In this document: one piece after another, positions 1 to 47,061 of the stretch
How positions within the stretch are numbered: the stretch's first letter is position 1
Layout: every line of letters begins with the position of its first letter
Origin: Lachnospiraceae bacterium
Lineage (GTDB): Bacteria; Bacillota; Clostridia; Lachnospirales; Lachnospiraceae
NCBI GenBank assembly: GCA_017460885.1
Contig: JAFUAB010000014.1
Span: 1-47,061 of the forward strand
DNA length: 47,061 bases
Reading direction: 5' to 3'
The notes under the pieces: model-generated
The model's input: the letters and a program-made list of their open reading frames with translations, nothing else
The model's database searches: none
Told to the model about the DNA's origin: nothing
Program-made: the position numbers and the translations under genes

Positions 1-1
1 G

Positions 2-52
2 ATGTGGCCTGATGACGACTCCGAGATGGCACGTATCTGCGGATTGAGGTAA
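2..52 (+). CDS. possible 3' end of an upstream gene (edge fragment)
   Basis: One frame is open from the window edge to a TAA at 50-52 and would encode a tail of 16 residues ending in ARICGLR. In an intact IS66 element the accessory gene tnpA lies just before tnpB, so this could be the last codons of such a gene, but the fragment is too short to identify. It could equally be chance. Nothing else is seen in bases 1-56. Confidence 0.15.
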   Translation: MWPDDDSEMARICGLR

Positions 53-56
53 AATG

Positions 57-120
57 TTATCCTCATCTTTTTGATTCGACATCCGCTGAATTCAGTCGTT
101 TTCCAAAAAGATGAGGATAA
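57..120. repeat. 17-bp perfect inverted repeat upstream of tnpB
   Basis: Bases 57-73 are the exact reverse complement of 104-120, with a 30-base spacer that itself contains the palindrome CTGAATTCAG. The plus strand continues into A-rich sequence, so this is not a normal rho-independent terminator in that direction. It sits between a possible upstream fragment and the IS66 tnpB and may belong to the element or its insertion point. Confidence 0.7.
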
Positions 121-137
121 AAAAATCATAAGGATAA

Positions 138-169
138 GCCGCATTATCCGAACATTTGGATAATGCGGC
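138..169 (+). other. 12-bp perfect hairpin just before tnpB
   Basis: GCCGCATTATCC (138-149) pairs perfectly with GGATAATGCGGC (158-169) around an 8-base loop. The right arm ends 9 bases before the tnpB start codon and abuts the weak AGGA ribosome binding sequence. In RNA it could limit translation of tnpB. That role is inferred; the pairing is seen. Confidence 0.65.
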
Positions 170-178
170 AGGACCGAC

Positions 179-475
179 ATGAGAAAGTCCATAGAGGGAT
201 TGATGGGAATCGTCAAGGACGTTTACGACCTGGATCCTTATGCCAATGCGGCGTTCTTTTTCTGCGGCAAGCGTGCGGACAGGATTCAGGTTCTTCATTC
301 TGAACCGGACGGCATGACCCTTTTGTATCACAGGCTTGACGCGGGAAGATACCACTGGCCAAGGAACAGGTCCGAGGCGCTTGAACTTTCCAGACAGCAG
401 CTCAGGTGGCTGCTTGAGGGACTGGAAATTGAGCAGAAATGCTCCATCTCAAAGGCCGAAAAACGAGATTTCTGA
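179..475 (+). CDS. tnpB: IS66 family accessory protein TnpB (Orf2)
   Basis: A 98-residue protein of the usual IS66 TnpB length. It keeps the family pattern: an N-terminal MRKSIEGLMGIV, the block DLDPYANAAFFFCGKRADRI (about 20-38), the LLYHRLDAGRYHWPR segment and a C-terminal LSRQQLRWLLEGLEIEQ. IS66 elements need TnpA, TnpB and the DDE transposase TnpC; the exact biochemical role of TnpB is not settled. The frame is intact, but the neighbouring tnpC is broken and no full tnpA is seen, so the element is very unlikely to move by itself. Start chosen at the ATG after AGGACCGAC. Confidence 0.9.
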   Translation: MRKSIEGLMGIVKDVYDLDPYANAAFFFCGKRADRIQVLHSEPDGMTLLYHRLDAGRYHWPRNRSEALELSRQQLRWLLEGLEIEQKCSISKAEKRDF

Positions 476-543
476 TCATCCCCAACTTAATTGTGCAACT
501 TTAAAAAAGGGGAGCCAATAAGGGCTTAAAACGCCCGGAAATT

Positions 544-570
544 CAGCATTTTCAGCATTTTCAGCATTTT
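544..570 (+). repeat. three tandem copies of CAGCATTTT
   Basis: Three head-to-tail 9-base copies at 544-552, 553-561 and 562-570 in the gap between tnpB and tnpC. The rest of the 155-base gap holds a possible -10 box TAAAAT at 600-605 for tnpC, with no convincing -35. Confidence 0.85.
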
Positions 571-630
571 TACGGCTGTCTGTGATCCTTCGTTTCTGGT
601 AAAATATACGTAGAAACGGGGTAATCAGTC

Positions 631-1563
631 ATGTCGGCTTCCGAACTCAATTCCATGATAATGAACGGAACAACCGAATATCAGTCAGCGGATTTTCCAT
701 CTGAGCAGAGTCCCACTTACTCGGAGCTTGCGGAGCAGGTTGAACGGCTTTCGACGGAGGTAGACGATCAGCGTGCCATCATTGCCGAACTGAGGCAGGA
801 ACTTGACTGGTTCAAGAGGAACATGTTCGGTAAAAAAACCGAGAAGTCAAAAGGCTTTGACGATTACGCTGATCCGAACGTTCACCAGATGAGTCTTTTT
901 GATGCCATGTCCGAACAGGAAAAGCCTGCGCTCGGAATCACCGGGGAAGAATCTGCTGAGAGCGAGACGATTACTGTGGACAGCTATAAACGCATTAAAG
1001 GAGAACGCAGGCACAAAAGAACCCAGGAGGAGCTTCTTGCCAATGCAACGCAGGGGGAAGACAGGCTGATTTATGCCTCGGACGAAGAAAAAGTCTGCGA
1101 CTGGTGTGGTGCAACAATGGATCATTTTGGCTGGGAATACGTCCGCACGGAAGTTGAATATATCCCGGAGGAGATGGTCTATCACAAGGTGTATGCGGAA
1201 AAACTGATCTGCAGCAGATGTAAGGAGGAGGACGATACCTTTACCGTAAAGCGTGCCGACGTTCCTGCAGCCCTCATTCCGCACAGTTTTGCCACTGCAT
1301 CACTGGTAGCGTTCGTAGGCTATGACAAATATCTGATGGGAATTCCAGGCTACAGATTGGAAAAGCACTTTGAGCGTAAGGGGTTTTTCATATCCAGGGG
1401 CGGATACAACTGCCGCAACTTCCTTGGGGCTGATTATTCGGCATATCTGATGACCGACGGATTCACTGGATACAACAGGATGGAAAACGCAAAACGACTG
1501 ACCTGCTGTGATTGTTATCCGTCACCATTTAATTACACCAGACGACAGATTTACGACGAATAA
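631..1563 (+). pseudogene. tnpC: IS66 transposase TnpC, internally deleted remnant
   Basis: The N-terminal half is a recognisable IS66 TnpC: a coiled-coil-like segment (about 30-60), the ELRQELDWFKRNMFGKKTEK motif, then the zinc-binding region with CDWC (about 156-159) and CSRC (about 194-197), followed by the KYLMGIPGYRLEKHFER segment. After ISRGG (about residue 258, near base 1402) the sequence jumps to a block normally found late in the catalytic core (SAYLMTDGFTGYNRMENAKR), then loses homology and stops at 310 residues. The family is about 500 residues, so the first DDE acidic residues are missing. The remnant should be catalytically dead. It may still make a short zinc-finger protein. 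Confidence 0.88.
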
Positions 1564-1566
1564 AAA

Positions 1567-1629
1567 TCTCCTATGAAGGAGAATGTACTATCACAGTCTG
1601 TCGTCACAACGACATGTTATCATAGGAGA
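1567..1629. other. nested inverted repeats downstream of the tnpC remnant
   Basis: TCTCCTATGA (1567-1576) is the exact reverse complement of TCATAGGAGA (1620-1629). Inside lies a second hairpin, TGTCGT-CACA-ACGACA. The whole could fold as a long stem with a small inner hairpin. It may be an end of an element or an RNA structure in front of the small ORF at 1644. No match to a known element could be made by eye. Confidence 0.5.
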
Positions 1630-1643
1630 AGGAGACCCTTCCC

Positions 1644-1724
1644 ATGGGATATTATCCCAATCAAATACCCCAGCCTAAAAAGACTGAGGTAAAACAATCT
1701 AATGTCATCGACAACCATCATTAG
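1644..1724 (+). CDS. possible 26-residue small ORF
   Basis: An ATG with a good GGAGAAGGAGA ribosome binding sequence 6-13 bases upstream starts a 26-codon frame (MGYYPNQIPQPKKTEVK...) ending at TAG 1722-1724. I do not recognise it. It sits between the IS66 remnant and the convergent small gene at 1721-2008, and may be a decayed gene start joined to foreign sequence. Confidence 0.25.
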   Translation: MGYYPNQIPQPKKTEVKQSNVIDNHH

Positions 1725-2008
1725 CTTGCCTGAGAAGGCAAAACACACTCAAGGAATTCTATGGCTCCATCGTCATACCTTACATTGCAGCTCGCCATAA
1801 ACGGAAACTGATTAGTAGATGTCAATATTAATGGCACCGGATCATATCTCTCAGGTGTATTATCAACGCCCACAAAACAGTATGCGTGATCCTCTCGGTC
1901 AGAATACGCCGGGGATGATGTATCCCTATACTTCATCACGAAATCACGTCCCAGTCGGTCAATGCATGCTTCACGACCTATTTCTTTTGCCTGTTCATAT
2001 GTCAGCAT
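1721..2008 (-). CDS. small acidic protein, possible immunity partner
   Basis: A 95-residue soluble protein starting MLTYEQAKEIGREACIDRL, with no signal peptide or membrane segment. The start is well supported: GGAGGTGG lies about 5 bases upstream and begins directly after the stop codon of the toxin-like fragment at 2021. This tight toxin-first, small-acidic-protein-second order is typical of polymorphic toxin and immunity pairs, so an immunity role is inferred from context. I do not recognise a named immunity family. The frame is intact although its neighbour is broken. Confidence 0.7.
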   Translation of the reverse strand: MLTYEQAKEIGREACIDRLGRDFVMKYRDTSSPAYSDREDHAYCFVGVDNTPERYDPVPLILTSTNQFPFMASCNVRYDDGAIEFLECVLPSQAS

Positions 2009-2020
2009 CTTTCCACCTCC

Positions 2021-2446
2021 TTACAAATCACCATAAAACTCAATAGACCTCCCGGTCATCCCAGATATCAATAAGCTTTTTTTCTGCCCCAGAAGTCTAA
2101 GAACTCTCTTATCGTCTAATGACTCCCTTGGTTCAGGCTCTCCCGGATGTGAATGTTCGTAAATCTCATACTTATGTCCATACAAAGCAGGTCTGAGTTC
2201 GTCGTCTTCCTCGAACGGACAGTTTATGCTCGTCCCATGATACAGTACATCCTCATGCTTGCTACGAAGGATTGCGAATTCATGTCCAGTAGCCGCCGTC
2301 AAGTACGCCGGAATGCATCCTGTTTCTCTGACAGACTTTCAAATGAAAGTGGGTAGACCATCAGCCGGATCATATCCAAGATCATTATATAGCCTTTTGG
2401 CAACGCGAACAAGGTGACGGCACCACTGCTCCGGGGTTGTTTTGAT
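2021..2446 (-). pseudogene. C-terminal fragment of a JAMM/JAB-like polymorphic toxin
   Basis: The minus strand reads in one frame from about 2446 to a TAA just before the 1721-2008 gene, interrupted by one in-frame TGA between PADGLPTFI and KSVRETGCIPAYL. The downstream part (about 93 residues) contains YEHSHPGEPEPRESLDD, which resembles the HxHP...S..D zinc site of JAB/JAMM peptidases (as in RadC and Tox-JAB domains) with one extra residue in the spacing, and a candidate glutamate in GHEFAIL. Upstream, before another stop at 2447-2449, only about 30 residues remain. I read it as the tail of a toxin that lost its N-terminal delivery part and acquired a nonsense codon. The JAMM assignment is by motif only. 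Confidence 0.5.
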
Positions 2447-2465
2447 TCATGGGGTTTGATAAAAT
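2437..2465 (+). promoter_or_regulatory. sigma-A type promoter for secA
   Basis: TTGTTT (2437-2442), a 17-base spacer and TAAAAT (2460-2465), about 47 bases before the secA start. The same hexamer pair with the same spacing recurs before pseI, and TAAAAT also serves the ileS promoter. Confidence 0.6.
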
Positions 2466-2511
2466 CAAGTAAAGAAAAGGCCAAAATTGGTTTTAAATAC
2501 GCAATGATCAT

Positions 2512-5013
2512 ATGACTAAAAAACCCAAATACACAATTTCTACCAAGCCAAAAGTTGATAAATCACTGCTGAATGCTCACAGCAAAAAGGAGATCGAGCT
2601 TATCGAACCCCTGATACACAAGATCGATGTGCTCCGTCCGATGACGGCCATGATCAGCGATAAGGATCTTAAAAACAAGCATCTCGAGTTTAAAGAGCGG
2701 CTTGCCAACGGCGAGACGCTGGATGATATTCTCGTGGATGCTTATGCCGTCGTGCGTGAGGCTACGAGCCGGGTTCGCCATACGCCCCACTATCTGGAGC
2801 AGATCATGGGAGGCATCATACTGCATCAGGGCAGGATTGCCGAGATGAGGACCGGTGAGGGCAAGACCCAGACCTGTCTTTTGCCGGCGTATCTCAATGC
2901 GCTTGAGGGCAAAGGCGTGCATGTCGTGACCTGTAACGACTATCTTGCAGCCCGAGATGCCGAGGAGATGGGCGAAGTTCACAGAGCTCTGGGACTTACG
3001 GTCGGGATCGTAACCAAGGACACTCCCCAGGAGGAGCGTAAAGCGCAGTACGCCTGTGACATCACTTATGTTACAAATAACGAACTGGCTTTTGACTATC
3101 TGCGCGACAATATGGCTATTTATAAGGAAGACCAGGTACTGCGTGAGCTGCATTACTGCATCATTGACGAGGTGGACTCCGTATTGATCGATGAGGCACG
3201 TATGCCCCTGCGTATTTCGGGACGCAACGATCGGGATCTGAGCCTCTATAAGCCTGCCAACGAATTTGTCCTGACGCTTGAGGAAGGTGAGCGTCCCGAT
3301 GGCGAGATGGGTAAGATAGATTATATTTTTGCCAGGGAGATCATGGAGACCGGCGACTATATCCGTAACGAAAAGGATAATATCATAAATCTGACCGGTC
3401 AGGGCATAGATAAGGCGGAGAAGTTCTTTAATATAGAAAATCTGGCCGATCCGGAGAATCTGGAGATCCTGCATCACATCAATCTGGCGCTCCGTGCCAA
3501 CTATCTGCTGGAGAAGGATCATGACTATATGGTCAAGGACGGAGAGGTTCTGATCATAGACGAGTTTACCGGACGTGCCACTCCCGGACGTAAGTTTTCC
3601 GACGGACTGCATCAGGCGCTTGAGACCAAGGAGGGCCTCAAGGTGAATCAGGAGTCCATCACGATCGCCAGCGTAACCTTCCAGAATTTTTTCAATAAAT
3701 ATAAGAAGAAAGGCGGTATGACCGGTACCGGACGGAGTGAGGAACAGGAGTTTCGCGATGTATATTATATGGATGTCGTGACCATTCCAACACACCGTAC
3801 GCCGCAGCGTATCGATTATCCGGATGCGGTGTATAAATCCCATAAGGAAAAAGTTGACGCCGTGGTTGAGGAGATCAAAAAGGCTCATGCAAAGGATCAG
3901 CCTGTACTGGTGGGAACCATTTCGGTGGAAGGCTCCGAGGAGATCAGCGAACGGCTTAAATCGGAGAGGATCGAGCATCATGTTCTCAATGCCAAATATC
4001 TGGATATAGAGGCAGAGATCGTGTCTCACGCGGGTGAGTGCGGATCCGTTACCATTGCTACCAATATGGCAGGCCGGGGTACCGATATCAAGATAGATGA
4101 AAAGGCCCGTGCGGCCGGCGGACTCAAGGTGATAGGAACCGAACGCCATGAATCAAGACGTATCGACGATCAGCTCAGAGGCCGTTCCGGCAGGCAGGGA
4201 GACGTGGGAGAGTCCCAATTCATTGTGGCTCTCGATGATACGATCCTGCAGCACTTCGGATCGGATCGCATGATCAGGATGTTTACGATGCTGGGATTTG
4301 AGGACGGACAGAGACTGCAGCATAAGTCGCTGCACCGGACCATAGAACGTGCACAGCAGAAGGTTGAACGGAATAATTACGGTATGCGTAAAAATGTCCT
4401 GGAGTACGACAAGGTCATGAATGAGCAGCGCGAGATCATATATGAGGAGCGCGAACGTATCCTGACCGAGGACAATATCCATCCGTCGATCTGCAGACTG
4501 ATAGAACACGTTCTTCATGATGCCGTTGACATGGTCGCCAGGGATGATACCAGATCCGATCAGTGGGATTTTATAGAGCTTAATGATCTGATCCTGCCCA
4601 TAATCCCGATCAAACCCATCGTTCCGGGAGATTTTAACGGCAGGACCAAACAGGATCTTATGACCGATCTCAAACTCAGCGCTCTTAATCTTTATGAAGA
4701 CAAGATCGGTGAGTTCGGACACATATACAATGTGGACGAGATCGAAAAGGTAGTACTGCTCAAGTGCATCGACTCCAAGTGGACCCGTCATATTGAGGAT
4801 ATGGATCAGCTTAAGACCGGAATAAACCTGCAGAACTACTCGGGTAAGGATCCGCTTGTGACCTATAAATTCCTGGCTTATGACATGTTTGATGAGATGA
4901 TCCGCGGGATCAGGGAGGACGCCATCTATATCCTTTACCGGGCAAGGTTTGGAAGGGATGCCCGCCGTGAGCAGGTTGCCCGTATTGTTGATGCCATACA
5001 CAAAGGGCGATAG
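2512..5013 (+). CDS. secA: preprotein translocase ATPase SecA
   Basis: The 833-residue ATPase drives unfolded preproteins through SecYEG at the cytoplasmic membrane. Visible features are Walker A RTGEGKT (about 113-119), TNNELAFDYLRDNM, the Walker B region IIDEVDSVLIDEARMPL (about 216-232), the NBD2 motif MAGRGTDIKI, QLRGRSGRQGDVG and the helical scaffold block IEDMDQLKTGINLQNYSG. It ends at DAIHKGR with no C-terminal zinc-binding tail, so it lacks the usual SecB/lipid-binding tail. Several positions depart from the consensus (RMPLRISG, TCNDYLAARD), but not enough to call it SecA2. ATG 2512 is the only start after an upstream in-frame stop; no good Shine-Dalgarno is present. Transcribed from its own promoter and closed by a terminator at 5020. 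Confidence 0.95.
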   Translation: MTKKPKYTISTKPKVDKSLLNAHSKKEIELIEPLIHKIDVLRPMTAMISDKDLKNKHLEFKERLANGETLDDILVDAYAVVREATSRVRHTPHYLEQIMGGIILHQGRIAEMRTGEGKTQTCLLPAYLNALEGKGVHVVTCNDYLAARDAEEMGEVHRALGLTVGIVTKDTPQEERKAQYACDITYVTNNELAFDYLRDNMAIYKEDQVLRELHYCIIDEVDSVLIDEARMPLRISGRNDRDLSLYKPANEFVLTLEEGERPDGEMGKIDYIFAREIMETGDYIRNEKDNIINLTGQGIDKAEKFFNIENLADPENLEILHHINLALRANYLLEKDHDYMVKDGEVLIIDEFTGRATPGRKFSDGLHQALETKEGLKVNQESITIASVTFQNFFNKYKKKGGMTGTGRSEEQEFRDVYYMDVVTIPTHRTPQRIDYPDAVYKSHKEKVDAVVEEIKKAHAKDQPVLVGTISVEGSEEISERLKSERIEHHVLNAKYLDIEAEIVSHAGECGSVTIATNMAGRGTDIKIDEKARAAGGLKVIGTERHESRRIDDQLRGRSGRQGDVGESQFIVALDDTILQHFGSDRMIRMFTMLGFEDGQRLQHKSLHRTIERAQQKVERNNYGMRKNVLEYDKVMNEQREIIYEERERILTEDNIHPSICRLIEHVLHDAVDMVARDDTRSDQWDFIELNDLILPIIPIKPIVPGDFNGRTKQDLMTDLKLSALNLYEDKIGEFGHIYNVDEIEKVVLLKCIDSKWTRHIEDMDQLKTGINLQNYSGKDPLVTYKFLAYDMFDEMIRGIREDAIYILYRARFGRDARREQVARIVDAIHKGR

Positions 5014-5019
5014 AGAAAT

Positions 5020-5053
5020 GACGGGCGGGGACTGATCGATCCCGTCTTTTCTT
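5020..5053 (+). terminator. rho-independent terminator after secA
   Basis: GACGGG (5020-5025) pairs with CCCGTC (5041-5046) and is followed by TTTTCTT. It lies 6 bases after the secA stop codon. Confidence 0.75.
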
Positions 5054-5059
5054 AATATA

Positions 5060-5088
5060 TTGCGTATGCCTCATTTATAGTGTAAAAT
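5060..5088 (+). promoter_or_regulatory. promoter for ileS
   Basis: TTGCGT (5060-5065), 17 bases, then TAAAAT (5083-5088). A start near 5096 would put the whole 5097-5263 palindrome into the ileS leader RNA. Confidence 0.55.
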
Positions 5089-5096
5089 ATACAAGA

Positions 5097-5263
5097 TTGT
5101 TAGGATCTGTAGCGAATTAACTTAGTTATTTCGCTTGTCTGCTTTCCCGCTATCTTCATCAGAAAGCCTCGCCGTAGCCCACTACGGCTACGTTTTCTTC
5201 TTTGATATCGAAAAAGCATCCTGCGTGAAATGACTAAGTAATTCTGCTACAGTTCCTTAGCAA
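5097..5263. repeat. 167-bp near-palindrome in the ileS leader
   Basis: The left half (from TTGTTAGGATCTGTAGC) and the reverse complement of the right half (TTGCTAAGGAACTGTAGC) match over most of their length, centred on a perfect GCCGTAG-CCCA-CTACGGC hairpin at 5171-5187. The terminal parts, CTGTAGC..AATTA.CTTAGT.ATTTC, are best conserved. The size and terminal inverted repeats suggest a palindromic miniature element. Its position between a promoter and the ileS ribosome binding site means it is probably transcribed as a long hairpin leader. No T-box signature was found here. No second copy was noticed in this window. Confidence 0.8.
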
Positions 5264-5293
5264 AAATTCAGCAGATATACAAGGAGACGTATT

Positions 5294-8200
5294 ATGTACC
5301 GCAAGGTAGATACCAATCTCGACTTTACGTCCAGAGAAAAGGAAGTCGAGAAGTTTTGGAAGGACGAAGACATTTTCAGAAAATCCATGAAGAACCGTGA
5401 GGGTTGTCCTACCTATACATTCTATGACGGACCGCCCACAGCCAACGGCAAGCCGCACATCGGCCATGTTCTTACCCGTGTTATCAAGGATATGATCCCC
5501 AGATACCGTACCATGAAGGGATATTTTGTACCCCGTAAGGCGGGCTGGGATACCCATGGTCTGCCGGTGGAGCTTGAGGTGGAGAAGAAGCTCGGTATCG
5601 AGGGCAAGGATCAGATAGAGAGTTACGGACTGGATCCCTTTATCAGGGAGTGTAAGGAATCCGTGTGGAATTACAAGGGTATGTGGGAGGATTTCTCCGG
5701 AACGGTCGGATTCTGGGCCGATATGGATGATCCCTATGTCACGTATCATGATGATTTTATCGAGTCGGAATGGTGGGCTCTCAAGGAGATCTGGGACAAA
5801 GGCCTGCTCTATAAGGGCTTTAAGATCGTGCCCTACTGTCCGCGCTGCGGCACGCCGCTTTCATCCCATGAGGTTGCCCAGGGTTATAAGACGCTAAAGG
5901 AACGTACAGCGATCGTCAAATTTAAGGCAAAGGATGATGACGCTTATTTCCTTGTATGGACCACCACGCCCTGGACGCTGGCGTCAAATATCGCGCTCTG
6001 CGTCAATCCGGACGATACCTATGTCAGGGTCAGGGCATGCGACGGCAATACATATATTCTGGCCGAGGCACTGCTTGACAGCGTTCTCGGAACGCTTGAG
6101 CGCCCGGAGGGAATTCCCGCCTATGAGATCGTTGAATCCTTCAGGGGAGCGGACCTCGAGTATAAGGAATATGAACCGCTTTATCAGTGCGCTGCGGATT
6201 CTGTGGCCAAACAGCACAAAAAAGCGTTTTTCGTATATTGCGATGACTATGTTACGATGTCGGACGGTACCGGTATCGTACATATAGCCCCCGCCTTCGG
6301 TGAGGATGATGCGAGAGTCGGTCGCAAATATGATGCTCCGTTTGTACAGATGGTTGACGAACACGGAGTTATGAAGGACGAAACGCCTTTTGCGGGGATG
6401 CGCTGCAAACCCACCAAAGCGGAGATCGAAGCCGGCGCTGTCAGCTGCGATCCGGAGGTTCTGAAGGAACTTGAAGGACGGGGTCTTCTGTTCAGCGCGC
6501 CCAGGGTCGAGCATGAATATCCGCACTGCTGGAGATGCGATACACCGCTTCTGTATTTTGCAAGGGAGAGCTGGTTCATCAAGATGACCGCCGTTCGTGA
6601 TGATCTGGTGGCCAACAACAATACCGTCAACTGGATCCCGCCGTCGATCGGTGAGGGACGCTTCGGTAACTGGCTTGAGAATATCCAGGACTGGGGACTG
6701 TCACGTAACCGTTACTGGGGTACGCCTCTCAATATCTGGGAGTGCCCCGGCTGCGGCAAGCAGATCTCCATCGGTTCGCGTGCTGAACTGAAGGAAAAGA
6801 CAGGGCGTGAGGATGCTCTTACGGTAGAGCTTCACCGTCCGTATATAGATGAATATACCATTCCGTGCCCGGGTTGCGGCAGTGAAATGCACAGAGTCCC
6901 CGAGGTTATCGACTGCTGGTTTGACTCGGGTGCGATGCCTTTTGCACAACACCATTATCCTTTTGAGAATAAAGAGCTCTTTGAACAGCAGTTCCCTGCG
7001 GCATTTATCTCCGAGGCGGTGGATCAGACCAGAGGCTGGTTCTATTCACTGATGGCCGAGTCCACGCTCCTTTTCAACAGGTCACCTTATGAAAATGTCA
7101 TAGTTCTCGGACTCGTGCTTGATGAAAACGGCGAAAAGATGAGCAAGTCCAAGGGCAATGCCGTTGATCCGTTTGAAGCGCTGGCTACCTACGGAGCGGA
7201 TGCGGTCAGATGGTATTTCTATATCAATTCGGCGCCCTGGCTTCCCAACCGTTTTGACGGTGAGGCAGTTAAGGAAAAGGAAAGAAAGTTCATGGGCACC
7301 CTTTGGAATACCTATGCTTTCTATACCCTGTATGCCGAGATCGATCAGTTCGATCCCACAAAATATTCGATCGATAAGTCCACCCTCGGTGTTATGGACA
7401 GATGGATGCTTTCCAAACTCAATTCCGCCATCAAGGCGGTTGACGATCATCTGGATCATTATCGTATACCCGAGGCTGCCAGAGTACTTGATGAGCTTGT
7501 GGACGAGACCAGTAACTGGTATGTCCGCAGATCCCGTGAGCGCTTCTGGGCAGGCGGCATGGAGCAGGATAAGATCAATGCGTATATGACTCTTTATACC
7601 GTGCTTACGGGAACTGCCAAAGCCGCAGCTCCCATGGTTCCCTTTATAACGGAGAATATCTATCAGAATATAGTCAGAAGTGTGGATAAGGATGCTCCCG
7701 AATCCATACATCTGTGTGATTTCCCTGTGGCGGATGAGAGCCTTATAGATACGGAGCTTGAGGCGGCCATGGACGAAATACTGCATATCACCGTCATGGG
7801 ACGTGCGGCCAGAAATGCGGGCAGCTGCAAGAACAGACAGCCCCTTAAGTGCATGTATGTCAAAGCCGAAAGAGCTCTGGACGGATACTATATGGATATC
7901 ATCCGTGATGAGCTTAATGTCAAGGAGATCATATTCAGGGATGACCTGTCCGATCTGACAAGCTATACATTTAAACCGCAGCTCAAGACGGTCGGTCCGA
8001 AGTATGGCAAACAGCTGAACGGTATCAGAGAATATCTGTCGGCTCTTGACGGTACTGAGGCGATGAAGAGTCTGAAGTCGGAGGGTGTGCTTAAGTTTAC
8101 CGTAGACGGTGCCGATATCGAGCTTGGGGAGGAGGATCTTCTGATCGACGTGGCCCAGGCAGGAGGTCTCATTACGGAGGCCGACAATTATGTGACCGTT

Positions 8201-8485
8201 GTACTGGATACTAATCTGACCCCCGAACTTATTGAGGAGGGGTTTGTGGCAGAGCTCATTTCCAAGATCCAGACACAGCGTAAGGATTCGGGCTTTGAAG
8301 TCATGGATCACATCAGAGTATCACTGTCCGGCAACAGCAGACTAAGTGAGATCGCCGGACGCAATAAGGAAGCAATAGCGGCCAAGGTTCTCGCGGAGGA
8401 TATAGTTGCCGATGAGTCCCTGACTTTCAGCAAAGAATGGAATGTTAACGGCGAAAAGGTAACCATCGGTATTCAGAAAATATAG
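5294..8485 (+). CDS. ileS: isoleucyl-tRNA synthetase (long, eukaryote-like type)
   Basis: Charges tRNA-Ile with isoleucine in the cytoplasm. The 1063-residue protein has the class I signatures HIGH (about 55-58, within NGKPHIGHVL) and KMSKS (about 615-619), an editing domain between them (TTTPWTLASNIALC, GTGIVHIAPAFGEDD) and cysteine pairs CPRCGTPLSSHE and CWRCDTPLLYF. Length, the NGKPHIGH form and the C-terminal extension of about 200 residues with ELISKIQTQRKDSGFEV place it with the type 2 IleRS group known for low mupirocin sensitivity; resistance itself is inferred. AAGGAG lies 9 bases before the ATG. The unusual point is its leader, which consists mostly of a large palindrome and shows no T-box. 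Confidence 0.97.
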   Translation: MYRKVDTNLDFTSREKEVEKFWKDEDIFRKSMKNREGCPTYTFYDGPPTANGKPHIGHVLTRVIKDMIPRYRTMKGYFVPRKAGWDTHGLPVELEVEKKLGIEGKDQIESYGLDPFIRECKESVWNYKGMWEDFSGTVGFWADMDDPYVTYHDDFIESEWWALKEIWDKGLLYKGFKIVPYCPRCGTPLSSHEVAQGYKTLKERTAIVKFKAKDDDAYFLVWTTTPWTLASNIALCVNPDDTYVRVRACDGNTYILAEALLDSVLGTLERPEGIPAYEIVESFRGADLEYKEYEPLYQCAADSVAKQHKKAFFVYCDDYVTMSDGTGIVHIAPAFGEDDARVGRKYDAPFVQMVDEHGVMKDETPFAGMRCKPTKAEIEAGAVSCDPEVLKELEGRGLLFSAPRVEHEYPHCWRCDTPLLYFARESWFIKMTAVRDDLVANNNTVNWIPPSIGEGRFGNWLENIQDWGLSRNRYWGTPLNIWECPGCGKQISIGSRAELKEKTGREDALTVELHRPYIDEYTIPCPGCGSEMHRVPEVIDCWFDSGAMPFAQHHYPFENKELFEQQFPAAFISEAVDQTRGWFYSLMAESTLLFNRSPYENVIVLGLVLDENGEKMSKSKGNAVDPFEALATYGADAVRWYFYINSAPWLPNRFDGEAVKEKERKFMGTLWNTYAFYTLYAEIDQFDPTKYSIDKSTLGVMDRWMLSKLNSAIKAVDDHLDHYRIPEAARVLDELVDETSNWYVRRSRERFWAGGMEQDKINAYMTLYTVLTGTAKAAAPMVPFITENIYQNIVRSVDKDAPESIHLCDFPVADESLIDTELEAAMDEILHITVMGRAARNAGSCKNRQPLKCMYVKAERALDGYYMDIIRDELNVKEIIFRDDLSDLTSYTFKPQLKTVGPKYGKQLNGIREYLSALDGTEAMKSLKSEGVLKFTVDGADIELGEEDLLIDVAQAGGLITEADNYVTVVLDTNLTPELIEEGFVAELISKIQTQRKDSGFEVMDHIRVSLSGNSRLSEIAGRNKEAIAAKVLAEDIVADESLTFSKEWNVNGEKVTIGIQKI

Positions 8486-8528
8486 ACCGGAATACCGGTG
8501 TTTGGAAGTGTATCAGAAGGAGGATAAT

Positions 8529-11033
8529 ATGTCCAGGAAATCAGAAACCACAACAACTGCCAAAGCAGCACCCCGGAAGGCTACGCCTGCACCTACTTTT
8601 GACAAGGAACTGTTCAAGAGGAGTGTGGTATATAATGTAAAAACGCTTTTCCGTAAGTCGCTGGAGGAAGCAACCCCTCATCAGCTTTATGAGGCTGTCG
8701 GATATTCTTTGAAGGACGCTATCATCGATCATTGGATGACCACTCAGAAGGCATATGAGGAAAAGGACCCCAAGACTGTTTATTATCTTTCTATGGAGTT
8801 CCTGATGGGACGAACCATGGGCAACAGTATCATAAATCTAAAGGCTGATGAGGCTGTCAGAGGAGCTCTCGACGAACTCGGACTTGATCTGGATCTGATC
8901 GAGGATCAGGAACCGGATCCCGCTCTCGGTAACGGAGGTCTGGGAAGGCTTGCGGCCTGCTTCCTGGATTCGCTGGCAACACTCGGTTATTCCGCTTACG
9001 GATGCGGTATAAGATACCACTACGGCATGTTTAAGCAGGAGATCAGGGATGGTTACCAGGTAGAGGTACCGGATGCATGGCTTGAGAACGGCAATCCCTT
9101 TGAACTCAGACGCCCCGAATATGCCAAGACCGTTAAATTCGGCGGCTATGTAGCGGTTACCACGGACGAAAAGGGCCGCAACAACTTCCATCAGGAGGGC
9201 TATCAGTCGGTAACGGCTATTCCTTACGATATGCCGGTTGTGGGATATGGCAACGGTATCGTAAATACCCTGCGTATATGGGATGCCGAGCCCGTAGAGT
9301 GCTTCTCGCTCGATTCCTTTGATAAGGGTGATTATCAAAAGGCAGTGGAGCAGCAGAACCTGGCCCGTAACATTACCGAGGTCCTCTATCCCAACGACAA
9401 CCACTATGCAGGCAAGGAGCTAAGGCTTAAACAGCAGTATTTCTTTATATCCGCTTCCGTTCAGGAGGCTGTTGAGAAATATATGCGCAAGCACAGCGAT
9501 ATACGCAAATTCTATGAGAAGGTTACCTTCCAGCTTAATGATACCCATCCTACGGTGGCTATAGCGGAACTGATGCGTATACTTATGGACGAGCACTATC
9601 TGACATGGGATGAGGCATGGGAGGTTACTACAAAGACCTGTGCGTATACGAACCATACGATCATGTCGGAGGCACTTGAAAAATGGCCTATCGAGCTGTT
9701 CTCGAGGCTTCTGCCCCGTATCTATCAGATAATCGAGGAGATCAACCGCAGATTTGTACTGGATATCGAAAAGCTGTATCCCGGCAATCATGATAAGATC
9801 GCCAGGATGGCAATCATCTATGACGGACAGGTTAAGATGGCACATCTTGCGATCTGCGCGGGATATTCGGTAAACGGCGTTGCACGTCTGCATACCGAGA
9901 TCCTCAAGAAAGAGACCCTCAGGGATTTCTATGAGATGATGCCCGAGAAGTTTAACAACAAGACCAACGGCATCACCCAGAGGCGTTTCATGCTGCACGG
10001 CAATCCGCTTCTGGCATCGTGGATCACCGATCACATCGGAGACGAGTGGATCACCGATCTGCCTGCGATGAAGAAGCTTGAACTCTATGCAGACGATTCC
10101 AGGGCACAGCATGAGTTTATGAATATCAAGCACCAGAACAAAGAGCGTCTGGCTAAGTATATACTTGAACATAACGGTATAGAGGTGGATCCCAGATCCA
10201 TCTTTGACGTACAGGTTAAGCGTCTGCATGAGTATAAGAGACAGCTCCTGAATATCCTGCACGTAATGCATCTGTATAATGAACTGAAGGAGCATCCGGA
10301 TATGGATTTCTATCCGAGAACATTCATCTTCGGCGCCAAGGCCGCTGCCGGATATGCCAATGCCAAGCTTACCATCAAGCTCATCAACTCCGTGGCCGAT
10401 GTCGTCAATAACGATCCTGCGATAAACGGCAAGATCAAGGTCGTATTTATCGAGAATTACCGCGTGTCCAACGCTGAGTGGATCTTCGCGGCAGCAGATA
10501 TTTCCGAGCAGATATCCACAGCCTCCAAGGAAGCATCCGGAACAAGCAACATGAAGTTCATGTTGAACGGCGCGATCACTCTCGGAACCATGGACGGTGC
10601 GAACGTCGAGATCGTAGAGGAAGTCGGTGAGGATAATGCGGTCATATTCGGACTTACCTCCGATGAGGTCATCAACTATGAGAATCATGGCGGATACGAT
10701 CCCAATGAGATCTTCAACAATGATCCCAATGTCCGCAGAGTTCTTATGCAGCTGATCAACGGTACCTTTGATGAGGATCCGGATCTGTTCAGACCGCTGT
10801 ATAATTCGCTGCTTAATACTCTCAGCACCAGCAAGGCAGATACCTACTTCATCCTCAAGGATTTTGAGTCCTATGCGGAAGCACATAAGAGGATCGAAAA
10901 GATGTACCGCAATGAGGCCGGCTGGGCAAGAAGTGCGATCATCAATATGGCCAACTGCGGCAAGTTCTCATCCGACCGTACGATACAGGAATATGTTGAT
11001 GATATATGGCACCTTGACAGGGTAACATTGTAA
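8529..11033 (+). CDS. glgP: glycogen/starch/alpha-glucan phosphorylase
   Basis: A GT35 phosphorylase that releases glucose 1-phosphate from the non-reducing ends of alpha-1,4-glucans, with PLP as cofactor. The best start is ATG 8529, preceded by AGAAGGAGGATAAT; this gives 834 residues. Motifs in order: YYLSMEFLMGR (about 70), EDQEPDPALGNGGLGRLAAC, NDTHPTVAIAELMR, VKRLHEYKRQLLN and the PLP site EASGTSNMKFMLNGA with the Schiff-base lysine near residue 676. The N-terminal 30 residues are a low-complexity Thr/Ala/Pro/Lys extension. It follows ileS by 43 bases, so it may share its transcript. Normal length for the family. Confidence 0.96.
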   Translation: MSRKSETTTTAKAAPRKATPAPTFDKELFKRSVVYNVKTLFRKSLEEATPHQLYEAVGYSLKDAIIDHWMTTQKAYEEKDPKTVYYLSMEFLMGRTMGNSIINLKADEAVRGALDELGLDLDLIEDQEPDPALGNGGLGRLAACFLDSLATLGYSAYGCGIRYHYGMFKQEIRDGYQVEVPDAWLENGNPFELRRPEYAKTVKFGGYVAVTTDEKGRNNFHQEGYQSVTAIPYDMPVVGYGNGIVNTLRIWDAEPVECFSLDSFDKGDYQKAVEQQNLARNITEVLYPNDNHYAGKELRLKQQYFFISASVQEAVEKYMRKHSDIRKFYEKVTFQLNDTHPTVAIAELMRILMDEHYLTWDEAWEVTTKTCAYTNHTIMSEALEKWPIELFSRLLPRIYQIIEEINRRFVLDIEKLYPGNHDKIARMAIIYDGQVKMAHLAICAGYSVNGVARLHTEILKKETLRDFYEMMPEKFNNKTNGITQRRFMLHGNPLLASWITDHIGDEWITDLPAMKKLELYADDSRAQHEFMNIKHQNKERLAKYILEHNGIEVDPRSIFDVQVKRLHEYKRQLLNILHVMHLYNELKEHPDMDFYPRTFIFGAKAAAGYANAKLTIKLINSVADVVNNDPAINGKIKVVFIENYRVSNAEWIFAAADISEQISTASKEASGTSNMKFMLNGAITLGTMDGANVEIVEEVGEDNAVIFGLTSDEVINYENHGGYDPNEIFNNDPNVRRVLMQLINGTFDEDPDLFRPLYNSLLNTLSTSKADTYFILKDFESYAEAHKRIEKMYRNEAGWARSAIINMANCGKFSSDRTIQEYVDDIWHLDRVTL

Positions 11034-11056
11034 TTTCATTCCGAATCAAGTCAATT

Positions 11057-11090
11057 GAATTGGCCGTTGCCTTGTCGTGACGGTCAATTC
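11057..11090 (+). other. hairpin in the leader of the aconitase-family gene
   Basis: GAATTGGCCGT (11057-11067) pairs with ACGGTCAATTC (11080-11090) with one G-U pair and a 12-base loop. It is followed by TTATG rather than a T-run, so it is a poor terminator. It may be an RNA structure before the ribosome binding site at about 11098-11104. Confidence 0.4.
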
Positions 11091-11109
11091 TTATGTAAGG
11101 GGGATATTA

Positions 11110-13404
11110 ATGAGCTTAAAACTATCAGATACAGGTGTTTACCTGATAAACGGAAAAGAAATGATCGCCGACGGTCCGGATGCGGCCGCACGTGTCAGCG
11201 CCGCTGCAGGACATGCGGTCAGCGAATCCGAGGCACGCCGGGGAACGATCGCTTACGGCATATTGAAGGAGCACAATACCTCGGATGATATGTCCGCACT
11301 GCGTATCAGGTTCGATAAGCTGACCAGCCACGATATAACGTTTGTAGGCATCATACAGACAGCCAGGGCCTCGGGGCTTAAGAAATTCCCCATTCCCTAT
11401 GTTCTGACCAACTGTCACAATTCACTCTGTGCGGTGGGCGGGACAATCAACGAAGATGATCACATGTTCGGATTAAGCTGTGCCAAAAAATACGGCGGAG
11501 TATATGTTCCTCCTCATCAGGCGGTTATCCACCAGTTTGCAAGGGAAATGCTTGCAACGGGCGGCGGGATGATACTGGGCTCGGATTCGCATACCCGTTA
11601 CGGCGCGTTGGGCACCATGGCTGTAGGAGAAGGCGGCCCCGAGCTCGTTAAGCAGCTGCTCAGTCAGACTTATGATATAAATATGCCCGGCGTTGTGGGT
11701 GTATATCTGACAGGTGAGCCCGTCAAGGGCGTAGGACCGCAGGATGTTGCCCTTGCGATAATCGGAGCTGTGTTCGGAAACGGCTATGTCAAGAATAAGG
11801 TTATGGAATTCGTCGGGCCCGGAGTCAGCTCACTTTCAGCCGATTTCCGCATCGGTGTGGATGTAATGACGACCGAGACCACGTGTCTTTCATCAATCTG
11901 GAGAACCGATGAGAAGATAAAGGAATTCTATGATATACATGGACGCTCGGGAGATTACAGAAAGCTTGATCCTGCGGATGTGGCATACTATGACGGGATG
12001 ATCGAGGTCGACCTTGGTCAGATCAGACCGATGATCGCCATGCCTTTCCATCCGAGCAATACATATACGATCGAAGAGGTACAGAAGAATCTTCAGGATG
12101 TTCTGCATGATGTTGAGGAAAGAGCCAGAGTCTCACTTGATAATGCGGTACCTTATTCTCTGCAGGACAAGATAGTTGACGGTAAGCTTCATGTGGACCA
12201 GGGCATCATAGCAGGATGCGCGGGCGGAGGCTTCGAAAACATCTGTGCTGCGGGTGATATACTTAAGGGAAGATCCATAGGATCCGACGGCTTCACCCTC
12301 AGCGTATATCCGGCATCGATGCCTGTATACATGGAGATCATCAGAAACGGTGTGGCTGCGGAAATCCTTGAAACTGGCGCGGTGCTCAAGACGGCATTCT
12401 GCGGTCCCTGCTTCGGGGCGGGAGATACCCCTGCCAATAACGCCTTCTCGATCAGGCATTCCACCCGTAACTTCCCCAACCGTGAAGGCTCCAAGCTCCA
12501 GAACGGTCAGATCTCATCGGTTGCACTCATGGACGCCAGGTCTATCGCGGCTACGGCAGCCAATAAAGGTGTTCTGACCGCAGCCACCGAGTTTACCGGT
12601 GAGTTCACGGGTTATGCATATCATTTCGATAAGACGATTTATGAGAACAGGGTCTTTGATTCGCATGGCGTAGCGGATCCGGATACGGAGATAGTACTTG
12701 GCCCCAATATCAAAGACTGGCCGGCAATGGTGGCACTTACCGACAATCTGCTGCTAAAGGTCGTATCCGAGATCCACGATCCGGTGACTACGACCGATGA
12801 ACTTATCCCCTCGGGAGAGACGAGTTCCTACAGGTCTAACCCCCTGGGACTGGCGGAGTTTGCACTCTCGCGCAAGGATCCTGCGTATGTCGGAAGAGCC
12901 AAGGAAGTACGCGCCGCAGAGGAACAGCGTGAGCAGGATCTGCCGTTTGACCGGATGAGTGAAGAGATACAAAATGCTGTTGAGATAATTAAGAAACAGT
13001 TTCCGGATATTTCCGAATCAAATACAGGAATCGGTTCGACCATATTTGCGGTAAAGCCCGGAGACGGCAGCGCCCGCGAACAGGCTGCAAGCTGTCAGAA
13101 GGTTCTCGGCGGATGGGCCAATATCGCCAATGAATATGCTACCAAGCGGTACCGTTCCAATCTGATCAACTGGGGGATGCTTCCGTTTGTTATTCCCGAG
13201 GGAGAACTGCCCTTCAAAAATCTGGATTACATCTTTATACCGGAGATCAGAAAGGCAGTGGAGGATCATACCGAAGAGATAACCGCATATACTGTGGATG
13301 TTTCGGGATCGTTAAAGAAATTTACGGTGACACTCGGTGCCCTTACCGATGATGAACGCGAGATCATCCTGAAAGGCTGCCTGATCAATTATAACAGGGT
13401 CTGA
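11110..13404 (+). CDS. aconitase-family hydratase (YbhJ-like)
   Basis: A 764-residue protein of the aconitase/isopropylmalate isomerase superfamily, closest in architecture to the uncharacterised YbhJ hydratase group, not to housekeeping AcnA/B. The three cysteine ligands of a [4Fe-4S] cluster can be placed: [12 protein letters not shown] (about C370) and CGPC (about C431 and C434). [12 protein letters not shown] and the aconitase-like [11 protein letters not shown] are present, and the swivel domain is at the C-terminus. It should perform a reversible dehydration/hydration of a hydroxy acid, but the substrate cannot be read from sequence. ATG 11110 is chosen because AAGGGGGAT lies 5 bases upstream; a longer frame from 11077 has no such site. 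Confidence 0.88.
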
Positions 13405-13443
13405 TGTGATCGTGATAACTTTGAGAGCTGTGGAGGGTTCGTT

Positions 13444-13755
13444 ATGCTGGAAATAGTCAATCTTCTTTTTATACCGTTCGTATCATTGCATATATGGTAT
13501 CGAAGACATGATATGAAGATCGAAAAAAACATATCTACATTAACCGATTATATTTTCTGGGTAGTGGCCGATCTGGTTGTGTGTGTATTATGTATGACTG
13601 CTCTTAAGCTTGTTGCGGGTATGGGAGCTGATCCTGATTCTATCACATACACTATCGTTGATATTTTCTTCGCGATGATTTTGCCTTATATTCATGAGGT
13701 CTTTCGTAAATATTTCGAGGTAAGGGTTGAGATCACTGAGAGGAAAGAAAACTGA
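13444..13755 (+). CDS. small membrane protein of unknown function
   Basis: A 103-residue protein with about three hydrophobic stretches: roughly 2-18 (IVNLLFIPFVSLHIW), 36-58 (YIFWVVADLVVCVLCMTAL) and 70-86 (YTIVDIFFAMILPYI), ending in a charged RKYFEVRVEITERKEN tail. I do not recognise the family. GGAGG precedes the ATG. Its end overlaps the start of the downstream lipoprotein gene by 29 bases, so the two are probably translated together and may act at the same membrane. The hydrophobic start could also serve as a transport or anchoring subunit; this is a guess. Confidence 0.7.
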   Translation: MLEIVNLLFIPFVSLHIWYRRHDMKIEKNISTLTDYIFWVVADLVVCVLCMTALKLVAGMGADPDSITYTIVDIFFAMILPYIHEVFRKYFEVRVEITERKEN

Positions 13756-15328
13756 ATTCTGTATCCTTTTAACGGTAATCTCCCTGGCTCTGACAGGGTG
13801 TACGATGCCGGCGGGTATAAGCTGGCCGTTGGATCCGGGCGGCCGTGAAGCCGCGGAGACTTCGACGGCTGCCGGTTCGGATACTCAGTTTACCACACTC
13901 GGCCTGACGCCGGATCTGGATTATGATAAACCTGTGGTCGGATCACATATTGAGATCGACCAGCTGGGATATCGCACGAATGACCGCAAGATCGCGATCT
14001 TCCGGGGAGATGTACTTTCGGATTCATATAGTGTGGTGGATGCCGAATCCGGAAGGTCTGTCTATTCGGGTGTGATCGAGTCCAAAGCCAAGGTCGGTAC
14101 GGAGGAGATGTATTATTACGGTGATTTTTCGGAGTTGAAGAGTAAAGGGACCTATTACATCTGCACGGATGTGATAGGATATTCATATCCCTTTTCGATA
14201 TCAGATGATATCTATTCCGGTCTGTACCGGGATGCTGTCAGACAGTATTATATGAACCGCTGCGGTGTATCGCTGACAGCGGAATATGCCGGTGAAAATG
14301 TACGAAGTGCGTGCCATACGGAACCGATATCCCTTCAGCAGGATGCCGGCGTAACGCTGGATGTAAGCGGGGGCTGGCATCTGAATTCCTCCGGAGACCG
14401 CTATGTATCCAGGGGATGCAACATAATTGAAGCATTGCTGCTGGCGTACGAGTATAATACACAGGCTTTTGACCCGGATGCGGATCTGCCCGAAAGCGGG
14501 AATGACGTGCCGGATATCCTGGATGAACTGAAGGTTGAGACTGACTGGATACTCAAAATGCAGGATCAGTCTACGGGAATGGTTTATTCGGGTGTGATAT
14601 CCACGGACAAAGGCCTGGGGCTTGAGAATCCCTGCTACATCGCGCCGGCGGATATCAGTACCACGCTGTCGTTCGCTTCGGCCCTCGGGTATTTCAGTTA
14701 TATCTATCAGTCTGTTGATACCGCCTATGCAACCACGTGTCTGCAGGCGGCGGACAGAGCCATGAAATATGTTGCCAGATCTCCCGAGTCTGTCAACGAA
14801 AACGAATACTTTCGCGCTGCAACCATGCTGTATCGCGCCACCGGATATCAGAATTACAGGAACATAATAGACGCATACTGTGCGGACCGCAAGACATATG
14901 ACATTTCGGACAATGTGGTTTTTTCAGGGGTGGTTTCATATCTGGCGACCAAGCAGAAGACGGATCCTGCGGTCTGCGGCATCATGATGAATGATCTGAG
15001 GAAGTATGCCGAAAATATGTCTTCCGTGAGACGGGACATGCTGTATCTTTTGGACGGTAACGGAGAAAGCATAGAGTATCAGTCTCTCCTGGCGGAAATA
15101 GCCAGACTGACGGTGGTAAATTATATCATCAGCAGCAATGAATATGAGAACCTTATGGGGCAGTATCTGCACTACCTGCTGGGCTGCAACCCTTATAATA
15201 CATGCTATGTCGGACAATACGGCAGTGTAAACATATCTGACAGCGATCCCTCCCGTGATATTTTGCGGCAGCCGGAATCGGATGCGTATTTTATACTTCT
15301 GTTATCCGGGATTGGAGGTATCAATTGA
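13727..15328 (+). CDS. GH9-like lipoprotein lacking catalytic residues
   Basis: The 533-residue product starts with a signal peptide and lipobox LTGC (Cys about 25), so it should be a lipoprotein anchored outside the membrane. Residues about 65-155 look like the Ig-like domain (CelD N-terminal type; IDQLGYRTNDRKIAIF) that precedes many family 9 glycoside hydrolases. The rest follows the GH9 (alpha/alpha)6 barrel (PDILDELKVETDWILKMQD, LLGCNPYNTCYVGQYG). The catalytic site is lost: the usual GGWHDAGD is GGWHLNSSGD, and the C-terminal NE motif with the acid is absent. A binding or structural role is inferred. The TTG start has GAGG about 8 bases upstream. It overlaps the genes on both sides. Confidence 0.78.
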   Translation: MRSLRGKKTEFCILLTVISLALTGCTMPAGISWPLDPGGREAAETSTAAGSDTQFTTLGLTPDLDYDKPVVGSHIEIDQLGYRTNDRKIAIFRGDVLSDSYSVVDAESGRSVYSGVIESKAKVGTEEMYYYGDFSELKSKGTYYICTDVIGYSYPFSISDDIYSGLYRDAVRQYYMNRCGVSLTAEYAGENVRSACHTEPISLQQDAGVTLDVSGGWHLNSSGDRYVSRGCNIIEALLLAYEYNTQAFDPDADLPESGNDVPDILDELKVETDWILKMQDQSTGMVYSGVISTDKGLGLENPCYIAPADISTTLSFASALGYFSYIYQSVDTAYATTCLQAADRAMKYVARSPESVNENEYFRAATMLYRATGYQNYRNIIDAYCADRKTYDISDNVVFSGVVSYLATKQKTDPAVCGIMMNDLRKYAENMSSVRRDMLYLLDGNGESIEYQSLLAEIARLTVVNYIISSNEYENLMGQYLHYLLGCNPYNTCYVGQYGSVNISDSDPSRDILRQPESDAYFILLLSGIGGIN

Positions 15329-16047
15329 GAACAGTTCTTACGTTGGCTTTTGCGGTGATCTATCTGATAGTCATGCTTCCCGTGCAGCTTATAAACTGGA
15401 TACTTGAAAAGACCGTACCGAGTGTGGGATATCCTATGGCACGTGCGCTTGCGGGATTCGGATTTCTGGTTGTTGAAAAGATTTCCGGAAGCCGGATCAC
15501 GGTCATCGGACATGACAGGATACCTACAGATACTCCGGTGCTTTATATCGGTAATCATCGAAGCTTTTATGATATCATCTATACATTCAACCGCTCTGTC
15601 GGACCTATGGGATTTCTTTCCAAGATAGAAGTGAAAAAGGTGCCGATCCTCAGCTGGTGGATGACGATGCTCAAATGTGAATTCCTGGATCGTAAAGATA
15701 TTAAACAGGGACTAAAGACCATACTTAAATGTATCGACAATGTCAAGGAAGGTTTTTCGGTAATGATCTTTCCGGAGGGCACCAGAAATCACGAGGAAGG
15801 CACTCTGATGGACTTTCACGAAGGGAGCTTCAAGGTGGCTACCAAATCGGGATGCCCCATAGTTCCCGTGACCATCACGCATACCGCTCAGGTACTTGAG
15901 GATCATTTCCCATGGATCAAAAAGAGCGACGTTACCATAGAGTACGGAGATCCCATTTATCCCGACAGGCTGGATCCCGAAGACAGAAAGCACATCGGCG
16001 CTTATACCCGCAGTATCATGCTTAAGACCTTACAGAAAAACAATTGA
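15325..16047 (+). CDS. plsC: 1-acyl-sn-glycerol-3-phosphate acyltransferase
   Basis: Acylates lysophosphatidic acid to phosphatidic acid at the membrane, using acyl-ACP or acyl-CoA. The 240-residue protein has an N-terminal hydrophobic helix (about 2-24), the HX4D catalytic motif NHRSFYD (His about 78, Asp about 83) and the FPEGTRN substrate motif (about 149-155). The start is TTG at 15325 with GGAGGT 5 bases upstream, and it overlaps the preceding stop codon by four bases, which indicates coupled translation with the GH9-like lipoprotein. It could also be another small-molecule acyltransferase of the same superfamily. Confidence 0.9.
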   Translation: MRTVLTLAFAVIYLIVMLPVQLINWILEKTVPSVGYPMARALAGFGFLVVEKISGSRITVIGHDRIPTDTPVLYIGNHRSFYDIIYTFNRSVGPMGFLSKIEVKKVPILSWWMTMLKCEFLDRKDIKQGLKTILKCIDNVKEGFSVMIFPEGTRNHEEGTLMDFHEGSFKVATKSGCPIVPVTITHTAQVLEDHFPWIKKSDVTIEYGDPIYPDRLDPEDRKHIGAYTRSIMLKTLQKNN

Positions 16048-16119
16048 TGGGGCCTCCTGTTCCGGATCATATGAATGGATCGGTGGTTTTCGGAAGTAAT
16101 GTGAAGGGAAATCTCTGAA

Positions 16120-17406
16120 ATGCTTATCAAAAACGTACGAATAACGGATCCTGCGTCAAATACGGATGTCACGGGGGATATCCATATAGAAGGACACACG
16201 ATATCACGGATAGTCCCCGGAGGGAGTGACGAGGCGGATGAGCGTGTGATCGACGGTTCCGGGCTGGTCGCTGTTCCGGGACTGGTAGACGCTCACGTCC
16301 ATTTCAGGGAACCGGGGTTTGAATATAAGGAAGATATCGATACAGGCGCTGCAAGTGCGGCATCAGGTGGATTTACCAGTGTTATAATGATGGCAAATAC
16401 CAGACCGGCGATCGATAATCCGGACACCCTCAAAGAGGTGCTGGACAGAGCTGCGTCACAGAATATAAATGTATATACCTGCGCGGATGTGACCGAGGGA
16501 CTAAGAGGAGAACGGCTTACCGATATGAAGCTGCTGCGCGGATTGGGGGCCGTCGGATTTACGGATGACGGGATACCGATCCTGGATCCGGATATTGTCA
16601 GACAGGCTATGACAATGGCAGCCGGACTCGGAGTACCTTTAAGCTTTCATGAAGAGGATCCCGCTTATATCACAAACAACGGGATCAATGCCGGTAAGGC
16701 ATCTGAGTATTATAAGATCGGAGGCTCACCGCGCGCCGCTGAGATCTCGCTGATCAAAAGAGATATAGATATAGCTTCCTCGTTACTGGAGACCACGGGG
16801 TTATGTCCCGATATTGTGATCCAGCATATTTCCTCGGCAGAGGGCGTTGAACTTGTACGTGAGGCACGCCGGACGAACCCGCATATTCATGCGGAGGCTA
16901 CTCCTCATCACTTCTCTCTGACGGAGGATGCGGTGATAGAACACGGAACTCTGGCAAAGATGAATCCACCTCTTAGAACCGAGGCTGACAGACAGGCTGT
17001 GATCGAAGGGCTTCGCGATGGCACGATTGAGATGATATCCACCGATCATGCTCCTCATTCCCCTGAGGAAAAGGCTAAGTCCATCACGGAAGCTCCAAGC
17101 GGGATCATAGGTCTTGAAACATCACTTGCACTTGGTATGACAAATCTTGTTATACCCGGATATCTGACACTTATGCAGCTTATAGAAAGGATGACGGTCG
17201 GCCCTTCCGGCGTGTATGGTATCACGGCCGGAGCGCTTAAAACCGGCGGCCCTGCGGATATTACCATATTTGATCCGAATGAGGAGTGGATCGTTCCGGA
17301 TCATTTTGCATCCAGATCGTCAAATACTCCTTTTACGGGGACAAAGCTGACCGGTCGGGTTATCATGACCATTTGCGGAGGAAAGATTGTCTGCGACCGG
17401 AGATGA
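16120..17406 (+). CDS. pyrC: dihydroorotase
   Basis: Third step of pyrimidine synthesis: reversible cyclisation of carbamoyl-aspartate to dihydroorotate, with a binuclear zinc centre. 428 residues, the size of the class I bacterial dihydroorotases. The metal motif DAHVHFREPGFEYKED lies at about 57-72, and further family motifs are HEEDPAYI, ATPHHFSLTED and STDHAPHSPEEK with the catalytic Asp (about 308). ATG 16120 follows AAGGGAAATCT. It leads a pyrC-pyrK-pyrD cluster; no PyrR attenuator was seen in the 72 bases upstream. Confidence 0.95.
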   Translation: MLIKNVRITDPASNTDVTGDIHIEGHTISRIVPGGSDEADERVIDGSGLVAVPGLVDAHVHFREPGFEYKEDIDTGAASAASGGFTSVIMMANTRPAIDNPDTLKEVLDRAASQNINVYTCADVTEGLRGERLTDMKLLRGLGAVGFTDDGIPILDPDIVRQAMTMAAGLGVPLSFHEEDPAYITNNGINAGKASEYYKIGGSPRAAEISLIKRDIDIASSLLETTGLCPDIVIQHISSAEGVELVREARRTNPHIHAEATPHHFSLTEDAVIEHGTLAKMNPPLRTEADRQAVIEGLRDGTIEMISTDHAPHSPEEKAKSITEAPSGIIGLETSLALGMTNLVIPGYLTLMQLIERMTVGPSGVYGITAGALKTGGPADITIFDPNEEWIVPDHFASRSSNTPFTGTKLTGRVIMTICGGKIVCDRR

Positions 17407-17494
17407 GGCGTTGCTTAACCGGGAACATTTGCGCGGGAAAGATCGTGTACGAGCGCGGATAAGAACAGAAAACGCCTTTCACGCAGGAAATTTT

Positions 17495-18439
17495 ATGGAA
17501 AACACTATGAAAAAGAAAGCAACTGCAAAGATAATATCTCATAACGAACTTCAGCCGGGGATCTTTGATCTGCGGATCGAAACGGATCTGGCCGGATACG
17601 CACATGCGGGACAGTTTGTCGGGGTTTGTCCCCGTGACCGTTCAAAGCTGCTGCCGAGACCGATCAGTATCTGTGAGGTCCTGCCGGATGACAGCGGAGC
17701 TTCGGGTGTATTGCGGCTTGTATACCGGGTTACGGGACCTGATACAGGGACTGCGGATATATCGGGAATAAAACCCGGTGATACTATAGACATCATCGGG
17801 ATACTTGGCAACGGGTATGATGTTCCCGAACTCGTTTCGGGCTATACCCATCCCGTACTTATGGGGGGAGGTATCGGTATTCCTCCTATGCTGCAGCTTG
17901 CTAAAGAGCTGAATGAAGGATACGGATTTGAGGGAAAGAAATCTCAGGGTGCTATCCGTCAGACCGGGTTTCCTGACGGAGACGCCGGGATTTCGGTGAT
18001 CCTGGGTTTCCGTGATGACAATACTTTTTTGACAGAAGATTTTTGTCGCGTTTTCGGCTACGAAGCGGACGCCGCATCTGCGGACACTGAGGGAGACTGC
18101 GTCGATCACGTTCATATGAAGAGCAGACTGTTTATCGCTACAGAAGACGGTTCTGTCGGAACATGCGGAAATGTACTGGATGTGATGGGTTTCGGGGATA
18201 TTCCCTGTGATCTTATCCTTGCCTGCGGACCTTTGCCCATGCTCAGAGCCATATCGGCATATGCGGAGGAACATGGTATTCCCGCATATATATCCCTTGA
18301 GGAGCGTATGGCCTGCGGAGTCGGCGCATGCCTCGGATGTGTTGTCGGGACAAGAGAAACAGATGATCATTCGCAGGTTAAAAATGCCCGTATATGCACC
18401 GAAGGACCGGTGTTTTTGTCTGCGGATATTGTTTTGTAG
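17495..18439 (+). CDS. pyrK: dihydroorotate dehydrogenase electron transfer subunit
   Basis: PyrK carries FAD and a [2Fe-2S] cluster and links PyrD to NAD. It has a ferredoxin-reductase fold: an FAD site around LLPRPISICEV, the NAD-binding MGGGIGIPPMLQLAKEL and a C-terminal cluster with CGVGACLGC (about 272-280) and a final Cys in ICTEGPVF. Length from ATG 17495 is 314 residues, longer than the usual 250-260 because of an acidic insertion of about 45 residues near 150-205 (FEGKKSQGAIRQ to DTEGDCVDH). The start is uncertain: TTG 17387 has a strong GGAGG within pyrC and would add 36 residues that look unlike PyrK. ATG 17495 matches where family similarity begins. Confidence 0.9.
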   Translation: MENTMKKKATAKIISHNELQPGIFDLRIETDLAGYAHAGQFVGVCPRDRSKLLPRPISICEVLPDDSGASGVLRLVYRVTGPDTGTADISGIKPGDTIDIIGILGNGYDVPELVSGYTHPVLMGGGIGIPPMLQLAKELNEGYGFEGKKSQGAIRQTGFPDGDAGISVILGFRDDNTFLTEDFCRVFGYEADAASADTEGDCVDHVHMKSRLFIATEDGSVGTCGNVLDVMGFGDIPCDLILACGPLPMLRAISAYAEEHGIPAYISLEERMACGVGACLGCVVGTRETDDHSQVKNARICTEGPVFLSADIVL

Positions 18440-18581
18440 TCAACGAATGTGGTAATGGCCTTATGGCGGGGCGTAATGCCTGAATTTATGGATAAGGAAA
18501 TGCTTATCAATCATGTGTTTTCCTGATCATTGCCGATACATACTTTGTGTACCCCAAAAATAAAACCCGGAGAATAACAAT

Positions 18582-19484
18582 ATGAACACACAGATCACCA
18601 TAGCGGGAGTAACCTTCAAGAACCCGGTAACCACGGCTTCCGGAACATTCGGTTCCGGAATGGAATACGGCGAATTTGTCGATCTCTCCCGTTTGGGAGC
18701 GGTTACGACCAAGGGCGTATCGCTTACCCCATGGGAAGGAAATCCCACCCCACGTGTAACAGAGGTATACGGCGGCATGCTCAATGCCATCGGCTTGCAA
18801 AATCCGGGCATTGAGGTATTCTGCGAGCGTGATATCCCTTTTCTGCGTCAGTATGATACACGCATCATAGTCAACGTGTGCGGGAAGACCGTTGAGGAAT
18901 ATGTCGGCGTTGTGGAGAGATTGTCGGATGAGCCTGTGGATATGCTTGAGATCAATGTGTCTTGCCCTAATGTCAAAGAGGGAGCCATAGCTTTCGGACA
19001 GGATCCCCGGGCTCTGGAGAATATCACCCGGGAGATAAAGTCCAAAGCAGGACAGCCCGTCATCATGAAACTCAGTCCCAATGTGACCGATATAGCCGAA
19101 ATGGCCAGGGCAGCCGAGTCGGCCGGCGCTGACGGGCTTTCAATGATAAATACGATCACGGGTATGAAGATTGATATCGAACGACAGAGGTTTGTGCTGG
19201 CGAATAAGACCGGAGGAATGTCCGGTCCTGCCATACATCCGATAGCAGTCAGAATGGTCTGGCAGGCAGCACAGGCGGTGAATATTCCGATAATCGGTAT
19301 GGGTGGGGTGGCATCAGCCGCTGACGCCATAGAACTGATACTTGCCGGTGCATCGATGGTTGCGGTTGGGGCCATGACTTTTTCCGAACCGGAAACCGTG
19401 CTCAGGGTGGCTGAGGGAATAGAAGCATATATGCGCAGAAAAGAAATTGATGATATCAATGATCTGATAGGCCTGGTTAAATGA
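18582..19484 (+). CDS. pyrD: dihydroorotate dehydrogenase, catalytic subunit (class 1B)
   Basis: Oxidises dihydroorotate to orotate with FMN; forms a heterotetramer with PyrK. The 300-residue TIM barrel shows the class 1 signatures NPVTTASGTFGSG, NAIGLQNPG, the active-site cysteine in NVSCPNVKEG (about 127) and GMGGVASAADAIEL with the FMN phosphate site. CCGGAG is 8 bases before the ATG. A 142-base gap separates it from pyrK; apart from a short GATAAG/CTTATC hairpin I see nothing in that gap. A strong terminator follows at 19554. Confidence 0.95.
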   Translation: MNTQITIAGVTFKNPVTTASGTFGSGMEYGEFVDLSRLGAVTTKGVSLTPWEGNPTPRVTEVYGGMLNAIGLQNPGIEVFCERDIPFLRQYDTRIIVNVCGKTVEEYVGVVERLSDEPVDMLEINVSCPNVKEGAIAFGQDPRALENITREIKSKAGQPVIMKLSPNVTDIAEMARAAESAGADGLSMINTITGMKIDIERQRFVLANKTGGMSGPAIHPIAVRMVWQAAQAVNIPIIGMGGVASAADAIELILAGASMVAVGAMTFSEPETVLRVAEGIEAYMRRKEIDDINDLIGLVK

Positions 19485-19553
19485 TAATCTGCGCATCCCG
19501 GCTGTTTCGGGTATTTTTGACCGTAAACCGTATGACTATAGAACGATTAACCC

Positions 19554-19598
19554 CCCCGATTGTGCTTTTTTAAGTACAATCGGGGTTATTTGTATTTG
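19554..19598 (+). terminator. rho-independent terminator after pyrD
   Basis: CCCCGATTGTGCTT (19554-19567) pairs with AAGTACAATCGGGG (19572-19585) with one G-U pair and a TTTT loop, followed by the T-rich TTATTTGTATTTG. It closes the pyrimidine cluster. Confidence 0.9.
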
Positions 19599-19720
19599 TT
19601 ATAATGTTATAAACGTCTTGCTTTATGCAGATGAAAATACAATGGATTAAGGATATGCCGGCAGGCTTGACTGACTGCTTGACAGATTCTGAGACCAGCC
19701 TTGAGAGGGGGATACGACAA

Positions 19721-21727
19721 GTGAACAAAAAAACTTCAATTATGGACAGTATGAAGATGAAGCTGATCTTCATCACCGCGGGAGTATGTATCATTCCGCT
19801 GCTGATAGCAACGTTGCTCAGCTACGTCAATCTTAAGAATGTTGCCCAGGATGACGCGAAGGAGCTGAATCTGCGACTGGCGGAAAAAGTATCGCAGGAC
19901 ATTGAACTGACTATCGATTCCAGTTTCCGTACCATGGTTCAGATGGCGGATACACCTTCGGTCCGTGAACTGATCGCGGATCCTTCCAACGAAGCTCTGC
20001 TCAATGAGGTAGTTAAAGAGCTTCAGACTTTGGTTACTAATGCGGGAGACGGTAATTCCACGGTTGTTACCGGTGCAGACGGTATGAACGTGGCCAGGTC
20101 TACCGGTAATTTCGTCGATATTTCCGAGAGAGAGTATTTCAAACAGGCAATGCAGGGAAATACCTATCTTTCCGAACTCTCTGTCAGCAAGACAACAGGA
20201 GCACGTATCATAGTTCCCGCGGTTCCGGTTTTTGCCGAGGACGGTAAGACACCCATCGGTGCCCTGACCCGTAACTATGACGTGGATTATCTGCATGATA
20301 AGCTTGTTGCGGATGCAGGCACCGGACAGATCATGTTTATCATGGATGGAACAGGTCAGGTTATCGCCACATCAGAGCAGGAGATCACTGCTGAGGACGA
20401 TATCAGCAGGGCAGGCACAGAGGTATACTCCGAGTCGCTTACAGCTGTCGAGGGAAGCTTTGTAGAAAGCTTTAACGGAAATAAATACGTAACTTCATTT
20501 GTAAAAGAAGCGCAGACAGGCTGGACCATCGTGGTTTCCACTGAGTATGCGGTGATCATGTCGAATGCGAACAAAGCCGTCGTTATCCTGGTTATTATAG
20601 GCATCGTCCTCGCAGCAATAGCGGTTGTAATAGCGTTTATGATCGGTAATGCCATTGACCGTCCCATCGATAAGATCGATGAGGCTCTGGAACATCTGGC
20701 TGACGGCCGGTTCACTGATATTGAAGTATATCTTGACCGCAGAGATGAGTTCGGCAACATGATACGCAATGTCAACTCGGTTATCGATAAGCTTCGTGAT
20801 ATAGTTGCCAATGTGCGCGTGACTGCCAATGATCTGGAGGAGGATGCGGTAGAGCTTACGGATTCCGCGAGAAAGATCTCTAACAATATGAGCGGTATCT
20901 CCGAGGCGGTACATGAGATAGCATCCGGAGCAACACAGCAGGCTGAGGAGATCCAGAACGCTTCCATTAACTGCCAGGTTATCTCCGACAATGTCGAGAG
21001 CGTAACTGCAGATGCCGGCAGTCTCGCAAGCACTGCGGAGATCATGAGTCAGGGCTCACAGTCCTCACAGGACAAGCTGCGTGATCTTCAGCATTCTTCG
21101 GAGCAGATGGCCGGGGCTATCAATCAGATCACTGAGACCATCGCCGCAACAGGTACGGCAGTTGACAAGATATCATCCAAGATCGAAGCCATCGATTCTA
21201 TTGCTTCCCAGACCAGTCTGCTGGCTCTGAATGCGTCCATAGAGGCAGCCAGAGCAGGTGAGGCAGGACGAGGATTTGCGGTCGTGGCTGAGGAGATCGG
21301 CAAGCTTGCTTCCGATTCCGCTAATTCGGCTAACGAGATCCGGATCGAGATGAGCAACCTGCTGACCCAGTCACAGGAAGCTGTCAGAGTTGCCGATGAT
21401 GTATCCAAGGCAAATAAGGAACAGTATACTATCATCGAGGATACCGTAGAGGCGATCCAGAGCCTCATCGATGGTATCAATACCACGGTGTCCGGAGTGC
21501 AGAACATCAATATGAGCGCAGATGCCTGCGACCAGTCCAAGGAGGTTGTTGTGGACGCGATGAACAATCTGTCCGCGATCTCACAGGAGAACGCAGCCAG
21601 CACAGAGGAGACCTCAGCATCTGTAGCAGAGATCGACAATACTCTGAGCGAACTGGCTCACGAGACCTCTTCACTTAAGGAGCACGCTGATACGCTTATG
21701 TCTGAGATGGAATTCTTCCAGATCTGA
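19721..21727 (+). CDS. methyl-accepting chemotaxis protein with dCache sensor
   Basis: A 668-residue transmembrane chemoreceptor. TM1 about 15-36 ([19 protein letters not shown]), an extracellular double-Cache domain about 40-285 ([16 protein letters not shown] is the typical PAS-like signature), TM2 about 287-308 ([20 protein letters not shown]), HAMP about 310-362 and a cytoplasmic signalling hairpin whose tip reads [20 protein letters not shown] (about 500-520). It would control CheA and so flagellar rotation; the ligand is unknown but dCache domains often bind amino acids. GTG 19721 is preferred because GAGAGGGGG lies upstream; ATG 19625 has none. It shows that the organism is probably motile, relevant to the CsrA-like signals nearby. 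Confidence 0.93.
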
Positions 21728-21762
21728 CGAAGCCGCAAATGAAATAGTGAAATGAACAGCTG

Positions 21763-21795
21763 ACCCGCCCGGACTTGTACCGGGCGGGTTTTTGT
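21763..21795 (+). terminator. rho-independent terminator after the chemoreceptor gene
   Basis: ACCCGCCCGG (21763-21772) pairs perfectly with CCGGGCGGGT (21780-21789), loop ACTTGTA, followed by TTTTG. The GC-rich stem could also stop RNA coming from the other side, although the minus-strand tail (CAGCTGTTCATTT) is only weakly T-rich. Confidence 0.9.
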
Positions 21796-21796
21796 G

Positions 21797-21975
21797 AGAT
21801 ACTTGGAATTGGAAATACATCCATGTATTTCCAAACAATTCCTGATGCCATCCTTGGCATTAAGGCTACAAGTGCATCCATGCACTTGTGAACAGCCTGA
21901 AAGCCATCCTGGCTTTCGGGGTAATACGCAGTCCGGGCATTACGGCTACAAGTGCATCCATGCACTTGGGGTAGG
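21797..21975 (-). ncRNA. candidate CsrB-like CsrA-sponge RNA (hypothetical)
   Basis: Read on the minus strand, the five main loops give AUGGAUG, CAGGAUG, AUGGAUG, CAAGGAUG and AUGGAUG, each at the top of a stem, in 5' to 3' order. CsrA/RsmA binds GGA in hairpin loops (SELEX consensus RUACARGGAUGU), and CsrB-type RNAs hold many such hairpins. The hairpin at 21811-21832 matches this consensus at 11 of 12 positions by my count, and the 21845-21860 hairpin matches the CARGGAUG core fully. The GC-rich hairpin at 21763-21789 could end the RNA. Against it: I found no convincing minus-strand promoter (at best TTAATT-17-CATAAA near 22013-21985), and no CsrB-type RNA is known to me in Firmicutes, where FliW antagonises CsrA. 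Boundaries are approximate. Confidence 0.3.
21805..21968. repeat. array of short hairpins sharing a TCC/GGA loop
   Basis: Five near-perfect hairpins follow each other: 21811-21832 (GGAAATACA stem, loop TCCA; outer GGAATTG/CAATTCC extends it to 21805-21842), 21845-21860 (ATGCCA, loop TCCT), 21868-21889 (ACAAGTGCA, loop TCCA; outer AGGCT/AGCCT to 21863-21898), 21899-21917 (GAAAGCCA, loop TCC) and 21949-21968 (CAAGTGCA, loop TCCA). A sixth, weaker one (GTAAT/ATTAC, 21921-21943) also has GGA unpaired on the minus strand. The stems differ while the loops are conserved, which points to selection on the loop and not simple duplication. Only the third and fifth share a stem sequence. Short frames through it on both strands look non-coding. 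Confidence 0.85.
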
Positions 21976-21981
21976 ATTGGT

Positions 21982-22010
21982 TTGTTTATGTTTACTCTAT
22001 ATGATAAAAT
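21982..22010 (+). promoter_or_regulatory. possible promoter of the glycan cluster
   Basis: TTGTTT (21982-21987), 17 bases, TAAAAT (22005-22010): identical hexamers and spacing to the secA promoter. It lies downstream of the hairpin array, so the plus-strand transcript would not include the array. It overlaps the first codons if pseI starts at ATG 21988; transcription from here would require a start such as GTG 22024. Confidence 0.4.
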
Positions 22011-23016
22011 TAACAGGGGCGAGGTGTATATAATTGCCGAAATGAGCGCGAATCACGGCGGCTCTCTTGACAACGCTCTTGAGATAGTGAGAAGGGCTGC
22101 CGGGGCCGGAGCGGACTGCCTCAAGATACAGACATATACGGCCGACAGTCTTACTATTGACTGTGACAATGAGTATTTCCGCATCAAACACGGACTCTGG
22201 AAGGGGTATAAGCTGTACGATCTCTATACCGAAGCCGGTACACCGTATGAGTGGCATGAAGCGATCAAAGCAGAGTGTGAAAAATGCGGGATTGATTTTT
22301 TATCTACTCCCTTTTCCGTGAAGGATACGGATTTTCTGGAGAGTATCGGCGCAGAAGCATATAAGATCGCGAGCTTTGAGCTTGTGGATATCCCCCTGAT
22401 CGAGTATGTGGCAGCTAAGCATAAGCCTATGATCATTTCCACGGGTATGGCTTCTCCCGAGGAGATGCAGGAAGCCGTCGATGCATGCCGCAGGGTCGGA
22501 AATGACAGCATAGTTCTGCTCAAATGCTGCAGTGAGTATCCGGCTCCCTGGGCGGATATGCACCTTGGTAACATTCCGGATATGAAGCGGAGATTCAACC
22601 TTCCCATCGGCCTTTCGGATCATAGCGAAGGCAGTCTCGGGGCGGTAGTCGGCGTTGCTCTTGGGGCATGTGTCGTTGAAAAGCATGTCTGTCTGCCCGG
22701 TGTTGACAGTGCCGACAGCGGATTCAGTATGCCGGTCGATGACTTTGCCGGCATGGTACGGGACGTTCGCAATGCCAGTCTGATAGCCCGGGGACCTGAT
22801 TATACACTGACTCCGGGAGAGCAGTCACAGACCGTCTTCAGACGCAGTATATTTGCGATCTCCGATATATCTGCAGACGAACCCTTTACAGCAGAAAATA
22901 TAGGCGTCATCCGTCCCGGTGACGGCATGAAACCGAAGTATTATAATAAATTATTGGGTACCGTTTCCAAACGGGCATACAGACGGGGAGAACCGATCAA
23001 ACATGACATCATTTAA
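21988..23016 (+). CDS. pseI: pseudaminic acid synthase (NeuB family)
   Basis: Condenses phosphoenolpyruvate with 2,4-diacetamido-2,4,6-trideoxy-L-altrose to pseudaminic acid, a nonulosonic acid used on flagellins and capsules. From ATG 21988 it has 342 residues. The NeuB-type TIM barrel (YIIAEMSANHGGSL, ADCLKIQTYTADSLTIDCDN, FLSTPFSVKD, YKIASFEL, GLSDHSEGS, EKH) is followed by a C-terminal SAF antifreeze-like domain (VFRRSIFAISDI to the end). The SANH...KIQTYT form and the ...DCDNEYF block match PseI more than sialic acid NeuB. The ATG at 21952 lies inside the hairpin array and is rejected; GTG 22024 is an alternative start. It opens a long co-directional glycan cluster. Confidence 0.88.
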   Translation: MFTLYDKINRGEVYIIAEMSANHGGSLDNALEIVRRAAGAGADCLKIQTYTADSLTIDCDNEYFRIKHGLWKGYKLYDLYTEAGTPYEWHEAIKAECEKCGIDFLSTPFSVKDTDFLESIGAEAYKIASFELVDIPLIEYVAAKHKPMIISTGMASPEEMQEAVDACRRVGNDSIVLLKCCSEYPAPWADMHLGNIPDMKRRFNLPIGLSDHSEGSLGAVVGVALGACVVEKHVCLPGVDSADSGFSMPVDDFAGMVRDVRNASLIARGPDYTLTPGEQSQTVFRRSIFAISDISADEPFTAENIGVIRPGDGMKPKYYNKLLGTVSKRAYRRGEPIKHDII

Positions 23017-24178
23017 AAACAACGGCAGGTTAAAGCTTCTCATTATAGTGGGTACCAGGCCTGAAATAATCAGACTTTCCGAGGTGATAAAAAAATGCCG
23101 CAGGTATTTTGATGTGATACTGGCTCATACCGGACAGAATTATGATTATAATCTGAATGGCATTTTCTTTCGTGATCTTAAACTTGAAGAACCCGAGGTA
23201 TACCTGAATGCCGTAGGGTCAGATCTTGGAGAGACAATGGGCAATATCATTTCTTCCAGCTATAAGCTTATGAAGGAGACAGAACCCGACGCGGTGCTTG
23301 TACTCGGCGATACCAACAGCTGCCTTTCGGTGATAGGTGCCAAAAGGCTGCATATTCCAATCTTCCATATGGAAGCAGGTAACAGGTGCAAAGATGAATG
23401 CCTGCCTGAGGAGACAAATCGCAGAATAGTTGATATCATTTCGGATGTTAATATGGCGTATTCGGAGCATGCACGCCGGTATCTTGCAGAGTGCGGACTG
23501 CCCCCGGAAAGAACCTTTGTTACCGGTTCACCCATGGCAGAGGTACTTAAGAGTAACCTTGAGGAAATCTTAAACAGTGATGTCCTTGACAGACTGGAAA
23601 AGGAAACCGGAAGAGAGCTTAAACCCTGCAGATACATTCTTCTGTCCGCACACAGAGAAGAGAACATAGATACAGAATCCAATTTCAATTCGCTTTTTAA
23701 TGCAGTCAATCGTATGGCTGAAAAATATGATATGCCGATCCTTTATTCATGTCACCCAAGGAGTGCGGCACGTCTGGAGTCCAGTGGATTTAGACTGGAT
23801 GAACGGGTTATCCGTCATGAACCGCTGGGATTCCATGACTATAACCATTTACAGATGAATGCGTATGCGGTGGTCTCCGATTCCGGTACACTTCCGGAGG
23901 AGAGCAGTTTCTTTCTGAGTATAGATCACCCTGTTTCCGCAGTATGTATCAGAACCTCCACGGAACGTCCGGAGGCGATCGATGCAGGGTGTTTTGTTCT
24001 TGCGGGAATTGATGAAAATGGATTGCTTCAGGCTGTCGATACTGCCGTTTCGATGCGTGAAAACGGAGATATCGGGGCTCCCGTTACGGATTACACAGAC
24101 ACGAATGTTTCCGAAAAGGTAGTCGGTATAATACGAAGCTATACGGGGATTGTAAACAAAATGGTGTGGAGAAAGTGA
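23003..24178 (+). CDS. fnlC: UDP-N-acetylglucosamine 2-epimerase, CapG/FnlC type
   Basis: A 391-residue protein of the WecB fold (GT-B like), beginning LKLLIIVGTRPEIIRLSEVI, with HTGQNYDYNLNGIFF, LVLGDTNSCLS, HMEAGNRCKDECLPEETNRR and SAHREENIDTE. The HMEAGNRC form and the DTNSCL loop are typical of CapG/FnlC, which epimerises C2 in the last step to UDP-N-acetyl-L-fucosamine, rather than plain UDP-GlcNAc to UDP-ManNAc. The presence of CapE- and CapF-like genes at 28866 and 31154 supports this. It overlaps pseI by 14 bases. The late DSGTLPEESSFF segment is the family's nucleotide-binding end. Confidence 0.88.
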   Translation: MTSFKNNGRLKLLIIVGTRPEIIRLSEVIKKCRRYFDVILAHTGQNYDYNLNGIFFRDLKLEEPEVYLNAVGSDLGETMGNIISSSYKLMKETEPDAVLVLGDTNSCLSVIGAKRLHIPIFHMEAGNRCKDECLPEETNRRIVDIISDVNMAYSEHARRYLAECGLPPERTFVTGSPMAEVLKSNLEEILNSDVLDRLEKETGRELKPCRYILLSAHREENIDTESNFNSLFNAVNRMAEKYDMPILYSCHPRSAARLESSGFRLDERVIRHEPLGFHDYNHLQMNAYAVVSDSGTLPEESSFFLSIDHPVSAVCIRTSTERPEAIDAGCFVLAGIDENGLLQAVDTAVSMRENGDIGAPVTDYTDTNVSEKVVGIIRSYTGIVNKMVWRK

Positions 24179-24179
24179 T

Positions 24180-24587
24180 ATGCAGACTATCAAATATACA
24201 TTCCAGCCTCACGGTGATGAAAGAGGACAGCTTATTTCACTGGAGGAATTCAAGGATATACCGTTTCGCATTAAACGTGTCTACTACATGTATGATACGC
24301 TTGCTGACGTGGTGCGCGGACACCATGCGCACAAGTCACTGGAGCAGATAATGATCTGCATCCATGGCAGCTGTAAGATCCGTCTCGATAACGGAACCGA
24401 AAAGAAGGTAGTCGCACTCGAAAAACCCTATGAAGGCCTCTACATTGCAAATAATATGTGGAGGGAGATGTTTGATTTCTCTCCAGATGCAGTGCTCATG
24501 GTTCTGGCATCGGAAATTTATGATGAATCGGATTATATCCGTGATTATGATGAATTTCTGAGATTTGTTAATGCAGGCAGGCAATGA
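24180..24587 (+). CDS. fdtA: dTDP-4-keto-6-deoxyglucose 3,4-ketoisomerase
   Basis: A single-domain cupin of 135 residues (FdtA/QdtA/WxcM-like). It moves the keto group of dTDP-4-keto-6-deoxy-D-glucose from C4 to C3, preparing the substrate for a 3-aminotransferase. Visible: HGDERGQLISLEE near the N-terminus, the catalytic histidine region GHHAHKSLEQIMICIHG (about 41-57) and the EKPYEGLYIANNMWREM segment. The start ATG follows fnlC by one base. The partner aminotransferase lies at 24752. Sequence alone does not separate FdtA (galacto product) from QdtA (gluco product). Confidence 0.9.
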   Translation: MQTIKYTFQPHGDERGQLISLEEFKDIPFRIKRVYYMYDTLADVVRGHHAHKSLEQIMICIHGSCKIRLDNGTEKKVVALEKPYEGLYIANNMWREMFDFSPDAVLMVLASEIYDESDYIRDYDEFLRFVNAGRQ

Positions 24588-24677
24588 TAAACGAAATAAC
24601 GGGCATTGTCGATTAAGGGTGAACCAGCATATCTACGATAAGGCAAGTGAATGCGATAGATGATTAATTTACGATGT

Positions 24678-24730
24678 ACCAGGGTTACTGAAATGCTCCT
24701 GAATAGCATTCGGATTTTAGGTGACCTGGT
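24678..24730 (+). other. possible RNA hairpin in the fdtA-fdtB gap
   Basis: ACCAGG (24678-24683) pairs with CCTGGT (24725-24730), and inside GAAATGCT pairs with AGCATTC with one bulged A. The 164-base gap 24588-24751 has no gene; this stem is the only structure I see. It may be a weak internal attenuator or the mark of a deleted gene. Confidence 0.3.
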
Positions 24731-24751
24731 GAGTGAATATGGCGTGATATT

Positions 24752-25855
24752 ATGAAAGTCCCTTTTGTATCGTTCATTCCTTTGGAACAAGAACTGAATA
24801 ATGAGCTTCACGAGGCTTTTGAACGTGTCCTTTCATCCAGCTGGTATATCGAGGGAGAAGAGGACAAGAGGTTCGAACAGTCTTTTGCAGGGTATATCGG
24901 TACAAAGTACTGCATAGGCTGCGGAAACGGCCTGGATGCGCTGATGCTTGCTCTTAAAGCGTTTGGAACAGGTAAAGGCGATGAGGTTATCCTTCCGGCC
25001 AATACGTTTATTGCCACGGCTCTGGCAGTTACATATGTCGGAGCAAGACCTGTATTGACAGACGCGGATCCGCAGACCTTTAATATCGACCCTAACCTGA
25101 TAGAGCAGAGCATAACCGACAGAACCAAAGTGATCATGCCGGTACATCTCTACGGTCAGCCCTGCGATATGGATCCTATCATGGATATCGCACATCGCCA
25201 CGGCATCAGGGTGATCGAGGACTGCGCCCAGGCACACGGTGCCGAGTATAAAGGACGCAGGGTCGGGACATTCGGCGATGCGTCCGGCTTCAGCTTTTAT
25301 CCGGGCAAGAATCTCGGCGCACTTGGAGATGCCGGCGCAGCAGTAACTGATGATGAGGAAACAGCTGCAAAGATCCGGGCTCTGGGTAATTATGGTTCCG
25401 ATATCAAATATCATCACATATATCAGGGGCACAATTCCAGACTGGATGAGCTTCAGGCCGCATTCCTGTCGGCCAAGCTTACCATTTTAGACAGGGTCAA
25501 CGAAGAGCGTCGAAGATTAGCAGACAAATACAATGAGCTTATTACCAATCCGGATATCGTTCTGCCGTTTGTTCCGGATTACGCCGAACCGGTATGGCAT
25601 GTCTTTGGTATCCGATGTCCGGATCAGGGATACCGGAATGATCTTGAGAGTTATCTCAAAGAAAAGGAGATCGGTACCAATAAGCATTATCCCATTCCGA
25701 TCCATCTTCAGGACTGTTATCGAGACCTGAGATATAAGTCCGGCGATTTTCCGGGTGCCGAGCTTATAGCCAAAACCGAACTTAGCCTGCCGATGTATTA
25801 TGGTATGAGTGATGAACAGATCGGGTACGTGGCGGATACATTAAACTCATTTTAA
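24752..25855 (+). CDS. fdtB: dTDP-3-amino-3,6-dideoxyhexose transaminase
   Basis: A DegT/DnrJ/EryC1/StrS family PLP aminotransferase of 367 residues. It should aminate the 3-keto sugar made by FdtA to dTDP-3-amino-3,6-dideoxy-galactose or -glucose. Motifs: [59 protein letters not shown] and the PLP lysine in [14 protein letters not shown] (about K186). [12 protein letters not shown] is the family dimer segment. The start ATG has GTGATATT upstream with no strong ribosome binding site, so some coupling or a leader effect is possible. A downstream acyltransferase to finish the N-acyl sugar could be the hexapeptide protein at 33567. Confidence 0.9.
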
Positions 25856-25875
25856 AACAGAAAGAGAGGTAAGTC

Positions 25876-26250
25876 ATGAAATTTTACAGATGCGAACATT
25901 GCGGAAATATTATTACCAAGTTAAATGATGCCGGAGTTCCGGTCGTATGCTGCGGAGAACCGATGAAGGAGCTGATTCCCGGAACCTCCGACGGCGCGCA
26001 CGAAAAGCACATTCCTGTCGTTACGATTGATGGCAATAAGGTGACGGTTCAGGTGGGTGAGGTTGAGCATCCTATGATGGAGGCACATTATATCCAGTGG
26101 ATCATTCTCGAAACGGAGCATGGCTTCCGGCAGAAATACTTAAAGCCGGACGAAAAGCCCGTGGCTGAGTTTGCAGTATCCGATGGTGATAAAGCAGTAG
26201 CAGCATATGAATACTGCAATCTGCATGGCCTTTGGATAAAAGAGATCTGA
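25876..26250 (+). CDS. desulfoferrodoxin / superoxide reductase
   Basis: A 124-residue two-iron superoxide reductase. The N-terminal desulforedoxin-like part has the rubredoxin-type cysteines CEHCG and VVCCGEP. The catalytic centre II ligands are all present: EKHIPV (about His49), EVEHPMMEAHY (His about 69 and 75) and CNLHG (Cys about 115, His about 118). It reduces superoxide to peroxide without making oxygen, in the cytoplasm of anaerobes. GAGAGG precedes the ATG. Its place inside a glycan cluster, between two sugar aminotransferases, is odd; nothing shows a link with sugar chemistry and it may be a passenger. Confidence 0.94.
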   Translation: MKFYRCEHCGNIITKLNDAGVPVVCCGEPMKELIPGTSDGAHEKHIPVVTIDGNKVTVQVGEVEHPMMEAHYIQWIILETEHGFRQKYLKPDEKPVAEFAVSDGDKAVAAYEYCNLHGLWIKEI

Positions 26251-26291
26251 TTTCGTAAACGGTTATAAACAGAGCGGATTGATAGGAACAG

Positions 26292-27491
26292 ATGATGGAA
26301 CAACTCGCAATAAACGGCGGTACTCCCGTCAGAGAAAATAAGATTTTTTACGGTCGCCAATGGATCACGGATGAAGATGTGGCAGCCGTAGGAAAGGTTC
26401 TGAAAGGTGATTATATTACATGCGGACCGTCTGTAGCTGCTTTGGAACAGAAGCTGTGTGAGGTGACCGGCGCCAGGTATGCGGTGGCCGTTTCGAACGG
26501 TACCGCTGCTCTGCACTGTGCTGCAATTGCAGCAGGGATCGGAGACGGAGATGAGGTTATCACTACTCCGCTTACGTTTGCCGCTTCAGCTAATTGTGCA
26601 TTATACGTGGGAGCCCGTCCGGTTTTTGCGGATGTGGATCCGAAGACATATAATATCGATCCTGAAAGTATAGAAGCACATATAACCGACAGGACTAAGG
26701 CTATAGTCGCGGTGGATTTTACAGGACAGGCAGTCGAACACGATCGTATCCTTGAAATATGCAGGAAATATGATCTGACGTATATCGTAGATGCCGCTCA
26801 TGCAATCGGAACCAGATATAATAACACTCCCGAAGGCTCCATCGGAGATATGACATGCTTCAGCTTTCATCCGGTTAAGACTGTCACATCGGGAGAAGGC
26901 GGAGCAATAACCACAGATGATCCCGATCTGTATCGTAAGCTGAGACTTGCCTCGCAGCATGGCATTGTCAAGGATCCTGCCGGCTTTGAAAACGAATCGC
27001 CTGACGGGATCTGGTATTATGAAATGCAGACGATAGGGTTTAACTATCGTATGACGGATTTTCAGGCTGCTCTGCTGATCAGTCAGCTGTCCAGACTGGG
27101 TGAATTCTCGGCCAGGCGAAAGGAGATCGTAAAGAGGTATAATGAGGCATTTGCCGGTATTCCCGGGATCATAGTGCAGCGTGAGATTCCGGAGTCCGAT
27201 ACGACCAGACATTTGTATATCATCAGATTGGACAGCGGGATCCTGAAATGCACCAGGCGGGAGTTTTTTGATGCGATGAGCGCCGAGAATGTTCAGTGTC
27301 AGGTGCATTATATTCCGGTATATTTTTTTCCTTACTATCAGAGGCTGGGTTATGAACGCGGTCTGTGTCCGATCGCAGAGGAAATCTATGAAGGGATCAT
27401 GAGTATACCTCTGTATCCGATGATGTCGGACGAGGATGTAAATGACGTGATACATGCTGTGACCAAAGTTACTGAATGGTATCGCAAGTGA
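26292..27491 (+). CDS. pseC: UDP-4-amino-4,6-dideoxy-AltNAc transaminase, PseC-like
   Basis: A 399-residue DegT family PLP enzyme. The start LAINGGTPVRE, the NGTAALHCAAIAAGIGDGDE segment and especially FSFHPVKTVTSGEGGAITT (PLP lysine about K196) are characteristic of PseC, the second enzyme of pseudaminic acid synthesis, which aminates C4 of UDP-2-acetamido-2,6-dideoxy-L-arabino-hexulose. That substrate is normally made by PseB; here the CapE-like protein at 28866 makes the same type of intermediate. Paired with PseI at 21988. PseG, PseF and a clear PseH are not in the window. The end overlaps the next gene by 16 bases. Confidence 0.87.
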   Translation: MMEQLAINGGTPVRENKIFYGRQWITDEDVAAVGKVLKGDYITCGPSVAALEQKLCEVTGARYAVAVSNGTAALHCAAIAAGIGDGDEVITTPLTFAASANCALYVGARPVFADVDPKTYNIDPESIEAHITDRTKAIVAVDFTGQAVEHDRILEICRKYDLTYIVDAAHAIGTRYNNTPEGSIGDMTCFSFHPVKTVTSGEGGAITTDDPDLYRKLRLASQHGIVKDPAGFENESPDGIWYYEMQTIGFNYRMTDFQAALLISQLSRLGEFSARRKEIVKRYNEAFAGIPGIIVQREIPESDTTRHLYIIRLDSGILKCTRREFFDAMSAENVQCQVHYIPVYFFPYYQRLGYERGLCPIAEEIYEGIMSIPLYPMMSDEDVNDVIHAVTKVTEWYRK

Positions 27492-28873
27492 GTAGTTTTT
27501 CTTTTGAAAAAAAATATATATACAGATGGGTATGTGAACTGCTTCTGGCGGTCATTGTCACGGTCATGTTTTTTTGGGTATGGTACCGTTTTGCCGAAAA
27601 AAATAATCAGACCGGACATCTGCTCGGATATGGCAATCTGCTGATGTCGGCAGGAATATACTTTGCACTCTACATTATCATAGGCAGACCTCTCAAGGCA
27701 TTCAGGATCGGAGTCGATCGAAAGGCCAATCTGCTGGCTTCTCAGGTGCTTACACTGTTCAGCGTGGATGCGCTTGAAACCCTGATATCATGTGCGATCA
27801 CCGGTCAGTTCAGGTTTTTCCCGGCTTTTTTATGGAGATATGTTCTGCTCTTTTTTGTGCAGGGTCTGACAGCGTGCCTGCTGATCATACCCATGGTCGA
27901 TCTCTATCGGCATATTTTTCCCGCTCTCCGTATTTTGGAGATACATAAGGATGCCTCAGGACATAAAAGGGAATTTATGAATGACAGACCGGACAAGTAT
28001 CACGTGGCAGAATCCATAAGCAGTGACGAAGGTCTGGATGCCATATTCAAAAGGACCGAAACCGGAGACTTTGATGCAGTCCTTATCAACGATATACCTT
28101 CGGAGATAAAGAATGACATATTGAAGGAGTGCTTTAACCGTGATATCAGAGTGTATTTTACGCCCAAGATATCCGATATCATTGGTAAAAATTCCGAGGA
28201 GATCAATCTGTTTGATACCCCGTTGTATCTGTGCAGAAATAACGGGATCGGGATGGCGCAGCGCGTGATCAAACGAACCTGCGATATCCTTTTTTCGCTT
28301 ATCGGACTTGTTCTGACGAGCCCGATACTGGTTGGAACTGCGATCGCCATCAAGTCCGAGGACGGAGGCCCTGTATTTTTTAAACAGGAGAGAACTACCA
28401 TAGGCGGAAGGACCTTTATGATCATCAAATTCCGTTCTATGATAGTCGATGCGGAAAAAGACGGCAGGCCTCATCCGGCCGGTGACAGAGATCCGCGTAT
28501 CACTAAGGTTGGCAGGGTGATCAGACCTACGCGTATCGATGAACTCCCTCAGTTGATAAATATACTTAAGGGAGAGATGTCCATTGTCGGACCGCGCCCC
28601 GAACGTGTCGAGCATATGCGTAAATATACCGGGGAGATCCCGGAATTTGTTTATCGTCTCAAGGTCAAGGGGGGTCTTACCGGTCCGGCTCAGGTTTTCG
28701 GCAAATACAATACCGATGCGCTTAATAAACTGAAAATGGATCTGGCGTATATAACCAATTACTCGATCCTATTGGATCTACAGATTCTTTTTGAAACAGT
28801 CAAGATACTGGCTCAAAAAGAAAGCACGGAGGGTTTCTCCGAAGAAAAGCAGGAGGAAATGCACGGTGAGTGA
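27476..28873 (+). CDS. polyprenyl glycosylphosphotransferase (initiating sugar transferase)
   Basis: Transfers a sugar 1-phosphate from a UDP-sugar to undecaprenyl phosphate and so starts a repeat unit at the inner face of the membrane. The 465-residue protein has about four or five N-terminal membrane segments (residues about 15-145), a short soluble region and a C-terminal catalytic bacterial sugar transferase domain: re-entrant helix region VIKRTCDILFSLIGLVLTSP (about 262-281), then SEDGGPVFFKQ, FMIIKFRSM, PTRIDELPQLINILKGEMS and IVGPRPER. Substrate is unknown; UDP-6-deoxy-HexNAc sugars made in this cluster are candidates. The start overlaps pseC and the end overlaps capE/fnlA. Confidence 0.92.
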   Translation: MVSQVSSFSFEKKYIYRWVCELLLAVIVTVMFFWVWYRFAEKNNQTGHLLGYGNLLMSAGIYFALYIIIGRPLKAFRIGVDRKANLLASQVLTLFSVDALETLISCAITGQFRFFPAFLWRYVLLFFVQGLTACLLIIPMVDLYRHIFPALRILEIHKDASGHKREFMNDRPDKYHVAESISSDEGLDAIFKRTETGDFDAVLINDIPSEIKNDILKECFNRDIRVYFTPKISDIIGKNSEEINLFDTPLYLCRNNGIGMAQRVIKRTCDILFSLIGLVLTSPILVGTAIAIKSEDGGPVFFKQERTTIGGRTFMIIKFRSMIVDAEKDGRPHPAGDRDPRITKVGRVIRPTRIDELPQLINILKGEMSIVGPRPERVEHMRKYTGEIPEFVYRLKVKGGLTGPAQVFGKYNTDALNKLKMDLAYITNYSILLDLQILFETVKILAQKESTEGFSEEKQEEMHGE

Positions 28874-29909
28874 ATTTAAGGATAAAACGCTTTTGATAAC
28901 AGGGGGAACAGGCAGCTTCGGACACTGTGTTCTGGAGCATTTTCTGACCGGTGATATAGGAGAGATCAGAATTTTTTCCAGGGATGAAAAGAAACAGGAT
29001 GACATGCGTCACGAGCTTCAGGCCCATTATCCCGAATACTACGGCAAGGTCAGATTTTTTATCGGCGATGTTCGCAATATTCAAAGCCTCAGAGACTGTA
29101 TGCCGGGTGTGGATTATATCTTTCACGCTGCCGCTCTCAAGGAGGTTCCCAGCTGTGAGTTTTTTCCGATGGAGGCCGTGCGTACCAACATAGAGGGAAC
29201 CGATAATCTGATCCATGCAGCTATGGAGAACGGAGTTAAAAGGGTAGTATGTCTTTCCACGGACAAGGCTGCATATCCGATCAACGCCATGGGCATCTCC
29301 AAAGCAATGATGGAGCATGTTGTATACGCAAATTCCGAAAGAGCTGCGGACAAGGGAACCATATTAAACTGTACCAGATACGGTAATGTAATGTGCTCCA
29401 GGGGCAGTGTTATTCCTCTTTTTATCGATCAGATCAGGGGAGGGCGTCCCATCACCGTTACCGATCCCAATATGACCAGGTTTATGATGAATCTGGACGA
29501 GGCCGTGGATCTGGTTATGTTTGCATTTATCCATGGTAATCCCGGTGACCTGTTTATTCAGAAGGCCGATGCTTCATCGATCGGTGATCTGGCAGAAGCC
29601 GTTCAGCAGCTTTTTGGCAGGACCGAGGTCAAGGTTATCGGGTCACGGCATGGTGAGAAGCTGTATGAAACCCTGCTTACCCGTGAGGAGCGGCTGCGAT
29701 CCGAGGATATGGGGGATTATTATCGTGTCGCTGCGGATTCCAGGGATCTGAATTACGATAAGTTTTATGTAGAGGGTGAGGTTCACACTGCCGCCGATGA
29801 AGCATATACCAGCCATAATACCGTGCGCCTGGATGTGGAGGGCACAGTGAAAAAGCTGATGACCGCAGCATATGTTCGTGATCTTTTGGAAGGTGAGAAC
29901 CTGCAGTGA
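28866..29909 (+). CDS. fnlA: UDP-GlcNAc 4,6-dehydratase/5-epimerase, CapE/FnlA type
   Basis: An extended SDR enzyme of 347 residues that removes water from UDP-GlcNAc and inverts C5. Features: LLITGGTGSFG NAD site, RIFSRDEKKQDDMR, HAAALKEVPSCEFFPMEA, and STDKAAYPINAMGISK, where Met stands in place of the usual Tyr of YxxxK as in CapE. RYGNVMCSRGSVIPLF and DPNMTRFMM follow. It is the first step toward UDP-L-FucNAc and its product type can also feed PseC. GTG 28866, preceded by CAGGAGGAAAT, is chosen over the longer frame from 28791; it overlaps the previous gene by 8 bases. Confidence 0.9.
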   Translation: MSEFKDKTLLITGGTGSFGHCVLEHFLTGDIGEIRIFSRDEKKQDDMRHELQAHYPEYYGKVRFFIGDVRNIQSLRDCMPGVDYIFHAAALKEVPSCEFFPMEAVRTNIEGTDNLIHAAMENGVKRVVCLSTDKAAYPINAMGISKAMMEHVVYANSERAADKGTILNCTRYGNVMCSRGSVIPLFIDQIRGGRPITVTDPNMTRFMMNLDEAVDLVMFAFIHGNPGDLFIQKADASSIGDLAEAVQQLFGRTEVKVIGSRHGEKLYETLLTREERLRSEDMGDYYRVAADSRDLNYDKFYVEGEVHTAADEAYTSHNTVRLDVEGTVKKLMTAAYVRDLLEGENLQ

Positions 29910-29913
29910 TCTT

Positions 29914-31131
29914 ATGATTGAAAATCGTAAACTGCGTATTCTGGTAGTGACAGAATGCTTTTGGCCGGATATATACGCGATCAATGATATAGTCGAAAAA
30001 ATGGTTCAGCGGGGACATACCGTAACCGTACTTACCGGATTGCCGGATTATACGACTTCCCGGATCCCGCCGGAATATAAGCACGGTCAGAGAAGGCATG
30101 AGACTTATAAGGGCGCTGAAGTTTACAGGGTATCCACTATAGCCAGAAGACACGGACCGATCTGGCGAAGCCTGAGTTATCTGTCTTTTGTGATTTCCGG
30201 ATCTCTGAAAGCTCGCTTTGGAGATTTCAGAGAATTCGATGTGATTTATGTCTGGGAGGTGTCTCCTGTTACAATGGCGGTACCAGCGATCACTCTCAAG
30301 AGGCGTTTCGGCAAGCAATTGTTTCTGTATTGTATGGATATTTGGCCCGAATGCGTAAAGGCCATGAATATAAATGAAGGCACGCCTGCATATGGTATTA
30401 TTCACGCCTGGTCGCGTCGTATATATAATAGATGTGATCATATAGCGGTTTCGTCAAAACCGTTTTTTGAATATCTGACACGGGTAAACGGTGTTCCGCG
30501 CCATAAGATGAGTTATCTGCCTCAGTTTGGAGACGGCAGACTGCTTAATATGGATACCGGCAAAAAAGCCGGTTCGGAAACTACGGATCTTCTTTTTGTC
30601 GGTAATATGGGTAAGGCTCAGAATCTGGATTGCCTGATCAGGTCATTTGCCGTTTTTAAAGGACGCAGTGATGTCAGACTGCATTTGGTCGGTGGCGGAT
30701 CCGAGGCGGATAATATCAGGAGGCTGGCGGAAAAACTGGGACTTAATGATAATGTGATCTTCTATGGTCCCAAGCCTTTTGACGAGACATTAAAGATGTA
30801 TTGTTCCGCAGATGCCTGTGTGCTTACCCTGGATGGGAGCAATCATATAGGCGATACCCTTCCGGGAAAGCTGCAGACCTATATGGCTGCGGGAAAGATG
30901 ATCCTGGCGGCGGCAAACGGAGCGACACGTGAGATCATAGATGAATCCGAATGCGGGATTTGCGTGGCAGCAGGCGACTGTGAAGCGTTGGGTCATGCCA
31001 TGGAAGCCTATGTGAATGATAAGGATTCATTTGCTTCCTGCGGAAGCAGAGCACGGGATTATTTCAGAAAGCATTTTATGGAAGAACAGCATTTCGAAAC
31101 GCTCGAAAACTGTCTGAATGAAATGATCTGA
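29914..31131 (+). CDS. glycosyltransferase family 4, WbuB/FnlD-like
   Basis: A 405-residue GT-B glycosyltransferase. The N-terminal half has LRILVVTECFWPDIYAIND and GHTVTVLTGLPDYTT; the C-terminal half has the donor-site segments LLFVGNMGKAQNLDCLI, NVIFYGPKPFDETLKMY, GDTLPGKLQTYMAAGKMI and GATREIIDESECG. The overall look is that of WbuB-type L-FucNAc transferases, which fits its place between fnlA and fnlB. The acceptor is unknown. ATG 29914 is 4 bases after fnlA stops; AAGGTGAG lies further upstream within fnlA. It acts at the cytoplasmic face of the membrane. Confidence 0.87.
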   Translation: MIENRKLRILVVTECFWPDIYAINDIVEKMVQRGHTVTVLTGLPDYTTSRIPPEYKHGQRRHETYKGAEVYRVSTIARRHGPIWRSLSYLSFVISGSLKARFGDFREFDVIYVWEVSPVTMAVPAITLKRRFGKQLFLYCMDIWPECVKAMNINEGTPAYGIIHAWSRRIYNRCDHIAVSSKPFFEYLTRVNGVPRHKMSYLPQFGDGRLLNMDTGKKAGSETTDLLFVGNMGKAQNLDCLIRSFAVFKGRSDVRLHLVGGGSEADNIRRLAEKLGLNDNVIFYGPKPFDETLKMYCSADACVLTLDGSNHIGDTLPGKLQTYMAAGKMILAAANGATREIIDESECGICVAAGDCEALGHAMEAYVNDKDSFASCGSRARDYFRKHFMEEQHFETLENCLNEMI

Positions 31132-31153
31132 TCCAGGGAAACGGGGTACAGGT

Positions 31154-32359
31154 ATGAATATACTCGTGACAGGGGCAAAGGGGTTCCTGGGGCGAAACCT
31201 CATAGAGAATCTTAAAAATATCAGGGACGGAAAGGACAGAACCCGACCGGAACTGCATATAGATGAAATCTATGAGTTTGATGTCGATTCCGCATCGGAT
31301 GAGCTGAGAGACTTTTGCAGCAGGGCAGATTTCGTTTTTAATCTGGCAGGTGTCAATCGCCCCCAAACGCCGGAAGAATATATGAAGGGTAACTTTGGGT
31401 TTGCATCCGGGCTGCTTGATATGCTTTCCGAATGCGGCAGTTCTGCTCCGGTGATGCTGTCTTCCTCTATTCAGGCAGAGCTGACCGGACGCTTTGCAAA
31501 TTCGGAGTATGGCCGGTCGAAGCTCGAAGGAGAGAAACTGTTTTTTGATTACGGAAGGAAACATGCGGTCAGAACTCTTGTATACAGATTTCCCAATATA
31601 TTCGGGAAATGGTGCAGACCGAATTATAATTCCGTTGTCGCTACGTTCTGTTACAATATCGGTAGGGAACTGGATATACGCATAGATGATCCGGCGACTG
31701 AACTGGAGCTGGTCTATATAGATGATGTGGTCTGCGAGCTGCTGGATGCATTGGAGGGGAAGGAGCACAGAAACGGAGAATACTGTTATGTGCCGGTCAC
31801 ATATCATGCTACCCTTGGAGAGATCGCTGATCTGCTTCGAGAGTTTCATAACCAGCCGGGATCATTGATCATGCCGGATATTCCGGACGGCAGCTTCGCC
31901 AAAAAGCTTTATTCCACCTATTTATCCTATCTCCCTCCCGAAAAGGCAATTTATGATATTCCTATGTCGGAGGATGAGAGAGGTCATTTTACCGAACTGA
32001 TCAAATCCCGCAATGCCGGTCAGATCAGCATCAATATATCCAGACCCGGAGTGGTCAAGGGACAGCATTGGCATAATTCAAAATGGGAGATCTTTATAGT
32101 GGTTTCCGGTCATGGTCTTATACAGGAGCGCAGACTTGGTATCGATCCGTCTACGGGACTGGAGTATCCCGTTCATGAATTTGAGGTATCCGGAGCAAAG
32201 ATACAGGCTGTGCAGATGCTTCCGGGATATACACATAATATCATCAATCTGTCTGAGACAGAGGATCTGGTGACGGTCATGTGGGCAAATGAAATCTTTG
32301 ATGAAGCGCATCCGGAAACCTACAGGGAGATAGTTGACCGGACGCACAGACAGGAGTGA
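31154..32359 (+). CDS. fnlB: UDP-2-acetamido-2,6-dideoxy-hexulose reductase, CapF/FnlB type
   Basis: A two-domain protein of 401 residues. The N-terminal SDR domain has VTGAKGFLGRNLIENL (NADPH site), FVFNLAGVNRPQ and YGRSKLEGEK with the catalytic Tyr/Lys. The C-terminal domain (about 280-401) is a cupin with GQHWHNSKWEIFIVVSGHG, which binds metal and does the C3 epimerisation in CapF; the SDR part then reduces C4. With CapE and CapG this completes UDP-N-acetyl-L-fucosamine. Slightly longer than the 369 residues of the S. aureus protein because of a longer SDR insertion. Start: ATG after ACGGGGTACAGGT. Confidence 0.9.
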   Translation: MNILVTGAKGFLGRNLIENLKNIRDGKDRTRPELHIDEIYEFDVDSASDELRDFCSRADFVFNLAGVNRPQTPEEYMKGNFGFASGLLDMLSECGSSAPVMLSSSIQAELTGRFANSEYGRSKLEGEKLFFDYGRKHAVRTLVYRFPNIFGKWCRPNYNSVVATFCYNIGRELDIRIDDPATELELVYIDDVVCELLDALEGKEHRNGEYCYVPVTYHATLGEIADLLREFHNQPGSLIMPDIPDGSFAKKLYSTYLSYLPPEKAIYDIPMSEDERGHFTELIKSRNAGQISINISRPGVVKGQHWHNSKWEIFIVVSGHGLIQERRLGIDPSTGLEYPVHEFEVSGAKIQAVQMLPGYTHNIINLSETEDLVTVMWANEIFDEAHPETYREIVDRTHRQE

Positions 32360-32373
32360 AGGACGGACACTGT

Positions 32374-33537
32374 ATGAAATTATTGCTTATCAATTCGGTC
32401 TGCGGTTACGGATCCACCGGTCGTTTGTGTGTTGATATAGCGAAGACATATGAGCAGGACGGATATGAGGTAAAAATTGCATACGGCAGAAGTGATAATG
32501 TGCCGGAGGACTGCAGAAAATATGCTGTACGGATTGGCAGCTCCAGGGATGTATATCTGCATATGGCAGGGACGCGGCTTACTGACAGACATGGTCTGTA
32601 TTCTGCCGGGGCTACCCGCAGATTTTTGGAATGGGCTGATGAATTTGATCCCGATCTTTTGTGGCTGCATAATATTCACGGATACTATCTGAATTATGAA
32701 CTGTTATTTGAATGGATCAAAGCCAGACCACAGATGCCGGTAAAATGGACCTTGCATGACTGCTGGGCCTTTACCGGTCACTGCGCATATTATACCTATG
32801 TGGGTTGTGACAGATGGCTGATAAATGATGATCCGAGATTTGGAGATGTAAAGACAGGCGGATGCGGTCACTGCCCTCAGAGAGGTACATATCCCAGGAG
32901 TATCTTTACGGATAACAGTGCCGTGAATTACCTGACAAAAAAGAAAGCCTTTACCGGTGTCGGGAATCTTTCGATCATTACACCTTCAGTATGGCTTAAG
33001 AACCAGGTGAGGCAGAGCTTTTTGGCGGAATATCCGGTTCAGGTGGTGTATAATCGTATAGATACCGCGGTATTCAGACAGAGTATTTCGGATTTCAGAG
33101 CTGTACATGATATCAAAAAGAATGACTATATGATGCTTGGCGTTGCGAATGTATGGGAGAAGCGCAAGGGACTGGATGATCTTATTGAGCTTCACAGAAG
33201 ACTGGTGGCAGAAAGTTACTCAAAACGGGGCTTTTGCATTGTACTGGTCGGACTGAACGACAAACAGCTTAAACAGCTTCCGGATGGTATGATCGGCATC
33301 AAAAGACTGGGGGATCCCAGAGAACTGGCCAGGATCTATACGGCTGCCGACGTTGTGCTGAACCCTACTTATGAAGACAACTACCCCTCCGTTATTCTGG
33401 AGGCGGAGGCGTGCGGGACTCCGGTTATCACATATGATACCGGCGGCTGTGCCGAGGCTGTTCATATATCAGGAAGCAAAGTGATCCCCCGGGGTGTCGA
33501 TAATCTCGAAAAAGAAGTACTTCACAGATTAATATAG
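32374..33537 (+). CDS. glycosyltransferase family 4
   Basis: A 387-residue GT-B transferase. N-terminal INSVCGYGSTGRLCVDIAKT, then LLWLHNIHGYYLNYELLF, WTLHDCWAFTGHC and a cysteine-rich insertion (CDRW, CGHCPQ) typical of WcaC-like enzymes. The donor domain has GVANVWEKRKGLDDLIEL and the E-x7-E type motif NPTYEDNYPSVILEAEACG. The sugar and acceptor cannot be read from sequence. ATG 32374 follows GAAGGAC; a GTG at 32356 is a possible earlier start. The WTLHDCWAFTGHC block makes it clearly different from the GT at 29914. It lies 14 bases after fnlB. Confidence 0.87.
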   Translation: MKLLLINSVCGYGSTGRLCVDIAKTYEQDGYEVKIAYGRSDNVPEDCRKYAVRIGSSRDVYLHMAGTRLTDRHGLYSAGATRRFLEWADEFDPDLLWLHNIHGYYLNYELLFEWIKARPQMPVKWTLHDCWAFTGHCAYYTYVGCDRWLINDDPRFGDVKTGGCGHCPQRGTYPRSIFTDNSAVNYLTKKKAFTGVGNLSIITPSVWLKNQVRQSFLAEYPVQVVYNRIDTAVFRQSISDFRAVHDIKKNDYMMLGVANVWEKRKGLDDLIELHRRLVAESYSKRGFCIVLVGLNDKQLKQLPDGMIGIKRLGDPRELARIYTAADVVLNPTYEDNYPSVILEAEACGTPVITYDTGGCAEAVHISGSKVIPRGVDNLEKEVLHRLI

Positions 33538-33566
33538 TCTGTGAACCGTTCCGTATCGGAGTTAGT

Positions 33567-34115
33567 ATGGAAATTGCAATACGGGCTATTCCCACAACCT
33601 TAAAACTATTATGGTATAAGCTGGTTTACGGACGAAGACTGAACGTGCCTTTCCCCCAATCCTGGGGGAAAGGTACTCATATACATATTGAGGGTCCGGG
33701 GTCACGGCTGACCATAGGAAAGAAAAATGTTACACGCGAAAACGTGGTTATGAGAGTTCAGAACGGGAAGCTTGAGATAGGTGATAAGTGTTTTTTTAAT
33801 TTAAATGTCAGTATTACCTGTCTGGAAAGCATCCGTCTGGGAGCAGGGTGTCAGTTCGGCAATAATGTGGTAATTGTGGATCACGATCATAACTACAAAA
33901 AGGCAGGAGCTGATCCCCTTGTCTCGTCTCCGGTGATCATCGGACAGAACGTATGGATAGGAGCCAATTCAGTGATCCTTAGGGGAGCAGAGATAGGTGA
34001 TGGGGCGGTTATCGCCGCGGGCAGTGTTGTAAAAGGAAAAGTACCATCCGGATGTGTATATTATCAGAAAAGGGAAAGTGTCTGCGCTCCCGTATTGTCC
34101 GAGATCCGAAAATGA
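33567..34115 (+). CDS. hexapeptide-repeat acyltransferase
   Basis: A 182-residue left-handed beta-helix acyltransferase (maltose O-acetyltransferase/WbbJ-like). Hexapeptide turns run from about 40 to 165: IHIEGPGSRLTIGKKN, GAGCQFGNNVVIVDHDH with a candidate catalytic His, then SPVIIGQNVWIGANSVILRG and GDGAVIAAGSVVKGKVPSG. It should acetylate a sugar hydroxyl or amine of the glycan; it is one candidate for finishing the 3-amino-3,6-dideoxyhexose (FdtC role). The segment coding PFPQSWGKG is a perfect 11-bp DNA hairpin (33648-33673), which is unusual inside a gene. Confidence 0.87.
   Translation: MEIAIRAIPTTLKLLWYKLVYGRRLNVPFPQSWGKGTHIHIEGPGSRLTIGKKNVTRENVVMRVQNGKLEIGDKCFFNLNVSITCLESIRLGAGCQFGNNVVIVDHDHNYKKAGADPLVSSPVIIGQNVWIGANSVILRGAEIGDGAVIAAGSVVKGKVPSGCVYYQKRESVCAPVLSEIRK
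33648..33673. repeat. perfect 11-bp hairpin inside a coding region
   Basis: CCTTTCCCCCA (33648-33658) is followed by the loop ATCC and the exact reverse complement TGGGGGAAAGG (33663-33673). The minus-strand loop reads CAGGATTG, similar to the loops of the 21805-21968 array. Confidence 0.7.
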
Positions 34116-34143
34116 ACAGATTCGAATGGTGAAATAAACAAAA

Positions 34144-35115
34144 ATGACTGATCTGAATCCTGATGTCAGCGTATACATGCTGACATATTTTCATGAAAAA
34201 TATATAAGACAGGCCATAGATGCCGTGCTTGCTCAAAAGACACATTACAGTTTTGAGATCGTTATTTCCGATGATCATTCCGAGGACGGAACTGTTGATA
34301 TTCTTCGTGAGTATGAGGCCGGCTATCCTGACATCATACGTATAAACGTCAATGAAACCAATCTGGGTATACCCGGCAACATTTATAAAGCCAGATGTAT
34401 GTGCCGGGGGAGATATGTCGCAGTGTGCTCGGGGGATGATTACTGGATCCGGGACGATAAACTCGAAACCCAGGTATCATTTATGGATGCGCATCCTGAT
34501 TATGCAGCGGTATGCAACCGTGTAGAACTGAGAATGGATGGAGGCGATACCGCTTATGATGTGGTTCCGCACGAAGATTCACGTGTAAACAGGCTTTATA
34601 CCCTGGATGACTATGAGAAATGCCGCCGTGTGGGCTTACATGGCTGCGTGATGCGCAATTTCTTCCTTACGGAGGAAGGCAGGGAATATTTTGGAGAAGC
34701 TTCGCGAATAAGCCGTTATGTTGATGATGCTGTAGATGAACTGTTGCTGCTTATGCGCGGACCTATTTATGTGATGGATTTTGCCTCCGATGCACACAGG
34801 GTTGTCCCATCCGACAGCGAACACAAAAACTATAATTCAAGATATACCAGACTGGAAAAGTTCACTCAGCATATCGAGCTGCTCAATGGCCTTAATGAGA
34901 GATGGGGTGACAGGATAGATTTTTCGTATCACTACGCTGAGCATTATGCTGTGGGCAGACTGGGAATGCTTGTTGACCGTTCACAGAGAGGAGACTACAG
35001 ATCCGTAGTAGAAACTATTCCCCAAAAATTCAAAAGACCATGGTATAAAAGCATATATATCAAGTCCCTGCCGTATATCATCAGGACTGTATTGGGCAGA
35101 TTAAAGAGAAGATGA
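34144..35115 (+). CDS. glycosyltransferase family 2
   Basis: A 323-residue GT-A enzyme. It begins PDVSVYMLTYFHEKYIRQAI, then YSFEIVISDDHSEDGTVDIL with the nucleotide-binding aspartates, NLGIPGNIYKARCMCRGRYV and CSGDDYWIRDDKLETQ with the DxD-like metal site. The C-terminal 150 residues are variable and hold the acceptor site. It probably adds one residue of the repeat unit on the cytoplasmic side. Only a weak ribosome binding site precedes the ATG. The stop overlaps the start of the DUF1796 gene (ATGA), so the two are translationally coupled. Confidence 0.88.
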   Translation: MTDLNPDVSVYMLTYFHEKYIRQAIDAVLAQKTHYSFEIVISDDHSEDGTVDILREYEAGYPDIIRINVNETNLGIPGNIYKARCMCRGRYVAVCSGDDYWIRDDKLETQVSFMDAHPDYAAVCNRVELRMDGGDTAYDVVPHEDSRVNRLYTLDDYEKCRRVGLHGCVMRNFFLTEEGREYFGEASRISRYVDDAVDELLLLMRGPIYVMDFASDAHRVVPSDSEHKNYNSRYTRLEKFTQHIELLNGLNERWGDRIDFSYHYAEHYAVGRLGMLVDRSQRGDYRSVVETIPQKFKRPWYKSIYIKSLPYIIRTVLGRLKRR

Positions 35116-35831
35116 TCTCAGAAAAGAATTATAAGAATTATATATCGCTTGGCTACTTCTGCTCGGTGGCAATGGAACTGGAACGGATCGGCCTGCGCAG
35201 TGCCTCGTATCCGTTTGACTGGCTGGTTACTCCGGAGTTTAGTCATGTTCTGGAGATGATCGAGACAGGTTTTTCGGGTTTTCTGGATAAGGACCGCCTG
35301 TCACTCAAACAGGGAACATCCAAAATATACGTTAATTCGGCTACGGGTTTTTCCTTTGTACATGATTTTGATGATAAACGTTCGCTGTCCGAACAGCTCG
35401 CGTCCGTGGACGATAAATTCCGGCGCAGGATCGACCGCTTTTACAGAGATATAGAGAAGCCTACAATGTTTATCAGATATATTTCCGACGAGACATATCT
35501 GCCGGACGGAAGGTCGGAGGATATTGGCTGGATAGAGGATAACTACGCACATATTCTGGATGTGATCCGATCGTATAATTCCGAAAATGATATTATCTGG
35601 ATAGCGAATTCATCCCTGAGTTCAGAGATTATTCCCGATCTGTACACAGTGGAAAAGGATGAAAACGATACTGTAGCACGCCGGCCTTTGGACAAAAACA
35701 CCGAGCTTTGCAAACTGCTGACAGAGGTGTATTACCCGGAGAGAGAAGTTAATCTGGATATTTACATGCATAAGCAGCGTAAGAAGAAGGGGATTATAAA
35801 CCGGATCTTTAACAGATTCACAGGCAATTGA
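35112..35831 (+). CDS. DUF1796 family protein (putative papain-like)
   Basis: A 239-residue soluble protein opening with YISLGYFCSVAMELERIG and ASYPFDWLVTP, the hallmarks of DUF1796, a family predicted to be related to cysteine peptidases. The Cys in LGYFCS and a later His or Asp (FVHDFDD) are candidates for an active site. Members often occur in surface polysaccharide or glycosylation loci, sometimes attached to glycosyltransferases; the function is unknown. It is the last gene of this cluster and is coupled to the GT2 before it. No terminator is obvious in the 143-base gap that follows, which is AT-rich and holds the promoter of the next gene. Confidence 0.8.
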   Translation: MISEKNYKNYISLGYFCSVAMELERIGLRSASYPFDWLVTPEFSHVLEMIETGFSGFLDKDRLSLKQGTSKIYVNSATGFSFVHDFDDKRSLSEQLASVDDKFRRRIDRFYRDIEKPTMFIRYISDETYLPDGRSEDIGWIEDNYAHILDVIRSYNSENDIIWIANSSLSSEIIPDLYTVEKDENDTVARRPLDKNTELCKLLTEVYYPEREVNLDIYMHKQRKKKGIINRIFNRFTGN

Positions 35832-35882
35832 CATCAAATTTGGTCAAAACGTATAATTTTTCAATTTATTTTGTAAATTCTG

Positions 35883-35910
35883 TTAATCAAGGCGGTCTTG
35901 TATCCGATAA
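35883..35910 (+). promoter_or_regulatory. SigD (sigma-28) like promoter
   Basis: TTAA (35883-35886), a 16-base spacer and TCCGATAA (35903-35910), compared with the flagellar/chemotaxis sigma factor consensus TAAA-N15-GCCGATAA. Transcription would begin near 35917, giving a leader of about 58 bases. Confidence 0.5.
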
Positions 35911-35933
35911 ATAATTTGTAGTATCATATAAGA

Positions 35934-35951
35934 GTACACATGGATGTGTGC
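35934..35951 (+). promoter_or_regulatory. candidate CsrA-binding hairpin in the 35975 leader
   Basis: GTACACA (35934-35940) pairs with TGTGTGC (35945-35951; one G-T pair) and leaves TGGA in the loop. GTACATGGATGT-like bases match the CsrA SELEX consensus RUACARGGAUGU: the local sequence UACACAUGGAUGUG has the full ACA-N-GGAUGU core. It lies 10 bases upstream of the AAGGAGGTG ribosome binding site, where CsrA binding could affect translation. Confidence 0.5.
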
Positions 35952-35974
35952 CAATTTTATAAGGAGGTGATTTT

Positions 35975-36562
35975 ATGAGCGTAAACGGAGTTACGGGAGC
36001 CTCTGATCTGTACAGTGCTTATTCTGCACAGAACACGGCAACCACACCCCAGACAACTGCAACCGAGAATGCATCGGCTTCTTCTCAGACTGATAGCAGC
36101 GGCGTAGTATACGAAAAATCGGATACAGCTGCAGCCAAACAGGCTACATATGCTAATCCGGCACTTGTATCTCAGCTCAAGAGTGATGCAGAGAGCCGTG
36201 CCGCACAGCTTCAGAGCCTGGTTGAGAAGATGATGAATCAACAGGGCAAAGCAGGCAGTATCTGGGATGCATTACGCACCGGTCAGTTGGAGGTTGATCC
36301 GGCTACCCGTGCGCAGGCGGAAGAGGATGTGTCCGAGGACGGCTACTGGGGCGTAAATAAGACATCTGACAGGATACTGGATTTCGCACAGGCTTTGGCA
36401 GGGGATGATCCTGACAAGCTTGAAGAGATGCGTGAGGCATTCAAAAAGGGATATGATCAGGCACAGAAGACCTGGGGCGGAGAACTGCCCGAGATCAGTC
36501 AGAAGACTTATGACGCTGTCATGAGTAAGTTTGACGATCTGATCGGCTCATTACAAGGCTGA
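35975..36562 (+). CDS. unknown protein under a SigD-like promoter
   Basis: A 195-residue protein with no signal peptide or membrane segment. The N-terminal 60 residues are Ser/Thr/Ala/Gln-rich and probably disordered (MSVNGVTGASDLYSAYSAQN). The C-terminal half is helical and more conserved in character: SDRILDFAQALAGDDPDKLE, MREAFKKGYDQAQKTWGGEL, ISQKTYDAVMSKFDDLI. I have a faint recollection of similar proteins in motile Lachnospiraceae and of DUF5610-like domains, but cannot assign a function. A very strong AAGGAGGTG lies 6 bases before the ATG, so it may be abundant. A SigD-like promoter and a CsrA-type hairpin upstream point to the motility regulon. A terminator closes the unit at 36594. 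Confidence 0.8.
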   Translation: MSVNGVTGASDLYSAYSAQNTATTPQTTATENASASSQTDSSGVVYEKSDTAAAKQATYANPALVSQLKSDAESRAAQLQSLVEKMMNQQGKAGSIWDALRTGQLEVDPATRAQAEEDVSEDGYWGVNKTSDRILDFAQALAGDDPDKLEEMREAFKKGYDQAQKTWGGELPEISQKTYDAVMSKFDDLIGSLQG

Positions 36563-36593
36563 ATTTTGTAAACTGCTATCAGGGATATGAAAC

Positions 36594-36627
36594 GGCACAG
36601 GGCTAATGCTCTGTGCCTGTTTTTTTC
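36594..36627 (+). terminator. rho-independent terminator after the 35975 gene
   Basis: GGCACAG (36594-36600) pairs with CTGTGCC (36611-36617), followed by TGTTTTTTT. It makes 35975 a one-gene unit. Confidence 0.92.
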
Positions 36628-36725
36628 CCTACCGGCCCCTGTTTGTGTTATACTGTTTATATTGCATTAATGAAATATGATAAATCAGTACCTTGCCGGG
36701 AATTATAGTTTAAGGAGGAATCATT

Positions 36726-37292
36726 ATGCCGGATAATAACAAATGGCGATGCAGAGCAGAGGATCTGAAGGGAACCCGTACTGAGGAAAATTTAAAGGCG
36801 GCATTTGCCGGTGAATCGGAAGCACGAAATAAATATACTTTTTTTGCTTCCAAGGCCAAAAAGGAAGGCTATGTTCAGATCTCCAATATTTTTGCGGAGA
36901 CTGCAGCCAATGAAAAGGAACACGCAGAGATATGGTACAAGATACTGACGGGTATTGGCAGCACTGTCGATTGCCTTAAGGAAGCCGCTGAGGGTGAGTC
37001 ATATGAATGGCAGGAAATGTATCCCGGTTTTGCAAAGACCGCCAGAGAAGAAGGCTTTGATGAGATCGCTGAGCTTTTTGAGGGAGTTGCGGCCATAGAA
37101 AAGGAGCATGAAGAAAGATATCGCAGGCTTCTCAAAAACATAGAAGACAAGATCGTTTTTTCAAGGGACGGAGATGCCGTCTGGCAGTGTTCAAACTGCG
37201 GACATATTGTTGTCGGACCGGCGGCTCCGGAGGTTTGCCCCGTGTGCAATCATGCTCAGGCATATTTCCAGCTGAAGGCAGAGAATTACTGA
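36726..37292 (+). CDS. rubrerythrin
   Basis: A 188-residue cytoplasmic peroxidase of anaerobes, reducing hydrogen peroxide with electrons from rubredoxin or NADH oxidoreductases. The N-terminal four-helix bundle carries the diiron ligands ([48 protein letters not shown]) and the C-terminal rubredoxin domain has CSNCG and [22 protein letters not shown] lies before the ATG. It is followed 16 bases later by the acyl carrier protein gene with no terminator, so it may be the first gene of that transcript. A half-site resembling TTATAGT upstream was not convincing as a PerR box. Confidence 0.95.
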
Positions 37293-37308
37293 TCGATTGG
37301 AGGTAGAC

Positions 37309-37548
37309 ATGGAAGCTGTCAGAGATAGGGTTATCGGTATAATGGCTGAGGTGCTTAAGGTCAGTACTGATGTTTTGCAGGATGATGTAGCCATCGGAGA
37401 CATACCGGAGTGGGATTCGCTTCATCATATTCAGCTTGTTTCGGCAATAGAAAAGGCTTTTGATTTCAGATTCACTCCGGACGTGATGATGGATCTTGAA
37501 GATGTGGAAGATATAGTTAATGCTGTTGAATTAAGAGTGAACCAATAG
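37309..37548 (+). CDS. acyl carrier protein
   Basis: A 79-residue carrier with the phosphopantetheine site EWDSLHHIQLV (Ser about 37). It differs from the housekeeping fatty-acid ACP type (DSLD) by having DSLHH and an acidic, specialised sequence, as in carriers dedicated to a secondary pathway. The ATG at 37309 has GGAGGT 6 bases upstream. Its direct neighbours are an AMP-forming ligase that could load it, a LuxE-LuxC reductase and a GNAT, so it probably holds an acyl group for reduction or for transfer to a sugar. The cargo is unknown. Confidence 0.92.
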   Translation: MEAVRDRVIGIMAEVLKVSTDVLQDDVAIGDIPEWDSLHHIQLVSAIEKAFDFRFTPDVMMDLEDVEDIVNAVELRVNQ

Positions 37549-37563
37549 CGTGAGGATACAACG

Positions 37564-39015
37564 ATGCCATCGGTATTAGAGAAAATATACCGTTTCGGAA
37601 GTGACAACCCTGACAAGATCGCACTGCTGAACGGCAAGGATAGTAAGACATACGGACAGATGATTTCCGATATCGTGAGATCGGCACAGATGCTGTCGCA
37701 GAAATTCGGAATCAATAAAGGCGATCGGGTCATACTTGCCGCAGACAAGCAGCTGGAATTTGTTTCGGCATATTTTGCATGTCACCTGTTGGAGGCAGTT
37801 GCCCTTCCCATAGCACCGGATACAAATCCGACCAGATATGATCTGATCAAATCCAGGGTTGCCCCGAGTCTTGTTATAGGTTTTCCGGAAACCGATACCG
37901 GGCTTCAGACGGTGGGACTGGACAGATTTATTTTTGATGATGCTCCCGACCCCACGCACAGCTTCACGTTTCCCGATCCGGAGGCACTGGCCGATATTAT
38001 ATTTACCACAGGCACAACCGGACAGCCTAAGGGAGTCACGCTTTCCCACAAAAACATTGCCGCTGCGGCTCTTAATATTAATACATTCATAGGCAACGAT
38101 ACTGAAGACGTAGAGATGCTGGCTCTTCCGATCTCTCATTCGTTTGGACTCGGCCGGATGAGATGCGCTCTTTCGAACGGACAGACCGTGATCATGCTTG
38201 GCAGCTTTGCAAATGTCAAGCGCTTCTTCCGTTTTATGTCGGAGTATGGTGTTAATGGGTTTGGAATGGTGCCTGCAAGCTGGGCACTTTTAAAAAAATT
38301 GAGCGGTGACGAGTTAGGACGATACAGTGACCAGCTGCATTATATAGAGATAGGCTCCGCACCTATGCCGATCTCTGAGAAGAAGAACCTCATCAGCCTT
38401 CTCCCTCATACCAGGATATGTATGCATTACGGACTGACGGAGGCATCCAGAAGCGCATTTATGGAATTCAACAGTGAATCGGATCGCCTTGATACTGTTG
38501 GAAGACAGTCTCCGAATATGCTGATTACCATCCGTGATGATGAAGGTAATGAAGTTCCCGATGGAGAAGAGGGGGAGATCTGCGTGGAAGGCGATGCTGT
38601 TACCGGTGGTTATCTGGGTCTGCCGCACGATGATTATTTCTGGGGGGATGTATTCAGAACGGGAGACTGGGGTGTTCGTGACGGAGACGGATACATCAGG
38701 CTTAAAAGCCGACGCAAGGAATTGATCAACGTGGGAGGCAAAAAGGTCAGTCCGATCGAAGTTGAAGACGTATTGAAAACCATTGATTTTATAGATGACT
38801 GTGTATGTGTGGGAATTCCCGATCCCGAAGCCATATTGGGAGAAGTGGTAAAGGCGTTTATCATAACCGGAGAACCGGAACGCATAGATAAAGAGGCCAT
38901 AGACGTTATGATCGGCGGCAGGCTGGAAGGATACAAGCATCCGGTTGAGTATGCGGTCATAGATGAGATCCCAAAGACATCCTCAGGCAAGATACAGAGA
39001 CTTCTGCTGAAGTAA
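37564..39015 (+). CDS. AMP-forming acyl-CoA/acyl-ACP ligase
   Basis: An ANL superfamily adenylating enzyme of 483 residues. Visible core motifs: FTTGTTGQPKGVTLSH (P-loop, about 145-160), HYGLTEASRS, GEICVEGDAVTGGYLG, FRTGDWGVRDGDGYIRLKSR and the C-terminal lysine in KTSSGKIQR. It activates a carboxylic acid as an acyl-adenylate and passes it to a thiol, most likely on the adjacent acyl carrier protein 15 bases upstream. The acid cannot be read from sequence; the protein is on the short side, as in ligases for small or medium acids. Confidence 0.9.
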   Translation: MPSVLEKIYRFGSDNPDKIALLNGKDSKTYGQMISDIVRSAQMLSQKFGINKGDRVILAADKQLEFVSAYFACHLLEAVALPIAPDTNPTRYDLIKSRVAPSLVIGFPETDTGLQTVGLDRFIFDDAPDPTHSFTFPDPEALADIIFTTGTTGQPKGVTLSHKNIAAAALNINTFIGNDTEDVEMLALPISHSFGLGRMRCALSNGQTVIMLGSFANVKRFFRFMSEYGVNGFGMVPASWALLKKLSGDELGRYSDQLHYIEIGSAPMPISEKKNLISLLPHTRICMHYGLTEASRSAFMEFNSESDRLDTVGRQSPNMLITIRDDEGNEVPDGEEGEICVEGDAVTGGYLGLPHDDYFWGDVFRTGDWGVRDGDGYIRLKSRRKELINVGGKKVSPIEVEDVLKTIDFIDDCVCVGIPDPEAILGEVVKAFIITGEPERIDKEAIDVMIGGRLEGYKHPVEYAVIDEIPKTSSGKIQRLLLK

Positions 39016-39030
39016 TACAAAGGAACAGAT

Positions 39031-40155
39031 ATGTGGCAACCACAAGGCTTTTATAATCAATATGTACTGAGGACTCCTGTTCTGCTTTCGGGACATGAAT
39101 CCATACGTGGTCTGTATAATTATCCGGCTTCAAGAATAGCTGTGATCCACGGAGAGTCATTTACTTATCAGGATGAGTTTACGGCAGCTTTTTCCGATAA
39201 GGACATCCGGTTTCGCAAGCGCAGCTGGAAGGGAGAACCTGATCTTGACGGTTTAAAGGAAACGATAGGATGGCTTGAAGCTTATAATCCTGATCTGATA
39301 ATAGCGGTTGGGGGCGGATCCGTGATCGACGGCTGTAAAATATGCCGTCTTTTTTATGAGGTTCCGTATTATGAGCATGGTAATACGCGTCTGAATGGCG
39401 GGATATTCAATACCGGCTTTGTCGCGATTCCCACCACGGTCGGCAGTGGTGCCGAGGTTTCTTCGGCAGCGGTATTTCTTGATCACGAGAATCACAGAAA
39501 GGATATGATTGTTCTTCATGAACTGTTGCCTGATGTAGTTGTTTATGACAGTCGGTATGTGATGAATTCTTCTGACAGATTATTGATCTCATCTGCACTG
39601 GATGCCATGGCGCATATACTGGAGGGTTATGTGTCGAATATTGATAACAGTGTAATGGATGTGGCTGCCGAAGAAGGTATGGTTCTGCTGCGTGAAAACC
39701 TGAAGTTGATATTAAGGGAGAATGAATCGCCGGATCCCGGCAGACTTCAATATGCCGGTTTTTTGGGAGGTATCGTACAAAACCATTGCATAGTTGGGGC
39801 AGCACATGCGGTTGCGCATCAGCTGACGGATCACGGCTATTCTCATTCGGAAGCGGTTGCGCTGCTGCTTCCTGCGGTGATCAGGATGAATTCGTCGGAT
39901 ACAAAAACAACAGAAAAGTATGGCAGGATAGCTGTGAAATCCGGGTTTGATGACATAGATGACATGACTGCCTTTATAGAGCAGCTGCTTCATTTCTCCG
40001 GAATAGATGAGCGACGGGAACCTCTTGCAGATCTTTTGCGGGATCTGATGCAAGATGAGGCGGTACGTGAAAATATCAAAAATGATCGAGGTGGAAAAGG
40101 GAACCCGGTAGAAATCACAGACGAGTACATTGAACAGTTGATCGGGAGTATTTGA
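39031..40155 (+). CDS. iron-containing alcohol dehydrogenase
   Basis: A 374-residue group III (Fe-ADH) dehydrogenase. GGGSVIDGCKI is the NAD(P)-binding glycine motif, PTTVGSGAEVSSAAVF the following strand-turn, and the metal ligands are in SALDAMAHILEG (Asp and His about 190-196) and AHAVAHQLTDHGYSHSEAV (His about 255 and 269). It interconverts an aldehyde or ketone and an alcohol. Next to the LuxE-LuxC acid reductase it would reduce the aldehyde to an alcohol; that pairing is inferred. It ends one base before the LuxE-LuxC gene. Confidence 0.9.
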   Translation: MWQPQGFYNQYVLRTPVLLSGHESIRGLYNYPASRIAVIHGESFTYQDEFTAAFSDKDIRFRKRSWKGEPDLDGLKETIGWLEAYNPDLIIAVGGGSVIDGCKICRLFYEVPYYEHGNTRLNGGIFNTGFVAIPTTVGSGAEVSSAAVFLDHENHRKDMIVLHELLPDVVVYDSRYVMNSSDRLLISSALDAMAHILEGYVSNIDNSVMDVAAEEGMVLLRENLKLILRENESPDPGRLQYAGFLGGIVQNHCIVGAAHAVAHQLTDHGYSHSEAVALLLPAVIRMNSSDTKTTEKYGRIAVKSGFDDIDDMTAFIEQLLHFSGIDERREPLADLLRDLMQDEAVRENIKNDRGGKGNPVEITDEYIEQLIGSI

Positions 40156-40156
40156 T

Positions 40157-42634
40157 ATGGGTTTATTGACGGATGAACTGATTAAAAATCCGCCGTTTGA
40201 ATATAACAAAACGGAGAAGGAGCCCGGAGGAGGCTTTTATACGGCACTGATTGAAGAGCTGTGCTTTCATTATAACAACAACCCTATGTATCAAAGGTTT
40301 TGTACTAACAAAGACTTTGATCCCGGGAAGTTTAACGGATCTCTCAGCGAGATCCCACCGGTTCATGTCAGTGTATTTAAAGAGCTGGGCAGAAAACTCA
40401 ACAGTGTTCCGACAGGTGATATCAAACTGACTCTTCAGTCTTCGGCAACCTCGGGAACACCGAGCAGCGTTCCTGTGGATTCGGTCACGTCCAGAAGACA
40501 GGCCAGAACGATGATCAGGGTGGTAAGCGAGTATATAGGAAATGAGAGAAGACCCTTCCTGATCATGGATGTTGACCCGGCCTCCGGCTTCAGAGAGATA
40601 CTCGGAGCCAGATATGCTGCGGTCAGCGGATATCTGAATTTTGCCTCGGATGCGGCGTATTTTCTTAAGATTGATGATAATAATACATATTACTTTGATA
40701 CAGAAGGGATCCGGGATTATGTATCGTCGCTTAAAGGCGAAAGCGCCGTTGTTTTCGGATTTACCTATATTTTGTATTCCGAAGTGATAAAACCGCTTAT
40801 TGACAAGGGCATTAAAATTGCACTGCCCGAGGGATCTAAGGTGATCCATATAGGTGGTTGGAAAAAACTTGAGAGCGAGAAGATAAGCAAGGAAGAGTTT
40901 AATTCACTTGCAGCGGAATTATTTGGAATAGAACCCTCTGATATCATAGATATTTATGGCTTTACCGAACAGATGGGACTTAATTATCCTGATTGTCCGT
41001 GCGGGTGTAAACACACTCCGCTGTATTCGGAGATCATAGTCAGGGATCCCGTGACCGGGGAGGTTTTGCCGGCCGGTCAGGAAGGTCTGCTCGAGTTTGT
41101 TACTCCAATACCCCATTCCTATCCGGGAAATGCGGTATTGACGGATGATATTGGTGCGGTTGTTTCGGGGCAATGTAAATATGGCAGATCGGGAACCCGT
41201 TTCAAGGTGATCGGCAGGTTGAAGAAGGCTGAGATACGGGGATGCGGTGATATTCTTTCCGGAAAGCTGAAATTTGCAGACAGCAGTGTATCAGCAGGTA
41301 GCCGTAACGAAAACAATGCTTTCAGATCATATTACATGGGAGAAATACATTCCGGTGAAAATGCGGCTCAGGAGTTAAAGGATCTCGAAAGGAAATTAAG
41401 GGAAAGGCTTGAATGGATCAGAAGACAGCCGATAGATGCGTTGATCGGTCTGATAGGCAGGGTTTCGTCGAAGTGGAGCGAAAAATCCGGATCCTTTGCT
41501 GATTCTCAGGCTCAGGGACTGACATTTCTTTCGTCATGGTGTTCATCCGAAAATCTGACCCGGATAGCTGATATCGGCCTTCGCGGCAATCGCAAACACG
41601 CAGATGGTTTTATTGCTGCGGACGATAATTCAGTGCATCAGATGCGAACCATGTCGAAGGGACTTGTCTGCCACTGGCTGGCAGGCAATGTGCAGGCACT
41701 CGGAATGTTTGTGCTGGTGCAGAGCATATTGTCAAAGAATGTTAATCTTCTGAGGGTTTCATCGAGGGATAAAGGGGCGTTCAGGTCACTTTTGGAGGCT
41801 TTTTCCGGTGTCGATTTTACTACACCGGGTGGATATGTGATTTCGGGCGATGATCTGCTTTCTGCTATAGCTGTTGTGTCGTTTGATCATGGTGACCGGG
41901 AAGCGGGTCGAACCATGTCGGAGATGGCAGATGTAAGGATAGCCTGGGGAGGTGCCGATGCTGTAAGAGCAGTTTCGGCTTATCCGTCAAAATATGACTG
42001 CACTGATATTATAATGGGGCCCAAGCTCTCTATGGCGGTTGTGTCATGCGAGTCGCTCACGGATCTGCGTAAGGCTCAGAAGCTGGCCAGAAGGATAGCA
42101 GTTGATGCCAGTGTTTTTGATCAGACCGGATGTGCATCCGCTCACAACATCTTTGTGGAAAAGGGAGCCGGGATCAGTCCGCTGGATTTCGCAGGATTAC
42201 TGGGTGAGGGAATGCGCAGGGTGGCTGCTCAGATCCCTAAGGATGCAATGACTCCCGAGGAATTTGCGGCGGTTCACTCCGCCAGGGGACTGTATGATTT
42301 TAAAGGACGTGTTTTCGGTGATGACGACTCCGTGTGGACTGTTCTGTATGATGATGCGGCAGAGCTCAGTTCTCCTATATATTCAAGAGTGGTTTTTGTT
42401 CATCCGGTGGAAAAGCTGGATGATGCTCTGCAGTTTATCACGGATGATATACAGACGATAGGCTTATCCGCGACCGGAGCAAAAGCGGAGGATTTTGCTA
42501 CAGCTGCGGCCGAGCGGGGAGCGGTAAGGTTCCCGGTATGCGGTAAGATGCTTAATTTCGAATCTCCATGGGACGGAATGTTTATAATGGAAAGAATGGT
42601 AAAGTGGATCACGCTTGGAGGACCGATGGTATGA
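40157..42634 (+). CDS. LuxE-LuxC fusion: acyl-protein synthetase/acyl reductase
   Basis: An 825-residue fusion. Residues about 1-375 are a LuxE acyl-protein synthetase (HVSVFKELGRKL, LQSSATSGTPSSVPVDSVTS, the DIYGFTEQMG block, RFKVIGRLKKAEIRGCGD), which activates a carboxylic acid with ATP. Residues about 405-825 are a LuxC aldehyde-dehydrogenase-like reductase (VCHWLAGNVQALGMFVLVQS, DHGDREAG, DQTGCASAHNIFVE with the acyl-accepting Cys about 659). In luminous bacteria the two are separate subunits that make fatty aldehyde. Joined in one chain they should turn an acid, or an acyl group, into an aldehyde with NADPH. No luciferase genes are present, so the role is not light. It lies between Fe-ADH and a GNAT, overlapping the latter by 4 bases. 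Confidence 0.9.
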   Translation: MGLLTDELIKNPPFEYNKTEKEPGGGFYTALIEELCFHYNNNPMYQRFCTNKDFDPGKFNGSLSEIPPVHVSVFKELGRKLNSVPTGDIKLTLQSSATSGTPSSVPVDSVTSRRQARTMIRVVSEYIGNERRPFLIMDVDPASGFREILGARYAAVSGYLNFASDAAYFLKIDDNNTYYFDTEGIRDYVSSLKGESAVVFGFTYILYSEVIKPLIDKGIKIALPEGSKVIHIGGWKKLESEKISKEEFNSLAAELFGIEPSDIIDIYGFTEQMGLNYPDCPCGCKHTPLYSEIIVRDPVTGEVLPAGQEGLLEFVTPIPHSYPGNAVLTDDIGAVVSGQCKYGRSGTRFKVIGRLKKAEIRGCGDILSGKLKFADSSVSAGSRNENNAFRSYYMGEIHSGENAAQELKDLERKLRERLEWIRRQPIDALIGLIGRVSSKWSEKSGSFADSQAQGLTFLSSWCSSENLTRIADIGLRGNRKHADGFIAADDNSVHQMRTMSKGLVCHWLAGNVQALGMFVLVQSILSKNVNLLRVSSRDKGAFRSLLEAFSGVDFTTPGGYVISGDDLLSAIAVVSFDHGDREAGRTMSEMADVRIAWGGADAVRAVSAYPSKYDCTDIIMGPKLSMAVVSCESLTDLRKAQKLARRIAVDASVFDQTGCASAHNIFVEKGAGISPLDFAGLLGEGMRRVAAQIPKDAMTPEEFAAVHSARGLYDFKGRVFGDDDSVWTVLYDDAAELSSPIYSRVVFVHPVEKLDDALQFITDDIQTIGLSATGAKAEDFATAAAERGAVRFPVCGKMLNFESPWDGMFIMERMVKWITLGGPMV

Positions 42635-43173
42635 TATATGATCAAATAATAAAGGGCAGATATGTGAGCCTGAGATCTATGGATGAGTCGGATGCCCGGT
42701 TCTCACTGGATATCAGGCAGGATAAGGAAAAGACAAAATATCTTCATCCTGTTGATAATGATATCGATAAGCAGACTGCCTGGATCAAAAGACAGATGGA
42801 AACACCCGGGGATTATTTTTTTGTGGCTGAGACTGCGGACGGAGACAAGGTAGGAACGATTGGAGTATATGGAATAGAAGGCAATCTGGGACACCTTGGC
42901 AGACTCCTGATGGTGGGCAATCCGTTTCAGTCATTTGAGGCTACCATGCTGGCAATGAAATTTGCATATGAGATTTTAGGGCTTGATGAACTGTACGGAG
43001 ATGTACATGTAGATAATACTGCATCGATCCATATCAGCGGAGCTATGGGATTCCATTTCAAGGAGCCTGTCTATGAGGAGGAGCTTGATCGATGGGTTAA
43101 ATATTGCACCTCCTATCGGAGTGAATTTCCTGAGTATGAAGCAAAGATCAGTCAGATGATCTACAGGGATTGA
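42631..43173 (+). CDS. GNAT family N-acyltransferase
   Basis: A 180-residue RimJ/RimL-like GNAT (GRYVSLRSMDESDARFSLDI, YFFVAETADGDKVGTIGVYG, the acyl-CoA binding MVGNPFQSFEATMLAMKFA and DELYGDVHVDNTASIHISGA). ATG 42631 overlaps the previous stop and has GGAGG 9 bases upstream. It could N-acylate an amino sugar: either as a PseH-like enzyme for pseudaminic acid, which is otherwise missing, or as the enzyme that moves the acyl group from the carrier protein of this cluster to an aminodeoxyhexose. The sequence does not decide. Confidence 0.85.
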   Translation: MIYDQIIKGRYVSLRSMDESDARFSLDIRQDKEKTKYLHPVDNDIDKQTAWIKRQMETPGDYFFVAETADGDKVGTIGVYGIEGNLGHLGRLLMVGNPFQSFEATMLAMKFAYEILGLDELYGDVHVDNTASIHISGAMGFHFKEPVYEEELDRWVKYCTSYRSEFPEYEAKISQMIYRD

Positions 43174-43191
43174 TCGAATTTGGTGAAAAGT

Positions 43192-44676
43192 ATGAAAAGC
43201 AGAACGCTGAAGATAATATTGATAATACTGACAGTTGTGCTGAGTTTTGCATGTTTTCTGGGATATCCTTTGTATAACTGGTACAGGAAGACGTATGACG
43301 CAACATTTACGATACTGGTGTTTACGGTACAGTCTCCAATGAAGGGAGCTAATCTGGGAGTAGTAAAGGGGGCGATCAAGTCCTGTATTCCCGGTGGATT
43401 TCTCTGGCTTTTGTTTATGGCTGTCTTTTTTTATGTTCTTCATAAAAAGCCGGAAGGAAAGATCAGTACATACCTGAGCTGTTTTGCGCCTGCTGTATGC
43501 GGAATCGGACTGATCGTTCTGCTGATATTGGCAAACAAGACCCTGGAGTTTACCGATTATATTAAATTCAGATACTCTGAGACATATTTTATTGAGGAAC
43601 ACTACGTAGAACCGGATGTAAGCAAGATCAAAGCCAAGGATAAACCCAGAAATCTGATCTATATCTATATGGAGAGTGTTGAGACTGCATATGCATCCGA
43701 AGATGTCGGTGGCAGGCAGCCGGATGTCAACTACATTCCGAATCTTACTGAAATAGCCGATGAGAATATTTCCTTTTCAAATACCGACAAGCTGGGAGGA
43801 TTTTATAACTGCGCCCATACCGGATGGACCTCTGCTGCCTTATTCTCGACACAGTCGGGAGTACCCTTTATGACTCCGGTGGGAGGCGGCGGAATATGGG
43901 AGAATTTCGGAGCTTTGATCACCATTGGGGACATATTGGCTGATAAGGGCTTCAAACAGGAATTCATATGCGGATCGGATGCTGAATTCGGTGGCAGAAG
44001 GGCGTTATTTTCTACCCATGGTGACGCTAAGATAATGGACTATCCGGCGGCCGTTGATGCAGGCTATGTAGATGAAGATCATTATGTATGGTGGGGCTTT
44101 GAAGACTTTATGCTATATGATATTGCACAGCAGGAGCTTGAAGAACTGGCTTCCGGTGACCAACCGTTTAATCTTACGCTTCTTACGGTTGATACTCATG
44201 ATGACGGTGGCTATATCTGCGAGTTATGTACGGATGATTATCCGGTTCAGATCGCGAATGTTATAAGCTGTGCAGACAGGCAGGTTGCTGAATTTGTTGA
44301 ATGGTGCAGCGAGCAAAGCTGGTATGATGATACTGTGATCGTTATTCAGGGAGATCATCCCGCCAGAACCAAATATCTTCTTGAAGGAATACCCGCAAAC
44401 GAGAGGACTACGTATAATTGCTTTATCAATACGGTGTTTGATAAATCCGGCGTAAGCTTCAGCAACAGGGCTTTTGTAGCCATGGATATGATGCCAACGG
44501 TTCTGACCGCCATAGGCTTCGAAGTGCCCGGAGACAGACTCGGATTGGGAACAGATCTTTTCTCAGATACACAGACCCTGACGGAAGAGTATGGTTTTGA
44601 CTATATAGATTCCGAACTGGAAAAGCATTCGCAGTGGTTTCTGGATAATATCGTATGGGGCGATATGTCAGAGTAA
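43192..44676 (+). CDS. OpgB/LtaS-like phosphoglycerol transferase 1
   Basis: A 494-residue membrane-anchored sulfatase-fold enzyme. Membrane segments at about 5-27, 61-85 and 99-120 are followed by an extracellular domain from about 155. Metal and catalytic positions can be placed: YIYMESVETAY (Glu), HTGWTSAALFSTQSG (catalytic Thr) and VIQGDHPAR (Asp/His). Such enzymes move glycerol phosphate from phosphatidylglycerol to a glycan or polymer outside the membrane. Start ATG 43192 is preferred over TTG 43180; GGTGAA precedes it. A paralogue follows at 44764. Acceptor unknown, probably the surface polymer made by this region. Confidence 0.88.
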   Translation: MKSRTLKIILIILTVVLSFACFLGYPLYNWYRKTYDATFTILVFTVQSPMKGANLGVVKGAIKSCIPGGFLWLLFMAVFFYVLHKKPEGKISTYLSCFAPAVCGIGLIVLLILANKTLEFTDYIKFRYSETYFIEEHYVEPDVSKIKAKDKPRNLIYIYMESVETAYASEDVGGRQPDVNYIPNLTEIADENISFSNTDKLGGFYNCAHTGWTSAALFSTQSGVPFMTPVGGGGIWENFGALITIGDILADKGFKQEFICGSDAEFGGRRALFSTHGDAKIMDYPAAVDAGYVDEDHYVWWGFEDFMLYDIAQQELEELASGDQPFNLTLLTVDTHDDGGYICELCTDDYPVQIANVISCADRQVAEFVEWCSEQSWYDDTVIVIQGDHPARTKYLLEGIPANERTTYNCFINTVFDKSGVSFSNRAFVAMDMMPTVLTAIGFEVPGDRLGLGTDLFSDTQTLTEEYGFDYIDSELEKHSQWFLDNIVWGDMSE

Positions 44677-44763
44677 AACGATCTCAGTCAATGACAATCT
44701 TCTCGCGTTTTATCCATTCGGTTTCGGTATTGTTGGTATATTTTACGGAGGTAAACAGGGTTT

Positions 44764-46341
44764 ATGATTAATACAACCGGAAAAAACAGAAAGCCCGGTC
44801 ATATTATAGGATTTGTTTTTTTTAGCCTGGCAGTTATACTGCTTGTTCTGTTGATCAGACTTGCAGACTGGTACAGAGAAGCCTTTGCGGAGATGGCCTT
44901 CTCTATAGTTGTCTACCAGCTTACTACCCCACTTACGGGAACTTCCCAGGAAATAATGAATGAAGTATTCAGAAGCGTATTTATAGCCGGTTCGATAATA
45001 TCGGCGTTGATCCTTGTTCCAATCGGAATTTTAAAATTCAAGTTTTATGATAGAGATATTGTCATCAGATCGGATAAGGATGGCACGCGTAAAACCGTCG
45101 TCCTAAAGGCCGCCCATATTAAAATCATTTACGGATGTACATGTGCCATCGTCTTGATCACTCTTGTATCAATGCTTGCATCCAGGGCGAAGGCGATAGG
45201 CGTTCCGCAATATTTACGTGAGATCTCACAAAGCTCGACCATTTATGAGGACGAATACGTAGAGACAAAAAACGTTGATATAACGTTTCCCGAAAAAAAG
45301 AGAAATCTGCTTCTAATTTATGTTGAGAGCATGGAGTCTTCATTCGCGGATACTGAGAGCGGAGGGATTTTAGAATATAACAGCATCCCGGAACTGACGG
45401 ATCTCGCTGAAAAGAACATTAATTTTTCAAGTTCGGACAAGATGGGAGGTTTTCATGTATATGGTATAGGCTTTACTATGGCAGGCTTGCTGGCATCCAC
45501 TTCCGGGATTAATTACAAGGTTCCGGTAACCGATACTTATCAACAAATGTTCGCAGGTTTTTTACCCGGAGTCACTTCACTTGGAGATGTTTTGAAAAAG
45601 AACGGATATACCAATTATTTCCAATGCGGATCCATGGCGGAATTCGCCGGAAGGGATACATATCTGATGGAACATGGAGACTATCAGATCAAGGATTTGA
45701 CATATGCTCGGGAGAAGGGATATGTGCCGGAGGATTATAACAACGGTTTCTGGGGATATGAGGATCTGTACCTCTATGAAATCGCAAAAAGAGAGCTAAC
45801 CGATATCGCATCTCTTGATGAGCCTTTTAATTATACGATGCTTACGGTTGACACTCATACACCGGCAGGATATGTGTGCGAATTTTGCCCTGATAAGTTT
45901 GAGGACCAATATGCTAATGTGTTAGCTTGTGCCAGTAAACAACTGTATGATTTCATAAAGTGGGCTGAACTTCAGGACTGGTATGAAAACACGACGATAC
46001 TTGTCATGGGCGATCACACCACAATGGCTGATTATTATCGAGTTGGAAAAAACAAATTGGATTTTGATGCATACTCACGTGAAGTATATAATTGCTTTAT
46101 TAACTGTGCGGATGGTCTTGATACCACGCACGTTAAGAACAGGGAGTTCTCTACCTGCGACATCTTCCCTACCATACTGGCAGCCATGGGAGTTCAAATA
46201 GACGGAGATCGACTTGGACTGGGTACAAATCTGTTTTCGGGAATGCCTACGATACCCGAAAGGATTGGGAGAGATGTATTCTATGAGGAGTTACAGAAAA
46301 ATTCCAAATTCTATACTAAACATTTCATAGAAGGTAAGTGA
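44764..46341 (+). CDS. OpgB/LtaS-like phosphoglycerol transferase 2
   Basis: A 525-residue paralogue of the preceding protein. Membrane segments lie at about 13-35, 70-92 and 122-144, then the extracellular phosphatase-like domain with YVESMESSFAD, GFTMAGLLASTSGINYKVP (catalytic Thr), MLTVDTHTPAGYVCEFCPDK and LVMGDHTTMADYY. The two proteins keep the same order and spacing of motifs, including the unusual CxxC (CEFC, CELC in the first copy), so they arose by duplication and probably add groups to different positions or polymers. GGAGG lies 14 bases before the ATG. The 87-base gap before it may hold its own promoter but I could not define one. Confidence 0.88.
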   Translation: MINTTGKNRKPGHIIGFVFFSLAVILLVLLIRLADWYREAFAEMAFSIVVYQLTTPLTGTSQEIMNEVFRSVFIAGSIISALILVPIGILKFKFYDRDIVIRSDKDGTRKTVVLKAAHIKIIYGCTCAIVLITLVSMLASRAKAIGVPQYLREISQSSTIYEDEYVETKNVDITFPEKKRNLLLIYVESMESSFADTESGGILEYNSIPELTDLAEKNINFSSSDKMGGFHVYGIGFTMAGLLASTSGINYKVPVTDTYQQMFAGFLPGVTSLGDVLKKNGYTNYFQCGSMAEFAGRDTYLMEHGDYQIKDLTYAREKGYVPEDYNNGFWGYEDLYLYEIAKRELTDIASLDEPFNYTMLTVDTHTPAGYVCEFCPDKFEDQYANVLACASKQLYDFIKWAELQDWYENTTILVMGDHTTMADYYRVGKNKLDFDAYSREVYNCFINCADGLDTTHVKNREFSTCDIFPTILAAMGVQIDGDRLGLGTNLFSGMPTIPERIGRDVFYEELQKNSKFYTKHFIEGK

Positions 46342-46361
46342 TATAAGGTCAGTTTTAAGAT

Positions 46362-47061
46362 TTATTGGGTAGGCCGGTCACGGAATAGTCCCGCTATGCA
46401 GCTCTTCTTACAGAAGCATACTCCGAAGGATATGACTCCGGCATAGCCTTCTTCAAGGATCCCGTCCTCGTAGCGTTTATCACGGATCTGGCCGAAGGCT
46501 TCCTGCAGGCCGTCATCCATTTCGTTGAATTTCTTACGCACCTTTATCTCGAAGATATATGCAGGATCCTTTCTTCCGTCCGGATAAAGGATTATATCCG
46601 GTCGTCCGTCGCCTGCTTCACGGTTGGATCTTGCGGCATAATCCGGCATTCCGAGCAACAGGGACAGCATATACCCGTGGTAGAAGCTTTCGCTGCTGTC
46701 GAATGTGCTTATGGATTTTTTAAAGAGTTCCTGCATTATATCCGCGATAGAGTCGGCATCCTTATTTCTGATCGCATTGTACAGTGCTGTGCGATCTGTG
46801 GATTTAACTATTTTGTCAAACCATTCACTGATCTGATTATCGTAGATACTTGCTACCTCCTGATTGGGGATACACATAGTCATATAGATATCCCTTCCTG
46901 CCTGTCTCTCCGAGACCTTCTTCATATATCCGGTGAAGAACAGGAAATTCCACAGATTATCCTCCGAATCATGGATATCCCCATAGGTGATGTCCTCGTG
47001 GATCCTTTTCTCTATGGTGCCGCCGGCGATAAGGCCTTCCAGCTCTCTTTTGACATCTTCA
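46362..47061 (-). CDS. AAA-ATPase-like/PD-(D/E)XK nuclease protein, 5' end off the window
   Basis: The minus-strand frame is open to the right edge of the window (EDVKRELEGLIAGGTIEKRI... on the far side of the internal ATG at 46925), so only the C-terminal 232 residues are seen. They contain WNFLFFTGYMKK, the helical YNAIRNKDADSIADIMQELF region, FYHGYMLSLLLGM and a PD-(D/E)XK nuclease site: GRPDIILYP (Asp) followed by YIFEIKVRK (Glu-x-Lys). This is the end of the widespread proteins with an N-terminal AAA-ATPase-like domain and a C-terminal DUF1703 nuclease. The function is not established; a mobile or defence-related origin is often assumed. It converges on the phosphoglycerol transferase gene with a 20-base gap. 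Confidence 0.87.
   Translation of the reverse strand, partial: EDVKRELEGLIAGGTIEKRIHEDITYGDIHDSEDNLWNFLFFTGYMKKVSERQAGRDIYMTMCIPNQEVASIYDNQISEWFDKIVKSTDRTALYNAIRNKDADSIADIMQELFKKSISTFDSSESFYHGYMLSLLLGMPDYAARSNREAGDGRPDIILYPDGRKDPAYIFEIKVRKKFNEMDDGLQEAFGQIRDKRYEDGILEEGYAGVISFGVCFCKKSCIAGLFRDRPTQ

Follow-up and report, generated by a model that had tools for sequence, protein, structure and literature searches.

Sponge RNAs of the CsrB type are stand-alone genes with a promoter and a terminator of their own. As of the available text of PMC4333381, such RNAs (CsrB, CsrC, RsmX, RsmY and RsmZ) had been identified only in Gammaproteobacteria. For Clostridia, Bacillales and Lactobacillales, the same text proposed in 2014 that TwoAYGGAY (RF01731) and the reverse complement of Bacillaceae-1 (RF01690) are CsrA-binding small RNAs, the strand of Bacillaceae-1 being uncertain. 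TwoAYGGAY had been among 104 candidate RNAs presented in 2010 (PMC2864571, available portion). REP elements, palindromes of the GTAG/CGTC type, are described in the available part of PMC3733652 as short dispersed hairpins whose stems vary by compensation.

We analysed a stretch of 47,061 nucleotides from a Lachnospiraceae genome (contig JAFUAB010000014.1; hereafter the window), in which an array of hairpins occupies positions 21805-21968. A sequence-only reading had proposed that the minus strand of this array is a CsrB-like sponge RNA, and that no such RNA had been described in Firmicutes; the second statement is wrong, given the 2014 proposals for TwoAYGGAY and the reverse complement of Bacillaceae-1. 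The array belongs to a new repeat family, carried by a single genus of Lachnospiraceae and by a few of its relatives, which has no Rfam match in our scans. We think it probable, with some reserve, that the family is a dispersed, copy-number-variable and position-locked hairpin repeat of REP or MITE type that acts in cis on host leaders, and that it is not a minus-strand sponge.

The arrays share features with each of these systems. The two A-Y-GGA-Y-like hairpins of TwoAYGGAY, 28-31 nt apart and multi-copy in Lachnospiraceae, are similar to the minus strand of the arrays; TwoAYGGAY differs in its long outer helix, its model of 168 positions and its absence of leader orientation, and no scanned array reaches its Rfam threshold. 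The family loop is AYGGAY, whereas the second and fourth loops in the window read AAGGAU and AGGAU, so the Y is not kept. With CsrB, CsrC, RsmX, RsmY and RsmZ the arrays have in common repeated GGA loops, on the minus strand, and a csrA gene in the genome, but they are scattered, mostly sense-oriented leader repeats. Bacillaceae-1, whose reverse complement was proposed to hold CsrA sites, gives no cmscan match to the arrays. Unlike REP elements, the array units stand in tandem head-to-tail and are position-locked; within 8 nt and in either orientation, at most 7 of 130 units carry a GTAG tag and at most 6 of 130 a CGTC tag (the 130 rows drew on 89 loci, a subset of all matches, with 43 rows from a single Butyrivibrio assembly). 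G-T pairs are almost absent from the arrays, whereas GT pairing often occurs in GTAG repeats according to the available part of PMC3733652. Presence or absence at orthologous sites, seen at three promoters, recalls MITEs.

The array in the window

On the plus strand, the array follows a gene for a methyl-accepting chemotaxis protein (19625-21727; Pfam dCache_1 and MCPsignal), whose predicted intrinsic terminator, CCCGCCCGG...CCGGGCGGG followed by TTTTT, lies at 21762-21794 and also pairs in the computed fold. It precedes a gene for a NeuB/SAF sialic-acid-type synthase, read from the ATG at 21988 to 23016 on the plus strand (Pfam). A UDP-GlcNAc 2-epimerase-type protein comes after NeuB (window 21988-24178; Pfam). 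Presumably this pair points to a sialic or legionaminic acid pathway, not to the pseudaminic acid pathway named in the sequence-only reading.

Read directly, the sequence bears out the earlier count of five strong hairpins and one weak hairpin. The strong stem-loops lie at about 21811-21832, 21844-21861, 21868-21889, 21899-21917 and 21949-21968, and the weak one at about 21921-21943. All five strong loops contain A(N)GGAU on the minus strand, as had been claimed (AUGGAU three times, AAGGAU and AGGAU), which on the plus strand reads AUCC(N)U. Folding z-scores are -6.57 for the minus and -7.80 for the plus strand, with 0 of 200 dinucleotide shuffles as good on either.

The first hairpin is enclosed by an outer stem (21805-21810 with 21837-21842), which makes the real unit 57-58 nt long. 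We built a covariance model, R1, from an alignment of 20 such units. Unit 1, at 21805-21862 on the plus strand, matches R1 with 75.6 bits, its sequence having been in that alignment; within the outer stem it has an inner stem (21811-21818/21825-21832) around the loop ATCCAT (21819-21824) and a 3' bulge AAAC (21833-21836), and it ends in a small hairpin with the loop ATCCTT (21844-21861). Unit 2, at 21862-21917 on the same strand and absent from the alignment, matches with 54.3 bits. Its outer stem is 21863-21867/21894-21898, its inner stem 21868-21875/21882-21889 around ATCCAT (21876-21881), its bulge GAAC and its small hairpin 21899-21917, with the loop ATCCT. A degenerate small hairpin follows, also on the plus strand, with GTAAT and ATTAC around AGTCCG (21921-21943). 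Unit 3 consists of an inner hairpin only (21949-21968, plus strand; CAAGTGC and GCACTTG around ATCCAT), with a weak R1 match of 20.2 bits at 21950-21967, and repeats 21869-21888. Directly 5' of unit 1 is a -10-like hexamer, GATACT (4/6), plus 1 nt (21798-21804, plus strand); this hexamer is weak in the window, and many loci elsewhere in the genus have a strong one.

A search of both strands of the window with the hairpin 20-mer, allowing at most three mismatches, gave four matches at two places, where 0.01 were expected. Varying stems around a fixed loop had been taken as an argument against mere duplication. The stems do co-vary; an identical 20-mer recurs in two of the five strong hairpins, and duplication is thus part of the history of the array.

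Copies, structure and covariation of the repeat family

Searched with the array as DNA, the window's own genome (G000) gave 60 matches (E<=10) spread across numerous contigs, and R1 found 46 units of the 57-nt hairpin element at E<1e-4, at 35 loci. Contigs C20/C34 and C32/C38 are assembly duplicates, which leaves 33 distinct loci. These pairs are nearly identical around their arrays, so that part of the assembly, for which contamination is given as 6.64%, is duplicated.

All seven genomes of the genus that we searched contain R1 matches at E<=0.01: G000 has 52, and the remaining six have between 1 and 28 each. The highest of these six counts belongs to G304, taken as Lachnospiraceae bacterium XBB2008 (28 matches), and 14 matches fall in G303, taken as the buffalo-rumen MAG RGIG8017; both equations rest on contig positions that agree exactly. 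An uncultured Butyrivibrio MAG (G300) holds 98 (E<=0.1), and G041 and G135 hold one each. Across the wider family, where our searches with R1, with a broader model (R2) and with TwoAYGGAY used stricter filters, R1 matched 6 of 299 genomes at E<=0.01. Two of the six are weak: G210 (26.5 bits, in a genome 68% complete) and G261 (28.7 bits). R2 matched 4 of 299, fewer than R1. Plasmid and phage collections gave no array match, Rfam scans of the window and of the other arrays scanned gave none at gathering thresholds or at E<=1, and literature searches for the repeat itself listed nothing that fits.

Each unit consists of an outer stem of 6 bp around an 8-bp inner hairpin, whose loop is mostly RUCCRU, with a 3' RRAC bulge and, about 31 nt further on, a small hairpin that has UCC in its loop; units often stand in tandem. 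Among 120 distinct units the inner loop reads ATCCAT in 80, ATCCGT in 23, ATCCCT in 5, GTCCGT in 3 and otherwise in the remaining nine; the bulge is again mostly RRAC. The distance from loop to loop within a unit is 30-32 nt (105 of 120 units measured).

The stems vary with their pairing kept. In the 20-unit alignment covariation is 0.699, against 0.184 when shuffled and at most 0.174 when slid; 95.5% of cells are paired, and 16 of 19 pairs show two-sided changes. The 120 distinct units, in an alignment fitted to the model, contain 2158 Watson-Crick, 27 G-U, 11 A-C and 55 other pairs. At seven orthologous sites in two species, 103 of 131 stem pairs are the same, 25 are changed on both sides and 3 on one side (2 further pairs are gapped), and 3 of 42 inner-loop positions differ. 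On the two questions set earlier for a covariance search, stems co-vary and GGA, on the minus strand, stays in the loop.

The G-U share is 1.2% of array pairs, against 24 of 229 pairs in 10 tRNAs from the relatives' stretches, and the wobble pairs that do occur show little strand asymmetry. The low wobble rate suggests that pairing may be kept at the DNA level or on both strands. Folding was not decisive for the choice of strand, the arrays having 75 G-U pairs sense and 57 antisense; of 103 arrays, 64 fold better in the sense direction.

Two further features of the arrays deserve mention. The 5' outer arm of the last unit recurs directly after that unit in 15 of 33 arrays of G000, 7 of 22 of G304, 1 of 7 of G303 and 16 of 32 of G300, where letter shuffles give 3.5, 1.3, 0.5 and 3.0, respectively; with such a terminal copy, two alternative pairing registers are possible. 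At one locus of G000 (L017, C47:49300-49440), a unit has apparently been inserted in the inner hairpin of another, giving nested copies.

Orientation, promoters and stop codons

The downstream gene is sense to the array in 93 of 106 cases (p = 5e-16; several genomes, with ORF heuristics), a count that covers 107 arrays, one of them without a downstream ORF and at least L032/L143 counted twice. Among the sense arrays 58 have codirectional and 34 divergent neighbours and one is defined on the downstream side only, against 9 and 4 among those not sense; codirectional neighbours alone give 58 against 9 (p = 7e-10). The strand transcribed with the gene therefore carries AUCC loops, not GGA.

For 104 distinct arrays we scored the sequence just upstream. 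In G000, G303 and G304, a TATAAT-like hexamer (5/6 or better) stands no more than 6 nt before 43 of 62 arrays, and in 37 of the 62 the gap after this -10 box is exactly 1 nt; control positions carry such a hexamer in 1.6-3.7% of cases. The hexamer precedes 4 of the 32 arrays of G300 and none of the 10 elsewhere (rest of the genus, G116 and G135). The stop codon of the upstream ORF lies within 8 nt of the array start in 18 of 32 cases in G300 and 5 of 11 in other genomes; among random positions 2.2% have a stop in a -12 to +9 window. Promoter scores, computed with L068, L069, L070, L073 and L074 left out, are 8.61 on the sense strand upstream of arrays of the genus against 7.40 in shuffles, and 7.81 against 7.47 in G300. 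Antisense scores downstream of arrays are 7.74 against 7.62 in the genus (66 arrays) and 7.72 against 8.11 in G300 (32 arrays), with no enrichment above shuffles over these 98 arrays.

Three orthologous promoters carry the element in some species and lack it in G041, G302 or G306, a comparison in which gain and loss are not told apart. At two of them, G041 and G302 have the -10 box and then a start codon within 6-7 nt, and XBB2008 has the element between the -10 box and the ATG at both. At these two XBB2008 sites the right end of the element bears a second -10-like hexamer, which has the ancestral spacing to the ATG, and the ends vary; the G000 copy at one of the two promoters is without this second hexamer. 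The third promoter is a pfkA-like leader. G000 and XBB2008 have the element there; G302 and G306 lack it at the promoter and have one unit some 340 nt upstream. TATAAT followed by ATG within 6-7 nt is seen at L274 (about 17240) and L270 (about 17080), and genes of this type apparently have leaderless mRNAs in the genus.

The genes downstream of arrays (49 predicted starts) are unrelated to one another, and inspection of them by eye reveals no evident functional theme. From their sequences we take some of them to be rplF, pfkA, gap, pgk, malQ and proC. The occurrence of pfkA, gap and pgk is worth noting and unproven as a theme. At L010 (G000:C27:60405-60461) a unit separates a -10 box from a tRNA gene, identified by a tRNA match, and an effect on translation alone cannot therefore be the general role of the element. 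A family fixed in its distance to -10 boxes or stops would alter the 5' end of many transcripts.

CsrA, TwoAYGGAY and competing explanations

As the sequence-only reading had anticipated, G000 contains csrA, beside fliW- and flgL-like genes recognised by eye. Of the 12 array carriers that we searched for csrA, 11 have it; G210, with its 26.5-bit array match and 68% completeness, does not. The CsrA proteins of G000 and G300 keep the RNA-contact residues L4, R6, V/I42 and R44. L4 and R44 are named in the available text of PMC7652899, where SELEX with CsrA gave the consensus RUACARGGAUGU, mostly in hairpins of at most 4 pairs. By their letters, the minus-strand loops of the arrays resemble CsrA sites.

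TwoAYGGAY occurs in 45 of 299 family genomes, with at least nine copies in 14 of the 45 (copy numbers per genome are lower bounds), and has two copies over cut-off in G000. All but one of the 45 (G168) have csrA, against 154 of 299 overall (Fisher p = 1.7e-13, a statistic that ignores relatedness among genomes spanning 298 genera). This nesting is independent support for the 2014 proposal, reportedly by Gardner and Eldai, that TwoAYGGAY binds CsrA. Its loops are 28-31 nt apart in 21 of the 22 loci parsed, out of 42. Applied to the arrays of G000, the TwoAYGGAY model reaches at most 33.3 bits, on the minus strand, against a gathering threshold of 43 bits, and finds no match at E<=1 in window positions 21500-22300. 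In G261 the weak R1 match and a TwoAYGGAY copy overlap on opposite strands. Given this overlap and the similar loops and spacing, the arrays have the look of a TwoAYGGAY hairpin pair in reverse complement, set in leaders. TwoAYGGAY has no match at E<=0.01 in the array carriers G304, G303, G041, G135 and G300.

GGA loops, csrA and its fliW-like neighbour are what a minus-strand sponge RNA gene of the CsrB/RsmY type, beside the chemoreceptor gene, would lead one to expect. Copies at 35 loci, scattered among unrelated genes and mostly sense to them, argue against it, as do antisense promoter signals no better than chance and the lack of an Rfam match. Many scattered copies of this kind are among the outcomes that the sequence-only reading had itself named as refuting it. 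In the window, 1 minus-strand promoter-like site was found with 1.2 expected, and a mechanical scan listed no minus-strand terminator, although the same scan missed the visible plus-strand one at 21762-21794. A CsrB-like gene on the minus strand is unlikely from this placement, and we attach very little weight to it as an explanation of the array. We take somewhat more seriously, as a doubtful possibility, that the minus strand works as an antisense CsrA site, the arrays jointly titrating or recruiting CsrA; a pair of CA(N)GGAUG hairpins at a spacing of about 31 nt would bind a CsrA dimer, on antisense leader transcripts or on the template strand. The RsmE consensus has two free positions, at which most of the loop variation falls, and the minus-strand inner loop is A-N-GGA-N in 116 of 120 units. 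The spacing of 30-32 nt, close to that of TwoAYGGAY, the csrA genes of the carriers with their contact residues kept, and the nesting of TwoAYGGAY in csrA genomes point the same way. However, the arrays are sense to genes, promoter scores on the antisense strand are level with shuffles in the genus and fall below them in G300, the scan listed no minus-strand terminator, and we know of no established binding of CsrA to hairpin DNA. Moreover, the base before GGA is mostly U or C where SELEX gave R, and stems of 8 pairs plus an outer stem contrast with the 4 or fewer of most SELEX hairpins (PMC7652899, available text). A sense counterpart, in which AUCC leader loops kiss the GGA hairpins of RNAs that bind CsrA, TwoAYGGAY for example, and so act against the sponge, draws on the exact complementarity of RUCCRU (106 of 120 units) to AYGGAY, on the like loop spacings and on the two TwoAYGGAY copies of G000. 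That complementarity would be automatic if the families were opposite strands of one design, and G304, G303, G041, G135 and G300, with 28, 14, 1, 1 and 98 array matches, have no TwoAYGGAY at E<=0.01, for which reason we rank such a kissing partner low and hold it improbable. A strict scan of 779 kb (G303, G302 and G041) yielded 7 hairpin pairs with GGA loops, each of them array antisense, and none for three control loops; having missed the TwoAYGGAY at G302:C43:805-970, it is weak evidence.

We favour a dispersed repeat of REP or MITE type acting in cis, in which hairpin-forming DNA would spread and persist, then form the 5'-terminal or intercistronic hairpin of a host transcript, and there may affect stability, processing or the binding of a loop-recognising factor, which the fixed loop pair suggests would be two-headed. 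Several observations sit uneasily with it. Array ends vary, and no clean target-site duplication is apparent; the promoter lock is not general, at 0 of 10 arrays elsewhere and 4 of 32 in G300; the exact -10 spacing despite differing boxes, and the compensated stems at orthologous sites, look like selection; and the near absence of G-U may reflect palindrome correction, not function. Transcription as a rule starts about 7 nt after the -10 box, so that the first outer 5' arm would be untranscribed and its pairing unexplained at the RNA level. An alternative is purely selfish hairpin DNA without host effect, its stems kept paired by quasi-palindrome correction during replication. In its favour, both G-U (27 of 2251 cells) and A-C (11 of 2251) are rare, neighbouring units of a tandem share 90% identity or more in 17 of 23 cases while mean identity across loci is 0.72-0.78, and the neighbouring genes are unrelated. 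But palindrome correction cannot hold the strongly conserved loops and RRAC bulge, and array orientation and the spacing to -10 boxes or stop codons also count against a purely selfish element, which we judge unlikely.

TwoAYGGAY and the arrays could also be one design, a GGA loop pair about 30 nt apart with its UCC complement opposite, serving a distributed CsrA network; we hold this to be an outside chance. If it were true, dozens of leader copies would, on the strand opposite the mRNA, set CsrA occupancy or be antagonised by CsrA, and the network would be distributed, replacing a single CsrB-like gene. Whether Clostridia control CsrA through RNA in addition to FliW can be put to a direct test in XBB2008, a relative.

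TwoAYGGAY as a leader element in its own right was rejected, since its 42 loci show no strand bias: 16 are convergent, other arrangements number 12, 8 and 3, and 3 have one side undefined. The Rfam strand folds better at 28 of the 42 loci, with 170 G-U pairs against 197. Close inverted TwoAYGGAY pairs, about 140-300 nt apart, occur at G008:C47 and C33, G037:C123, G208:C69 and G116:C7, and their outer stems, which are long, look specific to each locus.
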